From Brevibacterium aurantiacum (GTDB lineage: Bacteria > Actinomycetota > Actinomycetes > Actinomycetales > Brevibacteriaceae), in the NCBI RefSeq assembly GCF_900169065.1, contig NZ_FXZB01000011.1, forward strand, positions 62,001 to 126,000: 64,000 bases of DNA, in the 5' to 3' direction. The notes below the pieces were generated by a model, which searched no databases, was not told where the DNA came from, and saw nothing but the letters and a program-made list of their open reading frames with translations. Positions 1 to 64,000 of the stretch are shown in pieces (position 1 is the first letter of the stretch; each line of letters starts with the position of its first letter). Made by a program: the position numbers and the translations under genes.

Positions 1-483
1 TCGGCTCCGAAGCACGTTCAGCAGCTGGTGGAAGAGAACCACCTGCGCTGGGACTCACTCGGTGAGTTCCTCGCCCTGGCCGAATCGTTCCGTCACGAGT
101 TCAACGTCCACGGCAACGCCCGTGCCGGTGTGCTCGCCGATACGCTCGATGCAGCGACCGGCAAGTTCCTCGAAGAGAACAAGTCGCCTTCGCGCAAGGT
201 CGGCGAGATCGACAACCGCGGCAGCCACTTCTTCCTGACCCTCTACTGGGCACAGAACCTGGCCGAGCAGACGACGGACGAACCGCTGTCCGAGGCCATC
301 AAGCCTGTTGCCGAGGCTCTGGAGACCAACGCTGAGAAGATCTCGGCCGAACTCCTCGAAGTCCAGGGCAGCCCGGTCGATCTGGGTGGCTACTACTACC
401 CGGAAGAGGCCAAGCTCGACGCGGCCATGCGCCCCTCGGCCACGCTCAACGAGATCATCTCCACCCTGAGCGCCAAGGTCTGA
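1..483 (+). CDS. icd: NADP-dependent isocitrate dehydrogenase, monomeric type (3' end only)
   Basis: The reading frame is open from base 1, so the gene begins outside the window and only about 160 C-terminal residues are visible. The stretch resembles the C-terminal part of the large single-chain (about 740-residue) isocitrate dehydrogenase common in Actinomycetota and unlike the dimeric 45-kDa enzyme. Recognisable parts are HVQQLVEENHLRWDSLGEF, KVGEIDNRGSHFFLTLYWA and DLGGYYYPEE near the end. The enzyme converts isocitrate to 2-oxoglutarate in the TCA cycle and makes NADPH in the cytosol. The call rests on recall of the family; the N-terminal and most catalytic residues are not in view. Confidence 0.88.
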   Translation, partial: SAPKHVQQLVEENHLRWDSLGEFLALAESFRHEFNVHGNARAGVLADTLDAATGKFLEENKSPSRKVGEIDNRGSHFFLTLYWAQNLAEQTTDEPLSEAIKPVAEALETNAEKISAELLEVQGSPVDLGGYYYPEEAKLDAAMRPSATLNEIISTLSAKV

Positions 484-551
484 TCTCAGGTCTGATCTGA
501 CCAGCACACGTCTCTGATCTCACTTCTTCAGGTCAGAGAATGCAACACCAC

Positions 552-590
552 ACTCATGCGCCCATCAGCGACTATGATGGGCGCATGAGT
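552..590. repeat. Perfect 16-bp inverted repeat over promoter and start codon of the LapA gene
   Basis: The arms ACTCATGCGCCCATCA (552-567) and its exact reverse complement (575-590) are separated by seven bases (568-574). The right arm contains the putative -10 hexamer TATGAT (overlapping at 573-578) and the start codon at 585. There is no T-run after it, so it does not look like an intrinsic terminator of icd. It could be an operator or an RNA hairpin that hides the start codon. Confidence 0.8.
573..578 (+). promoter_or_regulatory. Putative -10 hexamer TATGAT of a leaderless promoter (LapA gene)
   Basis: TATGAT is followed by exactly six bases and then the ATG at 585, so transcription would start at or next to the first base of the start codon. 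No ribosome binding site precedes that ATG. Confidence 0.55.
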
Positions 591-1073
591 ACTCAAGACC
601 CACGTGGCGAATCACAGACGCCCGACGAGCTGCTGGCCGAGACGCAGTCCGTGCTCGGCGACGAGGATCCGGCGACCGGCAACACCCGCGAGGTCGCACC
701 GACTCAGCAAGTGGATCCGACGCAGCGCATCGAGCCCGCACAGCAGACCGAACCTGAGCAACGCCAGGAGCCGACTCCTGCAGGCAAGGACGCGGACCTG
801 TCACAGCTCAAGGGCGGGTCCGGCATGTCGGCGGGAATGTGGGCGTCGCTCATCCTCGGTGCCGCCATCGTCGTGCTCCTGCTCATCTTCATCCTGCAGA
901 ACAACGTCCCCGCCGAATTCCAGTACTTCGGTTGGCAGTTCCAGCTGCCGCTGGGCGTTGCCATGCTCTTCGCCGCAATCGGCGGCATCTTCATCGCCGG
1001 CATCATCGGATCCGTGCGCATCTTCGTGCTCAACCGCAAGCTGAAGAAGATTTCGAAGGCTCTGGGCCGCTGA
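585..1073 (+). CDS. LapA family membrane protein (DUF1049-like)
   Basis: A hydrophilic, Gln/Thr/Glu-rich N-terminal region of about 80 residues precedes two closely spaced membrane segments (roughly residues 90-112 and 122-146) and a short basic tail ending RKLKKISKALGR. The pattern LQNN-x-FQYFGWQFQLPLG between the helices is typical of the LapA/DUF1049 domain found in small inner-membrane proteins linked in some bacteria to lipopolysaccharide assembly; the role in Gram-positive bacteria is unknown. I chose the ATG at 585 because of the leaderless -10 signal; an in-frame ATG at 540 would add 15 residues. It lies four bases before the next gene and probably shares its transcript. Confidence 0.75.
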   Translation: MSTQDPRGESQTPDELLAETQSVLGDEDPATGNTREVAPTQQVDPTQRIEPAQQTEPEQRQEPTPAGKDADLSQLKGGSGMSAGMWASLILGAAIVVLLLIFILQNNVPAEFQYFGWQFQLPLGVAMLFAAIGGIFIAGIIGSVRIFVLNRKLKKISKALGR

Positions 1074-1076
1074 TAC

Positions 1077-1721
1077 ATGGAGTCCCACCCCGGTTTCACC
1101 CTCCTGCCCACCCAGCTCGATTCGACCATCGTCCTCGCCGACACTGACGCCGAGGCCGAATGGGCGCGCATCGATCTCTCCTCGCTGACGAAGCAGGAGA
1201 TGAACTATGCGACGGAGTTCGAACCCGATGCGGCAGCCACTTGGGCTGCCGGTCGGGTCATTCTCCGCCATGTTCTCGGCACGCATCTGGACCGCGACCC
1301 CGCCGGCATCGAGATTCGTCTCGACTCTGCGGGCAAGCCCCGGGTCGAGGAATGCGAATTCTCCGTCACCAGAGCCAGGCGACTGGTCCTGGTCGCCGTT
1401 GCCGATGATCCCATAGGGGTCGATCTCGAGGCCGTGCCCGAACACGCGGTTGCCGCCGAGGCGATGTCGCTGCTGCACCCGAAGGAGCGAGCCGAGCTCG
1501 AGCAGGTGCCAGCATCTGAGCTGGCGACCGACTTCGTCCGTGTGTGGGCCCGCAAAGAGGCCTTCCTCAAGGCTCTGAGCACAGGCTTGGCCCGCGATCC
1601 CGGCATGGACTACATCGGAGCCGGAACCGCACCGAACTCCCCGCACCCCGACGTCGAGATCTTCGACCTGGAATCGGGTCTGCCCGAGGGATACCACGCG
1701 GCCATCGCGTTCAACCGCTGA
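1077..1721 (+). CDS. 4'-phosphopantetheinyl transferase superfamily protein
   Basis: The 214-residue protein has the two Sfp-type signatures: GVDLEAVPE (residues about 114-122, with the Mg-binding Asp116 and Glu118) and W-x-x-KEAFLKA (about 157-166). Such enzymes move the 4'-phosphopantetheine arm of CoA onto a serine of carrier proteins used in fatty acid, polyketide or non-ribosomal peptide synthesis. The usual Ser-His of the central CoA-binding motif is not obvious; the matching segment reads EFSVTRARR, so CoA contact may differ. Only three bases separate it from the LapA gene, suggesting co-transcription. No carrier protein gene is nearby, so the target is unknown. Confidence 0.82.
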   Translation: MESHPGFTLLPTQLDSTIVLADTDAEAEWARIDLSSLTKQEMNYATEFEPDAAATWAAGRVILRHVLGTHLDRDPAGIEIRLDSAGKPRVEECEFSVTRARRLVLVAVADDPIGVDLEAVPEHAVAAEAMSLLHPKERAELEQVPASELATDFVRVWARKEAFLKALSTGLARDPGMDYIGAGTAPNSPHPDVEIFDLESGLPEGYHAAIAFNR

Positions 1722-1730
1722 CAGCCACTC

Positions 1731-2138
1731 TCAGTCGCTCGCCGGTGTGGACCCACCGAATGCCTCGTCCTCGGCGAAATCGGGGCCATTGGCCCCGGTG
1801 GTGAACACGATGGCGATGGCCAAAGAGCCGAGAGCCGTGTAGCCGAACCAGACGAGGCCCGCCGCCGGACTTCCGACAAGGGCGAGGATCACGGCGATGA
1901 TCGTCGACACCACCCAGAGCGAATCGAATATCGCCAGGTACTTCACATAGCGCTTCTCACCTCTGCGGGCGCCATAGGAGATCTCCGTGGCAGCGCTGAG
2001 GAAGAGCAGGACGATTGCCGTGATCGCCAACCACCTGGGTGCCAGCAGAAACGATTCGACCGCGGGAAGAAACGCGCAGAGTGCGACCGCGACGAGCAGT
2101 TTGAACACGCCATCGGCGACGAACCCGAATTTCATCAT
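1731..2138 (-). CDS. Small integral membrane protein, function unknown
   Basis: The 135-residue protein has about four hydrophobic segments (near residues 10-30, 36-52, 66-90 and 93-112) and an acidic C-terminal tail. I do not recognise a named family. It converges with the phosphopantetheinyl transferase gene with a nine-base gap. Two ATG codons lie in tandem at the start; the first (2138) is taken because a TAGGAT hexamer sits six bases before it, pointing to a leaderless transcript. Confidence 0.65.
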   Translation of the reverse strand: MMKFGFVADGVFKLLVAVALCAFLPAVESFLLAPRWLAITAIVLLFLSAATEISYGARRGEKRYVKYLAIFDSLWVVSTIIAVILALVGSPAAGLVWFGYTALGSLAIAIVFTTGANGPDFAEDEAFGGSTPASD

Positions 2139-2144
2139 GCTCCG

Positions 2145-2150
2145 ATCCTA
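2145..2150 (-). promoter_or_regulatory. Putative leaderless -10 hexamer TAGGAT (membrane protein gene at 2138)
   Basis: TAGGAT on the minus strand, six bases before the first ATG at 2138. Confidence 0.5.
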
Positions 2151-2172
2151 CTCAACCGACCCTGTACGAAAG

Positions 2173-3603
2173 TCACCGGTGGTCGGCCTCACTGAGCATT
2201 GACTGCACCGTCTCCAGCGCCTGACGCAGCACGGTCGCTTCGACGTTGGAGTGGGCGATGACGATTCCGTGCCGGACATCACTGTCGGCACTCCAACCGG
2301 CCGCCAACGATGCCACGAGGATTCCGCGCTCGGCCAGGTCGGTGCGCAGCCGTGCTGCCGTGTGCGCGCTCGTCTCGATGACGAGGGTGCGACCTTCGTG
2401 GACAAGACCGGGAACCTCACCGATCTGGGCCAGGACCGCCTCGGCGGCTCTGATCCTGCGTCGACCCCGGGAGATTCTGCGACGCAGCCCTCCCGAGGTG
2501 AGATAGGCCGCGATCGCGGACTGCATGACCGGGGAGAACGCCGGCCCCAAGGCGGTGCGCATCCGGCTCAAGCGCTTCCCCAGCTCCCCGTGGGCGATGA
2601 TGTACCCGGTGGACACGGCCGAGGTCAGCAGAGTCGAAAACGTGCCGATGTGGACCACCTGGGCGGGGGCATCGGTCGATACCGCGAGGTCGTAGAGAGT
2701 CGGCACCACGGTGCGGGCGTAGCGGGCCTCGCTGTCGTAGTCGTCCTCGATGACGATGACGCCGGCGGCCTGTGCCCATTCCAGGAGTCTGACCCGCTGG
2801 TCGATGGGCATCGTGGTTCCGTGCGGAAACTGATGGTTGGGAGTCACCACGACCGCGCCGAGGTGGGCAGAAGCGGCACCGGACAGGTGCGCCGTGTCGA
2901 TGGGGATGAGTTCACGATCGGTCATTGCCTGTCGCAGGCCTGGAAACCCTGGGTTCTCAACGCCGATGGCGCCGTCAACGCCCGTTGTCAGGAGCAGGCG
3001 CAGCCCGTCTCTCGATCCGCTGGTGAGGATGATGTCGTCGGGATCGACGCTCATCCCCCGAGTCAGGCGCAGGTGATCAGCGATCGCCCACCTGGCCTGC
3101 GGTTGTCCCAGCGCATCGATCGGACCGGGATCGAGGTCGAGGGAATCACGCCAGGCTCTCCGGAAGGCCGGTTCCTGCAATGGGTTGTCACCTCCGAACC
3201 CGGGACGCAGGTCGACGAAGCTGCGCAGCCGGCGCCGGGGCACCTGGGGCGGACGGCTCTGTGGCCCGGACGCTCGCGGAGTGCTCGGCAGCTCCGGGTT
3301 CACCCGTGTGGCCGAGCGCTCGGCAGTGATGAGAAAACCCTCGACGACGAGCTGGGCGTAGGCGGTCTCGACAGTCCCCCGGGAGACATGAAGATGGGCA
3401 GCCAGGCGTCTGCTGGCGGGCACCGGCTCTCCCGGGCGCACGGCCCCGGCAGCGATGAGTCGTCTGATCTCGGCCACCAGCTGATCCGGCAGCGGAGTCG
3501 ACGTCTCGCGGTCGATCGCGATGGACAGTGCGATCCCGTCGGCCCGCGGCAGGACCACGTCTGGTGGGGCGGCTGCGGAGTCCGTCGGCTGAGCTGGAGA
3601 CAT
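2173..3603 (-). CDS. pdxR: PdxR-like MocR regulator (GntR helix-turn-helix plus aminotransferase-like domain), PLP lysine replaced
   Basis: A winged-helix GntR domain (about residues 35-105, with VPASRRLAAHLHVSRGTVE) is joined to a type I aminotransferase-like domain (about 130-476). The latter keeps TPNHQFPHG (about 254-262) and EDDYDSE (about 286-292), but the segment that normally reads GTFSK with the lysine that binds pyridoxal phosphate reads GTFST, with Thr324 at the lysine position. The gene is divergent from pdxST, the standard arrangement for PdxR, which activates PLP synthesis when PLP is low. The start at 3603 follows TATGAT by six bases; the longer frame to 3660 would run across the regulatory region. 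Without the lysine, PLP could at best bind non-covalently. Confidence 0.85.
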   Translation of the reverse strand: MSPAQPTDSAAAPPDVVLPRADGIALSIAIDRETSTPLPDQLVAEIRRLIAAGAVRPGEPVPASRRLAAHLHVSRGTVETAYAQLVVEGFLITAERSATRVNPELPSTPRASGPQSRPPQVPRRRLRSFVDLRPGFGGDNPLQEPAFRRAWRDSLDLDPGPIDALGQPQARWAIADHLRLTRGMSVDPDDIILTSGSRDGLRLLLTTGVDGAIGVENPGFPGLRQAMTDRELIPIDTAHLSGAASAHLGAVVVTPNHQFPHGTTMPIDQRVRLLEWAQAAGVIVIEDDYDSEARYARTVVPTLYDLAVSTDAPAQVVHIGTFSTLLTSAVSTGYIIAHGELGKRLSRMRTALGPAFSPVMQSAIAAYLTSGGLRRRISRGRRRIRAAEAVLAQIGEVPGLVHEGRTLVIETSAHTAARLRTDLAERGILVASLAAGWSADSDVRHGIVIAHSNVEATVLRQALETVQSMLSEADHR

Positions 3604-3609
3604 GACACG

Positions 3610-3615
3610 ATCATA
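3610..3615 (-). promoter_or_regulatory. Putative leaderless -10 hexamer TATGAT (pdxR)
   Basis: TATGAT on the minus strand, six bases before the pdxR ATG at 3603; no ribosome binding site is present. Confidence 0.55.
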
Positions 3616-3621
3616 CTGGCC

Positions 3622-3639
3622 TAAAACTTTTAATACTTT
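3622..3639. promoter_or_regulatory. Tandem 9-bp direct repeat in the pdxR-pdxS intergenic region, candidate PdxR operator
   Basis: On the plus strand TAAAACTTT is followed directly by TAATACTTT (one mismatch), an AT-rich island in GC-rich DNA. It is flanked by the inverted pentamers CTGGC and TGGCC-like bases. MocR regulators commonly bind tandem direct repeats in divergent promoters, so this is the best operator candidate. The site lies just upstream of the pdxR -10 and about 30 bases before a TAGTCT hexamer (3670-3675) that may be the pdxST -10. Confidence 0.5.
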
Positions 3640-3747
3640 CTGGCACTCTTCTTGGGCCACAGGTCGTTCTAGTCTTGTGGTGAACGGCCGTTCTCACCGA
3701 TCAATTCGCCTCCATCAGGCACACCTCGAACGGAAAGCACCACACCA

Positions 3748-4629
3748 ATGACTCAGACACAGACCCTGCTCAACACCGGCTTGGCACAGATGCTCAAGGG
3801 CGGCGTCATCATGGACGTCGTCAACGAGGAGCAGGCCCGCATAGCGGAGGCCGCCGGCGCCTCGGCGGTCATGGCGCTCGAACGCGTCCCCGCGGACATC
3901 CGCGCTCAGGGCGGAGTGGCCCGAATGAGCGATCCCGACCTCATCGACGGCATCACGGCCGCCGTGTCGATTCCCGTCATGGCCAAGGCCCGGATCGGAC
4001 ATTTCGTCGAGGCACAGATCCTCGAGACCCTAGGAGTGGACTACATCGACGAATCGGAGGTCCTCTCCCCCGCCGACTACGTCAATCACATCGACAAGTC
4101 CGTCTTCAAGGTTCCCTTCGTCTGTGGTGCGACCAACCTCGGCGAGGCGCTGCGCCGCATCACAGAGGGCGCATCGATGATCCGCTCGAAGGGTGAGGCA
4201 GGCACCGGCGACGTCTCCGAGGCGATGCGCCATCTGCGGACCATCAACTCCGAGATCAGGGCGCTGGGAGCCAAGAGCGAAGACGAGCTCTATGTTGCTG
4301 CGAAGGAGATTGCAGCCCCGTACCAGCTGGTCAAGCAGGTCGCAGGCCTCGGACGTCTGCCCGTCGTGACCTTCGTTGCCGGCGGCATCGCCACTCCCGC
4401 CGACGCGGCCATGATGATGCAGCTCGGCGCTGACGGCGTCTTCGTCGGTTCCGGCATCTTCAAGTCCGGCAACCCTGAGGCACGAGCCAAGGCCATCGTC
4501 GAGGCGACCACTCACTTCGACGATCCCATCGCCGTTGCGAAGGCCTCACGTGGGCTCGGCGATGCGATGGTCGGCATCAATGTCACCGACGTCGCTGCAC
4601 CCCACCGCCTGGCAGAGCGCGGCTGGTGA
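3748..4629 (+). CDS. pdxS: Pyridoxal 5'-phosphate synthase lyase subunit PdxS
   Basis: PdxS joins a pentose phosphate, glyceraldehyde 3-phosphate and ammonia to make pyridoxal 5'-phosphate in the cytosol. The 293-residue protein matches the family in length and has [35 protein letters not shown] with the ribulose-phosphate-binding lysine, and FAIGSGIF-type phosphate binding seen here as [12 protein letters not shown]. The 5' untranslated region is long, unlike many genes here, and no clear AGGAGG is seen, only GGAAAG about 10 bases upstream. It overlaps pdxT by four bases (GTGA), so the two subunits are translationally coupled. Confidence 0.96.
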
Positions 4630-5207
4630 GAGTCGGCGTCCTCAGCCTCCAGGGAGCCTTTCGCGAGCACCTCGGCGTGCTCGACTCCCTGGGGGTCAGC
4701 TCCAGCAAGGTCACGAGGCCCGAGCACCTTGATTCCATCGATTCGCTCATCGTGCCCGGAGGCGAGTCATCGGCCATGGTCCGCATTGCCGCCGGAACCG
4801 GACTCTTCCCCACACTCAGTGACAAGATCCAGTCCGGTCTGCCGATCTTCGGCACGTGTGCGGGACTCATCCTCCTCGCCGATCGACTCACGGATGATTC
4901 GCTGGACGGCTTCGACCGCCTCGGCGGGCTCGATATCACGGTGGCCCGCAACGCCTACGGCAGGCAGCGTGAGTCCTTCAGCACCCCCGTCCATGTGAGC
5001 GGGTTCGCCGAAGACTTCGAAGCCACCTTCATCCGTGCTCCGCAGATCATGGAACACGGGGATGATGTCGAGGTCCTCGCGGAGCACGACGGTTCACCGG
5101 TGCTGGTGCGGCAGGGCAATATCTGGGGCGGCAGCTTCCACCCGGAACTCGGTGCCGATACCAGGATCCACAGAGAATTCCTGCACAGCCTCAGCGTGAC
5201 CGTGTAA
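4626..5207 (+). CDS. pdxT: Pyridoxal 5'-phosphate synthase glutaminase subunit PdxT
   Basis: PdxT hydrolyses glutamine and passes ammonia to PdxS. The class I glutaminase features are all visible: PGGESSAM (about residues 44-51), the nucleophile Cys78 in FGTCAGLI, and the His/Glu pair in FHPELG near residue 172. The 193 residues fit the family. It starts with GTG inside the pdxS stop. Together with the divergent pdxR this is a complete, self-regulated vitamin B6 locus. Confidence 0.96.
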
Positions 5208-5217
5208 AGATTGAACC

Positions 5218-6814
5218 ATGACAAACGAGACGCTGCAGAAACTCAAGTCCGGATACACCTTCGATGCTCCGACACTGCAATTGGGGGGTGGCGCTGAACG
5301 AGGATGAGCCCGACAAGGACACCCCGATCTCGATCCCGCTGTCGATGCTCAACCGGCACGGTCTGGTTGCCGGAGCAACGGGCACCGGCAAGACCGTGAC
5401 CCTGCAGGTCCTGGCCGAACAGCTCTCCCGCGCCGGTGTTCCGGTCTTCGCCTCTGACATCAAGGGCGACCTCTCGGGCATCGGTTCCGCGGGCAAACCT
5501 TCCGACAAGTTGAGCAAGCGTCTCGAGGCCTCGGGGCAGGAGTGGAATGCCTCGGCCAACCCCACCGAGTTCTACACCTTGGGAGATTCGGGACTGGGGA
5601 CTCCGCTGCGGGCCACGGTCACCTCGTTCGGACCGATCCTGCTGTCGAAGGTCCTCGAGCTCAATGACACGCAGGAATCCGTGCTTTCGCTGGTCTTCCA
5701 CTACGCCGACACCGCCGGTCTCGCGCTGCTCGATCTCTCTGACCTACGCGCGGTGCTGAACTTCCTCACCTCTGATGAGGGCAAGGCCGATCTCGAGGAC
5801 ATCGGTGGGGCGTCGAAGGCCACCGTCGGCGTCATCCTGCGCAAGATCTCCGAACTCTCCGCACAGGGCGGCGATGTCTTCTTCGGCGAACCCGAGTTCG
5901 ACACCGCGGACCTGCTGCGCCTCGACGACAATGGGGCCGGCATCATCTCGGTCCTCGAATTGCAGAAGCTCAATCAGTCACCGGCACTGTTCTCCACGTT
6001 CCTGATGTGGCTGCTGGCCGACCTGTTCCAGGATCTGCCGGAGGTCGGCGATGCCGACAAGCCCTCGCTCGTGTTCTTCTTCGACGAGGCCCATCTCCTC
6101 TTCGCCGATGCGTCGAAGGCGTTCCTGCAGTCGGTGACGCAGACCGTGCGTCTCATCCGGTCCAAGGGAGTCGGCGTCTTCTTCGTCACGCAGACACCGA
6201 AGGACGTGCCCGAAGATGTGCTCGCCCAATTGGGTTCGCGTATTCAGCATCAGCTGCGGGCGCATACTCCCAACGATGCCAAGGCTCTGAAGTCGACCGT
6301 GCAGACATTCCCGAAGTCCGACTACGATCTCGAATCGCTGCTGACGACGCTGGGCATCGGCGAGGCTGTCGTGACGATGATGGACCCCGAGGGTGCACCC
6401 ACGCCCGTGGCGCCCACGAGGATACGCGCGCCCGAGTCGCAGATGGGTCCGATGTCAGAGGACGAGATCAAATCGGCCGTCGCAGCATCTCCGCAGCACG
6501 AGAAGTACGGGACCGCCATCGACAATGAGTCGGCGCGTGAGATTCTCACGAAGCGCCTGGAGTCCGGCTCCGAGGCCCACGACGAGGAGCAGGCGGCCGG
6601 GAACAAGGTGGCGTTCCCCGAGGACTCGTCGAAGGGATCCCAGTCCGGATCGGGTTCACGTTCGGATTCTCGATCGGGTTCGGGGGCGGGCCAGAAGGAG
6701 GAGGACAGCATGTTCTCCAAGGTCGTGAAGTCCTCTGCGTTCAAGCAGCTCACTCGCACCGCGGTCCGGGAGATCACACGCGGAATCTTCGGAACCTCAC
6801 GTCGTCGACGCTAA
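5218..6814 (+). CDS. HerA-like helicase/ATPase (DUF853 family), frameshifted near the N-terminus
   Basis: The main frame carries a Walker A motif GATGTGKT, a FFFDEAHLLF Walker B and the DUF853 pattern KGDLSGIG. The C-terminal part is Ser/Gly-rich, then basic. The natural start appears to be the ATG at 5218 (TNETLQKLKSGYTFDAP...), preceded by AAAGAT and six bases, but that frame stops after about 29 codons. Reading continues correctly in the next frame after a run of six G at 5283-5288; with five G the junction would read LQLGVALNEDEPD. A shorter product could start within 5264-5290. It follows pdxT by ten bases and overlaps the stop of the convergent lipid kinase gene. DUF853 proteins are proposed DNA-translocating ATPases; the partner nuclease NurA is not in view. 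Confidence 0.8.
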
Positions 6815-7848
6815 TTCGGTGTGATGATCGTCAGTGAGGTCGTTCCGGCTCGCAGGTCCAATCGACGGCAGTCCCCGATGAGGTCGCCGTCGAGTTGGAC
6901 CGGAGCCGGATCATCAAGGGTGATGCTGGCTTCAGTCCCCTGCCAGTAGTGCATCGCTGCGTGAGCCGCCGGACGTCGGTTCACGCAGCTCCACCCGATG
7001 AGTGCCCATTCGCCGAGGCGGTCGCCGGGTTTCGTCGTGCTCAGCTCCACGGCGAGAAGCTCGAATTTCGCGGCGGTGGGCCTCGCGCGGTCGAACACCG
7101 GGATCGGGCCGGCTGGTCGTGCCGTCTTCGAGGCCATGACCGACCACACATAGTTCGCAGTCGTGGTCTCGAGCGGAAGCTCATTTGGCTGCGAATCCGA
7201 CTCCGCCCCCGGGGCTGCATGTCCACCGGGGCTCTGCCTCGGTGGACCGGAGCTCTGCCTCGGTGGACCGGAGCTCTGAGGAGTGGTCAGGTGCGCACTG
7301 ATCAATGGGGCGAAGAGTGCCCGTCCGGCGCCATAGGCATAGCCGAGAATTCCCCATCCGAGACCTGTCGGGAGTCGAGTGCGCCCGGAGACTGCCCGCG
7401 CGTCTCCCCCGATCCCAGCCAGCGACAGAAAATGCTCGCGTCGTGGGCCCGCCTCGGTGAAACAGTCAGCGACGTTGACGGGCACCTCGCAACGCGGTGC
7501 GAACGGTGAGTCCAAATACTTCTGGACCAGCTGCAGTGCCTGCCGAGTCGACCTGATCCCAAGGTGCCTGGACAGGACGTTTGCGGTTCCGGTCGGAATG
7601 ATGAGGACAGGAACATTCGCCGACGCCAGCACCGGAGCACTCACACGCAGCGTGCCATCGCCGCCGAGGATGACGATGAGATCGGCACCCCAGTCAAGCA
7701 GCTTCGAGGCCTGCTCGACACCTGGCCACTGCTTTGTCGTTGTGGCACTGCGATACCTGGTGTGACTTCGTCTGATGATCTCGACAAGTTCGCTGTAGGC
7801 ACGCATGGTGTGCCCGTGTTTGGGATTGATGAGGATTCCGACCTTCAT
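6811..7848 (-). CDS. Diacylglycerol/sphingosine kinase family lipid kinase
   Basis: The N-terminal kinase domain has VGILINPKHGH, the catalytic ILGGDGTLRV (about residues 61-70) and IPTGTANVLSR, the set typical of the DagK/YegS family that phosphorylates diacylglycerol or related lipids at the membrane. I start at the ATG at 7848 (MKVGILINP); an upstream in-frame codon adds 13 residues unlike the family. A linker at about residues 190-225 is rich in Pro, Ser and Gln and is encoded by 21-bp repeats. It begins seven bases after the AlkZ-like gene stops, so it is probably its operon partner. The stop overlaps that of the convergent helicase gene. Confidence 0.85.
   Translation of the reverse strand: MKVGILINPKHGHTMRAYSELVEIIRRSHTRYRSATTTKQWPGVEQASKLLDWGADLIVILGGDGTLRVSAPVLASANVPVLIIPTGTANVLSRHLGIRSTRQALQLVQKYLDSPFAPRCEVPVNVADCFTEAGPRREHFLSLAGIGGDARAVSGRTRLPTGLGWGILGYAYGAGRALFAPLISAHLTTPQSSGPPRQSSGPPRQSPGGHAAPGAESDSQPNELPLETTTANYVWSVMASKTARPAGPIPVFDRARPTAAKFELLAVELSTTKPGDRLGEWALIGWSCVNRRPAAHAAMHYWQGTEASITLDDPAPVQLDGDLIGDCRRLDLRAGTTSLTIITPN
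7231..7272. repeat. Two perfect 21-bp tandem repeats inside the lipid kinase gene
   Basis: The unit GCTCTGCCTCGGTGGACCGG plus one A occurs at 7231-7251 and 7252-7272, with a diverged third copy upstream. The unit is a multiple of three and codes for SGPPRQS-like heptads, so copy number can change without breaking the frame. Confidence 0.8.
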
Positions 7849-7855
7849 CACTGAC

Positions 7856-8938
7856 TCAGACGAAGGCTGGGTGGGTGGCGGCCACAACCTCGGCGCGGGC
7901 GACGTCGACGGTTTCGTCGTCGAAGGGTTCGATGATCAGGCGGGGCCCGGTCTTGCGCGGTGAACGCTTCCATGTTGCCCGCGCTCGGGTGCCGTGGATG
8001 AGAGTGTTCTTGAACATGCCGTTGCCGCCGGGGACGACGAGCTTCTCGTGTGTCGGGTCGAGGGTGGCGCTGCGGTCTTTGTATCCCAAAATGATCTCGT
8101 CGAAGCCGGGCAGCAGCAGGAGTTCGCTGGCCTGCTTGCGGTTCTCGTGCACACGATCGTCCAGATCGGGCGCCTGGTAATAGTTACGGCCGTCGATGCT
8201 TATTTCGACGATCTCTGTCTCGGCGACGGCAGCGGCAAGGGCCTGGCGCACCGGGGTCTTGGGCAGCCCGGTCCAGCGTGCGGCGTCGTCGACTGTGACG
8301 GGCCCATGGCTGAGGACATAGCGTCGCATCCATTCGTGCAGGGCCGCCTCTGCGTCGAGATCGACAGGGTTCGGGATCCAGTCCGCGGTGAGGACGTACT
8401 TCATGTCGTCCTTGTCCTCGACCATTGGACCTTGGGCGATGATGTTGCGCAGGGCCAGGGTGGTGATGAGGTAGCGTTCGTGCCCGTATTCCTTGCCCGC
8501 CTGCAGTGGTGCAAAGGCATCGAGCAGTTCCTGACGGGTGACCGGACCGCGCTCACGAATCGTCTCTTCGGCCAGTAGTGCGGCGGAATCGACCATCGCG
8601 TCAGTGATGCCGAAGACCTCGCGCCGCTTTGCCACGGCTTTGAGTGTGCGCTGTCCCGTCAGTTGGAGAACCCATCCGAGATCCTCGGCGGCGACCAGAT
8701 GGATTGTGCCCCGCTGTGTCCACGTCCTGACGATGTCTCCGGCGTTCATGGCCTCACGGACGGCTGTGACCGAGGTGCCGGTGCGCAGAGCGATCGAGAC
8801 CAGTGCACCTCCCAGAGCCTGAGCCTGGACGCAGCCGAGATGGCTGACCACCGACAGCGTCGTGGCACTCGTGGAGTGCGACGAATCGGTGAGTCCTTGG
8901 GCGATCAGTCGGGCAGCCGAGACTTCGTGTGAGTCCAT
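7856..8938 (-). CDS. Winged helix DNA-binding protein, AlkZ/YcaQ-like (HTH_42 family)
   Basis: The 360-residue protein shows the HTH_42 features: SHLGCVQAQALGGA with a QxQ motif (the catalytic-site motif of AlkZ glycosylases), REAMNAGDIVRTWTQRGTIHLV, and LLLPGFDEIILGYKDRS followed by VPGGNGMF. Relatives such as E. coli YcaQ and Streptomyces AlkZ remove bulky alkylated bases and cross-links. Whether this one is a glycosylase or a related uncharacterised member cannot be decided from sequence alone. The start at 8938 follows TATCGT by six bases; the longer open frame to 9313 overlaps the next gene and is rejected. The lipid kinase gene follows closely. Confidence 0.8.
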   Translation of the reverse strand: MDSHEVSAARLIAQGLTDSSHSTSATTLSVVSHLGCVQAQALGGALVSIALRTGTSVTAVREAMNAGDIVRTWTQRGTIHLVAAEDLGWVLQLTGQRTLKAVAKRREVFGITDAMVDSAALLAEETIRERGPVTRQELLDAFAPLQAGKEYGHERYLITTLALRNIIAQGPMVEDKDDMKYVLTADWIPNPVDLDAEAALHEWMRRYVLSHGPVTVDDAARWTGLPKTPVRQALAAAVAETEIVEISIDGRNYYQAPDLDDRVHENRKQASELLLLPGFDEIILGYKDRSATLDPTHEKLVVPGGNGMFKNTLIHGTRARATWKRSPRKTGPRLIIEPFDDETVDVARAEVVAATHPAFV

Positions 8939-8944
8939 GACTTC

Positions 8945-8950
8945 ACGATA
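8945..8950 (-). promoter_or_regulatory. Putative leaderless -10 hexamer TATCGT (AlkZ-like gene)
   Basis: TATCGT on the minus strand, six bases before the ATG at 8938. Confidence 0.5.
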
Positions 8951-9035
8951 GTCCACGGCACTGACCCGAGTGGGAAACAACTGTCGGGGCTCGGGCTCTT
9001 CACCGACCCGGATTTGACCTGGATTCGGCCCGAAT

Positions 9036-10340
9036 TCAGCCCAGAATGTCGATGAGTCCGGGCACGGGAACCCGTGGCAGGGCACCGGAGGTTGCGAAGC
9101 GCCCCCAGATGGTGCGCAGTTCCGGGCCGGCGATCTGTGCCGTCTCACCGTAGTCGAGGAAGCTGTCGTGCCAGACGTCGCCGGGGAACAGCAGCGGAAG
9201 GTCGCCCGAATGCGCGGCATCGAAGAAGCTGCCATCTCCGCGGGAGACGATGAGGAGGCGTGTGCCTTGGCCTCCCGACATGCGGTGGCGATCGTAGAAT
9301 TCCTTGGCCGCACGCGTGTACACCGCCGAGGTGATGCCCGAGATCAGCGATTCAAGCATCGGAGAGGTCAGATGCCGGTTGTGCAGACGTCGGAAGGCGG
9401 GAACGAAACCGGCGAAGAACGCGATCTCGCGTTCTGTGCGGGTCATGAGCGCGTCGTATTTGCGTGCGGCTTCTGACCATGCGGCTCCGGTGTCGGACTT
9501 CGCCGGCAACGGGTAGTCCCCGTAGTGGACGCCGAAGCACATGCCTGCGTGCAGTCCACCGACCATGGCGGCCTTGTGCACTTCGTCCTGCGCGGCCAGG
9601 ATGTCTGCGACGCTGGCGTCGGGGTCAATCTTCTCGGCGACCTTCGCCATGGCCCAGTTCATCGGTTCGGTGCCACCGGCAAGTCCCAGGGGTGCTGATG
9701 CCAAGATCACACGGTGGAAGAGACCCTCGGTCGCCTCGGCGATCATGAGGTGTGCACAGGAGTCGGCACCTGCGCTCTGTCCCGCGATTGTGACATTGCT
9801 GGGGTCTCCCCCGAAGGCGGAAATGTTGCGCTGAACCCAGCGCAGGGCCGAGATCTGGTCGAGGAGACCGAGATTGGAATGTTCGGGTTTGCCCGTGCCC
9901 AAGAACCCCAGCACGCCGAGGCGGTAGGTGCCTGAGACGACGATGATGTTCTGTTCTTCGACGAGGGTGTGCGGATCGTAGATATCGGCATCTCCGGCAC
10001 CGGCGACGTAGGCACCGCCGTGGATCCACACGAGCACGGGGAGTTCGGAGTCGTGTCCACCCGCCTCGGAGGGCATGGTCACACTCACCCGCAGGCAGTC
10101 TTCGCTGGTGGGAAGGCCGCCGAGCTGGTCGAAGGTCATTCCCGCGTTCGGATCTCGGCGGTACTGCGGGCTTCCAGGGCCGGGGTCTTTGCCGTCGATG
10201 GTCTCGACGGGTGGCTCGTCGACGGGATGGGCGAACCGCTGCGCGCGGGCATAGCGAATGCCCCGTGCACGGATCACTTTGCCGTCGACGTAGGCTCTGA
10301 CCCGACCGCACGGGGCGTCGACATCCCGCCAATCGTGCAT
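9036..10340 (-). CDS. Type B carboxylesterase/lipase family protein
   Basis: The 434-residue alpha/beta hydrolase has the oxyanion-hole region PVLVWIHGGAYVAG, the nucleophile elbow AGQSAGADSCAH (GxSxG with the catalytic serine), SEDCLRVSV and LGLLDQISALRWVQRNISAFGG, all typical of the cholinesterase/para-nitrobenzyl esterase family. There is no signal peptide, so it probably acts in the cytosol on small esters. It is somewhat shorter than the 480-530 residues common in the family. The ATG at 10340 has only a weak purine stretch upstream. It begins 13 bases after the phosphoribosyltransferase gene ends and may be co-transcribed with it. Confidence 0.88.
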   Translation of the reverse strand: MHDWRDVDAPCGRVRAYVDGKVIRARGIRYARAQRFAHPVDEPPVETIDGKDPGPGSPQYRRDPNAGMTFDQLGGLPTSEDCLRVSVTMPSEAGGHDSELPVLVWIHGGAYVAGAGDADIYDPHTLVEEQNIIVVSGTYRLGVLGFLGTGKPEHSNLGLLDQISALRWVQRNISAFGGDPSNVTIAGQSAGADSCAHLMIAEATEGLFHRVILASAPLGLAGGTEPMNWAMAKVAEKIDPDASVADILAAQDEVHKAAMVGGLHAGMCFGVHYGDYPLPAKSDTGAAWSEAARKYDALMTRTEREIAFFAGFVPAFRRLHNRHLTSPMLESLISGITSAVYTRAAKEFYDRHRMSGGQGTRLLIVSRGDGSFFDAAHSGDLPLLFPGDVWHDSFLDYGETAQIAGPELRTIWGRFATSGALPRVPVPGLIDILG

Positions 10341-10353
10341 CACCGTCTGCTGC

Positions 10354-10863
10354 CTATTTGGAGGCGACGACCGGTGGCTCGGCCGACCATGGGAAGACGA
10401 TCCACTGATCGGTGCGCTTCCACACGAAGTCCGGGTCGATGATGGATGCCGACTTTGCGTAGATGACTGCGGACTGAGCTTCGGCGCCGTGCTTCTTGAG
10501 CAGCTCGAGGACGAGTGCGAGCGTGCGGCCCGAATCCGCGACGTCGTCGACGACGAGCAGCTTCTTGCCCTTGATGGCATCGATGTCGAGCATCGGGGCC
10601 AGAAGAATCGGGTCGGGCAGAGTCTCGTGGACATCGGTGTAGAACTCGACGTTGATGGCGTCGGAGAGTTTGAGGCCGAGCGCATAGGCCAGTGCCCCGG
10701 CTGGCAGCAGGCCGCCACGGGCGATCGCGATGACGATCTCGGGGTCGTAGTCGGAGTCGGCGATGGTCTGTGCCATCTCCCTGGCCGACGTACCGAATGT
10801 GTCCCACGTGAGGATCTCTTTGTCGTTGAGATCGGTCGAATCGGCGTGGTATGCCTGGCCCAT
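10354..10863 (-). CDS. Purine-type phosphoribosyltransferase
   Basis: The 169-residue protein has the PRPP-binding signature LLVVDDVADSGRTL and an upstream IAIARGGLLPAGALA segment, typical of type I phosphoribosyltransferases of the xanthine/hypoxanthine-guanine group, which attach ribose 5-phosphate to a purine base during salvage. The C-terminal FVWKRTDQWIVFPW resembles the hood region of xanthine-type enzymes. AAGGAG lies five bases before the ATG at 10863. The exact base is not determined; this could pair with the nucleoside hydrolase at 58-59 kb in salvage. Confidence 0.85.
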   Translation of the reverse strand: MGQAYHADSTDLNDKEILTWDTFGTSAREMAQTIADSDYDPEIVIAIARGGLLPAGALAYALGLKLSDAINVEFYTDVHETLPDPILLAPMLDIDAIKGKKLLVVDDVADSGRTLALVLELLKKHGAEAQSAVIYAKSASIIDPDFVWKRTDQWIVFPWSAEPPVVASK

Positions 10864-10922
10864 GGATGCTCCTTGTGTTTGCCCGGTGTTGACCCGAGCT
10901 TCAAGGATACGCGGTTGCCGAC

Positions 10923-11381
10923 TCAGCGCAGAAACTCCTCGAATACGGCTGTCTCCTGGAGCTGGTTGCCTCGGCGCTCGGGCAGCGCCGAGTTCACCCA
11001 GTACTGGCCGGTGTGAGCATTGCGTTCCAAGTACCGGTAGTCGATGAGTTCCCGCCGCAGACGTGCAAAGTCCGGGTGGAAGGCGCTGAGGATCGAGTTG
11101 ACGTCCTTCTCGCTGTAGGTCCGGTCGGAGTCGAAGGCTGCGAGCAGCTGAAGCAGGATCACGACGAGCGCCTTGCGCTTCGTGGGAATTGATTCCAGTC
11201 GGCCCTCGCGCATGAATGTTCTCAGCGTTTTGGCCCTGAATGCCTCCGCCTCGGGTGCGGTCGCTGCTGCCCGGTGGCGGCCCTGGTCGTCCAGTAGTGC
11301 CGCACGGGCGGAGGTGAAGTTCTCCCCGGTCACGGACATACGGTGGCGGACGAGCTGTTTGAAATCTTTGTGCTTGGTCAT
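10923..11381 (-). CDS. DUF2087 domain-containing protein
   Basis: The C-terminal half carries the DUF2087 pattern: LESIPTKRKALVVILLQLL, YSEKDVNSILSAFHPDFARL, then RRELIDYRYLERNAHTGQYW. The domain looks like a small winged helix found at the end of ArsR-type or GNAT proteins; its function is unknown. The N-terminal 80 residues are helical and charged without a recognisable domain. A GAGGAA site lies eight bases before the ATG. It is 59 bases upstream of the phosphoribosyltransferase gene on the same strand. Confidence 0.8.
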   Translation of the reverse strand: MTKHKDFKQLVRHRMSVTGENFTSARAALLDDQGRHRAAATAPEAEAFRAKTLRTFMREGRLESIPTKRKALVVILLQLLAAFDSDRTYSEKDVNSILSAFHPDFARLRRELIDYRYLERNAHTGQYWVNSALPERRGNQLQETAVFEEFLR

Positions 11382-11569
11382 GGCGTTCGTTCCTCAACGA
11401 CCAAGTCTCCCCCAGCACGAAACCTGGTCAGGAGATCACCGTGACAGGTTCGTCCGAGGATTCTCTCCCCTTCGCCGATTGATCGGTGAGCTGGGATCAC
11501 GACCGTGGCTGGGCGATGGATGCGCCGCTGCCAACAGTATAGACACAGTCCAGCGCGTGCGAAGCCCGC

Positions 11570-11950
11570 TCAGTCGAGGGCGTCTAGATATACCCACCGG
11601 CCCGCCCTGCGGACGAATGATGAGTTCTCTTCCAGTGTGTGCTCGCCGAGGTGGTCCCGGTAGGTTGCCCGAAAACGTACCATTCCTGTTTCGTCGGATT
11701 CCGATCCGCCGGTTGTGTCCACGATCTCCAGGCCCAGCCACTCGGTGTCAGCATCCACGCCGATGTCGCTGGGCCGCGTCTTAGCGTGCCAGGTGCGAAA
11801 GAGGTGGTCTTTGTGTCCGCGTGCGAATGCGGTGTAGCGGGAGCGCATGAGCGCCTCGGCAGTAGTCGGCCAAATCAGTCCGTCCAAGGCGGGACGGCAG
11901 CAATTGTCATAGTCGGTGCCGGGTGGCATTCCGGAGCAGGGGCAGATCAT
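11570..11950 (-). CDS. YchJ family protein (SEC-C metal-binding motif)
   Basis: The protein opens with CPCSG-x7-Y-x-x-CC, a SEC-C zinc motif, followed by the YchJ core: EALMRSRYTAFARGHKDHL, TWHAKTRP, and VRFRATYRD near the C-terminus. YchJ proteins are about 130-160 residues; this has 126. Their role is unknown, though SEC-C motifs often mark proteins linked to translocation or nucleic acid repair. The start at 11950 follows TACCAT by six bases. The 188 bases between it and the DUF2087 gene hold no convincing gene. Confidence 0.85.
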   Translation of the reverse strand: MICPCSGMPPGTDYDNCCRPALDGLIWPTTAEALMRSRYTAFARGHKDHLFRTWHAKTRPSDIGVDADTEWLGLEIVDTTGGSESDETGMVRFRATYRDHLGEHTLEENSSFVRRAGRWVYLDALD

Positions 11951-11956
11951 ATTTCG

Positions 11957-11962
11957 ATGGTA
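11957..11962 (-). promoter_or_regulatory. Putative leaderless -10 hexamer TACCAT (YchJ gene)
   Basis: TACCAT on the minus strand, six bases before the ATG at 11950. Confidence 0.5.
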
Positions 11963-11999
11963 TCTCCGGGGTGCTTGCAAGCAGGTTACGTGCCACTAT

Positions 12000-12106
12000 G
12001 GACGCACAAGTTCAGTATTCCTCTTCGGCAATGCCGAAGCCGACGCCCTTCTCGCCGATGACCCCTTTGCCCTGCTGATGGGCGTACTGCTTGACCAGCA
12101 GATCGG
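12000..12106 (+). pseudogene. Truncated paralogue of the HhH-GPD DNA repair gene at 12563
   Basis: In one frame the segment reads SSVFLFGNAEADALLADDP then FALLMGVLLDQQ, which matches the first 33 residues of the intact gene downstream (NSVYLSGDPASDELLARDP then FALLMGMLLDQQ). At DNA level CCTTTGCCCTGCTGATGGGC is identical in both. The match stops after DQQ, the remaining 180 codons are missing, and the nearest ATG (11998) is out of frame. This is a gene remnant left after duplication followed by deletion or recombination. Confidence 0.75.
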
Positions 12107-12157
12107 AAACCCACAACACTTACGGACAATCCAGCCGTTCCCGACCCAAGAGCTCAG

Positions 12158-12472
12158 ATGCGCACCGTGAAGAATGAAATCGAGATCCGCTTTTTTCCTG
12201 ATTGGGGTCGGAAGGAACCGCTCTGGAGTCATGACACCTGGGACATTGCAGTCAGGACCTCCGACCTTCCGATTTCGATGGAACTCGCCCATGATCTTCA
12301 TAGTTACATGGATTTCTGGGGCGACCACTTCGACCCGTTCGACGACTGGGATTCAGAATCGTCTCGGGCCCATTTTGCGGCCGAAGGGTCCCGTCTTATC
12401 CACGAGTTGAAAGAGCAGCTCAGCGGATACGCAGTCATTGTGGACGAAAGAGATGAAGACTTTCAGTTGTAA
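12158..12472 (+). CDS. Hypothetical protein, acidic, 104 residues
   Basis: The frame begins with ATG at 12158 (an ATG at 12173, giving KNEIEIRFF, is also possible). The protein is acidic and rich in aromatic residues, with DLHSYMDFWGDHFDPFDDW in the middle and LIHELKEQLSGYAVIVDE near the end. I do not recognise a family with confidence; the general look resembles small immunity-like proteins, but there is no toxin gene adjacent. It sits between the glycosylase remnant and the intact copy in DNA that is AT-richer than its surroundings, which suggests recent arrival. Confidence 0.5.
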   Translation: MRTVKNEIEIRFFPDWGRKEPLWSHDTWDIAVRTSDLPISMELAHDLHSYMDFWGDHFDPFDDWDSESSRAHFAAEGSRLIHELKEQLSGYAVIVDERDEDFQL

Positions 12473-12562
12473 ATCCCTACACGGTGATTGCTCAGCCGCC
12501 TGCACTGCCAGCAGATGCCCCCGTCCTGGCATCCAGGTGCGGACTACGGCAAAATTGGATGC

Positions 12563-13219
12563 ATGACTACCAATTCTGTCTACCTGTCTGGTGATCCAGC
12601 ATCCGACGAACTTCTAGCACGCGATCCCTTTGCCCTGCTGATGGGCATGTTGCTTGACCAGCAGGTGCCGATGGAGGTCGCATTCGCCGGTCCGGCGAAG
12701 CTTGCTGAGCGTCTGGGCAAGCTGGATGTCGTTGACATTGCTGAGATGGAGCCCGACGAGTTCCTGGAGAAGTTCTCAATCAAGCCGGCAGTCCACCGTT
12801 TCCCGAAGTCGATGGCCACGCGAGTGCAGAAGCTCGCAACAGAGATCGTTGACGAATATGACGGCGACACAGCTGCGATTTGGACCTCGGGCGATCCGAC
12901 AGGACCGGAACTCCTCAAACGCCTGAAGAAACTGCCCGGATTCGGAGAGCAGAAGGCGAAGATCTTCCTAGCCCTCCTCGGCAAACAGTTCGATTTCAAC
13001 GCCGATGGATGGCGAGAGGCTGCTGGCGACTACGGGACGAAAGACAGCCGTCGCTCCATCGCAGACGTGGTCGATGAGGACACCTTGTTGGAAGTTCGGG
13101 CATTCAAGAAACAGCAGAAGTCAGCCGCTAAAGCAGCCAAGAAGCAGGCTCTTCCACTGACGGGCAGGTTATCCACAGATTCAACTTCGCCTGTTCTCAA
13201 AGTCACGGTTCTCGCATAA
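12563..13219 (+). CDS. HhH-GPD-type base excision DNA repair protein
   Basis: The 218-residue protein has PFALLMGMLLDQQVPMEVAF at the N-terminus and a helix-hairpin-helix at LPGFGEQKAKIFLALLGKQ (about residues 122-140), as in short actinobacterial HhH-GPD proteins that excise damaged bases. A basic tail rich in Lys and Ala (about residues 180-200) could bind DNA. The start at 12563 is chosen by alignment with the family and by AAAATT placed six bases upstream, a weak leaderless signal; no ribosome binding site is present. A remnant of a second copy lies 460 bases upstream. Confidence 0.85.
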   Translation: MTTNSVYLSGDPASDELLARDPFALLMGMLLDQQVPMEVAFAGPAKLAERLGKLDVVDIAEMEPDEFLEKFSIKPAVHRFPKSMATRVQKLATEIVDEYDGDTAAIWTSGDPTGPELLKRLKKLPGFGEQKAKIFLALLGKQFDFNADGWREAAGDYGTKDSRRSIADVVDEDTLLEVRAFKKQQKSAAKAAKKQALPLTGRLSTDSTSPVLKVTVLA

Positions 13220-13281
13220 TGTAGAGATTCCGGGCGCGATTGATACATCGGCGCCGGAGTTGTCGACCACAGAGGCGTGGA

Positions 13282-13923
13282 ATGAAAATCGGACTTGACA
13301 GACGTGTCCGCGTTCGAGCTGCAACAGCTCTGACTTTGACCGCTGCACTCTCAGTGCCCCTATTGCTGTCAGGATGCGAAGACCATTCCCCCGTAGCCGC
13401 GCCAACCTCAACCCTGCCTGCCAAAGACTCCGCAACGGCGTCACCGGCCGCTGACCCGCAACCCACAATCCCCGCCTACGAAACTGACCTGAATCTGAGT
13501 TCAGAGGAGACGGAAGCCGTAGAAGGGGCGCTGGTTGCGTTTGAGGGGTTCTTAGTATCAATCAATGGAGCCTACTCAGGCCATTATGAAAAGGTGGAGG
13601 ACTTTTCCAAATTTTCAAGTGGCGAAGCGCTCGCGTCTATCAGCGATGAAGCCGAATCTATAAAGAACCAACAGGCAACATTCGAAGGAGAAATCAATCC
13701 ACTATCTGTCGAGATATTCAAAATATCTGACTCACCTGATCGCCGACCCTCATCAAACGTAACAGTTCACTTCTGTGTAGACACTAGTCAGTGGTCTCTT
13801 ACACAAGCTGGTGCCAAACCGACAACAAATCCTGACGGTCTGGTGATGATGGAACACGAAATTTTGTTTGAAGACGGCTCATGGACGGTTGATAAACAAT
13901 CGTTATGGGAGCGTAAGTGCTAA
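13282..13923 (+). CDS. Secreted lipoprotein, function unknown
   Basis: A basic start (MKIGLDRRVRVRAAT), a hydrophobic core and the lipobox LLSGC (Cys at about residue 35) mark a lipoprotein anchored on the outer face of the membrane. A Pro/Thr/Ser linker follows, then an alpha/beta region with VTVHFCVDTSQW and ILFEDGSWTVDKQS, similar in style to DUF-type lipoproteins that end in a short beta domain. From about 13540 on the gene is clearly AT-richer than its neighbours. It overlaps the next gene by seven bases, so the two are a translational pair. AGAGG precedes the ATG. Confidence 0.72.
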   Translation: MKIGLDRRVRVRAATALTLTAALSVPLLLSGCEDHSPVAAPTSTLPAKDSATASPAADPQPTIPAYETDLNLSSEETEAVEGALVAFEGFLVSINGAYSGHYEKVEDFSKFSSGEALASISDEAESIKNQQATFEGEINPLSVEIFKISDSPDRRPSSNVTVHFCVDTSQWSLTQAGAKPTTNPDGLVMMEHEILFEDGSWTVDKQSLWERKC

Positions 13924-14768
13924 TACTCAGAGGGTTCAAAATCATCATTGCTGGTTTCGCCGCGATGATGATTTTTCTGTCTTTTTCGACCCCAGCGCTG
14001 GCCGGGCCCGGTTGCAGCATTGGCGACACCAGCAAATGTGACGTTGTAAAGCCTCCGCCTCCTCCGGGACCAGGAGGAGGCGGCGGAGGCGGAGGCTCCG
14101 GCGGTTCCGACGGAGGAGGCTCCGGGGGTGGCTCTGGTGGCGGTTCCGGAGGTGGCGGTTCCGGCGGAGGCGGCGGGGCCGATATGCCCGATTGCATTCT
14201 CGAGGAAGTCGGACATATCTGTGCAGACCTCCCGGGTCCGGGCCCCGGTCCCGGAGGGGGCGGCGGCGGTGCACCCGTCAGGCCAGAACCACCCACCCGG
14301 ATTCCAGAGTCCCAGTTTCAGACTTTCGACATACCAGCTCCGACGATTCATGCCTGGCCCAAGGACTGGTCCGTCATCGGCAAACCGGCTGCCTTCTGGA
14401 CCGATGCAGACACCAGCTACATCGATATGACACTGCTGACATACGCCGTTACGGTCAAGGTCACTCCTGAGAAGTTCTACTGGGATTTCGGCGACGACAC
14501 CGGCGGGACAACGACGAAGACCGGATCCAAGCCACGCCCCGGCGACGAACCGCAGATCGGACACGACTATCAGAAGACAGGAGCGAAGACTGTCGACATG
14601 ACCGCGACGTTCAGCGGGGAATTCTCCGTGGACGGTGGACCTTGGCTGCCCATCGACGGTTTTGCACACGTAGCAAGCAACGAGATCTCCATCGATGTCT
14701 ACCGCTACCACCGCTATCTCGTCGACGAGGACTGCTACATGAACCCACAGGGTCCAGACTGCAACTGA
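13917..14768 (+). CDS. Secreted glycine-rich protein with PKD-like domain
   Basis: A signal peptide (about residues 1-29, ending TPALA) is followed by a Pro/Gly tract with long Gly and Gly-Ser runs (about residues 46-88), a second PGPGPGGGGG tract, and a C-terminal beta-sandwich region with WDFGDDTGG and a downstream GHDYQKTGAKTVDM, the PKD pattern. Four cysteines (CSIGDTSKC, CILEEVGHIC) around the first Gly tract may form disulfides, as may the pair near the C-terminus. It starts with GTG inside the stop of the lipoprotein gene. PKD domains usually mediate binding to surfaces or polysaccharides; the pair may be a surface complex. Confidence 0.75.
   Translation: MLILRGFKIIIAGFAAMMIFLSFSTPALAGPGCSIGDTSKCDVVKPPPPPGPGGGGGGGGSGGSDGGGSGGGSGGGSGGGGSGGGGGADMPDCILEEVGHICADLPGPGPGPGGGGGGAPVRPEPPTRIPESQFQTFDIPAPTIHAWPKDWSVIGKPAAFWTDADTSYIDMTLLTYAVTVKVTPEKFYWDFGDDTGGTTTKTGSKPRPGDEPQIGHDYQKTGAKTVDMTATFSGEFSVDGGPWLPIDGFAHVASNEISIDVYRYHRYLVDEDCYMNPQGPDCN
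14065..14178. repeat. Low-complexity GGN repeat coding for Gly and Gly-Ser runs
   Basis: The stretch is almost entirely GGA, GGC, GGT and TCC codons. Such tracts are prone to slippage and length change. Confidence 0.6.
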
Positions 14769-14896
14769 TCTTCACCCTCAGCTCGGATCTTCAATCCAGC
14801 CCGAAGGCAGAAGGCCTGACCGTCGTTCACAAGGGGCGGAAACAACTCCACCAACCTCCCAGGGCAAATACGGCAGGAACCTGAAACAATGGCCAC

Positions 14897-16135
14897 ATGG
14901 TGTGCCGCATTTCGGAGTTGCTCGTCGATTCCCATTGGCCGATTGTCATCATCGGCGCAGGTCAAGCTGGTCTTTCGGCAGCTCATTATCTATGGCGCGA
15001 CGGGCTGGTGCCGGGAAAGGATTTCATCATCCTCGACGCCGGAGCTGGGCCCGGCGGTGCGTGGCGCGAGAGATGGGATTCCCTGACGCTGGGTTCAACG
15101 AACCACGTGGCGGATCTACCGGGCTTTCCACTGGGTACGCCAGACCCCTCAGTACCCGCCTCGGCGGTGGTCTCCGATTACTACTCGCGTTTCGAACGTG
15201 AACTCGAACTCTGCGTCGTCCGCCCCGCCGAGGTGGTCACGGTCAAATCCCCCACCCCCGGCTCCGGACCTCTCGAGATCACGGCAGATATCGATGGTGA
15301 ACGTGTTCAACTCTCAAGCCGGTACCTGATCAACGCGACCGGAACCTGGACCCATCCGTACGTTCCGTTCGTCCCGGGCATCGCTGAATTCGAGGGCCGG
15401 CAACTGCACACAGCGAACTTCCGTAACGTCGAGGACTTCCGAGGACTGCGGACCCTGGTGATCGGCGGTGGCATCTCTGCCACACAGTTCCTGCTCGAGC
15501 TGGCGAAGGTCACCGAGACTTTGTGGGCTACCCGTCGTCCCCCGAATTTCACCTCACGGGAGTTTGACGGCAATTGGGGCCTCGAGGTTGAACGAGCCGT
15601 GCGGTCTCGCACATTGGCTGGCCTCGCCCCAGCCAGCGTCGTTCGCACCACTGGACTTCCTGTCCGCCAGGACTTTCTCGACGGCGTCGAATCCGGTGTG
15701 TTCGTCTCACGCGGAATGATCGACGCGATCATGCCTCATGGAGTCCATTTCCCGGGGCAGTCCGCCGAAGAACAGTCCACCTCGGAGGGGCTTGGTCCCT
15801 CGGCAAGCGATCACCTGGCGCTGCCCGAATCCTGGCATCCCTTCGAAGACGAACGTGTCGAGGAGGTCGACGTAATCTTTTGGAACACCGGTTTCCGGGC
15901 CGCTCTGAACCATCTGGCACCGCTGCGTCTGCGCACACCCGACGGGGGAATCTCCATGGAGACCGAGGTCGCGGTCAAAGACGACCGTCGAATCTTCCTC
16001 GTCGGCTACGGGTCCGCGAGCTCAACCGTCGGTGCTACTCGCGCTGGCAGGATCGCGGCACGAGAGCTGCTGAAACGGCGCGCACGAGCACAGCACGCAC
16101 CGGCTCAGGAGAAAGCCGGCGTATCGAGACCCTGA
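14897..16135 (+). CDS. NAD(P)-binding flavin monooxygenase-like protein
   Basis: The 412-residue protein has an FAD-binding fold at the N-terminus (VIIGAGQAGLSAAHYL, about residues 17-32), GPGGAWRERWDSL as in the flavin monooxygenase/YczJ group, the NINATGTW-type ATG motif seen here as LINATGTW, and a second GxGxxG for NADPH (LVIGGGISATQF, about 187-198). These enzymes oxidise small N, S or C substrates or reduce thiols; the substrate cannot be told. AACAAT lies six bases before the ATG, so a leaderless start is possible. Its 3' end overlaps the convergent lipoprotein gene by 31 bases. Confidence 0.85.
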   Translation: MVCRISELLVDSHWPIVIIGAGQAGLSAAHYLWRDGLVPGKDFIILDAGAGPGGAWRERWDSLTLGSTNHVADLPGFPLGTPDPSVPASAVVSDYYSRFERELELCVVRPAEVVTVKSPTPGSGPLEITADIDGERVQLSSRYLINATGTWTHPYVPFVPGIAEFEGRQLHTANFRNVEDFRGLRTLVIGGGISATQFLLELAKVTETLWATRRPPNFTSREFDGNWGLEVERAVRSRTLAGLAPASVVRTTGLPVRQDFLDGVESGVFVSRGMIDAIMPHGVHFPGQSAEEQSTSEGLGPSASDHLALPESWHPFEDERVEEVDVIFWNTGFRAALNHLAPLRLRTPDGGISMETEVAVKDDRRIFLVGYGSASSTVGATRAGRIAARELLKRRARAQHAPAQEKAGVSRP

Positions 16136-16773
16136 TCGGCGAAACGAACGGTCGGCAGCATCTGTGCGAAGAGTTCAGCAGTGGTTTCGTCGCTGGCAAG
16201 CGTGACCATTTCGACGCTGACTTTGTAGAGTCGACCGTTGTCGGAGATCCCGGCCACAGCACCGAAGAGCACAGAGTCGGTTTGGTCGATGGCTCGGACC
16301 TCCTGACCTGCGAGCAGCCCGTGGACTGTCCAGTATTGACCACCGGTCACCGTCCCGGTCTTCTCTTCTAGAATGCTGGAACCGGACTCACCGAAGGTCT
16401 GTTCCTGGGCCGAGGCGACGACGGACTGTGCCGTGTCGTCGCCGGCTTCATAGCAGTTGACGGTGATGATGGCACCGTTGTCGCGGCTGTAGAGCTGATA
16501 ACTGTCGTAGGCGAGATCGTCGTTCCACTGCCCATCCATGGCCAGTTGCACCTTGATCGGGCACTCCGGGCCCAGATCAGCCGTCACCTGAGACATGCCG
16601 GACGGGATCGCAGGAGTCTCGGAATCCTGCGACGACTGCGCTTCGGAGCCGTCATCGATACCGACGGCGATCGGCTTCGAATCGCCCTCAGCGGTGCTGA
16701 TGCGCAGCGCAGAGCATCCGGAGAGGAACAGACCCAGCACCACCACGGATGCCAGGAGGAGACTCCGATACAT
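16105..16773 (-). CDS. Putative lipoprotein, function unknown
   Basis: A signal sequence with lipobox LFLSGC (Cys at residue 20) precedes a Ser/Asp/Glu linker and a globular domain of about 160 residues with two further cysteines. No family is recognised; the general architecture resembles DUF3558-like lipoproteins of Actinomycetota, but I cannot support that assignment. AGCAGG precedes the ATG at 16773. The last 31 bases overlap the convergent monooxygenase gene. Confidence 0.7.
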   Translation of the reverse strand: MYRSLLLASVVVLGLFLSGCSALRISTAEGDSKPIAVGIDDGSEAQSSQDSETPAIPSGMSQVTADLGPECPIKVQLAMDGQWNDDLAYDSYQLYSRDNGAIITVNCYEAGDDTAQSVVASAQEQTFGESGSSILEEKTGTVTGGQYWTVHGLLAGQEVRAIDQTDSVLFGAVAGISDNGRLYKVSVEMVTLASDETTAELFAQMLPTVRFADQGLDTPAFS

Positions 16774-16875
16774 GGGCCTGCTTTCGAATCAGGGAACGGC
16801 ACTGCGTCGACAACGCCATACACATAGTACCCACAGGACCCGCCGACTGCTCTGGCACAAGCGCCGCCGGGGCCT

Positions 16876-16881
16876 TAGCCT
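16876..16881 (+). promoter_or_regulatory. Putative leaderless -10 hexamer TAGCCT (PIG-L gene)
   Basis: TAGCCT, six bases before the ATG at 16888. Confidence 0.5.
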
Positions 16882-16887
16882 GGGACC

Positions 16888-17604
16888 ATGACTGAACTCC
16901 CGATCTTCAACGACGATGATGTGACCCGACTCCTGTGCATCGTCGCCCACCCCGATGACATGGAATACGGCGCCTCCGCGGCCGTCGCAAAATGGACAGA
17001 CCAAGGTAAGCCCGTGTCCTACCTGCTGCTGACCCGTGGCGAGGCGGGAATCAGGGACATGAACCCTGAGAAGGTCGCCCCGCTGCGCGCAGATGAGCAG
17101 CGACAGGCGTGCACGATCGTTGGGGTCGAAGACCTTGAGATCCTCGAGTTCCCCGACGGACTCCTCGAACCGAACCTCGAGCTCAGGCATGCGATCGCGA
17201 AGAAGATCCGCCAATTCAAACCCGACGCCGTCATGGTCACCAAGTGGGAACTCAACATGCCGTGGGGTCTCAACCATGTCGACCACCGGGCCGCTGGTAT
17301 TGCCACTGTCGATGCGATCCGAGACGCCGACAATCCGTGGGTCTTCACCGACCTCAAGGAGGCTGGCCTCGACGCGTGGAAGGCAGACAAGCTGCTGGTC
17401 AATGGCGCTGACGCCACCCATGCCGTGGTCCTCGACGATGAACACGTCGACCGGGCAGTGCGTTCACTGGAGGCCCATACCGTCTATCTGGAGGCACTGC
17501 CCGACCATCCGGTTCCATCGGAGATGATTCCCGGAATCACCTCGGAAGCCGGAACACGGGCAGGCGTGAAGTACGCGCTGCCCGTGCAGGTGTTTGACAT
17601 GTAG
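16888..17604 (+). CDS. PIG-L family deacetylase (LmbE-like)
   Basis: The 238-residue protein has the zinc motif AHPDDMEYG (about residues 19-27) and the second metal/catalytic segment NHVDHRAAG (about 128-136). This family includes MshB and Mca of mycothiol metabolism and GlcNAc deacetylases; it is shorter than MshB (about 290-300) and lies away from other mycothiol genes, so the substrate is open. It is alone on its strand and converges with tpx, with a hairpin between. Confidence 0.85.
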   Translation: MTELPIFNDDDVTRLLCIVAHPDDMEYGASAAVAKWTDQGKPVSYLLLTRGEAGIRDMNPEKVAPLRADEQRQACTIVGVEDLEILEFPDGLLEPNLELRHAIAKKIRQFKPDAVMVTKWELNMPWGLNHVDHRAAGIATVDAIRDADNPWVFTDLKEAGLDAWKADKLLVNGADATHAVVLDDEHVDRAVRSLEAHTVYLEALPDHPVPSEMIPGITSEAGTRAGVKYALPVQVFDM

Positions 17605-17606
17605 CT

Positions 17607-17632
17607 CCCGGCCCACCGATTCGGTGGTCGGG
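17607..17632. terminator. Hairpin between convergent PIG-L and tpx genes
   Basis: CCACCG-ATT-CGGTGG forms the tip and CCCG/CGGG extends the stem across a small bulge. The T-run is missing on both sides, so it may be a weak bidirectional terminator. Confidence 0.45.
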
Positions 17633-17642
17633 TTCGACGCAA

Positions 17643-18143
17643 TTATGCGCTGAGTGCCGCGACCGCCGAGTCGTAGTCCGGTTCGGTCCCGATCTCGTCG
17701 ACGAGCTGCTTGTGAATGACAGTGCCCTCTTCGTCGAGGACGACGACAGAGCGGGCCAGCAGCCCGGCAAGAGGACCGTCAACCATGGTCACACCGAATT
17801 CCTTGCCGAAGGCGCTGCGGAAACCTGATGCGGCGACGACGTTCTCAATGCCTTCGGCGCCGCAGAAGCGAGCCTGGGCAAAGGGCAGATCGTTAGACAC
17901 GCACAGAACGGTGGTGTTCTCCAGGCTCGCGGCGAGTTCGTTGAACTTGCGCACCGAGGCGGCACAGACTTCGGTGTCCACGCTGGGGAAGATGTTGAGG
18001 ACAACACGCTTGCCTGCCGTGTCTGCAGAGCTCACCTCACCGAGGTCGTTGCCCACGAGGCTGAACGCCGGTGCCTGCGCACCCTTCTCCGGGAGGTCTC
18101 CAACAGTCTTGACCGGTGTGCCCTGGAATGCCGTGGTGGCCAT
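17643..18143 (-). CDS. tpx: Thiol peroxidase (atypical 2-Cys peroxiredoxin)
   Basis: The 166-residue protein matches Tpx in length. The peroxidatic Cys60 lies in [16 protein letters not shown] and the resolving Cys94 in [12 protein letters not shown], the spacing of the Tpx family. It reduces hydrogen peroxide and organic peroxides using thioredoxin in the cytosol. A GAGAACC stretch precedes the ATG at 18143 by about seven bases. Monocistronic by context. Confidence 0.95.
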
Positions 18144-18222
18144 GCTTGGTTCTCACTTTCTTTCGTGATCATTGCTGTCAGACCCCACCCTACGTGAAGT
18201 GACCGACATGAGAATCGGCTGC

Positions 18223-20448
18223 TCAGATGCGACGGCGGCGCGCGATCCAGACGAGTCCAGCACCCATTGCGATGATGGCTGCCGCAATACCGATCGTGCT
18301 TCCAAGTTCCACACCGGTGCGTGGCAGATCTCCACCGGCATTGGCATCCCCGCTGCCGTCGGCAGAGTCAGATCCGCTGGCCGAATCGGTTCCGCCAGCT
18401 GAATCGGATCCGTTCGCCGAGGCGGTCCCACCGTCGGCATCGGATGTGGCATTCTCGTCGGCTGTGGAATCGGCACTGTCGTTGGCACCAGCTTCGACAT
18501 CGGCATTCGCACCGCTGTCGTCACCGTCGGCACTGTCGGTGCCATCGGCAGCGTCAGCGTTTCCGCCATCTGCCGTCGCGTCCGAGTCGGTTTCGGCCGT
18601 GGCGTCCGGCTCGGCGGTGTCATCGGAAGATGCCTCGTCCTCATCGCCTGGGTCCTGTGTGGACGTGACGACCTGCCAGTTCTCGTCGTAGAAGTCAGTG
18701 GGGTCAACCACCTCGTTGTCCTTCACCCAGTCGATGAGCGCCTGACGAACCTCGACCTGTTCGTTGTAGACCTCTTTCAGGTCACCTACTGGGTAGTCGC
18801 CGCCTCCGGACTGACGATAGTTGTTGATCGCGAGAATGAAGGTGTCGTCATCACCAATGGTCTTGCCACTCTTATCGGTGAGGTTCTCGATGCGTTCACC
18901 TACTGGTTTGGACACGTTGATGTCGTAGTCGATGCCCGACAGCGCGTCGTAGTTGTAATCGGGAATCGGCCGATCGAGTACGTCGTCGATGGCATTGGTT
19001 CCGGTGGCTGGGTCGAAGTCGGCCCCTTCTTCTGTCTGTTTGAAGTAGCGGGCGGAGAACTCCAGGTAGTCACGCAGCTGTGAACCGTTGATCTCTACCC
19101 CGCCGAGCGTGTTGTCGAAGACATAGAGTCCGGCGACGTCGCGGATGGTGATGTCACCTGCAGGGAATTCGGCAGTTCGACTGAATGGTGATGCCTGGGA
19201 GATGATCGGCACGTCCTCGTATTCGGTGCCTGCCAATGCCGACTCCACCGTCTGAGACTGCACCTTCGAGATGAAGTCGAGGATTGCGGTGTCCTCGTAG
19301 TACGAGGTCGAGGCGCTCATGGTCTCGGTCACGGAGCCGATCTTCGTGTTGACGTAGTCGATCGTCTTCTTGTGCTGGGAGTCGATGAGGTCCTTGATCT
19401 CGGGGTCCTCGGCGACGTCGCCCTGTGTTGCCAGCGGTGTGGCTTCGGGCTCGGCACTGCCCCAGTCGATGCCCATGTCCTCGAGATCGATGGGCAGGTC
19501 TACCTCGGAGACCGACCGTGCCCAGTAGTTGGGCTGAGTGATGAGGGCCTTCGTGCCGTCTTCGCGTGAGACCACCTGGGTGGGCTCGTTCTGATGCGTG
19601 TGCCCGGCGACGAGGACGTCGACTCCCGGCACCTTCGCGACTGAGGTGCTCACGTTTTCCTGCAGTTCCGAAGGATCCCAAGCCTGGCCTTCCGGATCCT
19701 TACCCGAGTGGGAGAGGACGACGACGATGTCTGCACCGGCCTCTTTCATCTGTGGGACGTACTTCTTCGCAGTCTCGACCGGGTCGTCGAAATGAACTTT
19801 GCCGGAGAGATTGTTCTTGTCCCAGATCCGACTGCCGGGGGTCGTGACTCCCAGGACGCCGATGGTGATCTCCTGACCGGAGACGCGCTTCTTCACCATG
19901 GTGTAGGGGTCAAGGTGGGACTGCCCATCGTCGTCATTGATGACGTTGGCGCCCAGGACTGGGAAGTCCACCTGTTCCTTGTATTTGGCGAGCAGGTCAA
20001 GTCCGTAGTTGAACTCATGGTTGCCCACGACCTGTGCGTCGTAGCCGACGTTGTTGAAGGTCTTGGCCATCGGATGTGTCTCACCGGTTTCGGTGATGCG
20101 CTCCTGTTGTGCGTAGAAGTAGGTCAACGGGGTGCCTTGGATCGTGTCACCGTTGTCGACGAGAAGCACCGAGTCCTCACCCTTGGCTTCCTTCACACCC
20201 TTGATCAGGGTGGAGGCACGCGACATGCCCAGCTCCTCCCCGGCCGGGTAGGGTGCGTTGGCGAAGTAGTCCCAGTTGAGGACGTGACCGTGGACATCGG
20301 TCGTCGCCAGAAGCGTGAGCTCCCCCGCGCTTGCTGCCTGTTCCTCGTCCGGAGGTCCGCTGCCCAGTCCCGACGCCGAGGCGGCTGCCGGTCCCGCAAC
20401 GATGAGTGTCAGTGCCAATGTGGACGAGGCCAGGGTTCGCAAGCGCAT
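18223..20448 (-). CDS. Cell-wall-anchored bifunctional metallophosphatase/5'-nucleotidase
   Basis: A signal peptide (about residues 1-30) is followed by a calcineurin-like phosphoesterase domain with DVHGH, DNGDTIQGTP, GNHEFNYGLD, VLSHSGKD and AGHTHQNEP, then a 5'-nucleotidase C-terminal domain ending with the NNYRQSGGGDYP motif. An Asp/Ala/Ser/Gly-rich linker of about 130 residues leads to LPRTG, a hydrophobic helix and RRRR, a sortase anchoring signal. It likely hydrolyses extracellular nucleotides or 2',3'-cyclic nucleotides at the cell wall to free phosphate and nucleosides. GGAG lies before the ATG at 20448. Confidence 0.93.
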   Translation of the reverse strand: MRLRTLASSTLALTLIVAGPAAASASGLGSGPPDEEQAASAGELTLLATTDVHGHVLNWDYFANAPYPAGEELGMSRASTLIKGVKEAKGEDSVLLVDNGDTIQGTPLTYFYAQQERITETGETHPMAKTFNNVGYDAQVVGNHEFNYGLDLLAKYKEQVDFPVLGANVINDDDGQSHLDPYTMVKKRVSGQEITIGVLGVTTPGSRIWDKNNLSGKVHFDDPVETAKKYVPQMKEAGADIVVVLSHSGKDPEGQAWDPSELQENVSTSVAKVPGVDVLVAGHTHQNEPTQVVSREDGTKALITQPNYWARSVSEVDLPIDLEDMGIDWGSAEPEATPLATQGDVAEDPEIKDLIDSQHKKTIDYVNTKIGSVTETMSASTSYYEDTAILDFISKVQSQTVESALAGTEYEDVPIISQASPFSRTAEFPAGDITIRDVAGLYVFDNTLGGVEINGSQLRDYLEFSARYFKQTEEGADFDPATGTNAIDDVLDRPIPDYNYDALSGIDYDINVSKPVGERIENLTDKSGKTIGDDDTFILAINNYRQSGGGDYPVGDLKEVYNEQVEVRQALIDWVKDNEVVDPTDFYDENWQVVTSTQDPGDEDEASSDDTAEPDATAETDSDATADGGNADAADGTDSADGDDSGANADVEAGANDSADSTADENATSDADGGTASANGSDSAGGTDSASGSDSADGSGDANAGGDLPRTGVELGSTIGIAAAIIAMGAGLVWIARRRRI

Positions 20449-20548
20449 GAGTCTCCAGATGTCGTTGTGATTCAGATCTCCCACTCTATTCCGAAACATC
20501 GCGAATCTGAGCAAATCCTGAGCGAAATCTGCACAAACTGTGTTGACA

Positions 20549-21520
20549 CTATTTCTCGCCGAGGTTGCCCTTCCCTGTCTTCGCACCAAGGGTGGATTCG
20601 ATGATGATGAGGACAACCACAACTGCCGCACCGATGGCGGCGAGGACAATCGGCATCCACACCGGATCGGCCGGCGCGAGCAGACCACCGGTATCGGTGG
20701 TGGACTGCCATGGCCACAGCGCACGCAGGGAGCCGAGCATCAGTCCTGCCATCGCCACCAGCGTCCACCACCGGTGATTGTGGAGGAAATAACGCAAGAT
20801 GTTGACGAAGAGTGCGAGACCGAGAATCGCGCCGAGCCCGAACACAGCGATGTAGACGAGGTCGCGGTCGTTCACCGCACGCAGAGTGGTGGCGTAGAGG
20901 CCGACTGCGAGGAGGAAGAACGATCCTGAGACTCCGGGAACGACCAAGGCGCAGATGGCGATGGAGGCGACGAAGAAGACTGCGATGAGTGGTGGATTCT
21001 CAACGTCTGAGCCTCCGGCAAGCCCGGTCATCCAAAAGGCAAGGGCAGCAGCGGCGAGGAAGACGAGTATTCCCAGCAGCAGCGGTTGCCCTGTTCGGGC
21101 CGGCAGCATGCGCAGTGGGACAGCGATGCTGGCCGCGACGAGGCCGAAGAACAGGCCGCGGGAGAGTTCTGGGTTGCCGGTGACGAAGCTCTCCAACATT
21201 CCGGCAATGGTGAAGACCGCTGTCACCATACCCAGCAGAACGGGGATGACGAGGAACCAATCGGTTCGACGCAGCTCGGCAACCGCGCCATGCCACCGGT
21301 CTGGGCCGGTGACCACGGTCTTTGCGGCCTTGACGACGTGGGCGGCGGAATCGATGAGTTGGTCGTAGACGCCGGTGACGAGGGCGATCGTTCCGCCTGA
21401 GACCCCAGGCACGAGTTCGGCCGACCCGATCAGGAAACCGCGGAGCAGATCGAGGGGAATCAGAGCTTTCGAACGGGTGGATTCCACGTGTGCGGCCACC
21501 TCGGGGCTGGGGTTAGTCAT
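20549..21520 (-). CDS. DUF368 family membrane protein, putative polyprenyl-phosphate transporter
   Basis: About eight or more hydrophobic helices and the signature GSAELVPGVSGGTIALVTGVYD near residue 32, repeated in weaker form as VVPGVSGSFFLLAVGLY near residue 215, identify the DUF368 family. Members (PopT) have been shown in other Gram-positive bacteria to recycle undecaprenyl phosphate across the membrane. The internal pseudo-repeat fits an inverted-repeat transporter fold. GGAGG is four bases before the ATG at 21520. It ends 101 bases upstream of the nucleotidase start on the same strand. Confidence 0.9.
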   Translation of the reverse strand: MTNPSPEVAAHVESTRSKALIPLDLLRGFLIGSAELVPGVSGGTIALVTGVYDQLIDSAAHVVKAAKTVVTGPDRWHGAVAELRRTDWFLVIPVLLGMVTAVFTIAGMLESFVTGNPELSRGLFFGLVAASIAVPLRMLPARTGQPLLLGILVFLAAAALAFWMTGLAGGSDVENPPLIAVFFVASIAICALVVPGVSGSFFLLAVGLYATTLRAVNDRDLVYIAVFGLGAILGLALFVNILRYFLHNHRWWTLVAMAGLMLGSLRALWPWQSTTDTGGLLAPADPVWMPIVLAAIGAAVVVVLIIIESTLGAKTGKGNLGEK

Positions 21521-21590
21521 AGTGCCTCCACCCTACGAGATTCCGGCTTTCTCATACGAAAAATAGGGCCGAAGTCACCGATTCGACTTC

Positions 21591-22109
21591 TCAGTCGCCG
21601 GTGGCTCCGTCGATGCTCTCACGGATGAGGTCGGCATGGCCGACGTGTCGAGCGTATTCCTCGATCATGTGGATCAGCACCCAGCGCACGTTGAATCGAT
21701 CGCCGGAGGACGGCTCCCGCGCCACCAGGGTGTCAAGGTCATCGATTCCCGCGAGGATCTGCCTCGACTGCTCACAGGCTTCGGCATGGAGTGTCAGTAG
21801 ATAGTCCGGCGTATCAGCGGATGCGCTCTCGAAGTCCCAGTCACGATCTCCTTGCCAGTCAACACTCCCCCACGGCTCAGAGAGTTCCTGGCCCAGAATG
21901 TCTTCGACGAACCATTGTTCTTCGACCAGACTCAGGTGTTTGATGATCCCGCCTAGGGTCAGGCTCGAGGCGGCCACAGTCTTATTGAGTGCAGTCGAGT
22001 CGAGTCCGATGACCTTTCTGCGCATCACTTCTCGGTAGTAGTCGAGGAACTCTTCGAGTCCCTGTCGTTCATTCGGGGCTTCAGTGGGCTCGACCGGTGG
22101 CTGGCTCAT
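21591..22109 (-). CDS. DinB family protein (DUF664-like)
   Basis: The 172-residue four-helix protein carries the histidine pattern of DinB-type metalloenzymes: LGGIIKHLSLVEEQWF and the C-terminal HMIEEYARHVGHADLIRE. The DinB superfamily includes thiol-dependent transferases and isomerases, such as mycothiol-dependent maleylpyruvate isomerase. Its start overlaps the stop of the VOC gene by four bases, so both are made from one message. A very similar DinB protein lies at 53319-53858, also beside a VOC gene. Confidence 0.85.
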   Translation of the reverse strand: MSQPPVEPTEAPNERQGLEEFLDYYREVMRRKVIGLDSTALNKTVAASSLTLGGIIKHLSLVEEQWFVEDILGQELSEPWGSVDWQGDRDWDFESASADTPDYLLTLHAEACEQSRQILAGIDDLDTLVAREPSSGDRFNVRWVLIHMIEEYARHVGHADLIRESIDGATGD

Positions 22110-22498
22110 GCGGGGTCCTCATTCTCATCTGTGGGTACTTTCCTGCCGATGTCGAAGACGTTGCCTTCGGGGTCGGTCAACGTGGTCCATTCGATTCCGT
22201 ACTCGGCAAATCCCGCCACCTTCTCTGCACCTAGTGCCACGGCACGTTCGACGTCGGCAGGATAGTGCGGATCGTCGAGGTCGATGTGAAGGGGGTTCTT
22301 TCCCTCATCGCGGTCTTCGACCTTGAGGAAGAGCATGCCTGGCGTCGTGGATTCACCGTTGTGGACGCCGCCGATGCTGGCGACGAATTCGTTCGCGCCC
22401 TCGTCGAGGTCGACCTGGAGAAGTTCAGCCCAGAACAGCGATTGGGTTTCGACGTCTTTGCAGTCGAAGGTGATGCTCAGCGAGGACAAAGACGCCAT
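22106..22498 (-). CDS. VOC family protein (glyoxalase/bleomycin resistance fold)
   Basis: The 130-residue protein has LSITFDCKDVETQSLFWAEL at the N-terminus and TTLTDPEGNVFDIG at the C-terminus, the marks of the VOC fold, and an internal PLHIDLDD. Such proteins bind a divalent metal and act on small molecules or sequester drugs. AAAGGA is about eight bases before the ATG at 22498; the longer frame to 22537 is unlikely. It forms a coupled pair with the DinB gene. Confidence 0.85.
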   Translation of the reverse strand: MASLSSLSITFDCKDVETQSLFWAELLQVDLDEGANEFVASIGGVHNGESTTPGMLFLKVEDRDEGKNPLHIDLDDPHYPADVERAVALGAEKVAGFAEYGIEWTTLTDPEGNVFDIGRKVPTDENEDPA

Positions 22499-22589
22499 GG
22501 CTGATGGTCCTTTCGTGAAGATGTCTGCGTGGACCACACTCTAGACGCTGGATCTGACACGAGGTGGGCGTCGCGACATACTTCGTTCC

Positions 22590-23423
22590 TCAGTCTCGTG
22601 GCTGTCTGGCCAACTGTCGGGACTGTGCGACCAACCGGCCGGCGGAGTCCCAGAGCTCGCAGTCTTCTTCGAACATGCCGCCGGCGATGTTGCGGGTTTA
22701 CAGCTTTGCTCGGATCCAGCCCGGTGCCGGCTCAGCACGCAGGTGGGCGGTCAGCTCCATGGTCGGTGCCCAGTTGAAACGGCCGAGGTCGAACATCACC
22801 GGCGGGAAGGCATCGAGGAATGCCAACAGGGACAGCGCGTCTGGTGCGGTTCCGTCTGCCAGGCGAATCCAGCCCTGCAACAGGCCGCGGCCGCTGGGTC
22901 GACCGGTTGCGAAGCCGGCAGTCTCGGGGTCAAGTCTCATGTCATAGCGTTTCATCAAGGGCGCGGACTCTATGAAGTCTCCGGGCGCCTCGGCGACGTT
23001 GATGCATTGATCCGGATCGGGCAGCTCAGGTGGAATCGCTGTTGTCGCGACATCGTCGGGCAGGGCAGCAAGGTTGCCCATCGTCGCCAAGGCTGTGATC
23101 TTCGGTTCTGTGTTCTGGGACAGGTCGACGGCGAAGGTGGCACTCGACCGGCCCTCACGAATCAGGCGCGTGGTAATTTCGGCTCTGCCGCCCTGGCTGG
23201 GGCCCAGGTAGTAGGTGGAGAGCACTAATGGGTCGGGTGCTTTCGCGCTGTTGTTGCGCAGTGCCAGTCCGGCAACGCTGAGGAGGTATCCCCCGTTGAC
23301 CGCGCCGGCGACACTCCAGTCCCCGTCGATGTCGGCAGTGAAGCTCGTATCGGACTGGCGTTCTACGGCGATGGCGGAGGCGAATTCGCTTTCATGCGTT
23401 TCGTTGATACTCGTTGGGCTCAT
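22590..23423 (-). pseudogene. Acyl-CoA thioesterase family protein, interrupted by an in-frame stop codon
   Basis: The frame from 23423 encodes a TesB-like double hotdog protein: VAGAVNGGYLLSVAGLALR near the N-terminus, LSTYYLGPSQGGRAEI, and LGRFNWAPTMELTAHLR then GWIRAKL. A TAA at 22698-22700 ends it there, but the same frame continues for 35 more codons with TRNIAGGMFEEDCELWD and GRLVAQSRQLA, the conserved C-terminal strand of the family, and stops at 22590. The product is therefore short by about 36 residues of the last beta strands. It could still be made as a truncated protein of 241 residues. A GTG at 23432 is an alternative start. Confidence 0.78.
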
Positions 23424-23459
23424 GTGACTCACATTACCAAGAGCTGAACAATCGTCCGG

Positions 23460-23684
23460 TCAGTGCGGGCGATTGACGTGCCGTTCATTGCCGCGGCGGT
23501 AGTTGCCGGTTGCCCGGGCGAGCAGCTGTTGGTCAGCATCTTCGCTGACCCCAAGTTTCGGAATCAGTGCGGCGGCCTTCTTACCCCCGATCTCCATCAC
23601 GGTTCGACCGTTACGCGCAATGATCAGCATTCCTGATTTCGTGATGCGGTAGTCGAACGGGTCGTCTTCGAGGCTCAACGTCAT
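23460..23684 (-). CDS. Conserved actinobacterial small protein, function unknown
   Basis: The 74-residue protein has DDPFDYRITKSGMLIIARNGR, then GGKKAAALIPKL and a C-terminal ARATGNYRRGNER, a pattern I recall from short conserved proteins of unknown function in many Actinomycetota. AGGGGAG lies immediately before the ATG at 23684. It is on the strand of the thioesterase gene and 37 bases upstream of its start. Confidence 0.7.
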   Translation of the reverse strand: MTLSLEDDPFDYRITKSGMLIIARNGRTVMEIGGKKAAALIPKLGVSEDADQQLLARATGNYRRGNERHVNRPH

Positions 23685-23710
23685 CACTCCCCTGTCCTGA
23701 CGCAGCCGGT

Positions 23711-23716
23711 TAGCCT
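23711..23716 (+). promoter_or_regulatory. Putative leaderless -10 hexamer TAGCCT (GNAT gene)
   Basis: TAGCCT, seven bases before the ATG at 23724. Confidence 0.4.
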
Positions 23717-23723
23717 GGTGACC

Positions 23724-24269
23724 ATGAGCATATCCCTGTCACGCCTCGATCCCAATGGTGCCGATCGTTCCGGACTCATCGAATTCTTCACCGGCAATGA
23801 CTTCCCGTTCCATGTTCGGCCTGCGCCCTGGACGGCCGACAAAGTCGTGGAAATGATCGGCACTGGCGCCTTCTGCAATGATGACAACGACTCCTTCTGG
23901 ATTTTCGATGACGATTTGGGTGTCGTCGGCTACGTCCGGATAGAAGATCTCAACGATGACACACCCATGTTTGACCTGCGTCTGTCCACCGAGTTTCGCG
24001 GTCGAGGACTCGGCGTCGCGTGCCTGAGTGCTGTCACTGACCACGTGTTCGAGACCAAGGACGTCAAACGATTCGAAGGTCATACTCGCGCTGACAATAT
24101 CGCAATGCGATCTGTGTTCCTTCGTGCCGGTTGGTCGAAAGAGGCTCACTATCGCCGCGCGTGGCCGGTCGCGGGCCATACCCCTCAGGACTCGGTCGCC
24201 TATGCCATTCTGCGCGAGGAATGGGAATCTGGGGTCTCGGTTGACGTCAATTGGCACGATTTTCCCTAA
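23724..24269 (+). CDS. GNAT family N-acetyltransferase (RimJ/RimL type)
   Basis: The 181-residue protein has the acetyl-CoA loop STEFRGRGLGVACLSAVTD (motif A, with GRGLG) and the RimJ/RimL-style RFEGHTRADNIAMRSVFLRAGW followed by YRRAW and DSVAYAILREEW. It transfers acetyl groups from acetyl-CoA to an amine, protein N-terminus or small molecule. The ATG at 23724 follows TAGCCT by seven bases; a GTG at 23718 is possible. The gene is divergent from the small conserved protein. Confidence 0.85.
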   Translation: MSISLSRLDPNGADRSGLIEFFTGNDFPFHVRPAPWTADKVVEMIGTGAFCNDDNDSFWIFDDDLGVVGYVRIEDLNDDTPMFDLRLSTEFRGRGLGVACLSAVTDHVFETKDVKRFEGHTRADNIAMRSVFLRAGWSKEAHYRRAWPVAGHTPQDSVAYAILREEWESGVSVDVNWHDFP

Positions 24270-24284
24270 GGCCGGAAAAATACA

Positions 24285-24320
24285 CAGAGTGCCCCTGGTC
24301 CGAAGACCAGGGGCACTCTG
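24285..24320 (-). terminator. Intrinsic terminator of the serine protease gene
   Basis: Perfect 16-bp arms CAGAGTGCCCCTGGTC and its complement flank a CGAA loop. Read on the minus strand the hairpin is followed by TGTATTTTT, so it ends transcription of the protease gene at 24363; it also lies after the convergent GNAT gene but lacks a T-run in that direction. Confidence 0.85.
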
Positions 24321-24362
24321 CTGAGCACTCAGGCGATCATTTGCTGATCGTGTGAGCTACCC

Positions 24363-26690
24363 TCAGTTGTTCTTCTTGCGACGCATGGTCAGAACGACTG
24401 CGGCTCCACCGACAACGAGGAGTCCCGCACCGGCTGCGAGGCCGGTCAGTTCAGCACCGGTACGTGGCAGATCAGATCCGCCGTCACCATTGCCGTCATC
24501 GTCATTGTTGCCATTGTCGCCGTCGTCGTTTCCGCCGCCGCCGTTGCCGTCTTCGTCAGCAACAACCTCGAATGATCCGGTCAGAGCCGACTCATCCTCA
24601 GTGTCATTGGCACCGGTCACCTCAACGTTGTACTTGCCGAGATAGACCGACGGGTCGGATGCGCTTGTTCCGTAGATCGAGAATGCGGCAACACCGTCGG
24701 CGTTGGCAGTCTCATCAAGGGTGATGCCCTCAACGTTTTCAGGACCAGCAACGACTTCGAGTGAGACCTTTTCGCCCTCTTCGAAGCCTGCAGCCATGAT
24801 CTGCACGCCCTTGTCCTGCTTCACGAAGTCAGAAGCAGAAACTTCCTTAGGCTCGATCGAGAGCTTGCGCTCTTCGGGAGCTTCGCCGTCCTTCGAACCA
24901 TCGGAGTCAGCATTTGACTCTGCGTTCTTAGCATCGGCAGCTGCACCGGCGTCCGAGTCGTTGCCATCGGCATCGGCTTCGGCACCGTCTGCACCAGCGT
25001 CTGCTCCGTCCGCGCCAGCGTCGTCTGCAGCGTCGTCTGCAGCATCGTCAGCTTCCACGGTCACTGTGAACTCGGTTGATTCCGAGGTTCCGGCAACGGT
25101 GGTCGCGGTAGCGGTGTATGCGTACGTGCCAGTCTCTGAAGGAGCCTCGGCTGTGAAGTTGCCCTCGGCATCCGCAGTGACAGTCACGGAACCTTCAGCT
25201 GCGGCCTGAGCCTGAAGCGCTGCCTGTTCGCCGTTTGCAGCAACAGGCTTCCAGTCAAGCTTCACCTTGGCATCGGCCTCAGTCTTGCCAGTGATCTGAC
25301 CGCCTTCGTCGACCTTCTGGTCCTCGACTACTGGTGCTTCAGGCGCCTCAGGAGCGTCTGCGTCGGAGTCAGCATTTGCGTCCTTGGCATCGGCACCTGC
25401 ATCGGAGTCAGCGTCCTTGGCGTCGGCGCCAGCATCGGAGTCAGCGTTTGCGTCCTTGGCGTCGGCGCCAGCATCGGAGTCAGCGTTTGCGTCCTTGGCG
25501 TCGGCGCCAGCATCGGAGTCAGCATCCTTGGCATCGGCGCCAGCGTCAGAGCCGGCATCCTTCGCGTCGGCACCACCGTCAGCGTTTGCATCGTCGTCGC
25601 CCGGGGGCTCTTCATTCGGCTTTTCGAGGTTGAAGTCAACGCCCGACTCTGTGATCGAGTGGTCGAGGTCGGCTACCCAACCGAACTGGCTGCCGTCGGC
25701 TGTAGGTCCGCCACCGGAGATGACGCCAACAGCGGTGTCACCCTGGAACACAGCTCCACCTGAGTCGCCCGGCTGGGAGAAGGGCTTGTCGGCTGGGGAG
25801 GTCACTGCGAAGCCGTGTACCCAGTATCCACTGATGTTGGCGTACTCGAAGATCTCGTTGTACTCGGCGTCGACTTCACCCTCGGTCAGGCCTGTGGTGC
25901 GGCCGGACTTCTGAATCTTACCGTCCGTGTGAGCACCCACCTTGGTGATCTCAGTCGCGAGGCTCTTCGAGAGGTCGTCGTCGCCGGCTGTCGTCCAGTC
26001 GGTCACACCGTTCTTCACTCCGTACTTCGACTTGTCAACGTTGATGACTGCGAAGTCGATGTCGCTGCTCTGAGCGTTATTGGGATTCTCCGAGGTGTCG
26101 TGCTGCCCGCTCTCACCGAAGCTGGTGAATTCCCACTTACCGAGAACACCGATTCCGGACAGCTCAGACTGCTCTGAACCGGCTGCGGGAGCCGTGGAGG
26201 GCCTCTCGGTGTCGTTGACGATGCTGTCACCGGTAATTACAGCAGCCTTGTCCATGATCTTCGCGCAGTGGCCCGCGGTCAGGACAACAGGATTGCCGTC
26301 GCCGTCCCACCCGGAGAACCCGGTCGAGCAAACGCCGGTGGCACTGCTGGCTTCGCCGACGGTGTAGCCAGCGCCACCGACAACATCGTTGCCGGCATAT
26401 GCTTCAAGTTCCTTGATGCCCTCAGTGAAGTTGACGTTCTCATACTTCTTCTCGAGGTCCCTCATTTCCGCTGTCTTCTTCTCAACACCGAGATTGAGCT
26501 CTCCGCCCTTTGCACCGTAGGCATTGACGCCATCGATGTCGGACAGTGCCTTCTGCACCTGAGCGTCGTTCTGCACATCGAGTTTCTGCGGGCCGTCGGC
26601 TATGGCTGGGGATGCGACGAACGCACTGCCAAGACCGAGCGCCGCTGCGGCGGTCAGTGCCAGCGAACTCTGAACGAGTTTCTTCTGCAT
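24363..26690 (-). CDS. Cell-wall-anchored S1 family serine protease
   Basis: A signal peptide (about residues 1-32) and a short propeptide precede a streptogrisin/alpha-lytic-type trypsin fold. The triad is His141 in LTAGHC, an Asp at about 210-212 in SSDIDFAV, and Ser310 in PGDSGGAV; Cys121 and Cys142 fit the conserved disulfide. A repeated Asp/Ala/Ser-rich linker (about 365-430), an Ig-like domain, a second acidic linker and another beta domain follow. The end is LPRTG, a hydrophobic helix and RRKK, a sortase signal. It probably degrades extracellular protein at the cell surface. No sortase gene is in the window. Confidence 0.93.
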   Translation of the reverse strand: MQKKLVQSSLALTAAAALGLGSAFVASPAIADGPQKLDVQNDAQVQKALSDIDGVNAYGAKGGELNLGVEKKTAEMRDLEKKYENVNFTEGIKELEAYAGNDVVGGAGYTVGEASSATGVCSTGFSGWDGDGNPVVLTAGHCAKIMDKAAVITGDSIVNDTERPSTAPAAGSEQSELSGIGVLGKWEFTSFGESGQHDTSENPNNAQSSDIDFAVINVDKSKYGVKNGVTDWTTAGDDDLSKSLATEITKVGAHTDGKIQKSGRTTGLTEGEVDAEYNEIFEYANISGYWVHGFAVTSPADKPFSQPGDSGGAVFQGDTAVGVISGGGPTADGSQFGWVADLDHSITESGVDFNLEKPNEEPPGDDDANADGGADAKDAGSDAGADAKDADSDAGADAKDANADSDAGADAKDANADSDAGADAKDADSDAGADAKDANADSDADAPEAPEAPVVEDQKVDEGGQITGKTEADAKVKLDWKPVAANGEQAALQAQAAAEGSVTVTADAEGNFTAEAPSETGTYAYTATATTVAGTSESTEFTVTVEADDAADDAADDAGADGADAGADGAEADADGNDSDAGAAADAKNAESNADSDGSKDGEAPEERKLSIEPKEVSASDFVKQDKGVQIMAAGFEEGEKVSLEVVAGPENVEGITLDETANADGVAAFSIYGTSASDPSVYLGKYNVEVTGANDTEDESALTGSFEVVADEDGNGGGGNDDGDNGNNDDDGNGDGGSDLPRTGAELTGLAAGAGLLVVGGAAVVLTMRRKKNN
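25368..25590. repeat. Degenerate 33/39-bp tandem repeats coding for an Asp/Ala-rich linker
   Basis: Copies of GCGTCCTTGGCGTCGGCGCC followed by AGCATCGGAGTCA recur about seven times, with or without a six-base GCGTTT insert, encoding DAGADAKD-type units with or without ANADS. Adjacent copies are nearly identical, so the tract is recent and length-variable. Confidence 0.8.
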
Positions 26691-26923
26691 ACTCTTGGGT
26701 TCCCTTGATCGTAATCACTGTTGCAATTGTCTGTGTACTCTTCGCCCCGCACCTCAACAACAGTGCGGATGTTTCTGAGAACAGTCTTTCAACCACATGA
26801 AAGGTTACGGTTTGGCAACGATGGGAAGCAACCACAATGCGTGTTGGTCGTGAACACAACTTACAAAACCTGAGTTGGCAAGCAATCTTCCGAGTTGTCC
26901 ATGGACCTGTCAAGGGTGGCCGT

Positions 26924-26929
26924 TATGAT
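26924..26929 (+). promoter_or_regulatory. Putative leaderless -10 hexamer TATGAT (META lipoprotein gene)
   Basis: TATGAT, six bases before the ATG at 26936. Confidence 0.55.
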
Positions 26930-26935
26930 CGGAGC

Positions 26936-27400
26936 ATGCTCAACCTCACTTCAAACAGACCTTCCGCAACGTTACGACGTGCCTTGGGAGTAGCTGTCCT
27001 TGGTCTCGCTCTGCCGCTTGCCGCGTGCGGACCAGGTTCCGAACCCAGCGAGCCAACCAGCTCTGCACCCACAGAATCCAACACTCCCTCGGATTCCGCG
27101 GATTCCACTGCACTTGACCCGACAGGCAAATGGGCTTCTCCTGAGGCGGGAGAGCCTTTCCTGGAGTTCTCTGCGGACGGACAGGTCAAGGGAACCGATG
27201 GTTGCAATCCGATCAAGACAACATGGGAAGTCGATGGTGACAAGGTCATCATCACCTCGTTCACGTCGACTCAGAAAGCCTGTGCGGGAGTCGACACGTG
27301 GTTGTCAGGTGCCGTGTCGGCGACGATCGATGGCAACGTCATGAAGGTGATGGACGGTAAAGGCAAGGTCATCGGCGGTTTGGAGAAGGAGGAGAAATGA
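26936..27400 (+). CDS. META domain-like lipoprotein
   Basis: The signal peptide ends in the lipobox LPLAAC (Cys near residue 31), followed by a Ser/Thr/Pro linker and a compact beta domain: GKWASPEAGEPFLEFSADG, VKGTDGCNPIKTTWEVDGD and TQKACAG. The pattern of a short strand, DGCN and a later KAC is that of the META/HslJ fold. The ATG at 26936 fits the leaderless signal; the frame open from 26837 is not used. It overlaps the next gene by four bases. The function of META domains is unclear; some act in heat or novobiocin resistance. Confidence 0.78.
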   Translation: MLNLTSNRPSATLRRALGVAVLGLALPLAACGPGSEPSEPTSSAPTESNTPSDSADSTALDPTGKWASPEAGEPFLEFSADGQVKGTDGCNPIKTTWEVDGDKVIITSFTSTQKACAGVDTWLSGAVSATIDGNVMKVMDGKGKVIGGLEKEEK

Positions 27401-27717
27401 GCAATTCAGTCAACGGCAAATGGGTCAGCTCCAAAGACGGATCCTCAGCGTTCCTCAAGTTCGACGAAGACGGAACACTGACAGGCAGCGATGGCGGAAA
27501 CCGAATCGCGACCACCTGGGGGTCGGAAGGTTCGGGAGCGGTCATCAAACCCTTCGCCACCACGCAGCGCGCCGTCATGGGCATGGAGGCCTGGGTGGGC
27601 CGAGTTCACCGTGTTGAGGCCGACGGTGACGTACTCACCGTCTTCGACCACGGCGGCAACCACCTCGGCGAGTTGGCCAAAGACACCGGTTCGAACGAAC
27701 CCGACGAAGGACGATAG
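27397..27717 (+). CDS. META-like protein without signal peptide
   Basis: The 106-residue protein repeats the layout of the previous gene (GKWVSSKDGSSAFLKFDEDG, LTGSDGGNRIATTW, TQRAVMGMEAWVG) but lacks a signal peptide and the two cysteines. It looks like a cytosolic paralogue born by tandem duplication. Its ATG lies inside the stop of the lipoprotein gene and its stop abuts the start of the DUF808 gene, so the three form an operon. Confidence 0.72.
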   Translation: MSNSVNGKWVSSKDGSSAFLKFDEDGTLTGSDGGNRIATTWGSEGSGAVIKPFATTQRAVMGMEAWVGRVHRVEADGDVLTVFDHGGNHLGELAKDTGSNEPDEGR

Positions 27718-28878
27718 ATGGCCGGCGGTCTGTTTGCCCTCCTCGACGACGTCGCAGCGCTGGTAAAGCTCTCCGCGGCCAGTCTCGACGACGTTGCCGC
27801 CGGAGCCTCACGATCGAGCATCAAGGCTGCGGGAGTCGTCGTCGATGATGCTGCGGTCACGCCGAAGTTCGTCGAAGGCGTCGGTCCGAAGCGAGAGCTG
27901 CCCATCATCAAACGCATCGCTCTCGGCTCTCTGGTCAACAAGATCCTCATCATCTTGCCCATCATCCTGCTGCTCAGTCAGTTCCTCCCCTGGCTGCTGA
28001 CTCCGCTCCTCATGGTGGGCGGCACCTACCTGTGCTTCGAAGGTGCAGAGAAGATCCTCGAGAAGCTCGGGTGGATCAAACACCACGAAGAGCCGAAGAA
28101 GGAATCCAAGCACGGCAAGAAAGACGACGGCGACGCGGAAAAGAAGATAGTCCGCTCCGCCATCACCACCGACTTCGTCCTCAGCTGCGAGATCATGGTC
28201 ATCGCACTCAATGAGGTAGCCGACGAGACGCTGCTCTCACGTGCCATCATCCTCGTCATCGTGGCCCTGGGCATCACAGTCGGCATCTACGGCACTGTCG
28301 GCCTCATCGTAAAGATGGACGACATCGGCCTGCACATGGCGAAGAAGGACAAACCGGGCACACAGAAGTTCGGCCGCTTCCTCGTCAAAGCGATGCCCAA
28401 ACTTCTTGCCGGTCTCTCGGTCATCGGCACGTTCGCCATGCTGTGGGTCGGCGGACACATCATCCTCGTGGGTACCGACGAACTCGGATTCAACGCCCTC
28501 TATGATTTCGTCCACCATCTCGAAGAACCCGTGGCCGCGATCGCCGGAGTCGGAGGCTTCCTGGGCTGGCTGGTCAATACGTTCTTCTCGCTCATCCTCG
28601 GCGCCATCTGGGGCGGAATCGTGGCTGGCATCGCCATCGGCTTCACTGCTCTGCTGAAGTCGGGGAACAAGGACGACAAGGACCACAAGGACTCCACCGG
28701 GCAGGAGGACGACGAGGTACCCGCCGATATGGCTGCTGCAGAAAGCTCTGCCGCCGATGCGTCCTCAACCGCGGACTCGACCTCAACTGCAGATCACGGC
28801 GCGGGAAGCGCAGATCACGGTGCGGGACCTAAGCCGAACTACGCCCCGAATCCGGGTAAGGACTCGTCGGGAAGTTGA
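27718..28878 (+). CDS. DUF808 family membrane protein (YedI-like)
   Basis: The start MAGGLFALLDDVAALVKLSA and the following DDVAAGASRSSIKAAGVVVDD and RELPIIKRIALGSLVNK are diagnostic for DUF808. About six membrane helices are spread between residues 70 and 320, and the tail is rich in Asp, Ala and Ser. The family is of unknown function, conserved in many bacteria. It is the last gene of the META operon; the next gene converges with a three-base gap. Confidence 0.92.
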   Translation: MAGGLFALLDDVAALVKLSAASLDDVAAGASRSSIKAAGVVVDDAAVTPKFVEGVGPKRELPIIKRIALGSLVNKILIILPIILLLSQFLPWLLTPLLMVGGTYLCFEGAEKILEKLGWIKHHEEPKKESKHGKKDDGDAEKKIVRSAITTDFVLSCEIMVIALNEVADETLLSRAIILVIVALGITVGIYGTVGLIVKMDDIGLHMAKKDKPGTQKFGRFLVKAMPKLLAGLSVIGTFAMLWVGGHIILVGTDELGFNALYDFVHHLEEPVAAIAGVGGFLGWLVNTFFSLILGAIWGGIVAGIAIGFTALLKSGNKDDKDHKDSTGQEDDEVPADMAAAESSAADASSTADSTSTADHGAGSADHGAGPKPNYAPNPGKDSSGS

Positions 28879-28881
28879 GTA

Positions 28882-29829
28882 CTACTTCTCCAGCACGTCC
28901 TCGATGCCGCTGTCGTTGATGAGCCAGTCAAGGCTGGCCGGACTCGCTCCGTTGATCGCGGTCGTGAAGTCGGCGTCGACGAATTTCGCGGTCCCGTTCT
29001 TCACCGCGGGCAGGGAGTCGTAGCTGGGATTGTCCTCAACCATCGATTTCGCGTCCTCATCCATAGCCCAGATGAAGAGGTAGTCGGCATCGAGCTGATT
29101 GAGCTCCTCCGCTGAGAGGGTGAACCTATTGACCTCTTCCGGAGTCTGATGCTGGCCCGGCTTCAGACCGAGGAGTTCAAGAGGTGCCGCATTTCCGAAG
29201 TAGATCCCATCGGATCTCGGTGAGATGACCTGATAGGTCTTCCCCTCCACCTCGAGTTCCTCCCCCAGTGACTTCATGGATTCCTTGGTCGCCGCGATGG
29301 CCTCTTCGACCTCGTCCTTCTTACCCAACGCCTCACCAACGACTTGAGCACTGACATCCCAATCGGGATTGGTCGACTCCGACTTCGGCACCACGACCGG
29401 GGCAATGTCCGAAAGATGGTCATAGACGGCATCATCGGTGACGTTCCAAGGAGCCGCAAAGATGACGTCAGGCTCATAGGAGGCCACCTTCTCAACGTCG
29501 ACGTCGTAGCTGTCACTGACCAATGAATCGTCTGCGACCTCGTCGAGGACACCCTGTTGCCACGCATTGAGCTCATCGGCACTGGTGCCGACTGCCACGG
29601 GCGTGGTGCCCAATTGCGCGGAAACGTCCGCCGACGGGGTATTGAGAGCGACTACAGTCTCCGGGTTCGCCGGAACTTCGACCGTCCCTTTGAGCGTATC
29701 GACGCTCACCGGCCCGCCCGATCCGCTCTCATCGCCTTCGGAGGGACTGCCGGGTGAGGCACTCGAACAGCCGTTGAGGGTCATAGCCCCCACGGTGAGA
29801 GCGACAACGACGATGTTGCTTCTCTTCAT
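28882..29829 (-). CDS. Iron-siderophore ABC transporter substrate-binding protein
   Basis: A lipobox (LNGC, Cys at residue 21) anchors this binding protein outside the membrane. The body has the FepB/FecB fold with VALNTPSADVSAQLGTTPV, VEKVASYEPDVIFAA and a C-terminal INDSGIEDVLEK. It should capture ferric siderophores and hand them to the two permeases encoded upstream. It is the last gene of a four-gene operon headed by a DtxR-type box at 32962. Confidence 0.9.
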   Translation of the reverse strand: MKRSNIVVVALTVGAMTLNGCSSASPGSPSEGDESGSGGPVSVDTLKGTVEVPANPETVVALNTPSADVSAQLGTTPVAVGTSADELNAWQQGVLDEVADDSLVSDSYDVDVEKVASYEPDVIFAAPWNVTDDAVYDHLSDIAPVVVPKSESTNPDWDVSAQVVGEALGKKDEVEEAIAATKESMKSLGEELEVEGKTYQVISPRSDGIYFGNAAPLELLGLKPGQHQTPEEVNRFTLSAEELNQLDADYLFIWAMDEDAKSMVEDNPSYDSLPAVKNGTAKFVDADFTTAINGASPASLDWLINDSGIEDVLEK

Positions 29830-29862
29830 GATGCACTTTCGGTCAGGGCGGCAGTCTGCTGG

Positions 29863-30768
29863 TCAGCGGTCTGCGAAGGTCTTCTTCGGCCTGCCGGGAA
29901 CGATCATGGGTGCACCAGTGACGGGGTCGTCGATGATGGTGCAGTCGATGCCGAAGACCCGGTCCACCAACTCCGATGTGATGATCTGGGCTGGTGGGCC
30001 CTGGGCGACGATTGCCCCGTCCTTCATCGCGATGATCTCGTCGGCGTAGCGGCAGGCCTGGTTGAGGTCGTGGAGAACGGCGACGAAGGTGTGGCCGTGT
30101 TCGTGATTGAGCTGTGCGAACAGATCGAGCAGGTCGATCTGGAAGGCCAGGTCCAAGAACGTGGTGGGTTCGTCAAGCAGCATCAGCGGTGTTTCCTGTG
30201 CGAGGACCATCGCCACCCAGACCCGTTGCCGCTGACCGCCGGAGAGTTCGTCGACCTGGCGGCCCGAGAGGTCTTCGGTGTTCGTTGCCCGCAGCGCTGA
30301 GAGCACGGCAGTTTCGTCCTGGTCTGTCCACTGTTTGAGGAACGACTGGTGCGGGTGGCGCCCGCGAGCCACGAGCTCGGCCACGGTGATGCCGTCTGGG
30401 GCGATCGATGTCTGTGGGAGCAGTCCCAGCCTTTTGGCGATCTGCTTCGTCTTCAGTTTCGCGATATTTCCGCCGTCGAGGAGAACCGTGCCCTTCGCCG
30501 GGGTCATCAGTCTGGCCAGTGCCCGCAGCAGCGTCGACTTGCCGCAGGCGTTGGGGCCGACGATGACGGTGAACTTGCCCGGAGCGATCTCTACGTTGAG
30601 GTCGGTGATGACCTGGCGATGGTCATAGGCCAGGTCGAGGTTCTGGGCCGCCAACGGCGTCGCGGTCGACGTCGCCGTATCGGTCGCGCCAGCTTTGCCG
30701 ACATTGCCGGTCGTCCCGGACTTGCCAGTCGTATCAGCGTGATCGGTCATATCGGATGAGATGCTCAT
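29863..30768 (-). CDS. Siderophore ABC transporter ATP-binding protein
   Basis: After a Thr/Gly-rich N-terminal tail of about 40 residues comes a FepC-like ATPase: Walker A VGPNACGKSTLLRAL, GLLPQTSIAPDGITVAELV, signature ELSGGQRQRVWVAM, Walker B PLMLLDEPTTFLDL and the switch histidine in AVLHDLNQA. It powers import by the permease pair. Its ATG at 30768 overlaps the permease stop by four bases. Frames that extend it further upstream lie within the permease gene and are rejected. Confidence 0.92.
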   Translation of the reverse strand: MSISSDMTDHADTTGKSGTTGNVGKAGATDTATSTATPLAAQNLDLAYDHRQVITDLNVEIAPGKFTVIVGPNACGKSTLLRALARLMTPAKGTVLLDGGNIAKLKTKQIAKRLGLLPQTSIAPDGITVAELVARGRHPHQSFLKQWTDQDETAVLSALRATNTEDLSGRQVDELSGGQRQRVWVAMVLAQETPLMLLDEPTTFLDLAFQIDLLDLFAQLNHEHGHTFVAVLHDLNQACRYADEIIAMKDGAIVAQGPPAQIITSELVDRVFGIDCTIIDDPVTGAPMIVPGRPKKTFADR

Positions 30769-31871
30769 TGTGCCTTCCGAGCTTCTTGGATGAGGAGCCA
30801 GATCAGGTAGATGCCGCCGATGCACACGGTGACGACTCCGACGGGAAGTTGGGTTTCGCCCAGGGCGTGCTGAGCGATGAGATCGGCAGCGACGAGCAGG
30901 AGCGCTCCAACGGCTGCAGCCGACAGCAGGCTGGTGCCTTGGGACTTTGCGATCCTGCGTCCGATCTGTGGGGCGGCAAGGGCGACGAAGGCGATGGGTC
31001 CGGCGGCGGCCGTGACCACGGCGACGAGCGCCACGGCTACGAGAATGAGGCCGGCTCGCAGGGGTTCGTTGCGCACCCCTAGCGCCTTGGCGGTGTCGTC
31101 GCCGAGTTCGAGTGTGCCCAGGCCGCGGGAGAAGAGGCCGCATCCCAGCCCCAGGAGCACCGTGCCGATGGCTGCTGGCAGCAGTGTCGACCAGCCCATG
31201 CCGTTGAGTGTTCCGGCTCCCCAGGTGGCTGCCGCCATCGCGAGGTCGAGGTCGGCGCGCATGATCAGCCAGGTGTTGAAGGCGTTGAGCATGGCGGTCA
31301 GGGCGATGCCGACGATGATGAGGCGGAAGCCTTGGACCCCGCCCTTCCACGTCAGAAGGTAGACCACGATGGCGGTGAGGAGGCCGCCGATGATCGCACC
31401 GAAGGCTGTGGAGACGAAGCTGGAGCCGAAGACGATGATGGTGACGATTCCGCCGGTGTAGGCACCGGTGGAGAAGCCGATGATGTCGGGGCTGCCCAGT
31501 GGGTTGCGGGTCAGTGATTGGAAGACTGCACCCGAGATGCCCAGTCCGGCTCCGAGGACGATTCCGGCGATGATGCGTGGTGCCCGCCATTCGCCGACGA
31601 CGGTGTTGACGATGCGTTTGTCGGCCTGGCCGAACAGCCCTTGGAAGACCTCGCCGGGGGTAAGCGAGAACTCTCCGAGGAGCAGTCCCAGGAATCCGCA
31701 GCCCAACGCCAGCACAGCGACGATGGCGCTCGTGACGACGACGCGCAGATCGATGCGGAAGCCGAAGGCTCGCAGCATCGGACGGCCGAAGTCGACCTTC
31801 TCCCCCGGCAGGACCCGCTGGCCGGGAACGAATTCGGTGGCGTCTCCGATCGGTGAGTGCGACGATTTCAC
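30765..31871 (-). CDS. Siderophore ABC transporter permease, FecCD family
   Basis: The 368-residue membrane protein has about nine to ten helices and the FecCD hallmarks GLGISGAVFQSLTRNPLGSPDIIG and AAAGPIAFVALAAPQIGRRI, with LPVGVVTVCIGGIYLIWLL at the end. It starts with a cytosolic stretch of about 30 residues before the first helix. It overlaps the genes on both sides by four bases, so all are translationally coupled. Confidence 0.92.
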   Translation of the reverse strand: MKSSHSPIGDATEFVPGQRVLPGEKVDFGRPMLRAFGFRIDLRVVVTSAIVAVLALGCGFLGLLLGEFSLTPGEVFQGLFGQADKRIVNTVVGEWRAPRIIAGIVLGAGLGISGAVFQSLTRNPLGSPDIIGFSTGAYTGGIVTIIVFGSSFVSTAFGAIIGGLLTAIVVYLLTWKGGVQGFRLIIVGIALTAMLNAFNTWLIMRADLDLAMAAATWGAGTLNGMGWSTLLPAAIGTVLLGLGCGLFSRGLGTLELGDDTAKALGVRNEPLRAGLILVAVALVAVVTAAAGPIAFVALAAPQIGRRIAKSQGTSLLSAAAVGALLLVAADLIAQHALGETQLPVGVVTVCIGGIYLIWLLIQEARKAQ

Positions 31872-32935
31872 AGTCCGCTCGCCTTCTTTCTGCGAACGAG
31901 GGCGATGAGCACCGGTGCACCGACGAAGGCGGTGACGACGCCGACCTGGAGTTCACCCGGTTTCATCACCACCCGTCCGAGCACATCGGAGACGAGGAGC
32001 AGAATGGGCGAGAGGATGACGGAATAGCTTAAGATCCATCTCTGATCGGGGCCGACGATCCAGCGCGCGATGTGGGGAATCATCAGTCCGATGAACCCGA
32101 TCGGCCCGGCGGCAGCGGTGGCACCGCCGGCCAGGAGGGTGACCGCGAGGATGGTGAGGATGCGGGTGCGGTTGACCGAGGTGCCCAGACTGGCAGCCAG
32201 ATCGTCGCCGAGTGCCACTGCGTTGAGCGAGTGGGCCAAGAAGAGTGCGAGGACGATGCCGCCGATGATGAATGGAGCCACGGCGTAGACCGTGTCGAAA
32301 CCACGACCGGCGATGGCTCCGACATCCCAGGCACGGAAGGCGTCGAAGGCTCGTTCATTCGTCAGCAGCACGCCTTTGGTCAATCCAGTCAGCACAGCTG
32401 CCACGGCGACTCCAGCCAAGGTCAGCCGGATCGGATCCACGCTGTGGTTTCGACCGGAGGACCCGATGATGTACACGCCTGCCGTGGCGACGAGGGCACC
32501 GAGGAAGGCGAACCAGATGTAGCCGTTGATCGAGGTGATTCCGAAGAACCCGATCCCGATGGCGACGGCGAAGGAGGCCCCTGCGTTGACGCCGAGGATG
32601 CCCGGGTCGGCCAGCGGGTTGCGCGTCAGCGCCTGGATCAGTCCGCCAGCCAGACCCAGTCCCATACCGACGAGTATGCCCAACACGGTTCGCGGGAAGC
32701 GCAGTTCGAGGACGACCAGCTGGTCGTCGCTTCCGCTGGGATCGAAGAATGCGCCCAGTACTTCCGAGACCGGCATGTCACGGGTGCCGATGGCCAGTGA
32801 GGCCAGCACCACGAGGACCAAGACGATGACCGCGATGATGAGCCCGAGGGTGCGTCTGACCTTCAGCGCCCGTGTCGCCTTCTGACCGGTGACCTCAGAG
32901 GGCTTCGCCGAGGCTGTGGTGGCGAGACCGGTCAT
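31868..32935 (-). CDS. Siderophore ABC transporter permease, FecCD family (first gene of operon)
   Basis: The 355-residue protein has the same fold: MGLGLAGGLIQALTRNPLADPG, AAAGPIGFIGLMIPHIAR and ELQVGVVTAFVGAPVLIAL. The first helix starts near residue 29. AAGGA lies about seven bases before the ATG at 32935, and the DtxR box is 27 bases upstream. With the second permease it forms the heterodimeric channel. Confidence 0.93.
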   Translation of the reverse strand: MTGLATTASAKPSEVTGQKATRALKVRRTLGLIIAVIVLVLVVLASLAIGTRDMPVSEVLGAFFDPSGSDDQLVVLELRFPRTVLGILVGMGLGLAGGLIQALTRNPLADPGILGVNAGASFAVAIGIGFFGITSINGYIWFAFLGALVATAGVYIIGSSGRNHSVDPIRLTLAGVAVAAVLTGLTKGVLLTNERAFDAFRAWDVGAIAGRGFDTVYAVAPFIIGGIVLALFLAHSLNAVALGDDLAASLGTSVNRTRILTILAVTLLAGGATAAAGPIGFIGLMIPHIARWIVGPDQRWILSYSVILSPILLLVSDVLGRVVMKPGELQVGVVTAFVGAPVLIALVRRKKASGL

Positions 32936-32961
32936 CGGAGGGTTCCTTAGTATCGACTAAT

Positions 32962-32980
32962 TAAGGGCAGGCTAACCACA
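32962..32980 (-). promoter_or_regulatory. DtxR/IdeR-type iron box upstream of the siderophore ABC operon
   Basis: TAAGGGCAGGCTAACCACA matches the consensus TTAGGTTAGGCTAACCTAA at 14 of 19 positions, including the full AGGCTAACC half. DtxR with Fe(II) would block transcription of the operon starting at 32935 when iron is plentiful. Confidence 0.75.
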
Positions 32981-33020
32981 ATCTAGTCGAAAACGGCGGC
33001 TCATCCAAACGATTTCTCGT

Positions 33021-33509
33021 TCACTGAGCTGTGATCTTGCCGATCCTTTCGGACGTCTGGCGCTGAATTCGGGAGAGCATTCCGCTCATCCCCCGCAGCC
33101 GCAGCGGGCTCACGAGGTCCGTCATCGACAGACGCAACGGCAGGTCAGACGGGATGGACAGGACCACCTCGGCGGTCTGTCCGTTGAGTCCTTCGTGAAG
33201 GATTCCGGCGAAACCACGGGTCGTCGGCGCCTCGGGAGGTGCGGAGAAATGCAGCTTCACGATCGCGGCACCCCCCTGCTCGGGGTTCTCCACCTCGGTG
33301 ACGAGGAAGATCGGAGACTGGCATTCGGGGACAGGTTCGAGCAGCTCGGGGTGCTCGCTGTAGCGCGGTGGCAGCTCGGGCAGCTCGGAGGCGAGCTCGA
33401 GCAGAAGCTGCAGCCGGTCACTGGAATCGGTCTCCGCGAAATCGGTGACGATCTCGGCCAGGCTCTCCGGCAGGTCCGAGGACTCTGGGGTGTCTGTTGC
33501 GGCGCTCAT
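33021..33509 (-). CDS. SufE family Fe-S cluster/cysteine desulfurase-associated protein
   Basis: SufE accepts sulfur from cysteine desulfurase on a conserved cysteine. Here Cys65-region reads EPVPECQSPIFLVTEV, which matches the family motif with C-x-S/T, followed by HFSAPPEAPTTRGFAGILHEGL and a final helix. The start at 33509 shares one base with the stop of the rhodanese gene, so the two are coupled. A sulfur-handling pair next to an iron uptake operon fits Fe-S assembly. Confidence 0.9.
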   Translation of the reverse strand: MSAATDTPESSDLPESLAEIVTDFAETDSSDRLQLLLELASELPELPPRYSEHPELLEPVPECQSPIFLVTEVENPEQGGAAIVKLHFSAPPEAPTTRGFAGILHEGLNGQTAEVVLSIPSDLPLRLSMTDLVSPLRLRGMSGMLSRIQRQTSERIGKITAQ

Positions 33510-34417
33510 CAGCGGTTGGGCACCTCCCCGGCCTCTGCTCCAGTGACGATGGGAACACCGACGACGTTGCCCCATTCGGTCCAGGACCCGTCGTAGTTGC
33601 GGACGTTGGTGTAGCCGAGCAGGTGCTGGAGAACGAACCAGGTGTGGCTGGAGCGTTCGCCGATGCGGCAGTAGGCGATGACCTCGTCGGCGGTGCCGAG
33701 TCCGGCCTCATCGGTGTAGATGGCCTTGAGTTCAGCTGCCGACTTGAAGGTGCCGTCCTCGTTTGCGGCCTTTGCCCAGGGCACCGAGGCTGCGGTGGGG
33801 ATGTGTCCTCCGCGCAGTGCGCCCTCTTCGGGGTAGGCGGGCATGTGTGTGCGTTCGCCGGTGTATTCCTCGGGGCTGCGCACATCGATGAGGGGACGCG
33901 TGCCGATGCTGTCTCTGACCTCGGGCAGGAATGCCCGCAAGCTCGTGTCATCACGCTCGATGACCGGGTATTCGGTCGGCTCCGGGCGTGGCTTGTCCGT
34001 GGTCAGTTCACGATCTTCGGCCTGCCATTTGGCACGGCCTCCGTCCATGAGGCGGACGTCTTCGTGGCCGAACAGGGAGAAGACCCACAGGGCGTAGGCT
34101 GCCCACCAGTTGGATTTGTCGCCGTAGAAGACGATGGTGTCCTCCCGGGAGATGCCCTTGGCGGACATGAGTGCGGCGAATCCTTCGCCGTCGACGTAGT
34201 CGCGGGTGACCCTGTCATTGAGTTCGGTGTGCCAATCGACCTTCACCGCGCCGGGGATGTGCCCGGTCTCGTAGAGGAGGACGTCCTCATCGCTTTCGAC
34301 GATGACCAGTCCGGGTTCACCGGCATGCTCAGCCACCCATTCGGTGCTGACCAGACGTGATCCGTCTGCGTATTCGGCGAATTTGGCCGTGGAATCAGCC
34401 GGGATCGCTGTGCTCAC
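33509..34417 (-). CDS. Sulfurtransferase, tandem rhodanese (SseA/CysA type)
   Basis: Two rhodanese domains of about 130 residues are present: an inactive N-terminal one ([18 protein letters not shown]) and a C-terminal one with the catalytic loop [13 protein letters not shown] (Cys near residue 233). CRIGERSSH is the loop of actinobacterial CysA/SseA thiosulfate sulfurtransferases. It moves sulfane sulfur from thiosulfate or mercaptopyruvate. The GTG start at 34417 has a strong AAGGAGG. It is the first gene of a pair with SufE. Confidence 0.92.
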
Positions 34418-34558
34418 TCGTTCCTCCTTGTGATGGTGTGGCTCTTCGGGCCTCTGTGCGGGTCAACGCCACCGCCCACCAGCATATTCCTCCACAGGCA
34501 CGTCCCGATGCAGGGGTATTGCTGGTGAGATGCGGGTGTCACCGACGAGTTCGGGACG

Positions 34559-35347
34559 CTAGTCGCGTGAGAAGAATGTCTGCAGGGCGGAGATAAACGT
34601 CTTCGGCTGCTCCGAGTGGACCCAATGGCCTGAACCTTTGACGGTGAGCAGTGTGGCCCGGGGAAAGAGGGAGCGCATGAGCGGCAGATCCTCACGGGAG
34701 ACGTAATCCGAATTCTCGCCGGCCATCCACAGGACGGGACCGTCGAAGCTCGCCTCCCCCATGTCGGGGAAGTCTCCGATAGTCGGCAGGCTTTCATGGA
34801 GCAGGGTGAGGTTGGGCTGCCAGGCATATCCCGCCGAGGTGGTGCGCAGGTTCTGGAGCAGGAATCCCCTGATCGTGTCCTCGGGGATCTTCGCCTGCAA
34901 TGCCTCGTTGGCACCGGTGCGTGATTCGATCTCGTCGAGATCGACTTCGGCCAGACTGGAGAGCAGGTGCTCAAAGACTCCGAGGGATCCGCCTGCGGTG
35001 GGGGCGATGTCGACGACGACGAGACGGTCGATGAGCTCTGGGTGGCGCAGGGCCAGGACCATCGCGACCTTGCCTCCCAGGGAATGTCCGACCAGGTGCA
35101 CGGGCAGATCATCGGGTGCGGTCATCTCGGCGATCATCGCGGCCACGGAGTCGGCCATGTCCACATAGCTGAAGTCCTCGGTCCACTCCGAATCCCCGTG
35201 GTTGGGCAGGTCGACGAGCAGGCTCGAGTAGTCGGGCTCGAGTGCTTTGGCGATCGACGTGAAGTTCTTGCCGCGGCCGAAGAGTCCGTGGAGGAAGACG
35301 ATGCGCTTACCGGTGCTGCCGATGAGTTTGCTGGCGATGTCAGTCAC
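34559..35347 (-). CDS. Alpha/beta fold hydrolase (YbfF-like esterase)
   Basis: IVFLHGLFGRGKNF gives the oxyanion region, VGHSLGGKVAM the nucleophile serine (near residue 103), DIAP the YbfF-type motif, and VKGSGHWVHSEQP the catalytic histidine. The 262 residues match the family of cytosolic esterases acting on short acyl esters. GTG at 35347 follows TAGGCT by six bases. The 141-base gap to the rhodanese gene holds no recognised element. Confidence 0.88.
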   Translation of the reverse strand: MTDIASKLIGSTGKRIVFLHGLFGRGKNFTSIAKALEPDYSSLLVDLPNHGDSEWTEDFSYVDMADSVAAMIAEMTAPDDLPVHLVGHSLGGKVAMVLALRHPELIDRLVVVDIAPTAGGSLGVFEHLLSSLAEVDLDEIESRTGANEALQAKIPEDTIRGFLLQNLRTTSAGYAWQPNLTLLHESLPTIGDFPDMGEASFDGPVLWMAGENSDYVSREDLPLMRSLFPRATLLTVKGSGHWVHSEQPKTFISALQTFFSRD

Positions 35348-35353
35348 GTCACC

Positions 35354-35359
35354 AGCCTA
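35354..35359 (-). promoter_or_regulatory. Putative leaderless -10 hexamer TAGGCT (alpha/beta hydrolase gene)
   Basis: TAGGCT on the minus strand, six bases before the GTG at 35347. Confidence 0.5.
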
Positions 35360-35378
35360 CCCGGGACCTCTCACCGGG

Positions 35379-35870
35379 TCATTTGTCGGTGACCGCCTGG
35401 TCGAGGGCCTGCAGTGACCGGTCGAGATATTCGGGGCTGACGACGGGGAATCCGCCGAACGCCTCGCGGATCTCCTGCGTCGTGCGTGACCAGTCATAGG
35501 TCAGGGTCACCTCGGTGCCGGACTCGGTCCCTTCGAGGTCGTAGCGCCACCGCCAACCTCCGGGTTCCACGTGTCCGTCCTCATCGGCTTGGCCGGGATC
35601 CCAGGCGATTGCGTGATCGGGTTCGAAGGTGGTCACCGTGTTGTCAATTCGATAGTCACCGTTCTCGTCGTTGAAGTGCATGTTCATGGAGAAGATCTGT
35701 CCGGTGGCCGTGATCGGCTGCGCATCGATGGCATCACGCACCCAGTCTGTGGGTTCGGTGTCACGGTGCCGGGTGGGGTCGGCCAACACCGCGAAGATCG
35801 CGTCGGAGGAGGCGTCGATCGTACGTGTGCGGACGATGTGCTCGTTGGGATACTTCGCTGCTTCGGCCAT
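35379..35870 (-). CDS. SRPBCC family protein (polyketide cyclase/START-like)
   Basis: The 163-residue protein has IDASSDAIFAVLADPTRHRD at the N-terminus, WRWRYDLEGTESGTEVTLTYDWS in the middle and a long C-terminal helix, the usual layout of SRPBCC ligand-binding proteins. The ligand is unknown. It is upstream of the hydrolase gene on the same strand but has its own leaderless promoter signal, and it is divergent from the NUDIX gene. Confidence 0.85.
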   Translation of the reverse strand: MAEAAKYPNEHIVRTRTIDASSDAIFAVLADPTRHRDTEPTDWVRDAIDAQPITATGQIFSMNMHFNDENGDYRIDNTVTTFEPDHAIAWDPGQADEDGHVEPGGWRWRYDLEGTESGTEVTLTYDWSRTTQEIREAFGGFPVVSPEYLDRSLQALDQAVTDK

Positions 35871-35876
35871 GCGACC

Positions 35877-35882
35877 AGCCTA
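35877..35882 (-). promoter_or_regulatory. Putative leaderless -10 hexamer TAGGCT (SRPBCC gene)
   Basis: TAGGCT on the minus strand, six bases before the ATG at 35870. Confidence 0.5.
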
Positions 35883-35919
35883 TTCACCCGACCTCGGCTT
35901 GGGAAGTGATACCCACAGG

Positions 35920-35925
35920 TAGGGT
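35920..35925 (+). promoter_or_regulatory. Putative leaderless -10 hexamer TAGGGT (NUDIX gene)
   Basis: TAGGGT, six bases before the ATG at 35932. With the divergent hexamer at 35877-35882, both genes start within 62 bases. Confidence 0.5.
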
Positions 35926-35931
35926 GAGTCC

Positions 35932-36390
35932 ATGCACTTCTCCGATTACGACACACGACTGGCCGGCTATGCGGTGATCGTCAACGACGACAGAGAAATC
36001 CTGCTCAGTTGGTTCAACGGCGGCAACGAACCGGCTCATGCACTGTGGACCCTTCCCGGTGGCGGGATCGAGTTCCACGAGAGCATCGAGACCGGAACGA
36101 TTCGTGAGATCAAGGAGGAGACGGGCTTCGATGCCGAGCTGGTGCGTCCGTTGACGACGCACACCTTCACGGAGAACCGGAGCAGCTCGTCGCGCCGCAG
36201 GACGGTCTCACGACCGTTCAAAGGTGTCCGCGTCGTCTATGAGGCTCGGATCACCGGCGGGACACTGGGAACTCTCGAGGTCGATGGGACCACGGACCGG
36301 GCCGAATGGCTGGCACTCGATTCGCTGGCCGAGGTGCGCCACGCTCGGATCATCGACATCGGATTGGATGCGTGGCGCACAGCCGTCTGA
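35932..36390 (+). CDS. NUDIX hydrolase
   Basis: The NUDIX box is visible as GGGIEFHESIETGTIREIKEETGF with the REIKEE core (about residues 40-63 of 152). WTLPGG precedes it as usual. Such enzymes cleave nucleoside diphosphates linked to another moiety; the substrate is not predictable. The gene converges with the iron-binding protein gene after a nine-base gap. Confidence 0.92.
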   Translation: MHFSDYDTRLAGYAVIVNDDREILLSWFNGGNEPAHALWTLPGGGIEFHESIETGTIREIKEETGFDAELVRPLTTHTFTENRSSSSRRRTVSRPFKGVRVVYEARITGGTLGTLEVDGTTDRAEWLALDSLAEVRHARIIDIGLDAWRTAV

Positions 36391-36399
36391 GCTCGTCGG

Positions 36400-37356
36400 C
36401 TATTTGACCTTATCGGCCACGAGGTCGGGCATCTTCTCTGCCGCGAAGGATGCGGAGAGCACCGAGTTGAGTGAGAATGCCTGGCGCACATCATTGAGGT
36501 CCTCGGTCAGTACGAGGCTCCGACCGTCTTCGACCGCCGGGATGCGCTTGAAGGCAGCGTCCTTAGTCACCTCGGTGTCGGGGATGTAGATCGGAAACGC
36601 CACGAGCAGGTCCGCATCGAGATCGTCGAGCTTCTCCTCGGACACTGTGGCGGTGAAGCCTTCCGGTTTGAGTGCCGCGACCTTCTCCGACTGTTTGAAT
36701 CCGAGCTGTTCCATGAACTGCACGCGCTCGGATCCTTCGACATAGGCTCCCCAGCCTTCCGAGGTCTTCGCGGCCACGCTCACGGATTTCCCGTCGAACT
36801 CCGGATGGGCCTTGCGAGCGGCTTCGTACTTCTTATCGAGCTCTTCGAGGACCTTCTTGCCTTCGTCTTCCTTGCCCAGCGCCTGGGAGACCAGGTTGAC
36901 CTGCTGGTCCATCGTGGTCAGGTAATTGTCGCCGCCTTCAGGTGCTCCCACGGTCGGGGCGATCTCTGAGAGTCGGTCGTAGCGCTCCTGTTCACCGGAG
37001 CTCTTGGTGTCGAGGATGAGGTCGGGTTCGAGGGCCGCGATCTTCTCGAAGTCGGGTTCCATCGTGTCGATGATCTCCGGAGCCTGATCGTAGAGGTCCT
37101 CGGCCCAGGGACCGACACCCTTGCCGCCGAACTCCACCCAATCGGAGGCGCCGACCGGCTGCACGCCGACTGCCAGCGCGGTCTCCGCGTCGCCCCACCC
37201 CAGGGCCACGACCTTCTTCGGGTCTTTCGGGACCTCAACGGAGCCGAATTTGGTGTCGATGCTGATGCCCGAGGCCGCTTCCTCTTCACCACCGCCACCA
37301 CCACAGGCAGCGAGCAGGAGGACGGAGGCGAGCACGGGAGCGAGAATTCGGCGCAT
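36400..37356 (-). CDS. Iron-siderophore ABC transporter substrate-binding protein (orphan)
   Basis: The lipobox LLLAACGGG (Cys at residue 18) is followed by the FepB/FecB fold with KVVALGWGDAETALAVGVQPVG, FEKIAALEPDLILDT and a C-terminal SVLSASFAAEKMPDLVADKV. It belongs to the same superfamily as the protein at 28882 but has no permease or ATPase genes beside it, so it probably feeds a shared transporter. AAGGAT lies before the ATG, and a DtxR-type box is 18 bases upstream of the start. Confidence 0.9.
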   Translation of the reverse strand: MRRILAPVLASVLLLAACGGGGGEEEAASGISIDTKFGSVEVPKDPKKVVALGWGDAETALAVGVQPVGASDWVEFGGKGVGPWAEDLYDQAPEIIDTMEPDFEKIAALEPDLILDTKSSGEQERYDRLSEIAPTVGAPEGGDNYLTTMDQQVNLVSQALGKEDEGKKVLEELDKKYEAARKAHPEFDGKSVSVAAKTSEGWGAYVEGSERVQFMEQLGFKQSEKVAALKPEGFTATVSEEKLDDLDADLLVAFPIYIPDTEVTKDAAFKRIPAVEDGRSLVLTEDLNDVRQAFSLNSVLSASFAAEKMPDLVADKVK

Positions 37357-37374
37357 GAGATCCTTCTTGAGTAG

Positions 37375-37393
37375 TTAGGCGAGCCTAGCTTAA
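37375..37393 (-). promoter_or_regulatory. DtxR/IdeR-type iron box upstream of the orphan siderophore-binding protein
   Basis: TTAGGCGAGCCTAGCTTAA matches the TTAGGTTAGGCTAACCTAA consensus at 14 of 19 positions and keeps both outer half-sites TTAGG and TTAA. Confidence 0.75.
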
Positions 37394-37449
37394 CCCATGC
37401 GCGGGGTCGCTGCGACTGACCGCATCCGCCTATCGGCCTCTGAGCCCAT

Positions 37450-38925
37450 TCAGGGTTTGATCTCGAGTCCTTCGACGTCCATGTCGTTGAGGGGCACGGT
37501 GCGGGAGCGGCGACCGGTGACCAGGCGGTGGATGAGCCACAGCAGAAGGAACGCCGGCAGCCCGATGTAGGCCGAGGCGACCTCGAGGACTCGTCCGTTG
37601 ACGACGGCTTCGACGTTCTGGCCGATGATGACGATGACCAACATGACGAGCGCGATGATCGGCCCGACTGGGAACAGCGGGGCACGATACGGCAGGTCTG
37701 CGATGTCATGGCCCTGCTTGACGTAGGCCCGCCGAAAACGGAAGTGACAACACGCGATGCCGACCCAGACGATGAACCCGGAGAGCCCGGAGACGTTGAT
37801 CAGCCAGGTGTAGGCACCGCCGTCGCCCATCACCTCGGAGAGGAAGCCGAAGAGTCCGATGACGGCGGTGGCCAGCAGCGCCATGACGGGAACGCCGCGT
37901 TCATTCAGGCGGGCGAACAGCCTCGGCGCGGTCCCCTCCTTGGCCATTGCATAGAGCATGCGGGTGGAGGCGTAGAGTCCGGAGTTTCCGGCGGAGAGGA
38001 TCGCGGTGAGGATGACGGCGTTCATCACCGATGCGGCCACTGCGATTCCGGCACGCTCGAAGACGAGGGTGAAGGGTGAGGCGGTGACGTCCTCGTTGTT
38101 CGCCGAGGCCAGCAGCGAGGGGTCGGAGTAGGGCAGGAGGAAGCCGATGATGATGATCGCGCCGATGTAGAAGAGCATGATGCGCCAGAACACGGTGCGG
38201 ATGGCCCGGGGCATGTCGCGGCGCGGGTTGGCCGACTCGCCGGCGGTGACGCCGACGAGCTCCGTGCCTTGGAAGGAGAAGCCGGCGATCATGAACACGC
38301 TGATGATCGAGACCCAGCCGCCGACAAACGGTGCTTCGTCTCTCGTCCAGTTGCTCATGCCCGGCGATTCGCCGCCGATGATGCCTGCGATCATGAGCAC
38401 GCCGAGGACGAGGAACGCAAGCACTGCGGTGACCTTGATGGCGGCGAACCAGAATTCGCCCTCGCCGAAGGCCTTGGCCGAGAGGAAGTTCAGTCCGGTG
38501 AGCAGGGCGAGGAAGATCGCCGCCCACACCCAGGACGGGACATCTGGCAGCCAGAAGGACATGATGACCCCGGCGGCAACGAGTTCAGCCGCGAGGGTGA
38601 TCGCCCAGTTGAACCAGTAGTTCCACCCCATGGCGAAGCCGAACGAGGGGCTGACGTACTTCGATCCGTAGGTGTGGAAGGAGCCGGCGACCGGCAGGTG
38701 GGTCGACATCTCCCCCAGCGACTGCATGACGAAGAGAACCATGATTCCGATGACGGCGTAGGCCAACAGTGCGCCGCCGGGGCCCGCCTGCGAGATCGTG
38801 CCGCCCGAACCGAGGAAGAGGCCGGTGCCGAGGGCACCTCCGATGGCGATCATCTGCAGGTGACGAGACTTCAGCCCCCGCTTGAGTTCGCGACTCTCCC
38901 CCGCCGAGGTGGCTGCTTCGTTCAT
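37450..38925 (-). CDS. Amino acid permease, APC superfamily
   Basis: The 491-residue protein has twelve membrane helices. The first reads MIAIGGALGTGLFLGSGGTISQAGPGGALLAY, split here as the substrate-binding GxGLFLGSG region, and GEMSTHLPVAGSFHTYGSKYV follows; both are typical of the AAT/LysP-GabP group of amino acid:H+ symporters. Loop LVGVTAGESANPRRDMPRAI is also conserved. The specific amino acid is not determined. AAGGA lies before the ATG at 38925. The lactate oxidoreductase gene is 61 bases upstream on the same strand. Confidence 0.92.
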   Translation of the reverse strand: MNEAATSAGESRELKRGLKSRHLQMIAIGGALGTGLFLGSGGTISQAGPGGALLAYAVIGIMVLFVMQSLGEMSTHLPVAGSFHTYGSKYVSPSFGFAMGWNYWFNWAITLAAELVAAGVIMSFWLPDVPSWVWAAIFLALLTGLNFLSAKAFGEGEFWFAAIKVTAVLAFLVLGVLMIAGIIGGESPGMSNWTRDEAPFVGGWVSIISVFMIAGFSFQGTELVGVTAGESANPRRDMPRAIRTVFWRIMLFYIGAIIIIGFLLPYSDPSLLASANNEDVTASPFTLVFERAGIAVAASVMNAVILTAILSAGNSGLYASTRMLYAMAKEGTAPRLFARLNERGVPVMALLATAVIGLFGFLSEVMGDGGAYTWLINVSGLSGFIVWVGIACCHFRFRRAYVKQGHDIADLPYRAPLFPVGPIIALVMLVIVIIGQNVEAVVNGRVLEVASAYIGLPAFLLLWLIHRLVTGRRSRTVPLNDMDVEGLEIKP

Positions 38926-38986
38926 CGTGTTCCTTGACTGTCGTACCGGCGGGATCCTGTTCGGGCCCCGGCCATTCTTACCACAT

Positions 38987-40225
38987 TCAGGTGTCGGTCT
39001 TCGCAATTGCCGCAGTGGGCAGCCCCCTGGCCAGCTGCGGTCCGAGGTCGGCGATGGTCCGGGCACCCATCAGTCCCATGGCGGTCAGTATTTCGGCCTT
39101 GATGAGGTCGATGGCCCGCTCCACGCCGCGCTGTCCACCGGCCATGAGCCCGTAGAGGTAGGCCCGGCCGATGAGCACGAAGTCCGCTCCGGCGCACAGG
39201 GCCGTCACGACATCGGTGCCGGACATGATTCCGGAGTCGAGGATGAGTTCCATATCGTCACCGACCGCTGCCCGCACTTCTGCCAGTGCGGTCAGGGAAT
39301 CGGGTGCGCGGTCGAGCTGGCGGCCTCCGTGATTGGATACGACCAAACCGTCAGCCCCGACGGACCGGGCCCTGTTGGCATCCTCGGCAGTGAGGACTCC
39401 CTTGACGAAGAGTTTGCCCTGCCACTGTTCGCGGATCCATTTGAGGTCATCGAGATCCAGCGTCGGATCGAACATGGTCCGGGTCATCTCAGCCAGTGAT
39501 TGAGACGTGTTGGACAGGGACGCGTATTTCGGCGGCTCGGTGGTGAGGAAGTTGAACCACCAGCCGGGCCGGTAGGAGGCGTCGGCGATCGTCTTCAATG
39601 TCAGCTTCGGCGGGATGGAGAGCCCGTTGCGGTTGTCGCGCAGTCGCTGACCGGTGATCGGGGTGTCGACGGTGACGAGCAGCGTCTCGTACCCACTCGC
39701 CTGGGCTCGTTGGAGCAGGTCGAGGCTGCGTACGCGGTCCTTCCACAGGTAGAGCTGGAACCAGCGAGTCGAGGACGGTGCGGCCTGTGCGACCTCTTCG
39801 ATGGAGCGGGTGCCCATCGTCGACAGGGAGAAGGGAATGCCGGCCTTCGTCGCGGCCCTCACTCCTCCGATCTCTCCTTCCGAGTGCATCATCCGCGTAT
39901 AGCCTGTCGGGGCGATGCCGAATGGAAGCGAAACGTCCTGACCGGCGATAGTCGTCGATGTGTTCGGGGCGTCGACTCCGTGCAGGATGCGTGGGAGGAG
40001 TTCGACGTCGGCGAAGACCTGCCGGTTCTTCCGCAGGGTGTGCTCGTCAAGGGCCCCACCGTCGACGTAGTCGAAGGGGGCTGTGGGTGTCACCCGTTTG
40101 GCGATCTTGCGCAGATCCCAGATATCGGCTGCGGAGTCGAGTCGCGCACCTACCCGGTCAAGTCTAGGCAGACCGAACTGCAGGAGAGGGGCGAGTTCCT
40201 TCACGTCAGGCAGTTGCCGTTTCAT
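38987..40225 (-). CDS. lldD: FMN-dependent alpha-hydroxy acid dehydrogenase (L-lactate dehydrogenase LldD type)
   Basis: The FMN-binding TIM barrel shows APFDYVDGGALDEHTLRKN, PFGIAPTGYTRMMHSEGE, STMGTRSIEEVA, LFVKGVLTAEDANRA with the conserved lysine, and the catalytic SNHGGRQLDRAPDSL, followed by DSGIMSGTDVV and GRAYLYGLMAGGQ. It oxidises L-lactate to pyruvate with electrons passed to quinone, or a related hydroxy acid. The 412-residue length fits actinobacterial LldD2-like enzymes. AGGAG sits four bases before the ATG at 40225; upstream in-frame starts add seven residues. Confidence 0.88.
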   Translation of the reverse strand: MKRQLPDVKELAPLLQFGLPRLDRVGARLDSAADIWDLRKIAKRVTPTAPFDYVDGGALDEHTLRKNRQVFADVELLPRILHGVDAPNTSTTIAGQDVSLPFGIAPTGYTRMMHSEGEIGGVRAATKAGIPFSLSTMGTRSIEEVAQAAPSSTRWFQLYLWKDRVRSLDLLQRAQASGYETLLVTVDTPITGQRLRDNRNGLSIPPKLTLKTIADASYRPGWWFNFLTTEPPKYASLSNTSQSLAEMTRTMFDPTLDLDDLKWIREQWQGKLFVKGVLTAEDANRARSVGADGLVVSNHGGRQLDRAPDSLTALAEVRAAVGDDMELILDSGIMSGTDVVTALCAGADFVLIGRAYLYGLMAGGQRGVERAIDLIKAEILTAMGLMGARTIADLGPQLARGLPTAAIAKTDT

Positions 40226-40359
40226 CGTTCTCCTCATATTCGACACTGAATCTCATCGGGTTCGAGACGCCTGCGAGTCTAGCGAGGGGGTCGTCGTCAC
40301 TGGAACTGGGATCACCATGAGAGATATTCCCGTTTATTTCCCTATGTGGGCTTATCGTT

Positions 40360-40365
40360 TAGACT
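40360..40365 (+). promoter_or_regulatory. Putative leaderless -10 hexamer TAGACT (Fic gene)
   Basis: TAGACT, six bases before the ATG at 40372, in an AT-rich 60-base stretch. Confidence 0.5.
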
Positions 40366-40371
40366 GTTCCC

Positions 40372-41589
40372 ATGTCCGACTCCGCTGGTCCCCTGTCCGA
40401 TTCTGCAGTTCCTGTGCCCGCAGCGCAGACAGAGACCAGACCGTGGCGCCAGGAGTTTCGCGGCGGAACGATCGACGACAGAAAATTCGCCGAGGTGTCC
40501 GTCTCCATTCCAGCCCGCATCGGCTCGGTCGACCTGCGACTGCCCTCCGAGCTCGCCGCACGCTCGGAAACCGCGGTCCGTGCGATCTCCCGGCTCGATG
40601 CCGAGCACGGTCGCACCCTGATTCCACTGTCGTACCTGCTGCTGCGCAGCGAATCGATCGCCTCATCGAAGATCGAAGCCGAAGAGGCACCCATCGACGA
40701 CTTCGTCCGGGCCCTCCACGGTGCGAAGTCCAATTCCTCGGCCACTGCGATGGCTGCCGCAACGGGTGCGCTGGATCTGCTGACATCGGGAGCGATCAGT
40801 GCCGATTCGGTTTCTCGCGCCCATCGGCTGCTGCTCAAGGACGATGCCGGCGAGGCTCATCTGGCGGGCCGACATCGTCCGATGCAGAACTGGATCGGCG
40901 GCTCGGATCATTCGCCTCGCGGTGCACTCTACGTTCCTCCTCCCCCGGAGCTCGTCCCCGAGCTCATGGACGATCTGCTGACCTTCTCACTGCGCGAGGA
41001 CATTCCCACGATCGCGCAGGCGGCCGTCGCCCATTCGCAGTTCGAAGCGATCCATCCCTTCACCGACGGGAACGGGCGGATCGGACGAGCCTTGGCGGCT
41101 GGGATCCTCCACTCTCGAGGTGTCACGACCGGGATCACTGTTCCCCTGGCTGCTGCCCTGGTCGAGGTTCGAGACCGCTACTTCGCGGCGTTGAATTCCT
41201 ATCACTCAGGTGATGCCGGACCGGTCATATCGCTGTGGTCTAAGTCTTCGGTGATCGCGGCGGAGGAAGCTCAACTGACCGCACATCGGCTGGCTGGACT
41301 GCCTGATGAGTGGGCCGACCTCCTCGGCCATAGGCGTGAGAACAGCGCCGCAGCCAGGATCCTGACCTACCTTGCATCGGACCCGGTGTTCACCATCGAC
41401 GATCTTGAGGACTCGTTGAAGCTGTCCAGCTCCTCCGCGAACAGAGCGGTCTCCGCGCTGACGGAAGCCGGGGTCCTGCGCGGCCTGACCAGTCGCAAGC
41501 GCAATCAGATCTGGGGTGCTGGCGATGTGCTCGCCGAACTCGAAGACCTCAACCTGCGCATCGGTGCCCGAGCCCGTTCCGAACTCTGA
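40372..41589 (+). CDS. Fic family protein with C-terminal winged helix
   Basis: The Fic core motif HPFTDGNGRIGR lies at residues 228-239 and has every catalytic residue, so it is probably active in transferring AMP (or a related group) from a nucleotide to a protein hydroxyl. The N-terminal inhibitory helix of class II Fic proteins reads SSKIEA (98-103): the inhibitory Glu102 is kept but the following Gly/Asn of the S-x-x-x-E-G motif is Ala. The tail (about 320-405) looks like a winged helix that could bind DNA. Stand-alone Fic proteins of this class are often self-regulated; no antitoxin gene flanks it. Confidence 0.92.
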   Translation: MSDSAGPLSDSAVPVPAAQTETRPWRQEFRGGTIDDRKFAEVSVSIPARIGSVDLRLPSELAARSETAVRAISRLDAEHGRTLIPLSYLLLRSESIASSKIEAEEAPIDDFVRALHGAKSNSSATAMAAATGALDLLTSGAISADSVSRAHRLLLKDDAGEAHLAGRHRPMQNWIGGSDHSPRGALYVPPPPELVPELMDDLLTFSLREDIPTIAQAAVAHSQFEAIHPFTDGNGRIGRALAAGILHSRGVTTGITVPLAAALVEVRDRYFAALNSYHSGDAGPVISLWSKSSVIAAEEAQLTAHRLAGLPDEWADLLGHRRENSAAARILTYLASDPVFTIDDLEDSLKLSSSSANRAVSALTEAGVLRGLTSRKRNQIWGAGDVLAELEDLNLRIGARARSEL

Positions 41590-41630
41590 GGGTATGCCGC
41601 GCCGGTCAGCGCTGCCGCACCTGACTGCGC

Positions 41631-42347
41631 TCAGGATTGGTCGAGGTAGTGCAGGACTGCTGCGACTCGCCGGCTCGTGGTCTGTCCGGCATGGAGTCCG
41701 AGCTTGTCGAAGATCGAGCTGATGGCCTTCTCCACCGAGCTGATGGACACATAGAGGCGTTCAGCGATGCCGCGATTCGACAACCCCTCGGCCATGGTCT
41801 CGAGGACCTCGTTCTCTCGGGGTGTGAGTGCCGACAGTGAGTTCTGCTTCTCGGACGAGCTCAGCAATTGTCGGACCACCTCGGGGTCGATGACAGTTCC
41901 GCCTTCAGCAATCCGGTTGACGGAATCGAGGAAACGGTCGATGTCGGTAACCCGGTTCTTCAGCAGGTAGCCCACGCCCACGGTCTCGGTGCTCAGCAGC
42001 TCGGTCGCGTATTCGCGCAGCACGTACTGGCTGAGGACAAGCACCCCGATGTCGGGGAAGCGACGTTTGATCGCCAGGGCCGCTTCGAGTCCTTCGGTGG
42101 TGTGCGTGGGCGGCATTCGCACATCGACGATCGCCAGGTCTGGACGGGTGTCCGCGACTGCCGCCAGCAGCTGGTGACCGTCGTCGACCGAGGCGACGAC
42201 GGAGATGCCCTCGTCTTCGAGCAGGCTCCTCACCCCTTCTCGCAGCAGCACGGAGTCATCGGCCAATACCACTCGCATGGGAACCTCGTTGATGGCCTCG
42301 ACCGCGGATTCGGACATGCCGGATTCGGTCACGCCGGGTTCAGACAT
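41631..42347 (-). CDS. Response regulator, NarL/FixJ family
   Basis: A receiver domain (about residues 24-145) has DD at ADDSVLLRE, the phosphorylated Asp in AIVDVRMPP and the conserved Lys in LLKNRV. A LuxR-type helix-turn-helix follows (LTPRENEVLETMAEGLSNRGIAERL, shown here in two parts of the motif). It overlaps the kinase gene by eight bases and is its partner. The first in-frame ATG at 42347 gives a 23-residue tail before the receiver; an ATG at 42278 (MRVVLADDS) is equally plausible. Confidence 0.9.
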   Translation of the reverse strand: MSEPGVTESGMSESAVEAINEVPMRVVLADDSVLLREGVRSLLEDEGISVVASVDDGHQLLAAVADTRPDLAIVDVRMPPTHTTEGLEAALAIKRRFPDIGVLVLSQYVLREYATELLSTETVGVGYLLKNRVTDIDRFLDSVNRIAEGGTVIDPEVVRQLLSSSEKQNSLSALTPRENEVLETMAEGLSNRGIAERLYVSISSVEKAISSIFDKLGLHAGQTTSRRVAAVLHYLDQS

Positions 42348-43488
42348 AGGGGATCTCCGCTCTCACAGTGGTTCCGGTTGTTTCCGTGCTCGTCACAGTC
42401 AGTGTTCCATCCAACGCTCCGACCCGACGATTCAATCCTTTCAGCCCACCGCCGGTGGGATCGGCACCACCGGAACCGTCATCGACCACCTCGGCGATCA
42501 GTGCCTGCTCCTCGTCGATGACGCTGATTCTGATGCTCGTGGCATTCGCGTGTTTGACGACGTTGGTCACCGCCTCTCGGACGACGAAGTATGCAGCAGA
42601 CTCGGTGGCCTGGGACACTCGCCGAGACGGGACTGCGGTGAGCTCGACCGGTATCGGGCAGTGATCGGCCACCCGGTTGAGGACGGTGCCCAACCCGTGC
42701 TCATCCAATGCTGTGGGGTAGACCCGCCAGGCGACCTCGCGCATTTCGTCGATGAGGTCCTGGGATTGGACGAGAGCGTCGTCGAGGAGGGCGCTGGCCT
42801 TGTCCTGGTCCTTCGCACGTTGGGCGCGGGCGATGAGCACGGACAGGGAGACGACGTTCTGCTGCACCCCGTCGTGGAGGTCGCGTTCGATGCGGCGCCT
42901 CTCCTCGTCGATGGCCATGACCACTCCGTGCCGGGTCATGAGGAGCTGGGTGATACGCGTGTGAGGTGCGTTGGGGCGGCTGACCTGGGTGAACCTGGCG
43001 TCGATGATGCCGTGGAGCCAATTGGCCACCTCGGCGAGAATGATGACTCCGATGAGGTTCGCGGCACCGTAGAGCACTCCGACGAACAGCGTCGGCTGGC
43101 TGATGGTCCAGAAATCGAAGCCGATGGTGATGCTGCCGCCGATGAACAGGCCCTGGATGAGGGAGCCGATGGTCACAAGCAGGAAACCGGTGAGCAGATT
43201 GAGCATGGGCACGGCGATGATCCCGGCGAGGGCGCCGGTGAGGACGAAGAAGCCTCTCCTGACCGGGAGCTGGCCCATGACGATGCCGAAGCACTTCGCC
43301 TGCCGGGACCTCTCCCAGCCGAGGACTCGACGGCTCAGCCGAGATGTTGACGAGGGGACGGCTGCAAGCAGAAGCGGAAGGCACAGGGCCACTCCCCAGA
43401 GGATGCCCAGCACCGAGGTGGCCCAACGGGTGACGAACATGCGGGATTCTCGGGGAATCCTCGCGGTCAGCGACGTCGGCCAGGGCAT
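42340..43488 (-). CDS. Sensor histidine kinase, NarL-partner type (HisKA_3)
   Basis: The N-terminal half has four or more hydrophobic helices (about residues 20-45, 80-110, 115-145). The dimerisation and phosphorylation motif RRRIERDLHDGVQQNVV contains the His that is autophosphorylated, and the ATPase domain has VREAVTNVVKHA (N box) and VVDDGSGGADPTGGGLKGL (G1/G2). The membrane part has no large extracellular loop, so it may sense a signal in the membrane. The start at 43488 follows TACGAT by six bases. Confidence 0.9.
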   Translation of the reverse strand: MPWPTSLTARIPRESRMFVTRWATSVLGILWGVALCLPLLLAAVPSSTSRLSRRVLGWERSRQAKCFGIVMGQLPVRRGFFVLTGALAGIIAVPMLNLLTGFLLVTIGSLIQGLFIGGSITIGFDFWTISQPTLFVGVLYGAANLIGVIILAEVANWLHGIIDARFTQVSRPNAPHTRITQLLMTRHGVVMAIDEERRRIERDLHDGVQQNVVSLSVLIARAQRAKDQDKASALLDDALVQSQDLIDEMREVAWRVYPTALDEHGLGTVLNRVADHCPIPVELTAVPSRRVSQATESAAYFVVREAVTNVVKHANATSIRISVIDEEQALIAEVVDDGSGGADPTGGGLKGLNRRVGALDGTLTVTSTETTGTTVRAEIPYV

Positions 43489-43494
43489 GAGTTG

Positions 43495-43500
43495 ATCGTA
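43495..43500 (-). promoter_or_regulatory. Putative leaderless -10 hexamer TACGAT (histidine kinase operon)
   Basis: TACGAT on the minus strand, six bases before the ATG at 43488. Confidence 0.5.
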
Positions 43501-43641
43501 GCAATGCCTTATACGGTCGCCCAGAGGATCGACCGCAGTCCTTTCTTCCGGTTTTCCGCATCATCTCTTCGGGGCGCCGTCCCGCAGGTGTGCACTGCGC
43601 CGCGTTCCGGGTGCGGTCGCGCTTCGATAGCGTCTGTGGAC

Positions 43642-44307
43642 ATGGACCTTGCCCCTGATATCCTCCGCACCACCGTCGAATCCCCGTGGGTGTACCTCCT
43701 CGTCTTCGTCATCGCGGGCATGGATTCCCTGTTCCCCATCGTGCCCTCGGACACCGTGCTCATCACGGCCGCCGCCTATGCCGCCGCCGGCATCCCGAGT
43801 CCCCTGGGCCTGCTCCTGGCAGCCGTGGTCGGAGCCCTCATCGGCGACTTCGCCGACCACCTCGTGGGGCGTGGAGGGGGTTCCCTGGTGCAGCGGTGGA
43901 CCAGGTCTTCGAGGGCCAAGCGATTGCTTGCGCACACCGAGGAGATCTTTGCCCGCCGAGGTGGGGTCGTCCTGATCGCGGGACGTTTCATTCCCGGTGG
44001 GCGTTCGGCCACAACCCTGAGCTCCGGGATTCTGAAGTATCCACGCACCCGCTTCCTCATCTTCGACGCTCTCGGCTGTCTGGCCTGGGCGATCTATTCC
44101 ATCGGGGTCGGTCTGCTCGGCGGTGTGCTGTTTGAGGACCAGCCTCTGCTCGGCGTGGGATTGGGCATCGGCATCGCCCTGGCCATCACCGGTGTAGCGG
44201 AACTCACGCGCAGACTGCTGGCCAGGAGGAAAGCCCGTGCAGACCAGGATCCAGCGGCGCACCGAGACCCTGCAGATTGGACAGCCGCAGCCGTTGACGT
44301 GGCATGA
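43642..44307 (+). CDS. DedA family membrane protein (possible undecaprenyl-phosphate translocase)
   Basis: The protein has about five helices, the N-terminal re-entrant motif MDSLFPIVPSDTVLI and the DedA hallmarks FIPGGRS and GDFADHLVGRGG. DedA proteins such as UptA move undecaprenyl phosphate back across the membrane for reuse in cell wall synthesis, which links it to the DUF368 protein at 20549. The ATG at 43642 is chosen over the long upstream frame that runs into the kinase promoter. It overlaps the next gene by four bases. Confidence 0.9.
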   Translation: MDLAPDILRTTVESPWVYLLVFVIAGMDSLFPIVPSDTVLITAAAYAAAGIPSPLGLLLAAVVGALIGDFADHLVGRGGGSLVQRWTRSSRAKRLLAHTEEIFARRGGVVLIAGRFIPGGRSATTLSSGILKYPRTRFLIFDALGCLAWAIYSIGVGLLGGVLFEDQPLLGVGLGIGIALAITGVAELTRRLLARRKARADQDPAAHRDPADWTAAAVDVA

Positions 44308-44966
44308 TGAATGGGATGTCTCAAGCGCTCGTGTGGTATGTCAGCTATGGGTCGAACATGCATCGTGACAGGCTCGCCTGTTACCTGCAGGGCGGCCGTC
44401 CTCCAGGTGCACTCGTCACCTATCCCGGCGCGAGAAACACCGATCCGCCGCTGGCAGAAATGGGCATCGAACTTCCCGGATCCATCTACTTCGCCGGCAG
44501 CTCCACCGTGTGGGGCGGCGGCGGAATGGCCTTCTATGACCATCAGGTCCCAGGCCCCACTCCGGCAAAGGCGTATCTCATCACTGCCGAGCAGTTCGCC
44601 GATGTCGCTGATCAGGAGATGAACCGCCCACCGTCATCCGCGAATCCGCTGGAGACTTTGGCCTGCGAACTTCCCGTCGGTTCCGCCCATTCGGTGGGAC
44701 CGGGCAAGTACGAGACGCTCCTCGTCCTCGACCGCAGGGACTCGATCCCGCTGGTGACCTTTACGGCCCCGCACGGATCCGAGGCAGTCCCCCACACCGT
44801 TCCCAACGAACCGTATCTGACGATGCTGCGCCTCGGCGCAGAGGAGGTCAGGTCCGTGACGACGCTCAGTTCAGCCTCGGAGCTCAACTTTGAATCGGAG
44901 CTCAGTTCAGCGTCGGAGCTCAGCTCTGCCGCAGCGACTCCCCAGCCCGCAGCTGCACGAGTGTGA
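44304..44966 (+). CDS. Gamma-glutamylcyclotransferase-like protein
   Basis: LVWYVSYGSNMHRDRLACYL at the N-terminus with the YGSN loop is typical of the gamma-glutamylcyclotransferase fold, and WGGGGMAFYDH follows. In Actinomycetota close relatives are often labelled histone deacetylase without evidence. The C-terminal 45 residues carry an imperfect Ser/Ala/Glu/Leu repeat (SSASEL, FESEL, SSASEL). It is coupled to the DedA gene by a four-base overlap and its last 47 bases overlap the convergent reductase gene. Confidence 0.72.
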   Translation: MMNGMSQALVWYVSYGSNMHRDRLACYLQGGRPPGALVTYPGARNTDPPLAEMGIELPGSIYFAGSSTVWGGGGMAFYDHQVPGPTPAKAYLITAEQFADVADQEMNRPPSSANPLETLACELPVGSAHSVGPGKYETLLVLDRRDSIPLVTFTAPHGSEAVPHTVPNEPYLTMLRLGAEEVRSVTTLSSASELNFESELSSASELSSAAATPQPAAARV

Positions 44967-45846
44967 GGTCGAGCAGCGGCGTCGCCACAGACAGATCCGC
45001 TGCCGTTCTCGCAAGGTGTCCGAGGATGTGCTCGGTTTCGCTGGGCAGGCCCGAAGTCACGTCACGGTAGAGCGATGAGGTGAACGACGAGCCCTCGGCG
45101 GTGAGCATGGACAAGGTCATCTCCCTGGCCTTGGCCGAGACCGGGTGTCCGCCCGCAGCCGCGACGGCCTCGAGCTCGTCGACGATCCGAACAATGTGCG
45201 CATGCCCTCCGGCCGCCATGATCGCCCCGACGGGTGCCCGGAACAGGCAGGTGACGACCCCGGCTGCGGCGATGAAGATCCACTTCTCCCACAGGGCGTC
45301 GGTGATGTTGTCCAGAATCTGCAGCTTAAAGCCGGGAACATCGAGGGCCTGGGCGATGGAATCCGGGACGCCCGTTCCGTCGAGATCGCCGATGGTCATA
45401 ACGGCGAGGTCCGTCATCTGGTGGACGGCACCGTCCATGATCGTCCCGACGATCTTGACCAGACCGCCCAGCACCTGGCCGGGGAACTCCTCGACCAATC
45501 GTTCGATCTGAGCCATGCCATTGAGGAACGGAATGATGAGGGTGTCCTCCCCCACTGCGGGTCTGATGTCGTCGATGATCGACTCCAGACCGTTGGCCTT
45601 GACCGCGACGATCACCAGGTCGAAAGACGTCGAACTCGAGCCGTTGGCAGTGGCGAGTTCGGCTGCGGTGAGGACGGGGATGTGGTTCGTCCGGTCCTCC
45701 CCGGGTGCAACGAATCGCAGACCGTTGGCCCTCATCGTCTGTGCTCGGGCCTCGCGGACGAAGAATGTGACATCGCGTCCTGCTTCGAACAGGCGGGTGC
45801 CGAACGCTCCGCCGGTTGCGCCGGCTCCGGCAATGAGTATCTTCAC
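44920..45846 (-). CDS. Ketopantoate reductase family protein (PanE/ApbA-like)
   Basis: The NADPH-binding start KILIAGAGATGGAFGTRLFE and the internal VAVKANGLESII and FLNGMAQIE, with the long helical C-terminal domain, fit 2-dehydropantoate 2-reductase. ApbA/PanE makes pantoate for coenzyme A; many paralogues act on other ketoacids, so panE is not asserted. GGGAGAG lies seven bases before a GTG at 45846; an ATG at 45861 without a good site is the alternative. The 3' end overlaps the convergent gene by 47 bases. Confidence 0.85.
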   Translation of the reverse strand: MKILIAGAGATGGAFGTRLFEAGRDVTFFVREARAQTMRANGLRFVAPGEDRTNHIPVLTAAELATANGSSSTSFDLVIVAVKANGLESIIDDIRPAVGEDTLIIPFLNGMAQIERLVEEFPGQVLGGLVKIVGTIMDGAVHQMTDLAVMTIGDLDGTGVPDSIAQALDVPGFKLQILDNITDALWEKWIFIAAAGVVTCLFRAPVGAIMAAGGHAHIVRIVDELEAVAAAGGHPVSAKAREMTLSMLTAEGSSFTSSLYRDVTSGLPSETEHILGHLARTAADLSVATPLLDLTLVQLRAGESLRQS

Positions 45847-45897
45847 TGTGTGCTCTCCCATGTCAGATGGATTCCGTGGCGTTTGCGTTGTGCGCTG

Positions 45898-46578
45898 TCA
45901 CAATGCCTGTTTGAGTTCCGTAGCTGCCGCCGCGGGGTCATCTGCTGCGGTCACTGCGCGGACGACGACGATGCGCTGTGCTCCGGTGGCCTGGACTTCC
46001 GCCTGCCGCTCACCAGCGGAGATCCCACCGATCGCAAACCAGGGTTTGGCTGCGGTGGTGGCGAGCGCACGCAGGGGTTCGACTCCGATGGCGGCCCGGC
46101 CGGGTTTGGTGGGGGTCTCCCACACGGGGCCGAGACAGAAATAGTCGATCTCGGGGTCCGCCTCGGCGGCGTGGGCCTGTTCGATGGAGTGTGTCGAGCG
46201 GCCCAGGATCACGTCGGGGCCGAGGACCGTGCGTGCCTGTTCGCTGGTGAGGTCGCCCTGGCCGATGTGGAAGACGTCGGCGCCGACGAGGAGGGCCACA
46301 TCGGCACGGTCGTTGACGGAGAACAGCTTCCCGTGACGATGGGCTGCCTCCCTGAGGACTTCGAGTGCTTCGATCTCAGCGCGGGCTTCGAGGCCCTTGT
46401 CGCGCAGCTGGATGATGTCGACGCCACCGGCATAGGCGGCATCAAGGAACTCGGGGAGATCGCCCTGCGCGCTGCGGGAATCGGTGCAGACATAGAGCCT
46501 GGACGCGTGAAGCCGGTCCAGTCGTGCGGCTCTGTCTGTGTCGTGGACTGCGGCGTCCATTGTCATATCTGCGGCCAT
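45898..46578 (-). CDS. thiE: Thiamine phosphate synthase
   Basis: ThiE couples the HMP-pyrophosphate and thiazole-phosphate halves to thiamine phosphate. The TIM-barrel protein has [11 protein letters not shown] (HMP-PP binding region), [26 protein letters not shown] and [11 protein letters not shown] seen here as [11 protein letters not shown], then WFAIGGIS. The ATG at 46578 follows TACTCT by six bases, so thiE seems to be transcribed leaderless and away from the riboswitch that controls the rest of the locus. Its start is only 16 bases from the 5' edge of that riboswitch on the other strand. Confidence 0.94.
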
Positions 46579-46584
46579 GCTCCT

Positions 46585-46590
46585 AGAGTA
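46585..46590 (-). promoter_or_regulatory. Putative leaderless -10 hexamer TACTCT (thiE)
   Basis: TACTCT on the minus strand, six bases before the ATG at 46578. Confidence 0.5.
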
Positions 46591-46594
46591 GAGG

Positions 46595-46680
46595 AGTTCG
46601 CGGGAGCCTCATAAAGGGGGCTGAGAGGGCTTTGTGCCGACCGTTCAACCTGATGCGGATCATGCCGCCGGAGGGAGAAG
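46595..46680 (+). promoter_or_regulatory. TPP riboswitch (THI element)
   Basis: The conserved blocks appear in order: CGGGAGCC, GGGGGCTGAGAGGGC, ACCGTTCAACCTGAT and GCGGATCATGCCGCCGGAGG, then GGAGAAG. These match the P2/J3-2 (CTGAGA), P4 (CCTGAT) and P5 (GGAT-AATGCC-type) parts of the TPP riboswitch. The GGAGGGAG end also holds the ribosome binding site of thiO, so thiamine pyrophosphate would hide it and stop translation. It lies directly ahead of thiO-thiS-thiG-thiF. Confidence 0.9.
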
Positions 46681-46683
46681 CAC

Positions 46684-47861
46684 GTGCACGTCATTGTTGT
46701 GGGGGCCGGGATCATCGGCTTGTCCACTGCCTGGAATCTGCGCCGTCGCGGCGTCAGCGTCACCATCATCGATCCGGCTCCCGCCATGGGTGCCTCCCAT
46801 GCTGCGGCGGGGATGCTGGCTCCGGCCGCCGAGGTGGTGTGGGGGCAGTCTCCCCTGTACCCGCTGATGCGTGCCTCAGCAGACCTGTACCCGGACTTCG
46901 CCGCCGAGCTGGCTGCCGCGTCTGGCCATGATCTGGGGTATTCGAGCGCCGAGACCTTTGTGTGTGCCGGTGACCGGGCCGATCTCGCCTCTCTGCGCGA
47001 ACTCATCGACCTGCAGCGCGCAGCCGGTTTCGACGTCTCCCTCGTTCCCGGGTCAAGAGCCAGGGATCTGGAACCGGCGCTCTCACCCGGGGTATGCGGT
47101 GCGGTCACCATTCCCGGGGATCATTCGATCGATCCCCGACGGCTCACCGGCGCACTGCTGGCCGTCCTCGGCGACGCCGTTGTCCGTGCCCGAGTGACCG
47201 GTCTGCTCTCTCAGGCGGATCGGACCGTCGGTGTCGAACTCGAGGATGGGACGAGACTGCAGGCCGATCAGGTCGTCGTGGCCGCGGGCGGTTCCTGCAA
47301 CGACATCTCCGGAGTTCCCGCGCTGCCCCTGCGCCAGGTATGGGGCGAGGTGATCAGACTGCGGGCGCCCGAGACTCTGACCCCGCTTCTCACACGCACG
47401 ATCCGTGGGCTGGTCAAAGGTCGGCCCGTCTACGTTGTGCCTCGTCCCGACGGTGAACTCGTCCTCGGTGCCACGAGTCGTGAGGACGGTCGGTCCGGGA
47501 TCAACGCCGGAGGCGTCCACCAGCTGCTGCGCGACGCCGAACGTCTCGTCCCTGCCATCCTCGAGGCCGAGATCACCGACATCACCACCCGCGCCAGGCC
47601 GGGCTCACCCGATGACGTGCCGATCATCGGGCGCATCGATCCCGGCTGTGTGGTGTCCACCGGCTTCTTCCGGCACGGCATCCTCCTCGCCCCGCTGGGT
47701 GCGAACCTCACCGCCGACCTTGCGTGCGGGAGCGAAACCCTGGCGGGGCCGCCGGGGACACTCGCCGCGGTGGCGCCCGACCGATTCACCGAAGCCGCTC
47801 ATGCTCAGCAGCTCCAGACCACACCGAACGAAATGTTTCAGCAACCGACAGGGAGTCGACT

Positions 47862-47865
<4 letters not shown>
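46684..47865 (+). CDS. thiO: Glycine oxidase ThiO
   Basis: ThiO oxidises glycine to dehydroglycine, a precursor of the thiazole ring. The FAD-binding start reads VIVVGAGIIGLSTAWNLRRR, and SHAAAGMLAPAAEV (the DadA/ThiO loop), RPVYVVPRPDGELVLGATSREDG and RPGSPDDVPIIGR follow. The GTG start is preceded by the ribosome site in the riboswitch. It overlaps thiS by four bases (GTGA). Confidence 0.93.
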
Positions 47866-50126
<2,261 letters not shown>

Positions 50127-50624
50127 GTGCATCGACGTCGCCACCGGCCGCAGCAGCCGAATCGACCGCCGACGAGTGGTCACGCACCACACTGAGCTGA
50201 TCGTGGTGATGGGGCCGGTCTGCTGCAGCGACCAAGCTCCGGTCCCCCTCAGATCACCGGCGGCGGAGAAGATCACGAAGTACGGTGCCTCAGTTTCCTG
50301 AAGTTCGATGCTGAAGCTCAACGTCACACCGATCGGGCTGTCGACCTGGATGTCGGCTCGGCTTCCGGGGGCGATCGTGTCATCGATGGGCACAGCCACG
50401 GGAAGGCTGGGCCACCATTGCGGCCACGCCTCGATGTCACTGAGCACTGACCACACATCCCGCACAGAGGCATTGACCCTCCACCGATTCTCGAAGTGGA
50501 ATGGTGCTGACTCACCGGCCTGCGGTCGGACAAGGTGGTGGAGTGAGAGCTGGTGATCGTTCGTCATGGATCCCCTGGTGTTCGTGGATCGACGGGCGCT
50601 GATAAACCCGTTCTGACTCGACGG

Positions 50625-50630
50625 TACTGT
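50625..50630 (+). promoter_or_regulatory. Putative leaderless -10 hexamer TACTGT (mug)
   Basis: TACTGT, seven bases before the GTG at 50638. Confidence 0.4.
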
Positions 50631-50637
50631 GGAGACT

Positions 50638-51282
50638 GTGATTGAGGAAAGTTTCATCAGCTCCCGCCGACCTTCGCCTCTGGGAGGACGTAAGCCGACG
50701 AAGGACGACCTCGCAGAGTTCGCCACCGACGATCCCGATGCCATCGATGATGTCCTGCCCGGGCGTCCGGGAGAGCTGTCGATGCTCATCGTGGGAATCA
50801 ACCCTGGGCTGTGGACCGCCGCGGTCAATGCGCCCTTTGCCAGACCGGGCAACCGCTTCTGGCCCTCACTGCATCAGGCGGGTCTGACCGATCACCTTGT
50901 CGATGCCTCACTGGGCCTTGCCGCCGCAGATGAAGCACAGCTCTTGGCCCGGGGCATCGGGATCACCAACCTCGTCGGTCGGGCCACCGCCAGGGCAGAT
51001 GAACTGGACAATCAGGAGCTGCGCGACGGGGCGGCCCGATTGGTTCACCGACTCGACGACATCCGCCCCAAGGTGGTCGCGATCGCAGGAATCACCTCGT
51101 TCCGAATCGGGTACTCACAGCCCAAGGCCCAACTCGGCTTACAGGACTCGTCACTCATCGAGGGGTGGCCCGAGGACATTCCGCTGCACGTCGTCCCCCA
51201 GCCCAGCGGCCTCAATGCCCACTACCAGGTGCCTGATCTGGCCCGAATCTGGCGGCAAGTGTGGGAGAGCATCGAAGCCTGA
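50638..51282 (+). CDS. mug: Mismatch-specific DNA glycosylase (Mug/TDG family)
   Basis: The uracil-DNA-glycosylase fold is shown by SMLIVGINPGLWTAAV (GINPG is the Mug active-site loop), RPGNRFWPSLHQAGLT, GITNLVGRATARADEL and the second loop VVPQPSGLNAH, where the family has NPS-GLN. The enzyme removes uracil or thymine mispaired with G. I choose GTG at 50638 from the leaderless signal; a GTG at 50629 gives three more residues. It follows the divergent SRPBCC gene. Confidence 0.9.
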   Translation: MIEESFISSRRPSPLGGRKPTKDDLAEFATDDPDAIDDVLPGRPGELSMLIVGINPGLWTAAVNAPFARPGNRFWPSLHQAGLTDHLVDASLGLAAADEAQLLARGIGITNLVGRATARADELDNQELRDGAARLVHRLDDIRPKVVAIAGITSFRIGYSQPKAQLGLQDSSLIEGWPEDIPLHVVPQPSGLNAHYQVPDLARIWRQVWESIEA

Positions 51283-51335
51283 CCGGGCTTACAGCCCAAG
51301 ATTGCCGACCGTGGCACGAACGTGGAGCCTCGCTT

Positions 51336-51950
51336 CTAGTGTGGTGGAGCGAAATGCTCTCGGCAGCGCGCGACATAGGCTTCGAGGCCGCCGATATGGC
51401 TGGCATCGATGTCTGTGGCAGGAGCGTCCGACTCGTCATCTGTGTGCCCGGGTGCGCCCACACGCTGGTGGAAGACCGCGTCTCTGCCGCAGATTGTGCA
51501 CACTGCTGTCAGCTTGAGAACGTCTTCGGCCACGGCCATGAACGTCGGCATCGGTTCGAAGGGATCACCGTCGAACGTCACACTCAGCCCTTCGACAATG
51601 ACGGTGGCACCGCGTTCGACAAGTTCGAATACGGTCACCACGAGGTCCGGGCCGAAGAACTGCGCTTCGTCGATGGCGATCAGATCGTAGTCCTCGGCGT
51701 GGGCCACCTCCGCGAGGGACTCGACGTCGCCGACGGGCACGGCGGGGATATTGACACCGGTGTGCGAGGTGATCGCCGACAGCGTCGAACGGGTATCAAG
51801 AGAGTGGCTGAGGACGAGGACGTTGACCCCGGCGATCTTTGCCCGCCGGACCCGGCGCATGAGCTCCTCAGACTTTCCGGAGAACATGGGGCCGGCAATG
51901 ACGTCGAGACGACCTGCCTGCCGTGGCGAAGCAACGGGGTTCATAGGCAT
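51336..51950 (-). CDS. tdk: Thymidine kinase
   Basis: TK1-type features: Walker A AGPMFSGKSEELMRR, DLIAIDEAQFFGPDLV (Walker B and lid), and the zinc-binding cysteines CTICGRDA and ARCREHF, the last pair being partly unusual since only one Cys is clear. It phosphorylates thymidine with ATP to salvage pyrimidine nucleosides. The ATG at 51950 follows TAGGCT by six bases; an ATG two codons later is possible. Confidence 0.93.
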   Translation of the reverse strand: MPMNPVASPRQAGRLDVIAGPMFSGKSEELMRRVRRAKIAGVNVLVLSHSLDTRSTLSAITSHTGVNIPAVPVGDVESLAEVAHAEDYDLIAIDEAQFFGPDLVVTVFELVERGATVIVEGLSVTFDGDPFEPMPTFMAVAEDVLKLTAVCTICGRDAVFHQRVGAPGHTDDESDAPATDIDASHIGGLEAYVARCREHFAPPH

Positions 51951-51956
51951 GGGGCC

Positions 51957-51962
51957 AGCCTA
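51957..51962 (-). promoter_or_regulatory. Putative leaderless -10 hexamer TAGGCT (tdk)
   Basis: TAGGCT on the minus strand, six bases before the ATG at 51950; the same heptamer TAGGCTG occurs before 35347 and 35870. Confidence 0.5.
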
Positions 51963-52058
51963 CGCCGCGATCCCGTCGTACCGATATGGGTCACTCAACT
52001 TCGATCAGCTCGCGCATGCACCGTGTCAGCACGTCACCACGGTCAACCGTCACCGCGG

Positions 52059-52730
52059 TCAGTCGTCGACAGAGACTTTCTTTGATTCGACGTCGACGGA
52101 AACCTCGATCTCCTCGTCATCGTCATCGAAATCGAACTGGTATTCGATACGATCGTCGTCCGAGTCGAGCTTCCACCCGTCGAGTCGGCCTGAGGCCTTC
52201 TCCTGAGCTAGCTTGAGCGCCTCATCGAAGGCCATCGGATCCTTGAGATCGACCGCCTTCTCCTTGTCATCCGTGGAGTCCTTCTCCACGTCGACGACAT
52301 CGCCGGTCTCAGCATCGATCTCCACGTCGAATTCAGTTGTGCCGTCGATGATCTTCACCTCGTACTGCCAGGCCTCGTCGCGATCATCGAAGTCGAGTTC
52401 GATGGCGTGGACGTCGCCGTCCTTGGCCTCCTTCTTCGCCGTAGCGATGGCGTCTTCGGGGGCCACAGATGGCGATTCCTTGCTCAGATCAGCATCCTGG
52501 GGCAGTCCGGCGGATGCCGAGGCAGACGAGTCGTCAGGGCTCGGGTCCCCTGTCGTCGACTCTTCAGCACCGTCGTCGGCCGATTCCTGGGCCCCGGCTG
52601 TCTCTGCTGTCTGACCCTCACCTCCTGGTGCCTGATCGGCGTCCGATTCTCCGCTGGAGCAACCGGCGAGGGCGAAGGCGAGAATCATGGTCCCTGCGGC
52701 GGCCCGTGTGGCCAATCTCTGAGTCTTCAT
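52059..52730 (-). CDS. PepSY domain lipoprotein
   Basis: A lipobox (LALAGC, Cys near residue 24) and an Asp/Ser/Glu-rich linker of about 60 residues precede two PepSY domains: APEDAIATAKKEAKDGDVHAIE and FDEALKLAQEKASGRLDGWK start them. PepSY proteins at the cell surface often inhibit peptidases or bind metal/peptide. The whole protein is strongly acidic. The ATG at 52730 follows TACGGT by six bases. Confidence 0.88.
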   Translation of the reverse strand: MKTQRLATRAAAGTMILAFALAGCSSGESDADQAPGGEGQTAETAGAQESADDGAEESTTGDPSPDDSSASASAGLPQDADLSKESPSVAPEDAIATAKKEAKDGDVHAIELDFDDRDEAWQYEVKIIDGTTEFDVEIDAETGDVVDVEKDSTDDKEKAVDLKDPMAFDEALKLAQEKASGRLDGWKLDSDDDRIEYQFDFDDDDEEIEVSVDVESKKVSVDD

Positions 52731-52736
52731 ACCGCC

Positions 52737-52742
52737 ACCGTA
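52737..52742 (-). promoter_or_regulatory. Putative leaderless -10 hexamer TACGGT (PepSY gene)
   Basis: TACGGT on the minus strand, six bases before the ATG at 52730. Confidence 0.5.
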
Positions 52743-52803
52743 ACAACGGGCGAGGCTTTCTGCCCCCTTGCTAAGAGGATTCTCATGCTGGTGAGGGGCC
52801 TGG

Positions 52804-53265
52804 TCAGTCCAGACAGAACTCGTTGCCCTCAGGGTCGGCCATGACGATGAATCCGGTCTCCATCGGCGGGTTGGGGTCAACCCGCTCGAGTCGTTGAGCA
52901 CCCAACTCCAGCAGGCGCTGACATTCGTCTTCCAATGCCTGCATCCGTTCGTGGTTCTGCAGCCCGGGAGCCGCACGGACATCGAGATGGACCCTGTTCT
53001 TGACGGTTTTGCCCTCGGGCACGATCTGGAAGAACACCCGGGGGCCGCGTCCGTTTGGGTCTTCGATCGCGGCTCGGAAGTCTTCTGGTTTCATGTCGAT
53101 GCCCATGCCGGCGATGAATTCCTTCCACGCGGCAAAAGGATCGCCACCGGCTTCAAGTTTGACTCCCGGCGGGCCGGGCACGACATATCCGAGTACCTCG
53201 GCCCAGAAGGTGGCCTGCCCGATCGGGTCATGACAATCGAAGGTGATCTGAACTGCGCGACTCAT
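52804..53265 (-). CDS. VOC family protein
   Basis: The 153-residue protein opens with VQITFDCHDPIGQATFWAEVLG and closes with MADPEGNEFCLD, both VOC-fold signatures, and has KNRVHLDVRA in between. It is longer than the VOC protein at 22106 by an inserted region (about residues 40-75). GAGGAGAC precedes the ATG. It is downstream of a DinB gene with a 53-base gap, mirroring the VOC/DinB pair at 21.6-22.5 kb. Confidence 0.85.
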   Translation of the reverse strand: MSRAVQITFDCHDPIGQATFWAEVLGYVVPGPPGVKLEAGGDPFAAWKEFIAGMGIDMKPEDFRAAIEDPNGRGPRVFFQIVPEGKTVKNRVHLDVRAAPGLQNHERMQALEDECQRLLELGAQRLERVDPNPPMETGFIVMADPEGNEFCLD

Positions 53266-53318
53266 GGCGTCTCCTCATTGAGATAGTTCAATCAAGGATA
53301 CCTGCTTTTGCGGTGTGG

Positions 53319-53858
53319 TCACTGCCCGGTTCTGCCGTCGATGCATTCGCGCAGCAGGTCCGCATGTCCGCAATGCCTGGCATATTCCTCGATTCGGTGG
53401 ATCTGGAGCTCCCGTACCGCGATCTGTGATTCACCGAGGCGGGTGCCCAGGTCTTCGTACTTCGCGACCTCGGCATCGGTGGTCGCCTGTTCGGCTGCGA
53501 GGTCTGACCAGGTCCTTGCCAGCATGTCCGCATCTGCGCCCGACGTGCTGAAGGCCGCGTCGAGGCCACCGTAGAGTGAAGGTCGTGTCTCGTCCGCAGT
53601 GATCCAATTGCACCAGTCACGTTCGACCTCGACCATGTGTCTGAGCAGCCCGAGCAGAGACATCATTGATGGTGGAACCGACCGCATCGCCAGCTGCTCA
53701 GCGTCGAGCCCCTCGCACTTCATCCTCAAGGTGGAGCGGTAGTCACGGATGAACTCGAGCTGCGTCTCGGCCTCACCATCGGGGCTCCTGCCGTCGGTAT
53801 TGCGCGGATCGTCACCGGGGTCGACCCACATGTCCGGGTAGACGCTGGCTTTGTCCAT
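53319..53858 (-). CDS. DinB family protein (DUF664-like)
   Basis: The C-terminal IHRIEEYARHCGHADLLREC closely matches the DinB protein at 21591 (IHMIEEYARHVGHADLIRES), and LLGLLRHMVEVERDWC supplies the first histidine of the metal site. The 179-residue length is typical. No good ribosome site is seen before the ATG at 53858. It is probably a paralogue of the earlier DinB gene that has been kept together with a VOC gene. Confidence 0.85.
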   Translation of the reverse strand: MDKASVYPDMWVDPGDDPRNTDGRSPDGEAETQLEFIRDYRSTLRMKCEGLDAEQLAMRSVPPSMMSLLGLLRHMVEVERDWCNWITADETRPSLYGGLDAAFSTSGADADMLARTWSDLAAEQATTDAEVAKYEDLGTRLGESQIAVRELQIHRIEEYARHCGHADLLRECIDGRTGQ

Positions 53859-53984
53859 CGGTTCGGAGTTGTCGACATATAGGCATTCTGCGCCTCCGAG
53901 GAGGCGTTGACCAGGCTTGTACGGAATCCGGCCTGCAGAATTTGCACCGATTGTCGACGCCCGAACTCGGAGCCCGGATGCACT

Positions 53985-54776
53985 CTACCGAGGTGAGAGT
54001 GTCCACTGTTCGGTCAGTGGAAACAGGCTCGGCACATCTTCGCGCACCATCTGCCCGAAGTGCAGCGCTCCACCGAAGAGCTTCTCAATGGCATTCACCG
54101 CATGCAGAACACGATCCCTGGACAGTGGGGGCAGCAGCTCGCCGTGTTTGAGATACCCCTTCAACGATCCGGTTGCCGCCATCTTCAGTCCGAGTCGTCC
54201 AGCGATCAGCCAGGTGATGCATTCGGCTTCGAAGCGGACCTGCCGTCCGTCGATGTCAGTTTCGCTGGCAGAGATTCCCAGCTTCGGGAATTCTCCACGA
54301 TGGCCGGCATAGACCAGGGCAAGCTCATAGAGGACATGTCCCAACATCACCGTAGGACTCTGCGTCTTCGGAAGCCCGGGCAGATCCAGACCCTTGCGGT
54401 GCAGGACATCCATGACGAGACGATGCCCGTCCCAAGTGGGTGCACCGACTGCCTTGAATGGGCTGATCGAGGAGTCGGGAACTGGTGGGCCGTGGGTGTC
54501 TTCGACATCGTAGACGAAGCGCACGGGAGCAAAGGGGTGGAGCACGATCAGCGCCACTGCATCGTCAGTGAGCAGCCTGCCGTACTTCTGCTGCCAGGCG
54601 TGTTCGGTTTCGACAAAGATCGCTCCGGCATTCTGCTGTGCGATGAGGGCTGCGTTGAACGCCGCAATCTGCGGAAATCGGCGGACGAAGCCCAGCAGTT
54701 CATCCCATGGCATCACGGATCTGTGGCTGCCGGCTTCGGCATACAGTGCATCAAACGAATTCACGTTCTTATCCAT
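53985..54776 (-). CDS. ArdC/ImmA-like protein with degenerate zincin motif
   Basis: The first 100 residues resemble an ArdC-type N-terminal domain: FPQIAAFNAALIAQQNAGAIFV, TEHAWQQKYGRLL and ALIVLHPFAPVRFVYD. The second part resembles an ImmA/IrrE zincin, but the HExxH helix reads YELALVYAGH (residues 150-159), with both zinc histidines replaced by Tyr and Leu; the later RFEAECITWLIAGRLGL keeps the acidic ligand region. It is therefore likely to be a non-catalytic relative that still binds a partner. The start follows TAGCGT by six bases. No toxin or phage gene is adjacent. Confidence 0.6.
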   Translation of the reverse strand: MDKNVNSFDALYAEAGSHRSVMPWDELLGFVRRFPQIAAFNAALIAQQNAGAIFVETEHAWQQKYGRLLTDDAVALIVLHPFAPVRFVYDVEDTHGPPVPDSSISPFKAVGAPTWDGHRLVMDVLHRKGLDLPGLPKTQSPTVMLGHVLYELALVYAGHRGEFPKLGISASETDIDGRQVRFEAECITWLIAGRLGLKMAATGSLKGYLKHGELLPPLSRDRVLHAVNAIEKLFGGALHFGQMVREDVPSLFPLTEQWTLSPR

Positions 54777-54782
54777 GACCTC

Positions 54783-54788
54783 ACGCTA
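54783..54788 (-). promoter_or_regulatory. Putative leaderless -10 hexamer TAGCGT (ArdC-like gene)
   Basis: TAGCGT on the minus strand, six bases before the ATG at 54776. Confidence 0.5.
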
Positions 54789-54928
54789 CGATGCGGCACT
54801 GACACGGCAGACTCAGCGGCACGGGACCTGGTCATGCGACACGGACCGCGCTTAGCATCAGCAATAGGACGCTCCGGGGGCGCTCACCAGCGAGACGATC
54901 CCACTCGAGCTCGGCCCAGGAGGACGAC

Positions 54929-55219
54929 ATGACAGTTGGCGACAACAACCTGACGATCCGCATCGGACCTGATGAGCTGGTCATCCGCCAGCGATATCAG
55001 GTGCTGAGCATCATCAACGATGTCCTCATCGGCATCTGGTTCCTCATCGGAAGCTTCATGTTCTTCTCCGACGAGTGGGTCTTCACCGGCACCTGCCTGT
55101 TCGTCCTCGGCAGCGTTGAGATGCTCATCCGTCCTGTCATCCGCCTGATCAGACACCTGCACCTGCAGAAGATCCGCGGACCCGAAACCCCGACTACGGA
55201 CTCCACATACGACTTCTGA
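54929..55219 (+). CDS. YrhK-like small membrane protein
   Basis: The 96-residue protein has IGPDELVIRQRYQVLSIINDV, then two helices (about residues 31-50 and 55-75) and a basic-to-polar tail. The first part is typical for the YrhK family, whose role is unknown. AGGAGGACGAC sits before the ATG. It converges with the ECF ATPase gene with a 21-base gap. Confidence 0.8.
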   Translation: MTVGDNNLTIRIGPDELVIRQRYQVLSIINDVLIGIWFLIGSFMFFSDEWVFTGTCLFVLGSVEMLIRPVIRLIRHLHLQKIRGPETPTTDSTYDF

Positions 55220-55240
55220 ACCGCAGAGGACTCAGCCGGC

Positions 55241-56704
55241 TCATTCGCACCAGGGCGTGCCACCTGTCTGCCGGTCTTCATAGAGTCGGCCCCTGTCCAC
55301 GGACAGGATGCGATCGGCGGTTTGCGCAGCCCATCGTCGGTCGTGGGTGGTGGCAAGGACGGACCCACCTCGGCGAACGAAGTCTTGAATGAACTTGTTC
55401 AGTCGACCGATGGCCTGGCGGTCCCTGCCTAACGTCGGTTCGTCGAGGAGGAGGATCCGAGAGCCCACGATGAGTGCCGCGGCCATCACCAGATCCTTGC
55501 GGAGGTCGATGCTCAGATCGTAGGGATGGGTCTCGCTCACTGCTTCAAGCTGTGCCTGCGCCATCGCCGAAGCCACTGCCTCCTGCCGTTGGGCTCTGAT
55601 GGCTGTTCTGTTCCGGCGCCTGTGGGTGGGCAACGGGGCCGAGCGTGTGAGTTCCTCACGCACGGTGGCAGCCGAGAGCTGGCTGCCCGGATCCTGCCCC
55701 ACCCACCCGAGGTGGGCGGCTCGCTGATGTGCTGGGGTGTCGCCGAGGCTGACCGCCCTCCCGTCATCATCGACCGTGATCGCGCCCGTAATGTCGGCGC
55801 CACGCTCGAGGAGACCAGCCAGGCTGCGCAGGAGAGTCGACTTTCCCGCACCGTTGGGACCCATGATCGTCACGATCTCACCGGTTGCGACATCGAGGTC
55901 CACATGATCGAGGACGGCGGCACCGGCTCGGGAGACCGTCAGGTCGCGCACGGAGAGCGCAACAGCGGTTGGTGCAGATACCTCAGCCTGTTCGACACGA
56001 TCCTGTTCTCGTGTATCCCAGATTCCTTCGTGGTCGCAGTCCCGGACAGTCAGTCGTCGTTGTCTCGCATGTAGGCGTCCGGATGCCAGAACGCTGAAAT
56101 CACGGCAGGCGGCAGCAACTTCGTCGAGCTGATGAGCGGTGATGAGCACCGTTCCTCCGGAGGTGCAGTAGTCCTGCAACACGTGGCCAAGGCGACGTCG
56201 AGCGTCCGGATCCAAGGACAGTGAGGGCTGGTCGAGGGCCAGCAGCGACGGTCGCTGACTGAGCAGCCCGGACAGAGCCACGAGCTGCCGTTGGCCACCG
56301 GACAGGGTCTCGAGTCGTCGTCCCCACAGGTCGCCGATGCCCAGCGAGTCCAAGGTCTCTCGTGCACGCTTGTCGACCTGTGTGGCCTCGTCACCGTGCA
56401 GCCGTCCCGACAGCTGCACTTCATCGCCGACGAGGCTCGTCATTCCGCTCAGCTGAGCCTCGGGATCGTCACCGAGCATCACCGCCGTCCCTTCGAGGCG
56501 GACCTGCCCGACGCTGGTTCCGCGCTCGCCCAACAGTCCTGTGATCAGTCGAACCAATGTCGAGGCGCCGGCGCCCACTGGCCCGAGGATCGCATGCATC
56601 TGCCCCGGCTCCAGACGAAGATCGATGCTCGTCAACGCTGGCCGGGTACTTCCGCGGTAGGTGAAGCCTGCCCCGATCAGTTCGAGAACCACCGTTTCAG
56701 ACAC
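55241..56704 (-). CDS. Fused ECF transporter ATPase (A-A') with one degenerate nucleotide site
   Basis: Two ABC ATPase halves are joined. The N-half (about 1-235) has a Walker A reading GPVGAGAST (residues 41-49) with Ala47 in place of the Lys, and LLALDQPSLSLDP with Gln in place of the catalytic Glu, but an intact signature LSGGQRQLVAL. The C-half (about 245-480) has a normal Walker A MGPNGAGKSTLL and Walker B LLLDEPTLG, but its signature is LSIDLRKDLVMA. The good C-half Walker site therefore pairs with the good N-half signature, and the two poor halves form the other site. It overlaps the T-component gene by eight bases. Confidence 0.9.
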   Translation of the reverse strand: MSETVVLELIGAGFTYRGSTRPALTSIDLRLEPGQMHAILGPVGAGASTLVRLITGLLGERGTSVGQVRLEGTAVMLGDDPEAQLSGMTSLVGDEVQLSGRLHGDEATQVDKRARETLDSLGIGDLWGRRLETLSGGQRQLVALSGLLSQRPSLLALDQPSLSLDPDARRRLGHVLQDYCTSGGTVLITAHQLDEVAAACRDFSVLASGRLHARQRRLTVRDCDHEGIWDTREQDRVEQAEVSAPTAVALSVRDLTVSRAGAAVLDHVDLDVATGEIVTIMGPNGAGKSTLLRSLAGLLERGADITGAITVDDDGRAVSLGDTPAHQRAAHLGWVGQDPGSQLSAATVREELTRSAPLPTHRRRNRTAIRAQRQEAVASAMAQAQLEAVSETHPYDLSIDLRKDLVMAAALIVGSRILLLDEPTLGRDRQAIGRLNKFIQDFVRRGGSVLATTHDRRWAAQTADRILSVDRGRLYEDRQTGGTPWCE

Positions 56705-57512
56705 CTCCGATCAGCTGGTCGGCGGTAGGCAGGGGCAGGACACCGGCCACGGAGCACACGACGAGGACGACGGTGATGATGGGGACGCCTCGGCGCAGGA
56801 GCCATTGGTCCGGCCCGTCGCTGTGGTCCTGCAGTGATGTCGCTGCTGTCGATTCAGTCAGGCCGCGTTGCTCGAGCACTTCGTGGCGCTGTTCGACCTC
56901 GATGAGCACGGAGGTGAACAGGCCGGTGACGATGCCCGGGAGCAACGTCGTGCGGACCCTCCAGCTGCTGACATCCCAGCCGTGACTGGCGCGCGCCTCC
57001 ACGATCTGCTGCGTACGGGCACGGATGAGTGGGACGAGGCCGATCGTCGAGGCGCAGATATAGGCCACGGAGGTCGGCAGCCGAAGTGCCCGCAGCCCGT
57101 CGAACAGGCGTGCCGAGTCGGCCCCGAGGCCGAAGAGCGCGCACAGGGACACGAGCGCAGCGACCCGCAGCCAGATCTGGACCGCAATGGCGAGCCCTTC
57201 GACTGTGAGCCTGGCCGGTCCCAACTGCCACAGCACGATCACCTCGGCGCCGGGGTAGAACAGGCCTTGGACGACGCAGAGGACGAGCAGCGTAGGCAGG
57301 CACACCACACCGACGCCGATCACCCAGGAACGCAGCCTCACTGTCGGTGAGACCGTCGCGGTGATGAGCGTGGCGCCGATGATGGTGATGGGCACGACCG
57401 GGGACGGGATGCCGAAGACGAGCAGCAGAGCGCATGCGAGGACGATGATCTCTGTGGCTGGATGCCAACGGCGGGTGGCCTGCTGTTCCCGGTGGAGAAC
57501 AGTCGCGGGCAT
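56697..57512 (-). CDS. ECF transporter transmembrane T component (EcfT family)
   Basis: The 271-residue protein has about six helices and the coupling-helix motif QQIVEARASHGWDV, the A-R-[AGS] signature by which EcfT contacts the ATPases. A second candidate RHEVLEQRGL follows. It links the S component to the ATPase. Its stop overlaps the ATPase start by eight bases; the S-component gene ends directly at its start, so all belong to one operon. Confidence 0.88.
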   Translation of the reverse strand: MPATVLHREQQATRRWHPATEIIVLACALLLVFGIPSPVVPITIIGATLITATVSPTVRLRSWVIGVGVVCLPTLLVLCVVQGLFYPGAEVIVLWQLGPARLTVEGLAIAVQIWLRVAALVSLCALFGLGADSARLFDGLRALRLPTSVAYICASTIGLVPLIRARTQQIVEARASHGWDVSSWRVRTTLLPGIVTGLFTSVLIEVEQRHEVLEQRGLTESTAATSLQDHSDGPDQWLLRRGVPIITVVLVVCSVAGVLPLPTADQLIGGV

Positions 57513-58376
57513 TCAGCCGACCCGCACCGCTGCTCGGGAGCTGCGCGCACGACTGTGGTCGGTGAACGGATAGCGGTCACGGATCCGGCGGGGCAGTGTG
57601 CGCACGATGACGTAGGCCAGAGCGAAGATGAGTGCCTTGTCGATGATGTCGGAGAACAGGCTCTGCGCCAAAGTCGCATTGAGCATCTCCAGGCCCGCGG
57701 CCTGCAGGACGGCGACAACGCCGCCGGTACCCGAGCCGAGTCCGCCGCCGAAGACGTAGGCGGCCACGGGTGCCCCGAGAGCTCCGGCAGGGATTCCTGC
57801 CAGCGCACCGGCGATGACGGCGAACCAGGGGGTACGGAAGGCTCCGAGCCGCGCAGCCCAACCGGCGGCTGCACCGATGAAGGCCGCACCAGAGCTGAAG
57901 GCGATGACGCTGGGGCTCAGAGTCACACCCCAGATGAGGTTCGAGATGATGCCGGTGAATGCTCCGGCTGCGGGACCGGCGAGGACGCCGATCATCACGG
58001 TCCCGATCGAGTCGAGGTAGAGCGGAATGGGGGTGATGGTCCCGACGACCTGGCCGATGACGATGTTGGCGGCGATGGCCACGGGAATGAGGGCGAGGAT
58101 GCTGCGCGGGATGAGCGGGAGTGTGCCGGCTGCGAGGAGGAGTCCCCCGGCCAGGTAGCCGAGCATGACCCACAGTGTCGTGTGGCCCAGGTCGGTGCCG
58201 AGATTGGCCGGCTGCGTCAGAATGACGGCAAGGTAGGTGCCGAGGATGACGATCGTACCGAGAAACGTCAGTGTCAGGGGCAGTGTGTGGCTCTTGAAGC
58301 TCTTATCGCTCTGGGTTTGTGCGGGACCGACGGTGCGTGTCGGCCCCTGCCCAGACTGCTTGGGCGTCATGGTCAT
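57513..58376 (-). CDS. ECF transporter S (substrate-specific) component
   Basis: A hydrophilic N-tail of about 35 residues precedes roughly seven to eight helices, with IPLYLDSIGTVMIGVLAGP and GAFTGIISNLIWGVT, motifs shared by S components of energy-coupling-factor transporters. The ligand is not fixed by sequence; a nucleoside or its base is suggested by the nucleoside hydrolase gene directly upstream on the same strand. The start region overlaps the hydrolase stop by 74 bases and has no clear ribosome site, so the real start may lie further in. The tail is Arg-rich. Confidence 0.82.
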   Translation of the reverse strand: MTMTPKQSGQGPTRTVGPAQTQSDKSFKSHTLPLTLTFLGTIVILGTYLAVILTQPANLGTDLGHTTLWVMLGYLAGGLLLAAGTLPLIPRSILALIPVAIAANIVIGQVVGTITPIPLYLDSIGTVMIGVLAGPAAGAFTGIISNLIWGVTLSPSVIAFSSGAAFIGAAAGWAARLGAFRTPWFAVIAGALAGIPAGALGAPVAAYVFGGGLGSGTGGVVAVLQAAGLEMLNATLAQSLFSDIIDKALIFALAYVIVRTLPRRIRDRYPFTDHSRARSSRAAVRVG

Positions 58377-59520
58377 GTTGGGGTCCTTTGCTCAGGGTTT
58401 CGCCGAGGTGGTCGAGGAAGGTCTGCGCATCGATCGTGCGGATGATCTCGGCGTTGACGCCCTTCCCCCACCGTCCCAGCCAATCGGCGACGGTTTCGCC
58501 ACGTGTGAGTTTACCGGTGAGTTCGACGTCGACGGGCGCACAGATCGTGCTCGCCCAGGGCAGTGTGCCTCGGGTTCCGTTCGCAATGGGCTCTTCCCTG
58601 CCCGCCGAGGTGGGTCTGCCCTGGTCTCCGCGTGCCCATTCGAGTGCGCAGGCAAGGACGAAGGGGTCATGGATGTGTGCGATGTATCCCAGACCGTCCC
58701 ATTCATGGAATTCGAAGTAGAACCGCAGAGCTTCTGCCATCTGGGCCAGCCAGGCATCCCATGTCCCACCAGCAGCAGATGATTCTCCTGCCCTCTCGTG
58801 GAGTGACGCAGCTCTGTCGAGGATTGTGCTCAACCGTGCGGGTGTCATCTCAAGCGCCTCAGTAGCTTCGATGGGGGCGATGACCGGCAGCGCTCGATGA
58901 GTGCCCTGGCTGTGGGCGTGGTCGAAGGCGTTGATGACGGTCGCCGTCGCCTCGGGATCGAAGGTGACGTTCCACTCGGTGGTCGGGTGGGTGTTGCCGC
59001 GATAGTTGAAGGCTCCGCCCATGATGAAGAGACGGCCCATCAGGCGGGGCAGTTCGGGCTCGATGGCAAGGGCCAGGGCCAGGTTCGTCGCCGGTCCGAT
59101 GACGACGCCGATGAGCTCCCCGGGGTGAGCACGTGCCGCGTCGACCCAGGCCTGCGCGGCGCTGGTGGAGCTCGCCGTTGCTGTTGGGGTGGGAAGGTGC
59201 GCGTAACCGGCCCCGGTGGGGCCGTGCGTGAGGTCGGCGTATTCAGGCTCTGCCGGGGATCCGTCGACTGGATCTCGGGCGAGGTCGCCGACGGACCAAG
59301 CTGTGGGGAACTCGCTTCCCGGGTGGATGGGGATGTCCGTGCGCCCGGCAAGTTCAAGCCAGCCTTGAGCGTTGACGCTGACCTGTGCAGTGGAGACATT
59401 ACCGCCTGAGGCCGCGATGCCGATGATATCGACATCGTCTTGGCACAGCAGGTATCCGAGGGCGATGGCGTCGTCGATTCCGGGATCACAGTCGAGGAAC
59501 AGCGGCAGGTGTGGAGGCAT
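58303..59520 (-). CDS. Nucleoside hydrolase
   Basis: The metal-binding loop LFLDCDPGIDDAIALGYLL at the N-terminus is the diagnostic DxDxxxDD motif of inosine-uridine-preferring nucleoside hydrolases, and ATNLALALAIEPEL with FIMGGAFNYRGN and NVTFDPEATATVI also match. The 405-residue protein is longer than the usual 310-340, mainly by a C-terminal extension. It splits ribonucleosides into base and ribose, in the cytosol. First gene of the ECF operon. Confidence 0.9.
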   Translation of the reverse strand: MPPHLPLFLDCDPGIDDAIALGYLLCQDDVDIIGIAASGGNVSTAQVSVNAQGWLELAGRTDIPIHPGSEFPTAWSVGDLARDPVDGSPAEPEYADLTHGPTGAGYAHLPTPTATASSTSAAQAWVDAARAHPGELIGVVIGPATNLALALAIEPELPRLMGRLFIMGGAFNYRGNTHPTTEWNVTFDPEATATVINAFDHAHSQGTHRALPVIAPIEATEALEMTPARLSTILDRAASLHERAGESSAAGGTWDAWLAQMAEALRFYFEFHEWDGLGYIAHIHDPFVLACALEWARGDQGRPTSAGREEPIANGTRGTLPWASTICAPVDVELTGKLTRGETVADWLGRWGKGVNAEIIRTIDAQTFLDHLGETLSKGPQHDHDAQAVWAGADTHRRSRTNPER

Positions 59521-59556
59521 GTGCCCTATTCTGCCGGAATCTCGTCTCGCTGCTCC

Positions 59557-60015
59557 TCACCACCGACTCATTCGCACCCAGTTCGGGCACGGCTGTGTCG
59601 AGCCTCGACGTACGAACTGGCAGCACAGATAGAAGATCTTTGCAGGCGGTTCGTTGACGCCGAACTCCTCACGCAGGTCGACCGGCTCGTGGGATTCGAA
59701 CCCTGTGCCGATGTCTGCACCGAATGCTGCCCCGGTGATCCATGGACGTTCTGAGAAGGTGTAGGCGTTGTTGAATACCTCGCAGTCACAGCAGCAGGCG
59801 CCCATGCTTCCCAAGCGTTCCATCAGCGCTGTGGCCCGAGGAGCTGTTCGGTCCCGAAATGTCAGGGCGAAGCGATGTGTTCCGTCGCAGCCGAATTCGC
59901 CGAGCTGGCGAAAGACGTAGCAGACCAAGCATTCGCCTGCCCTCGGTGTGAGGATGCGGGCTGAGGCTGCATCGACGATCGTTCTGACTTCTGATTCCAT
60001 GGTGTCTTTGTCCAT
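59557..60015 (-). CDS. DUF2695 domain-containing protein
   Basis: The segment CLVCYVFRQLGEFGCDGTHR, then RTAPRATALMERLGSMGACCCDCEVFNNAYTF, has the cysteine pattern CxxC plus GCDGTHR and CDCEV of DUF2695, proposed to bind zinc. The C-terminal half with a further CC pair is less typical. Function unknown. ATG at 60015 is chosen, an ATG at 60000 is possible; it lies upstream of the nucleoside hydrolase with a 36-base gap. Confidence 0.8.
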   Translation of the reverse strand: MDKDTMESEVRTIVDAASARILTPRAGECLVCYVFRQLGEFGCDGTHRFALTFRDRTAPRATALMERLGSMGACCCDCEVFNNAYTFSERPWITGAAFGADIGTGFESHEPVDLREEFGVNEPPAKIFYLCCQFVRRGSTQPCPNWVRMSRW

Positions 60016-60122
60016 GCGGCAACGATTCCAGACGGCACTGACATGAACTGATGGCAAAGTCTGTCTCTGAACTATATGCGTACTATTCGTGCTGATGAGG
60101 GACCCGAACGGTCGTGTGCGCA

Positions 60123-60128
60123 TAGAAT
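60123..60128 (+). promoter_or_regulatory. Putative leaderless -10 hexamer TAGAAT (PfkB gene)
   Basis: TAGAAT, seven bases before the ATG at 60136. Confidence 0.4.
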
Positions 60129-60135
60129 CGAGCCC

Positions 60136-61023
60136 ATGAGCATTCTTGTCATCGGTGAGGCTCTCATCGACATCGTCAGTTCGGCCGGATCACCGGATCG
60201 GTATGCTCCGGGCGGTGCGCCGGCGAATGTCGCTCTCGGCCTGGGGCGCCTCGGTGCCGATGCCGAGCTGCTCACCGATGTCGGAGATGACTTTCACGGT
60301 GGGTTCCTTCTGGCTCACCTGCGGGAGTCGCACGTCCGTGTGCATGCACGCCCGACCGGTTCGACCTCGACGGCACGAGCCCTGCTGTCGACGGACGGCT
60401 CTGCCGAATACGAGTTCTCACTGCGCTGGGACCCCGATGCGTCACTGGTCGACAGCGGCGAATGGACGGCAATTCATGTCGGCTCGATCGCAGCGTTCCT
60501 CTCCCCCGGTGCCGCTGCGGTCGATTCTCTCCTCCAGCGTGGAGGAGACTCCTCAGCACTGCTGAGTTTCGACCCCAATATCCGGCCCTCCATCATCGGA
60601 GACCGACAACTGGCGCTGGCTCGGTTCGAGTCACTTGCTACACGTGTCGATGTCGTCAAGCTCAGTGATGTCGACGCGGACTGGCTCTATCCCGGACAGA
60701 GTGCCGATGCCCAGATCGATCGGATCCTTCGCCTCGGGGCCAAACTGGTCGCACTCACCTGCGGATCGCAGGACTCGATCCTCTCGACCGCATCGTCGAG
60801 GGTGAGAGTTCCGGCAGGAGCAGTGAAGGTGAGGGACACGATCGGTGCCGGAGATACCTTCATGGCTTCTCTTGTGCACGATCTGCAGGGCGCAGGCAGC
60901 CATTTCGAGAACGTGGATGAGGTCGTGCTCGCCGACCTCGGCGAGAATGCCTCACGACGGGCGGCCATCACCGTCAGTCGTGCTGGAGCGGACCTCCCCT
61001 GGGCCGGCGAAGAAGGCGCCTAA
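60136..61023 (+). CDS. PfkB family carbohydrate kinase (fructokinase/ribokinase type)
   Basis: The N-terminal VIGEALIDIVSS and APGGAPANVALGLGRLG are family signature 1, and DTIGAGDTFMASLV (about residues 235-248) is the catalytic signature 2 with the Asp base in GAGD. It phosphorylates a sugar, or a sugar such as ribose released by the neighbouring nucleoside hydrolase. The ATG at 60136 fits TAGAAT seven bases upstream. The last 72 bases overlap the convergent SRPBCC gene. Confidence 0.9.
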   Translation: MSILVIGEALIDIVSSAGSPDRYAPGGAPANVALGLGRLGADAELLTDVGDDFHGGFLLAHLRESHVRVHARPTGSTSTARALLSTDGSAEYEFSLRWDPDASLVDSGEWTAIHVGSIAAFLSPGAAAVDSLLQRGGDSSALLSFDPNIRPSIIGDRQLALARFESLATRVDVVKLSDVDADWLYPGQSADAQIDRILRLGAKLVALTCGSQDSILSTASSRVRVPAGAVKVRDTIGAGDTFMASLVHDLQGAGSHFENVDEVVLADLGENASRRAAITVSRAGADLPWAGEEGA

Positions 61024-61446
61024 CTGCTCGATGGCGATTCGGTGACCGTTCCGGCTGCCGTCGATCATGTCGGCGCCGACGAACGACACCACCTGGTTCA
61101 CGATCGTCACCAGCGTGCTTGCGGGGACGTCGGTGAAGGACCAGGTGACCACCCCTGTGGCGAGAAGCTCGTCCCCACGCCACACCGTGTCGGTGTGAAC
61201 GGCAAAGTTCTCCACTTCGACGTGGATATAGTCGATGGCCGCACTGAACTCGAGCCCTTCGGGGCTCCCACAACGATATTCCGCACGGCCTCCGGTCCGG
61301 AAGTCATCGCAGTCGTAGAGGACCCTTTCGCCGGCTGGGGCACTCCACTGCTGCCTGGCTTCGGTGTCAGCGAAGGCCTCCCAGACGTCCCCGCGGGGAC
61401 GTGCGATCTCCGTGCTCAGTCGAATGGTGTCGGTCGTGGGATTCAT
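60952..61446 (-). CDS. SRPBCC/AHSA1-like protein
   Basis: The 164-residue protein reads STEIARPRGDVWEAFADTEARQQWSAPAGERVLYD at the start, then FRTGGRAEYRCGSPEGLEF and VTWSFTDVPASTLVTIVNQ, the layout of AHSA1-type (activator of Hsp90 homologue) SRPBCC proteins, which are usually next to ArsR or HxlR regulators. It is 13 bases downstream of a VOC gene. The 3' end overlaps the PfkB gene by 72 bases. Confidence 0.82.
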   Translation of the reverse strand: MNPTTDTIRLSTEIARPRGDVWEAFADTEARQQWSAPAGERVLYDCDDFRTGGRAEYRCGSPEGLEFSAAIDYIHVEVENFAVHTDTVWRGDELLATGVVTWSFTDVPASTLVTIVNQVVSFVGADMIDGSRNGHRIAIEQLGAFFAGPGEVRSSTTDGDGRPS

Positions 61447-61459
61447 TGGAGCTCTTGCC

Positions 61460-61792
61460 TCACTCACCGGAGAAGACGATTCGATTGCCGTCTGGGTCAG
61501 CGATCTGCAGAATCCGCTGTCCACCGCCCGGCTCTGGTCCACCGTAGTCGACACCAGCAGCCGTCAGCCGCTCAGCAAGTGCACCGATGTCCGACTCCGC
61601 GATCACCGCGGTCGAGTATCCTGCACGCTGCGGCTCGGCCCAGACCTGGACTCCGAACTCGCTTCCGAAATGCCATTCGAGCAGTCCCGGCATCGGCGAG
61701 GCATCGGGGTCACGTTCGAAGACCTTCGAGTACCAGTCGTGCGCCTGGTCCTGATAGTTGACGATGATGCTGGCCATCAGTCCGGTGAACAT
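61460..61792 (-). CDS. VOC family protein
   Basis: The 110-residue protein has LMASIIVNYQDQAHDWYSKVF at the start and ILQIADPDGNRIVFSGE at the end, the pattern of a single VOC domain, with the predicted metal ligands His near residue 15 and Glu at the end. AAAGGAG is seven bases before the ATG at 61792. It is followed by the SRPBCC gene in the same direction, a common pair in Actinomycetota. Confidence 0.85.
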   Translation of the reverse strand: MFTGLMASIIVNYQDQAHDWYSKVFERDPDASPMPGLLEWHFGSEFGVQVWAEPQRAGYSTAVIAESDIGALAERLTAAGVDYGGPEPGGGQRILQIADPDGNRIVFSGE

Positions 61793-61969
61793 GATCGCTC
61801 CTTTGAGATCGATGAGTCGATTCCATACGCAAAGCAATTGCATAGTGCAACTACTCACTCCATAGAAGCACACAGCCCCGGCTCAGACAAGGCCTTCTAC
61901 GCACTCACATTCCAGATGGCGTCAGTGAGAAGCAGCCCCAGGCGAGGAATGCGAAGGTCAGAAGATTGA

Positions 61970-62461
61970 TCACATCTTTCCGAGCGCAGCCTCATACTCG
62001 GCCTGCAGACGCTCCGAAGCCCGTGGCCGAGGTGATTCAGGAAGGACAGCGCCGAGGTGGGCCTCCCGAAGTTCGTCCATGAGATCATCGACCAGCTCGG
62101 GCGACTCAGCGAGAATTCGGGATCTCACCGTCAGCTCGGGAGAGGTCGGGCGGTGGTTCATTCCCCAGGTGCCGAGTGCGACCATGACGGGCACGACTTG
62201 GATCCCCGCCTCGGTGAGGGAATAGGCGGCCTTTTGACCGCGAACCGTGTCCGCCCGAGTCAGCAGGCCTTCGTCGACCAGCTTCTTCAGACGGCTGGAG
62301 AGCATATTCGAGGCGATTGACTCGTCGTTGAGCGTGAGGAGCTCGCGGAAATGACGCCGATTGCCGAAAACGATGTCGCGGAGCACGATGAGGCTCCAGG
62401 AATCACCGAGGACTTCGACGGCCGCATTGATCGCACAGCCCGAGCGCGGTTCGCTTCGCAA
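61970..62461 (-). CDS. HxlR family transcriptional regulator
   Basis: The winged helix is shown by GCAINAAVEVLGDSWSLIVLRDI, FRELLTLNDESIASNMLSSRLKKL and YSLTEAGIQVVPVMVAL, the HxlR pattern. I choose the TTG at 62461 because GGGAGGATGAA precedes it by five bases; the next possible start is 30 bases upstream. The gene is divergent from the DHFR-like gene and probably controls it or the neighbouring VOC/SRPBCC pair. The gap between the VOC gene and this one (61793-61969) holds no clear element. Confidence 0.87.
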   Translation of the reverse strand: MRSEPRSGCAINAAVEVLGDSWSLIVLRDIVFGNRRHFRELLTLNDESIASNMLSSRLKKLVDEGLLTRADTVRGQKAAYSLTEAGIQVVPVMVALGTWGMNHRPTSPELTVRSRILAESPELVDDLMDELREAHLGAVLPESPRPRASERLQAEYEAALGKM

Positions 62462-62545
62462 TTCATCCTCCCAAGTGGTTGCAATCAGCAATCACTACAT
62501 TCTACGCTTGACTCAATCATCGCTGACAATCACATCGGAGTGATC

Positions 62546-63190
62546 ATGGTTCGAGTACGCGTCCACAGTCAATTCGTCTCACTCGACGGCTATTCCGCCG
62601 GTGACTATGTGACGTTCGACGAGCCGATCGGCGGTGCCCAAGCTCTCTTCGGCTGGTTCGACGGACAAGGAATCGAAGGGATCGGCGGAGTCGATGGACC
62701 CGTGACACTTGATCGTGCGCTGTTCGCGATGTGGGGTCAGGGCATCGGCGCCGAGATCATGGGTCGGAAGAAGTTCGGGCCGCAGGAGGGGCCGTGGCCC
62801 GATGATGGGTGGCGCGGCTGGTGGGGCGAGGAACCGCCGTTCAAGACTCCGTGCTTTGTCCTTACTCACCATCCTCGGGAGTCGATGGAATTCCCCAATG
62901 GGACGAGCTTTCATTTCGTCGATGCCACCGCCGAGGCGGTCCTGAGTCAGGCGGTCGACGCCGCGAACGGCCTTGACGTGCGCATCGGCGGTGGTCCGTC
63001 GACCATTCGCCAATTCCTCGCCGCCGACCTCATCGACTTCATGCATGTGGCGATCGTGCCGATCACGCTGGGCACGGGGGTTTCGCTGTGGGAGGGCATC
63101 AGCGGCATCGAAGACCGCTTCACGATCGAGACCATCGGCTCATCCAGCGGGCTGACGCACCAGCTCTGGAACAGGAAAGATCGAGGGTGA
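62546..63190 (+). CDS. Dihydrofolate reductase family protein (RibD C-terminal-like)
   Basis: The RibD_C-like fold has SQFVSLDGYSAG at the start, MGRKKFGPQEGPWP and GGPSTIRQFLAADLIDFMHVAIVPITLGTGVSLW at the end, patterns of the widespread RibD-C/DHFR-like family in Actinomycetota. The enzymes reduce folate-like or other substrates with NADPH; the specific reaction is unknown. CGGAG lies about eight bases before the ATG at 62546. It is divergent from the HxlR gene. Confidence 0.88.
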   Translation: MVRVRVHSQFVSLDGYSAGDYVTFDEPIGGAQALFGWFDGQGIEGIGGVDGPVTLDRALFAMWGQGIGAEIMGRKKFGPQEGPWPDDGWRGWWGEEPPFKTPCFVLTHHPRESMEFPNGTSFHFVDATAEAVLSQAVDAANGLDVRIGGGPSTIRQFLAADLIDFMHVAIVPITLGTGVSLWEGISGIEDRFTIETIGSSSGLTHQLWNRKDRG

Positions 63191-63209
63191 CAACGTCGTA
63201 AGAACGACA

Positions 63210-63244
63210 ATGGGGAGACCGAACGCTGAGTTCGATCTCCCCAT
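63210..63244. terminator. Hairpin between the convergent DHFR-like and NAD-binding genes
   Basis: Arms of 15 bases (ATGGGGAGACCGAAC and its complement with one mismatch) flank a GCTGA loop. No T-run follows on the plus strand and only TTCTT on the minus strand, so it is a moderate bidirectional terminator. Confidence 0.55.
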
Positions 63245-63277
63245 CTGTGTGTCGCGAAGTCTATGTGTTGCGAAGCC

Positions 63278-63964
63278 TTACTTCACAGCCTCGGCGATCG
63301 GGGTGTCACCGTCGTAGAAGTTCACGGTCTCTCGCTTCGCGGCATCGTTGGCGATGACATGGGTCATGACATCGGCGACGAGTTCACGTGAGGTCACTCG
63401 GGTGTCACTGTCCGGGGTCGTGCCGTCGACGTCACCGGAGTCATCGGCCAGCAGCACGCTGCCCGTCGACGGCTCCGAGGTCAGACCGCCGGGCCCGAGG
63501 ATCGTGTAATTCAGGGAGCTTGCACGCAGGTGCTCATCTGCTCCGTGCTTCGCTTCAACGTAAGGGTAGAACGAGCTCTCCGGGTCGACCCGGTCGAGGT
63601 CGACGCCCGCGCTGGCATAGGACACGATGACGTAGCGATCGACTCCCGCTTGCGCGCTGGCATCGATGGAGCGTTTCGCTGCCTCAAGATCCACAGCACG
63701 GGTCCGGTCAGGATTGCCGCCGCCGGCGCCTGCCGAGAAGACCACGGCCTTTGCTCCGGTAAAGAGCTCCGCGAGCTTGTCCGTCTCCGCCGATTCGATG
63801 TCGAGGACGACAGCGTTTGCGCCTGCTGCCTCGACTTCGGCGCTCTGATCCGGGTTGCGGATGACGGAATCCACCGAGTATCCGGCTTCTTTGAACTTGG
63901 GTGCGGCCATGAGTGCGATCTTTCCGTGGCCTCCGAGAATGACTACGCGGTCTGCATCAGACAT
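63278..63964 (-). CDS. NAD(P)-binding protein, atypical SDR family (NmrA/YwnB-like)
   Basis: The N-terminal VVILGGHGKIALMAAPKFKEAGY gives the dinucleotide-binding GxGxxA pattern, and VVFSAGAGGG, YVIVSYASAG and YTILGPGGLT match atypical short-chain dehydrogenases that sense or reduce with NAD(P)H. The 228-residue length fits YwnB-type. AAGGAGGAACAC precedes the ATG at 63964. The window ends 36 bases upstream, so the promoter region is only partly in view. Confidence 0.88.
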   Translation of the reverse strand: MSDADRVVILGGHGKIALMAAPKFKEAGYSVDSVIRNPDQSAEVEAAGANAVVLDIESAETDKLAELFTGAKAVVFSAGAGGGNPDRTRAVDLEAAKRSIDASAQAGVDRYVIVSYASAGVDLDRVDPESSFYPYVEAKHGADEHLRASSLNYTILGPGGLTSEPSTGSVLLADDSGDVDGTTPDSDTRVTSRELVADVMTHVIANDAAKRETVNFYDGDTPIAEAVK

Positions 63965-64000
63965 GTGTTCCTCCTTCGTCGGTGTGCTGGTGGCACTGTC

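Follow-up and report, generated by a model that had tools for sequence, protein, structure and literature searches.

A nucleoside-linked ECF transporter family with a single predicted hydrolyzing ATP site, from Brevibacterium aurantiacum to related operons in two phyla

The 64,000-nt stretch of the Brevibacterium aurantiacum genome analyzed here (contig NZ_FXZB01000011.1, positions 62,001 to 126,000; hereafter the window) carries the gene for a fused ECF ATPase that belongs with the degenerate-site ABC proteins: catalytic residues are lost in one of its two composite ATP sites and kept in the other, and this arrangement is conserved among its orthologs. We put the probability at roughly three in four that the operon encodes an ECF importer for nucleosides whose motor runs on a single ATP site, with the N-terminal half of the ATPase acting mainly as a donor of the ABC signature.

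RESULTS

A fused ATPase with one damaged and one complete ATP site

The gene occupies 55241..56704 on the minus strand, an assignment that corrects an earlier note on this DNA (frame 1 of the plus strand contains stops across 55241-56704), and encodes 487 aa from a GTG start that overlaps the end of the EcfT gene. The ABC_tran domain matched the protein twice, and it contains two EcfA-type ABC ATPase domains, an N-half at about residues 6-215 and a C-half at about 249-477, joined by a linker with GIWDT at 227-231. The best NCBIfam models were ECF_ATPase_2 and ECF_ATPase_1, both scoring below their cut-offs, and in a sequence search of solved structures, the leading entries were for the most part generic ABC proteins, an EcfA and cobalt CbiO chains coming lower in the list. 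The GxW motif of the linker was considered as a plug for the dead site and dropped, since canonical fused ECF ATPases also carry it.

All motifs lie on the minus strand. In the N-half, Walker A reads GPVGAGAST, with Ala for Lys (residues 41-49; 56558..56584), the Q-loop reads GDDPEAQL, with Asp for Gln (78-85; 56450..56473), and Walker B reads LLALDQP, with Gln for the catalytic Glu (154-160; 56225..56245); the signature LSGGQ is intact (134-138; 56291..56305), and the H-loop keeps its His (TAHQ, 189-192; 56129..56140). In the C-half, the signature is replaced by LSIDLRKD (397-404; 55493..55516), and everything else is intact: Walker A GPNGAGKST (282-290; 55835..55861), the Q-loop Gln (55676..55702), Walker B LLLDEP (418-423; 55436..55453), and the H-loop His (TTHD, 452-455; 55340..55351). 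Each ABC site is made of the Walker side of one half and the signature of the other half, and so all four losses affect a single composite site. Site 1 (N-half Walker side, C-half signature position) is without Lys, Gln, Glu, and its partner signature, whereas site 2 is complete; the two canonical ATP sites that are a usual, if not defining, trait of ECF transporters are thus absent. The earlier note had described the Walker A, Walker B, and C-half signature changes, all of which are found here, and had placed the damage coherently in one site, as we do; it had missed the loss of the Q-loop Gln and the His kept in the damaged half. Homotypic pairing of the two halves would presumably be pointless, since N+N or C+C gives no complete site and N+C gives exactly one.

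The losses are conserved among 38 orthologs

Orthologs of the fused ATPase numbered 38, of which 35 belong to the genus, one to a different genus within the family, and two to other families (G058, G304, and G126 for these last three); we refer to this group and its operons as the window clade. At an E value of 1e-60, the ATPase gene was found in 35/57 genomes of the genus, and 22/57 were without it at that cut-off. Motifs were read at the columns of an HMM that was built from the sequences under study. The N-half Walker A position never holds Lys (Thr in 34, Ala in 2, Leu and Ile in 1 each), and the N-half Q-loop position never holds Gln (Asp in 37, Glu in 1). The exchange of the catalytic Glu for Gln is present in the fused ATPase and in 36/38 orthologs but is not universal, as two keep Glu. 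At the C-half signature, SGG is found in 0/38, and the residues RKD are found in all 38. The substitutes at the lost positions are themselves under constraint. The other site is intact throughout: the N-half signature SGG, the C-half K, Q, E, and H, and the C-half Walker B DE are each present in 38/38. The N-half H-loop His is likewise present in every ortholog, a retention that pure loss does not explain. The earlier note had proposed aligning homologs and had named close relatives with canonical motifs as the outcome that would speak for decay; the losses are found in 35/35 orthologs of the genus and 3/3 outside it, and no relative with canonical motifs turned up among the 38.

For comparison, we read the same positions in 69 ATPase domains encoded close to 40 further EcfT genes from the order, at loci hand-picked from the upper part of an E-value-sorted list of CbiQ matches. 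K, Q, E, and H are present in 69/69 of these domains, and since the Walker A Lys, the Q-loop Gln, and the C-half signature each survive in 0/38 orthologs, the comparison of sequences confirms the motif losses as real, conserved, and beyond chance. Control signatures do vary (23/69 differ at the third position, as in LSFGQ, LSHGQ, LSYGE, and similar), with the second Gly kept in 69/69. Every motif is also intact in 11/11 other fused ECF-type ATPases, which are among the next-best matches to the fused ATPase and comprise nine from the order (including L144, the second one of the B. aurantiacum genome) and two from named Micrococcaceae; for one of the 11, L040, no EcfT was found. Five more distant fused ATPases stand outside this set. 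L047 and L054 are intact, and L039 has LSFGQ in its C-half. L044 shows a milder one-site change, with N-half His to Gln and LSTGE in the C-half, and so does L099, with N-half Glu to Asp and His to Arg and LSMGE in the C-half; partial loss at one site may therefore be wider still. The claim that such a pattern is unusual for ECF transporters accordingly holds against the fused (11/11) and EcfT-adjacent (69/69) domains, which keep their catalytic residues, and is tempered by L044 and L099.

Column entropies differ among the damaged motifs. The degenerate N-half Q-loop, at 0.31 versus 0.36 for the active Q-loop, is as constrained as its working counterpart (N-half mean, 1.10), whereas the lost C-half signature (0.83) and the N-half Walker A (0.59) vary more than the intact motifs (0.18-0.36); values as high as 0.83 and 0.59 would also be expected if constraint had simply relaxed. 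Among 12 close pairs, dN/dS ranged from 0.14 to 0.44 for the N-half, apart from one pair at 0 with no nonsynonymous change and few changes overall, and from 0.13 to 0.59 for the C-half, apart from one pair at 1.14 resting on a dS of 0.005. These ratios suggest mostly purifying selection on both halves of the ATPase in close pairs.

Operon partners of the fused ATPase

The fused ATPase gene is the last of its operon, after genes for a nucleoside hydrolase (IU_nuc_hydro; 58303..59520, minus strand; PF01156, E 1.7e-72), an S component (57513..58376, minus strand), and EcfT (56697..57512, minus strand). EcfT is of the CbiQ family by PF02361 (E 3.1e-14, 53.6 bits, cut-off 25) and scores below the NCBI CbiQ equivalog cut-off. 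The S component is a distant relative of the CD3073 family: its match to NF045596 (E 1.2e-30) reached 106.4 bits against a curated cut-off of 180, making it related to that family and not a member. Its reading frame overlaps the hydrolase gene, and translation may actually begin within that overlap. An AlphaFold2 model of the S component (pLDDT 88.2) has the six-helix ECF S fold; on structural comparison with VIA-align, the top 22 rows were ECF S components (Z 10.0-14.6), two of which carry no more specific title than transition metal transporter; the entry that followed had a Z of 6.9. Foldseek gave no match to this model at E < 0.001, and S components ranked first at E > 0.05. Two extra predicted helices (residues 31-88) precede the region that matches known S components. 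On the gene set and the modeled S fold, we take the operon to encode an ECF transporter, with ATP-driven uptake as the predicted activity.

No riboswitch was found at gathering score upstream of the operon, where there was one chance-level match. Elsewhere in the window, a TPP riboswitch scored above the gathering threshold at 46590-46693 (plus strand), just upstream of the open reading frame 46684..47865, and the GC content, 0.58-0.67 over the remainder of the 64,000 nt, dips to 0.538 at 12001-14000.

In ECF transporters, an Arg is expected in both coupling motifs of EcfT. The first motif is ASHG, with His for Arg, in the window and in L123, where the second is QRG; the second motif has Ser in 17/38 members of the window clade. 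This variation in the coupling arginines concerns the window and L123 on the one hand and L019-L031, L121, L122, L126, and L127 on the other. The His carried by the EcfT of B. aurantiacum itself is a point against our reading of the operon. We considered the coupling helices as an asymmetry matching that of the ATPase and dropped this idea, because the altered Arg differs between subclades.

The order hydrolase-S-T-A is the same in 14/14 long loci, with one extra gene inside the operon in L140; the 14 include L038, which is apparently the same gene as L018. This bears on the possibility that the transporter is dying or dead and its motif losses reflect relaxed selection, for which one could cite the varying coupling arginines and the 22 genomes of the genus in which the gene was missed at the cut-off used. 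Decay would have to account for the loss of the identical three elements, with the second site intact, in all 38 orthologs, for dN/dS values mostly between 0.13 and 0.44, for the preserved gene order, and for the recurrence of the pattern in 28 other operons (see below). We regard it as very improbable indeed and reject a pseudogene reading on the conserved losses and the dN/dS values.

Signature changes in the second ATPase of related operons from two phyla

Searches with the S-component family (E up to 0.001) gave matches in 41/297 genomes of the order, none over the family cut-off; in 50/245 genomes of the class of an uncultured Clostridiaceae genome, six over the cut-off; and in one of seven further genomes, that of L077 (Lacticaseibacillus zhaodongensis). 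Outside the window clade, there were 48 S loci, in 28 of which EcfT and a pair of ATPase domains are encoded no more than 5 kb from the S gene; the other 20 lack this set. These 28 S-T-A1-A2 operons comprise 24 from Actinomycetota and four from Firmicutes (L237, L244, L246, and L250). They contain near copies (L183, L184, and L205; L202 and L203), and 25 non-redundant operons remain when L184, L203, and L205 are left out. In L188, the two ATPase domains are in different frames, and the locus is counted as separately encoded among the 28.

In 28/28 of these operons, the signature of the second ATPase is altered and its K, Q, E, and H are intact, and the idea that the defect is confined to B. 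aurantiacum or its genus is therefore rejected. The altered forms include LPASQ, LSPTE, LPFSQ, LSLCE, and LGLSE; the mildest is LTRGE in L193, which is the only one among 63 operons to keep the second Gly of this signature. The first ATPase has LSGGQ or LSGGE except for slight deviations in L181 (LSSGQ) and L199 (ISGGQ). Its other catalytic residues are kept less regularly: in the 25 non-redundant operons, Lys is present in 22, Glu in 21, and His in 11, the Lys count having been corrected by eye (the K read in L180 was a misalignment, and the gap read in L181 is a kept Lys in GGRSSGKTA). The Lys or the whole P-loop is lost in L180, L193, and L197, and LSGG[QE] stayed; for L180, a search of all three reading frames on that strand near the gene turned up no P-loop, and its first half still has LSGGQ. 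Across the 28 operons, His is kept in 12/14 separately encoded pairs versus 2/14 fused ones. Catalytic residues thus appear to have been lost more than once, and every such loss in the operons examined affects the same site. We think it rather probable, though less so than our reading of the window operon, that a nucleoside-linked ECF family of Actinomycetota and Firmicutes works with a single hydrolyzing site, its first ATPases serving only as signature donors and one ATP per cycle being enough for expelling and resetting the S component.

Could the RKD loop instead be a working alternative signature, such that both sites hydrolyze ATP? Its invariance in 38/38 orthologs and the basic residues found there in most of the related operons fit this idea, yet the N-half that faces the loop is without the Walker A Lys and the Q-loop Gln and, in 36/38, without the catalytic Glu; two hydrolyzing sites are thus a very unlikely outcome.

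A fused ATPase of another sort is encoded in L239 (10995-12368, minus strand), at a distance of roughly 4 kb from an S gene that is CD3073-like; its second-half Walker A reads GVDGNGQRE, with no Lys, and it resembles the RbsA/MglA kind.

Order of the losses

In a tree of half-domains from which the motif columns had been removed, first and second ATPases separate (96/89), and the N-halves (99/97) and C-halves (100/99) of the window clade each form one group. The C-halves of the window clade are nearer to canonical C-halves than are most of the relatives' (98/88), but a single grouping of all signature-less C-halves is not rejected (AU p 0.28). The EcfT tree sets the canonical sequences apart (100/100); two label changes are required among the relatives, as if the window clade lay among them. 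The C-half signature may thus have been lost once or twice, a single origin being neither shown nor rejected. The Lys losses of the window clade, L197, and L180 are on different branches of the half-domain tree, and L193 has a long branch whose position is uncertain. The N-half losses seem to have come later: the second ATPase of the operon family would have lost its signature first, after which the Walker-side residues of the first ATPase, no longer of use, would have been lost repeatedly, leaving it mainly a signature donor.

Structural model and proposed mechanism

The AlphaFold2 model of the fused ATPase (pLDDT 93.7, pTM 0.91) is a closed dimer that, among the matches listed, is closest to the ATP-bound fused DppD (Z 34.3, rmsd 3.0 over 454 residues); no ECF ATPases were among the matches listed in the fold comparisons of this model. 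We propose a head-to-tail arrangement in which the N-half and the C-half together form a single ABC dimer with two composite sites. Site 2, made of the C-half Walker A, Q-loop, Walker B, and His with the N-half LSGGQ, would be the sole hydrolyzing site. Site 1, made of the N-half Walker motifs with the C-half LxxxxRKD loop, should not hydrolyze ATP, because it is without the Lys, the Q-loop Gln, the partner signature, and, in most orthologs, the catalytic Glu, and it may hardly bind MgATP; it would probably act as a fixed hinge, perhaps empty in the window clade. Each cycle would then use one ATP for closing the dimer and shifting EcfT, by which the S component would be released and reset.

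A different role for site 1 is that it is dead for hydrolysis yet holds one ATP over many cycles as a sensor or hub, as has been proposed for CFTR, MRP1, and Pdr5. The His present at site 1 in 38/38 orthologs would suit this role, as would the Walker A Lys kept in 22/25 relatives outside the window clade, through which ancestral binding without hydrolysis may apply, and the part of PMC7756269 that deals with affinities describes MgATP binding at a degenerate NBS1 as comparable to that at the canonical site. The window clade itself, with neither Walker A Lys, Q-loop Gln, nor opposite signature, and L180, without a P-loop in any frame of the strand around its gene, speak against it. A nucleotide-holding site 1 is a possibility to be taken seriously, with a probability of about one in three.

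How a single site could drive an ECF transporter is a question of some weight. In the experiments reported for the L. delbrueckii ECF transporter in the relevant part of PMC10368641, a Glu-to-Gln exchange in either ATPase abolished both ATPase activity and transport, a result that fits a need for two working sites; since that transporter needs Glu in both ATPases, a one-site ECF transporter must work differently or be weak. According to work cited in the same part of that paper, the S component is expelled by ATP binding and not by hydrolysis.

Predicted substrate

Nucleosides are supported as the substrate by the hydrolase or phosphorylase genes near S. A nucleoside hydrolase gene lies within 5 kb of the S gene in 35/41 complete operons (13 of the window clade and 28 others), and with the PNP/UDP-type phosphorylase genes near S in L246 and L250, a nucleoside-cleaving gene is found in 37/41. 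Of 20 neighbor genes scanned in the relatives, only five are nucleoside related (one hydrolase, two phosphorylases, and two PfkB-type kinases, the latter in L179 and L244), and the remaining 15 are unrelated or gave no match. S genes without a motor of their own also lie beside a hydrolase in L245, L248, L249, and L252. Ribonucleosides, cleaved after uptake by the co-encoded hydrolase, are the most likely substrate.

Queuosine or a precursor would be a more specific choice: it would be imported, converted by the hydrolase to queuine, and used by tRNA-guanine transglycosylase. A queuosine-precursor-transporter-like gene, identified by eye and by the mutual similarity of the two loci, sits within the operon in L140 (9065-9976, minus strand) and directly behind it in L146 (6293-7015, plus strand); tgt is present in 53/57 genomes of the genus; and for gut Actinomycetota, PMC11130926 describes the majority as probable salvagers of queuine. 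The link to that gene, on the other hand, is seen in only 2/14 long loci, TIGR00697 is present in 54/57 genomes of the genus regardless of the ECF operon and makes co-occurrence uninformative, and ribokinase- or phosphorylase-type neighbors elsewhere point to nucleosides at large. We consider queuosine an unlikely general substrate, and the gene in L140 and L146 weakly hints at it for some members. In L237, an NrtR-like NUDIX regulator gene (4866-5609, plus strand) directly precedes the S gene, and the substrate there may be a nicotinamide nucleoside.

DISCUSSION

The operon resembles dedicated ECF transporters (those that have S, T, and a paired or fused A for themselves) in its gene set, S fold, CbiQ-family EcfT, and two ABC domains per chain; it differs in that one ATP site is disabled, where the ECF-type ATPases tallied here are intact (11/11 and 69/69). 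Among degenerate-site systems, the earlier note had offered TAP and TM287/288 as analogs. These, and BmrCD, do combine one catalytic with one degenerate site, but they are exporters, and their degenerate sites keep the Walker A Lys. Nearer are systems in which the Walker A Lys and the signature are lost together, and by analogy, the closest precedents for a one-site motor would be the importers RbsA and NupO and the exporter Pdr5. As the part of PMC11466899 on these importers presents them, RbsA and NupO have fused nucleotide-binding domains (NBDs) with one degenerate site, a missing Lys with an altered signature, and ribose and guanosine as substrates; in them, it is the second Walker A that is without Lys, and in the fused ECF ATPase, it is the first. 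That account treats the two as the only fused NBDs of B. subtilis, with ECF transporters outside its scope. RbsA and NupO use a binding protein and ordinary permeases, whereas the operon described here has S and T components and does not encode a type II importer. For Pdr5, a yeast PDR exporter and so a protein of another kind, the portion of PMC7756269 concerned reports one site without Walker A Lys, Walker B Glu, or partner signature, as here, and likewise without the H-loop His, which the fused ECF ATPase keeps; when all four canonical motifs of Pdr5 were restored, function was abolished.

No report of a degenerate-site ECF transporter was found among the matches listed in searches of the open-license PMC literature. 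A natural family, spread over two phyla and with one site disabled in all members examined, would offer a test of how many ATPs an ECF cycle requires. It would mark this family as a likely importer of nucleosides and give a direct way to ask what the second ATP site of ECF transporters is for.
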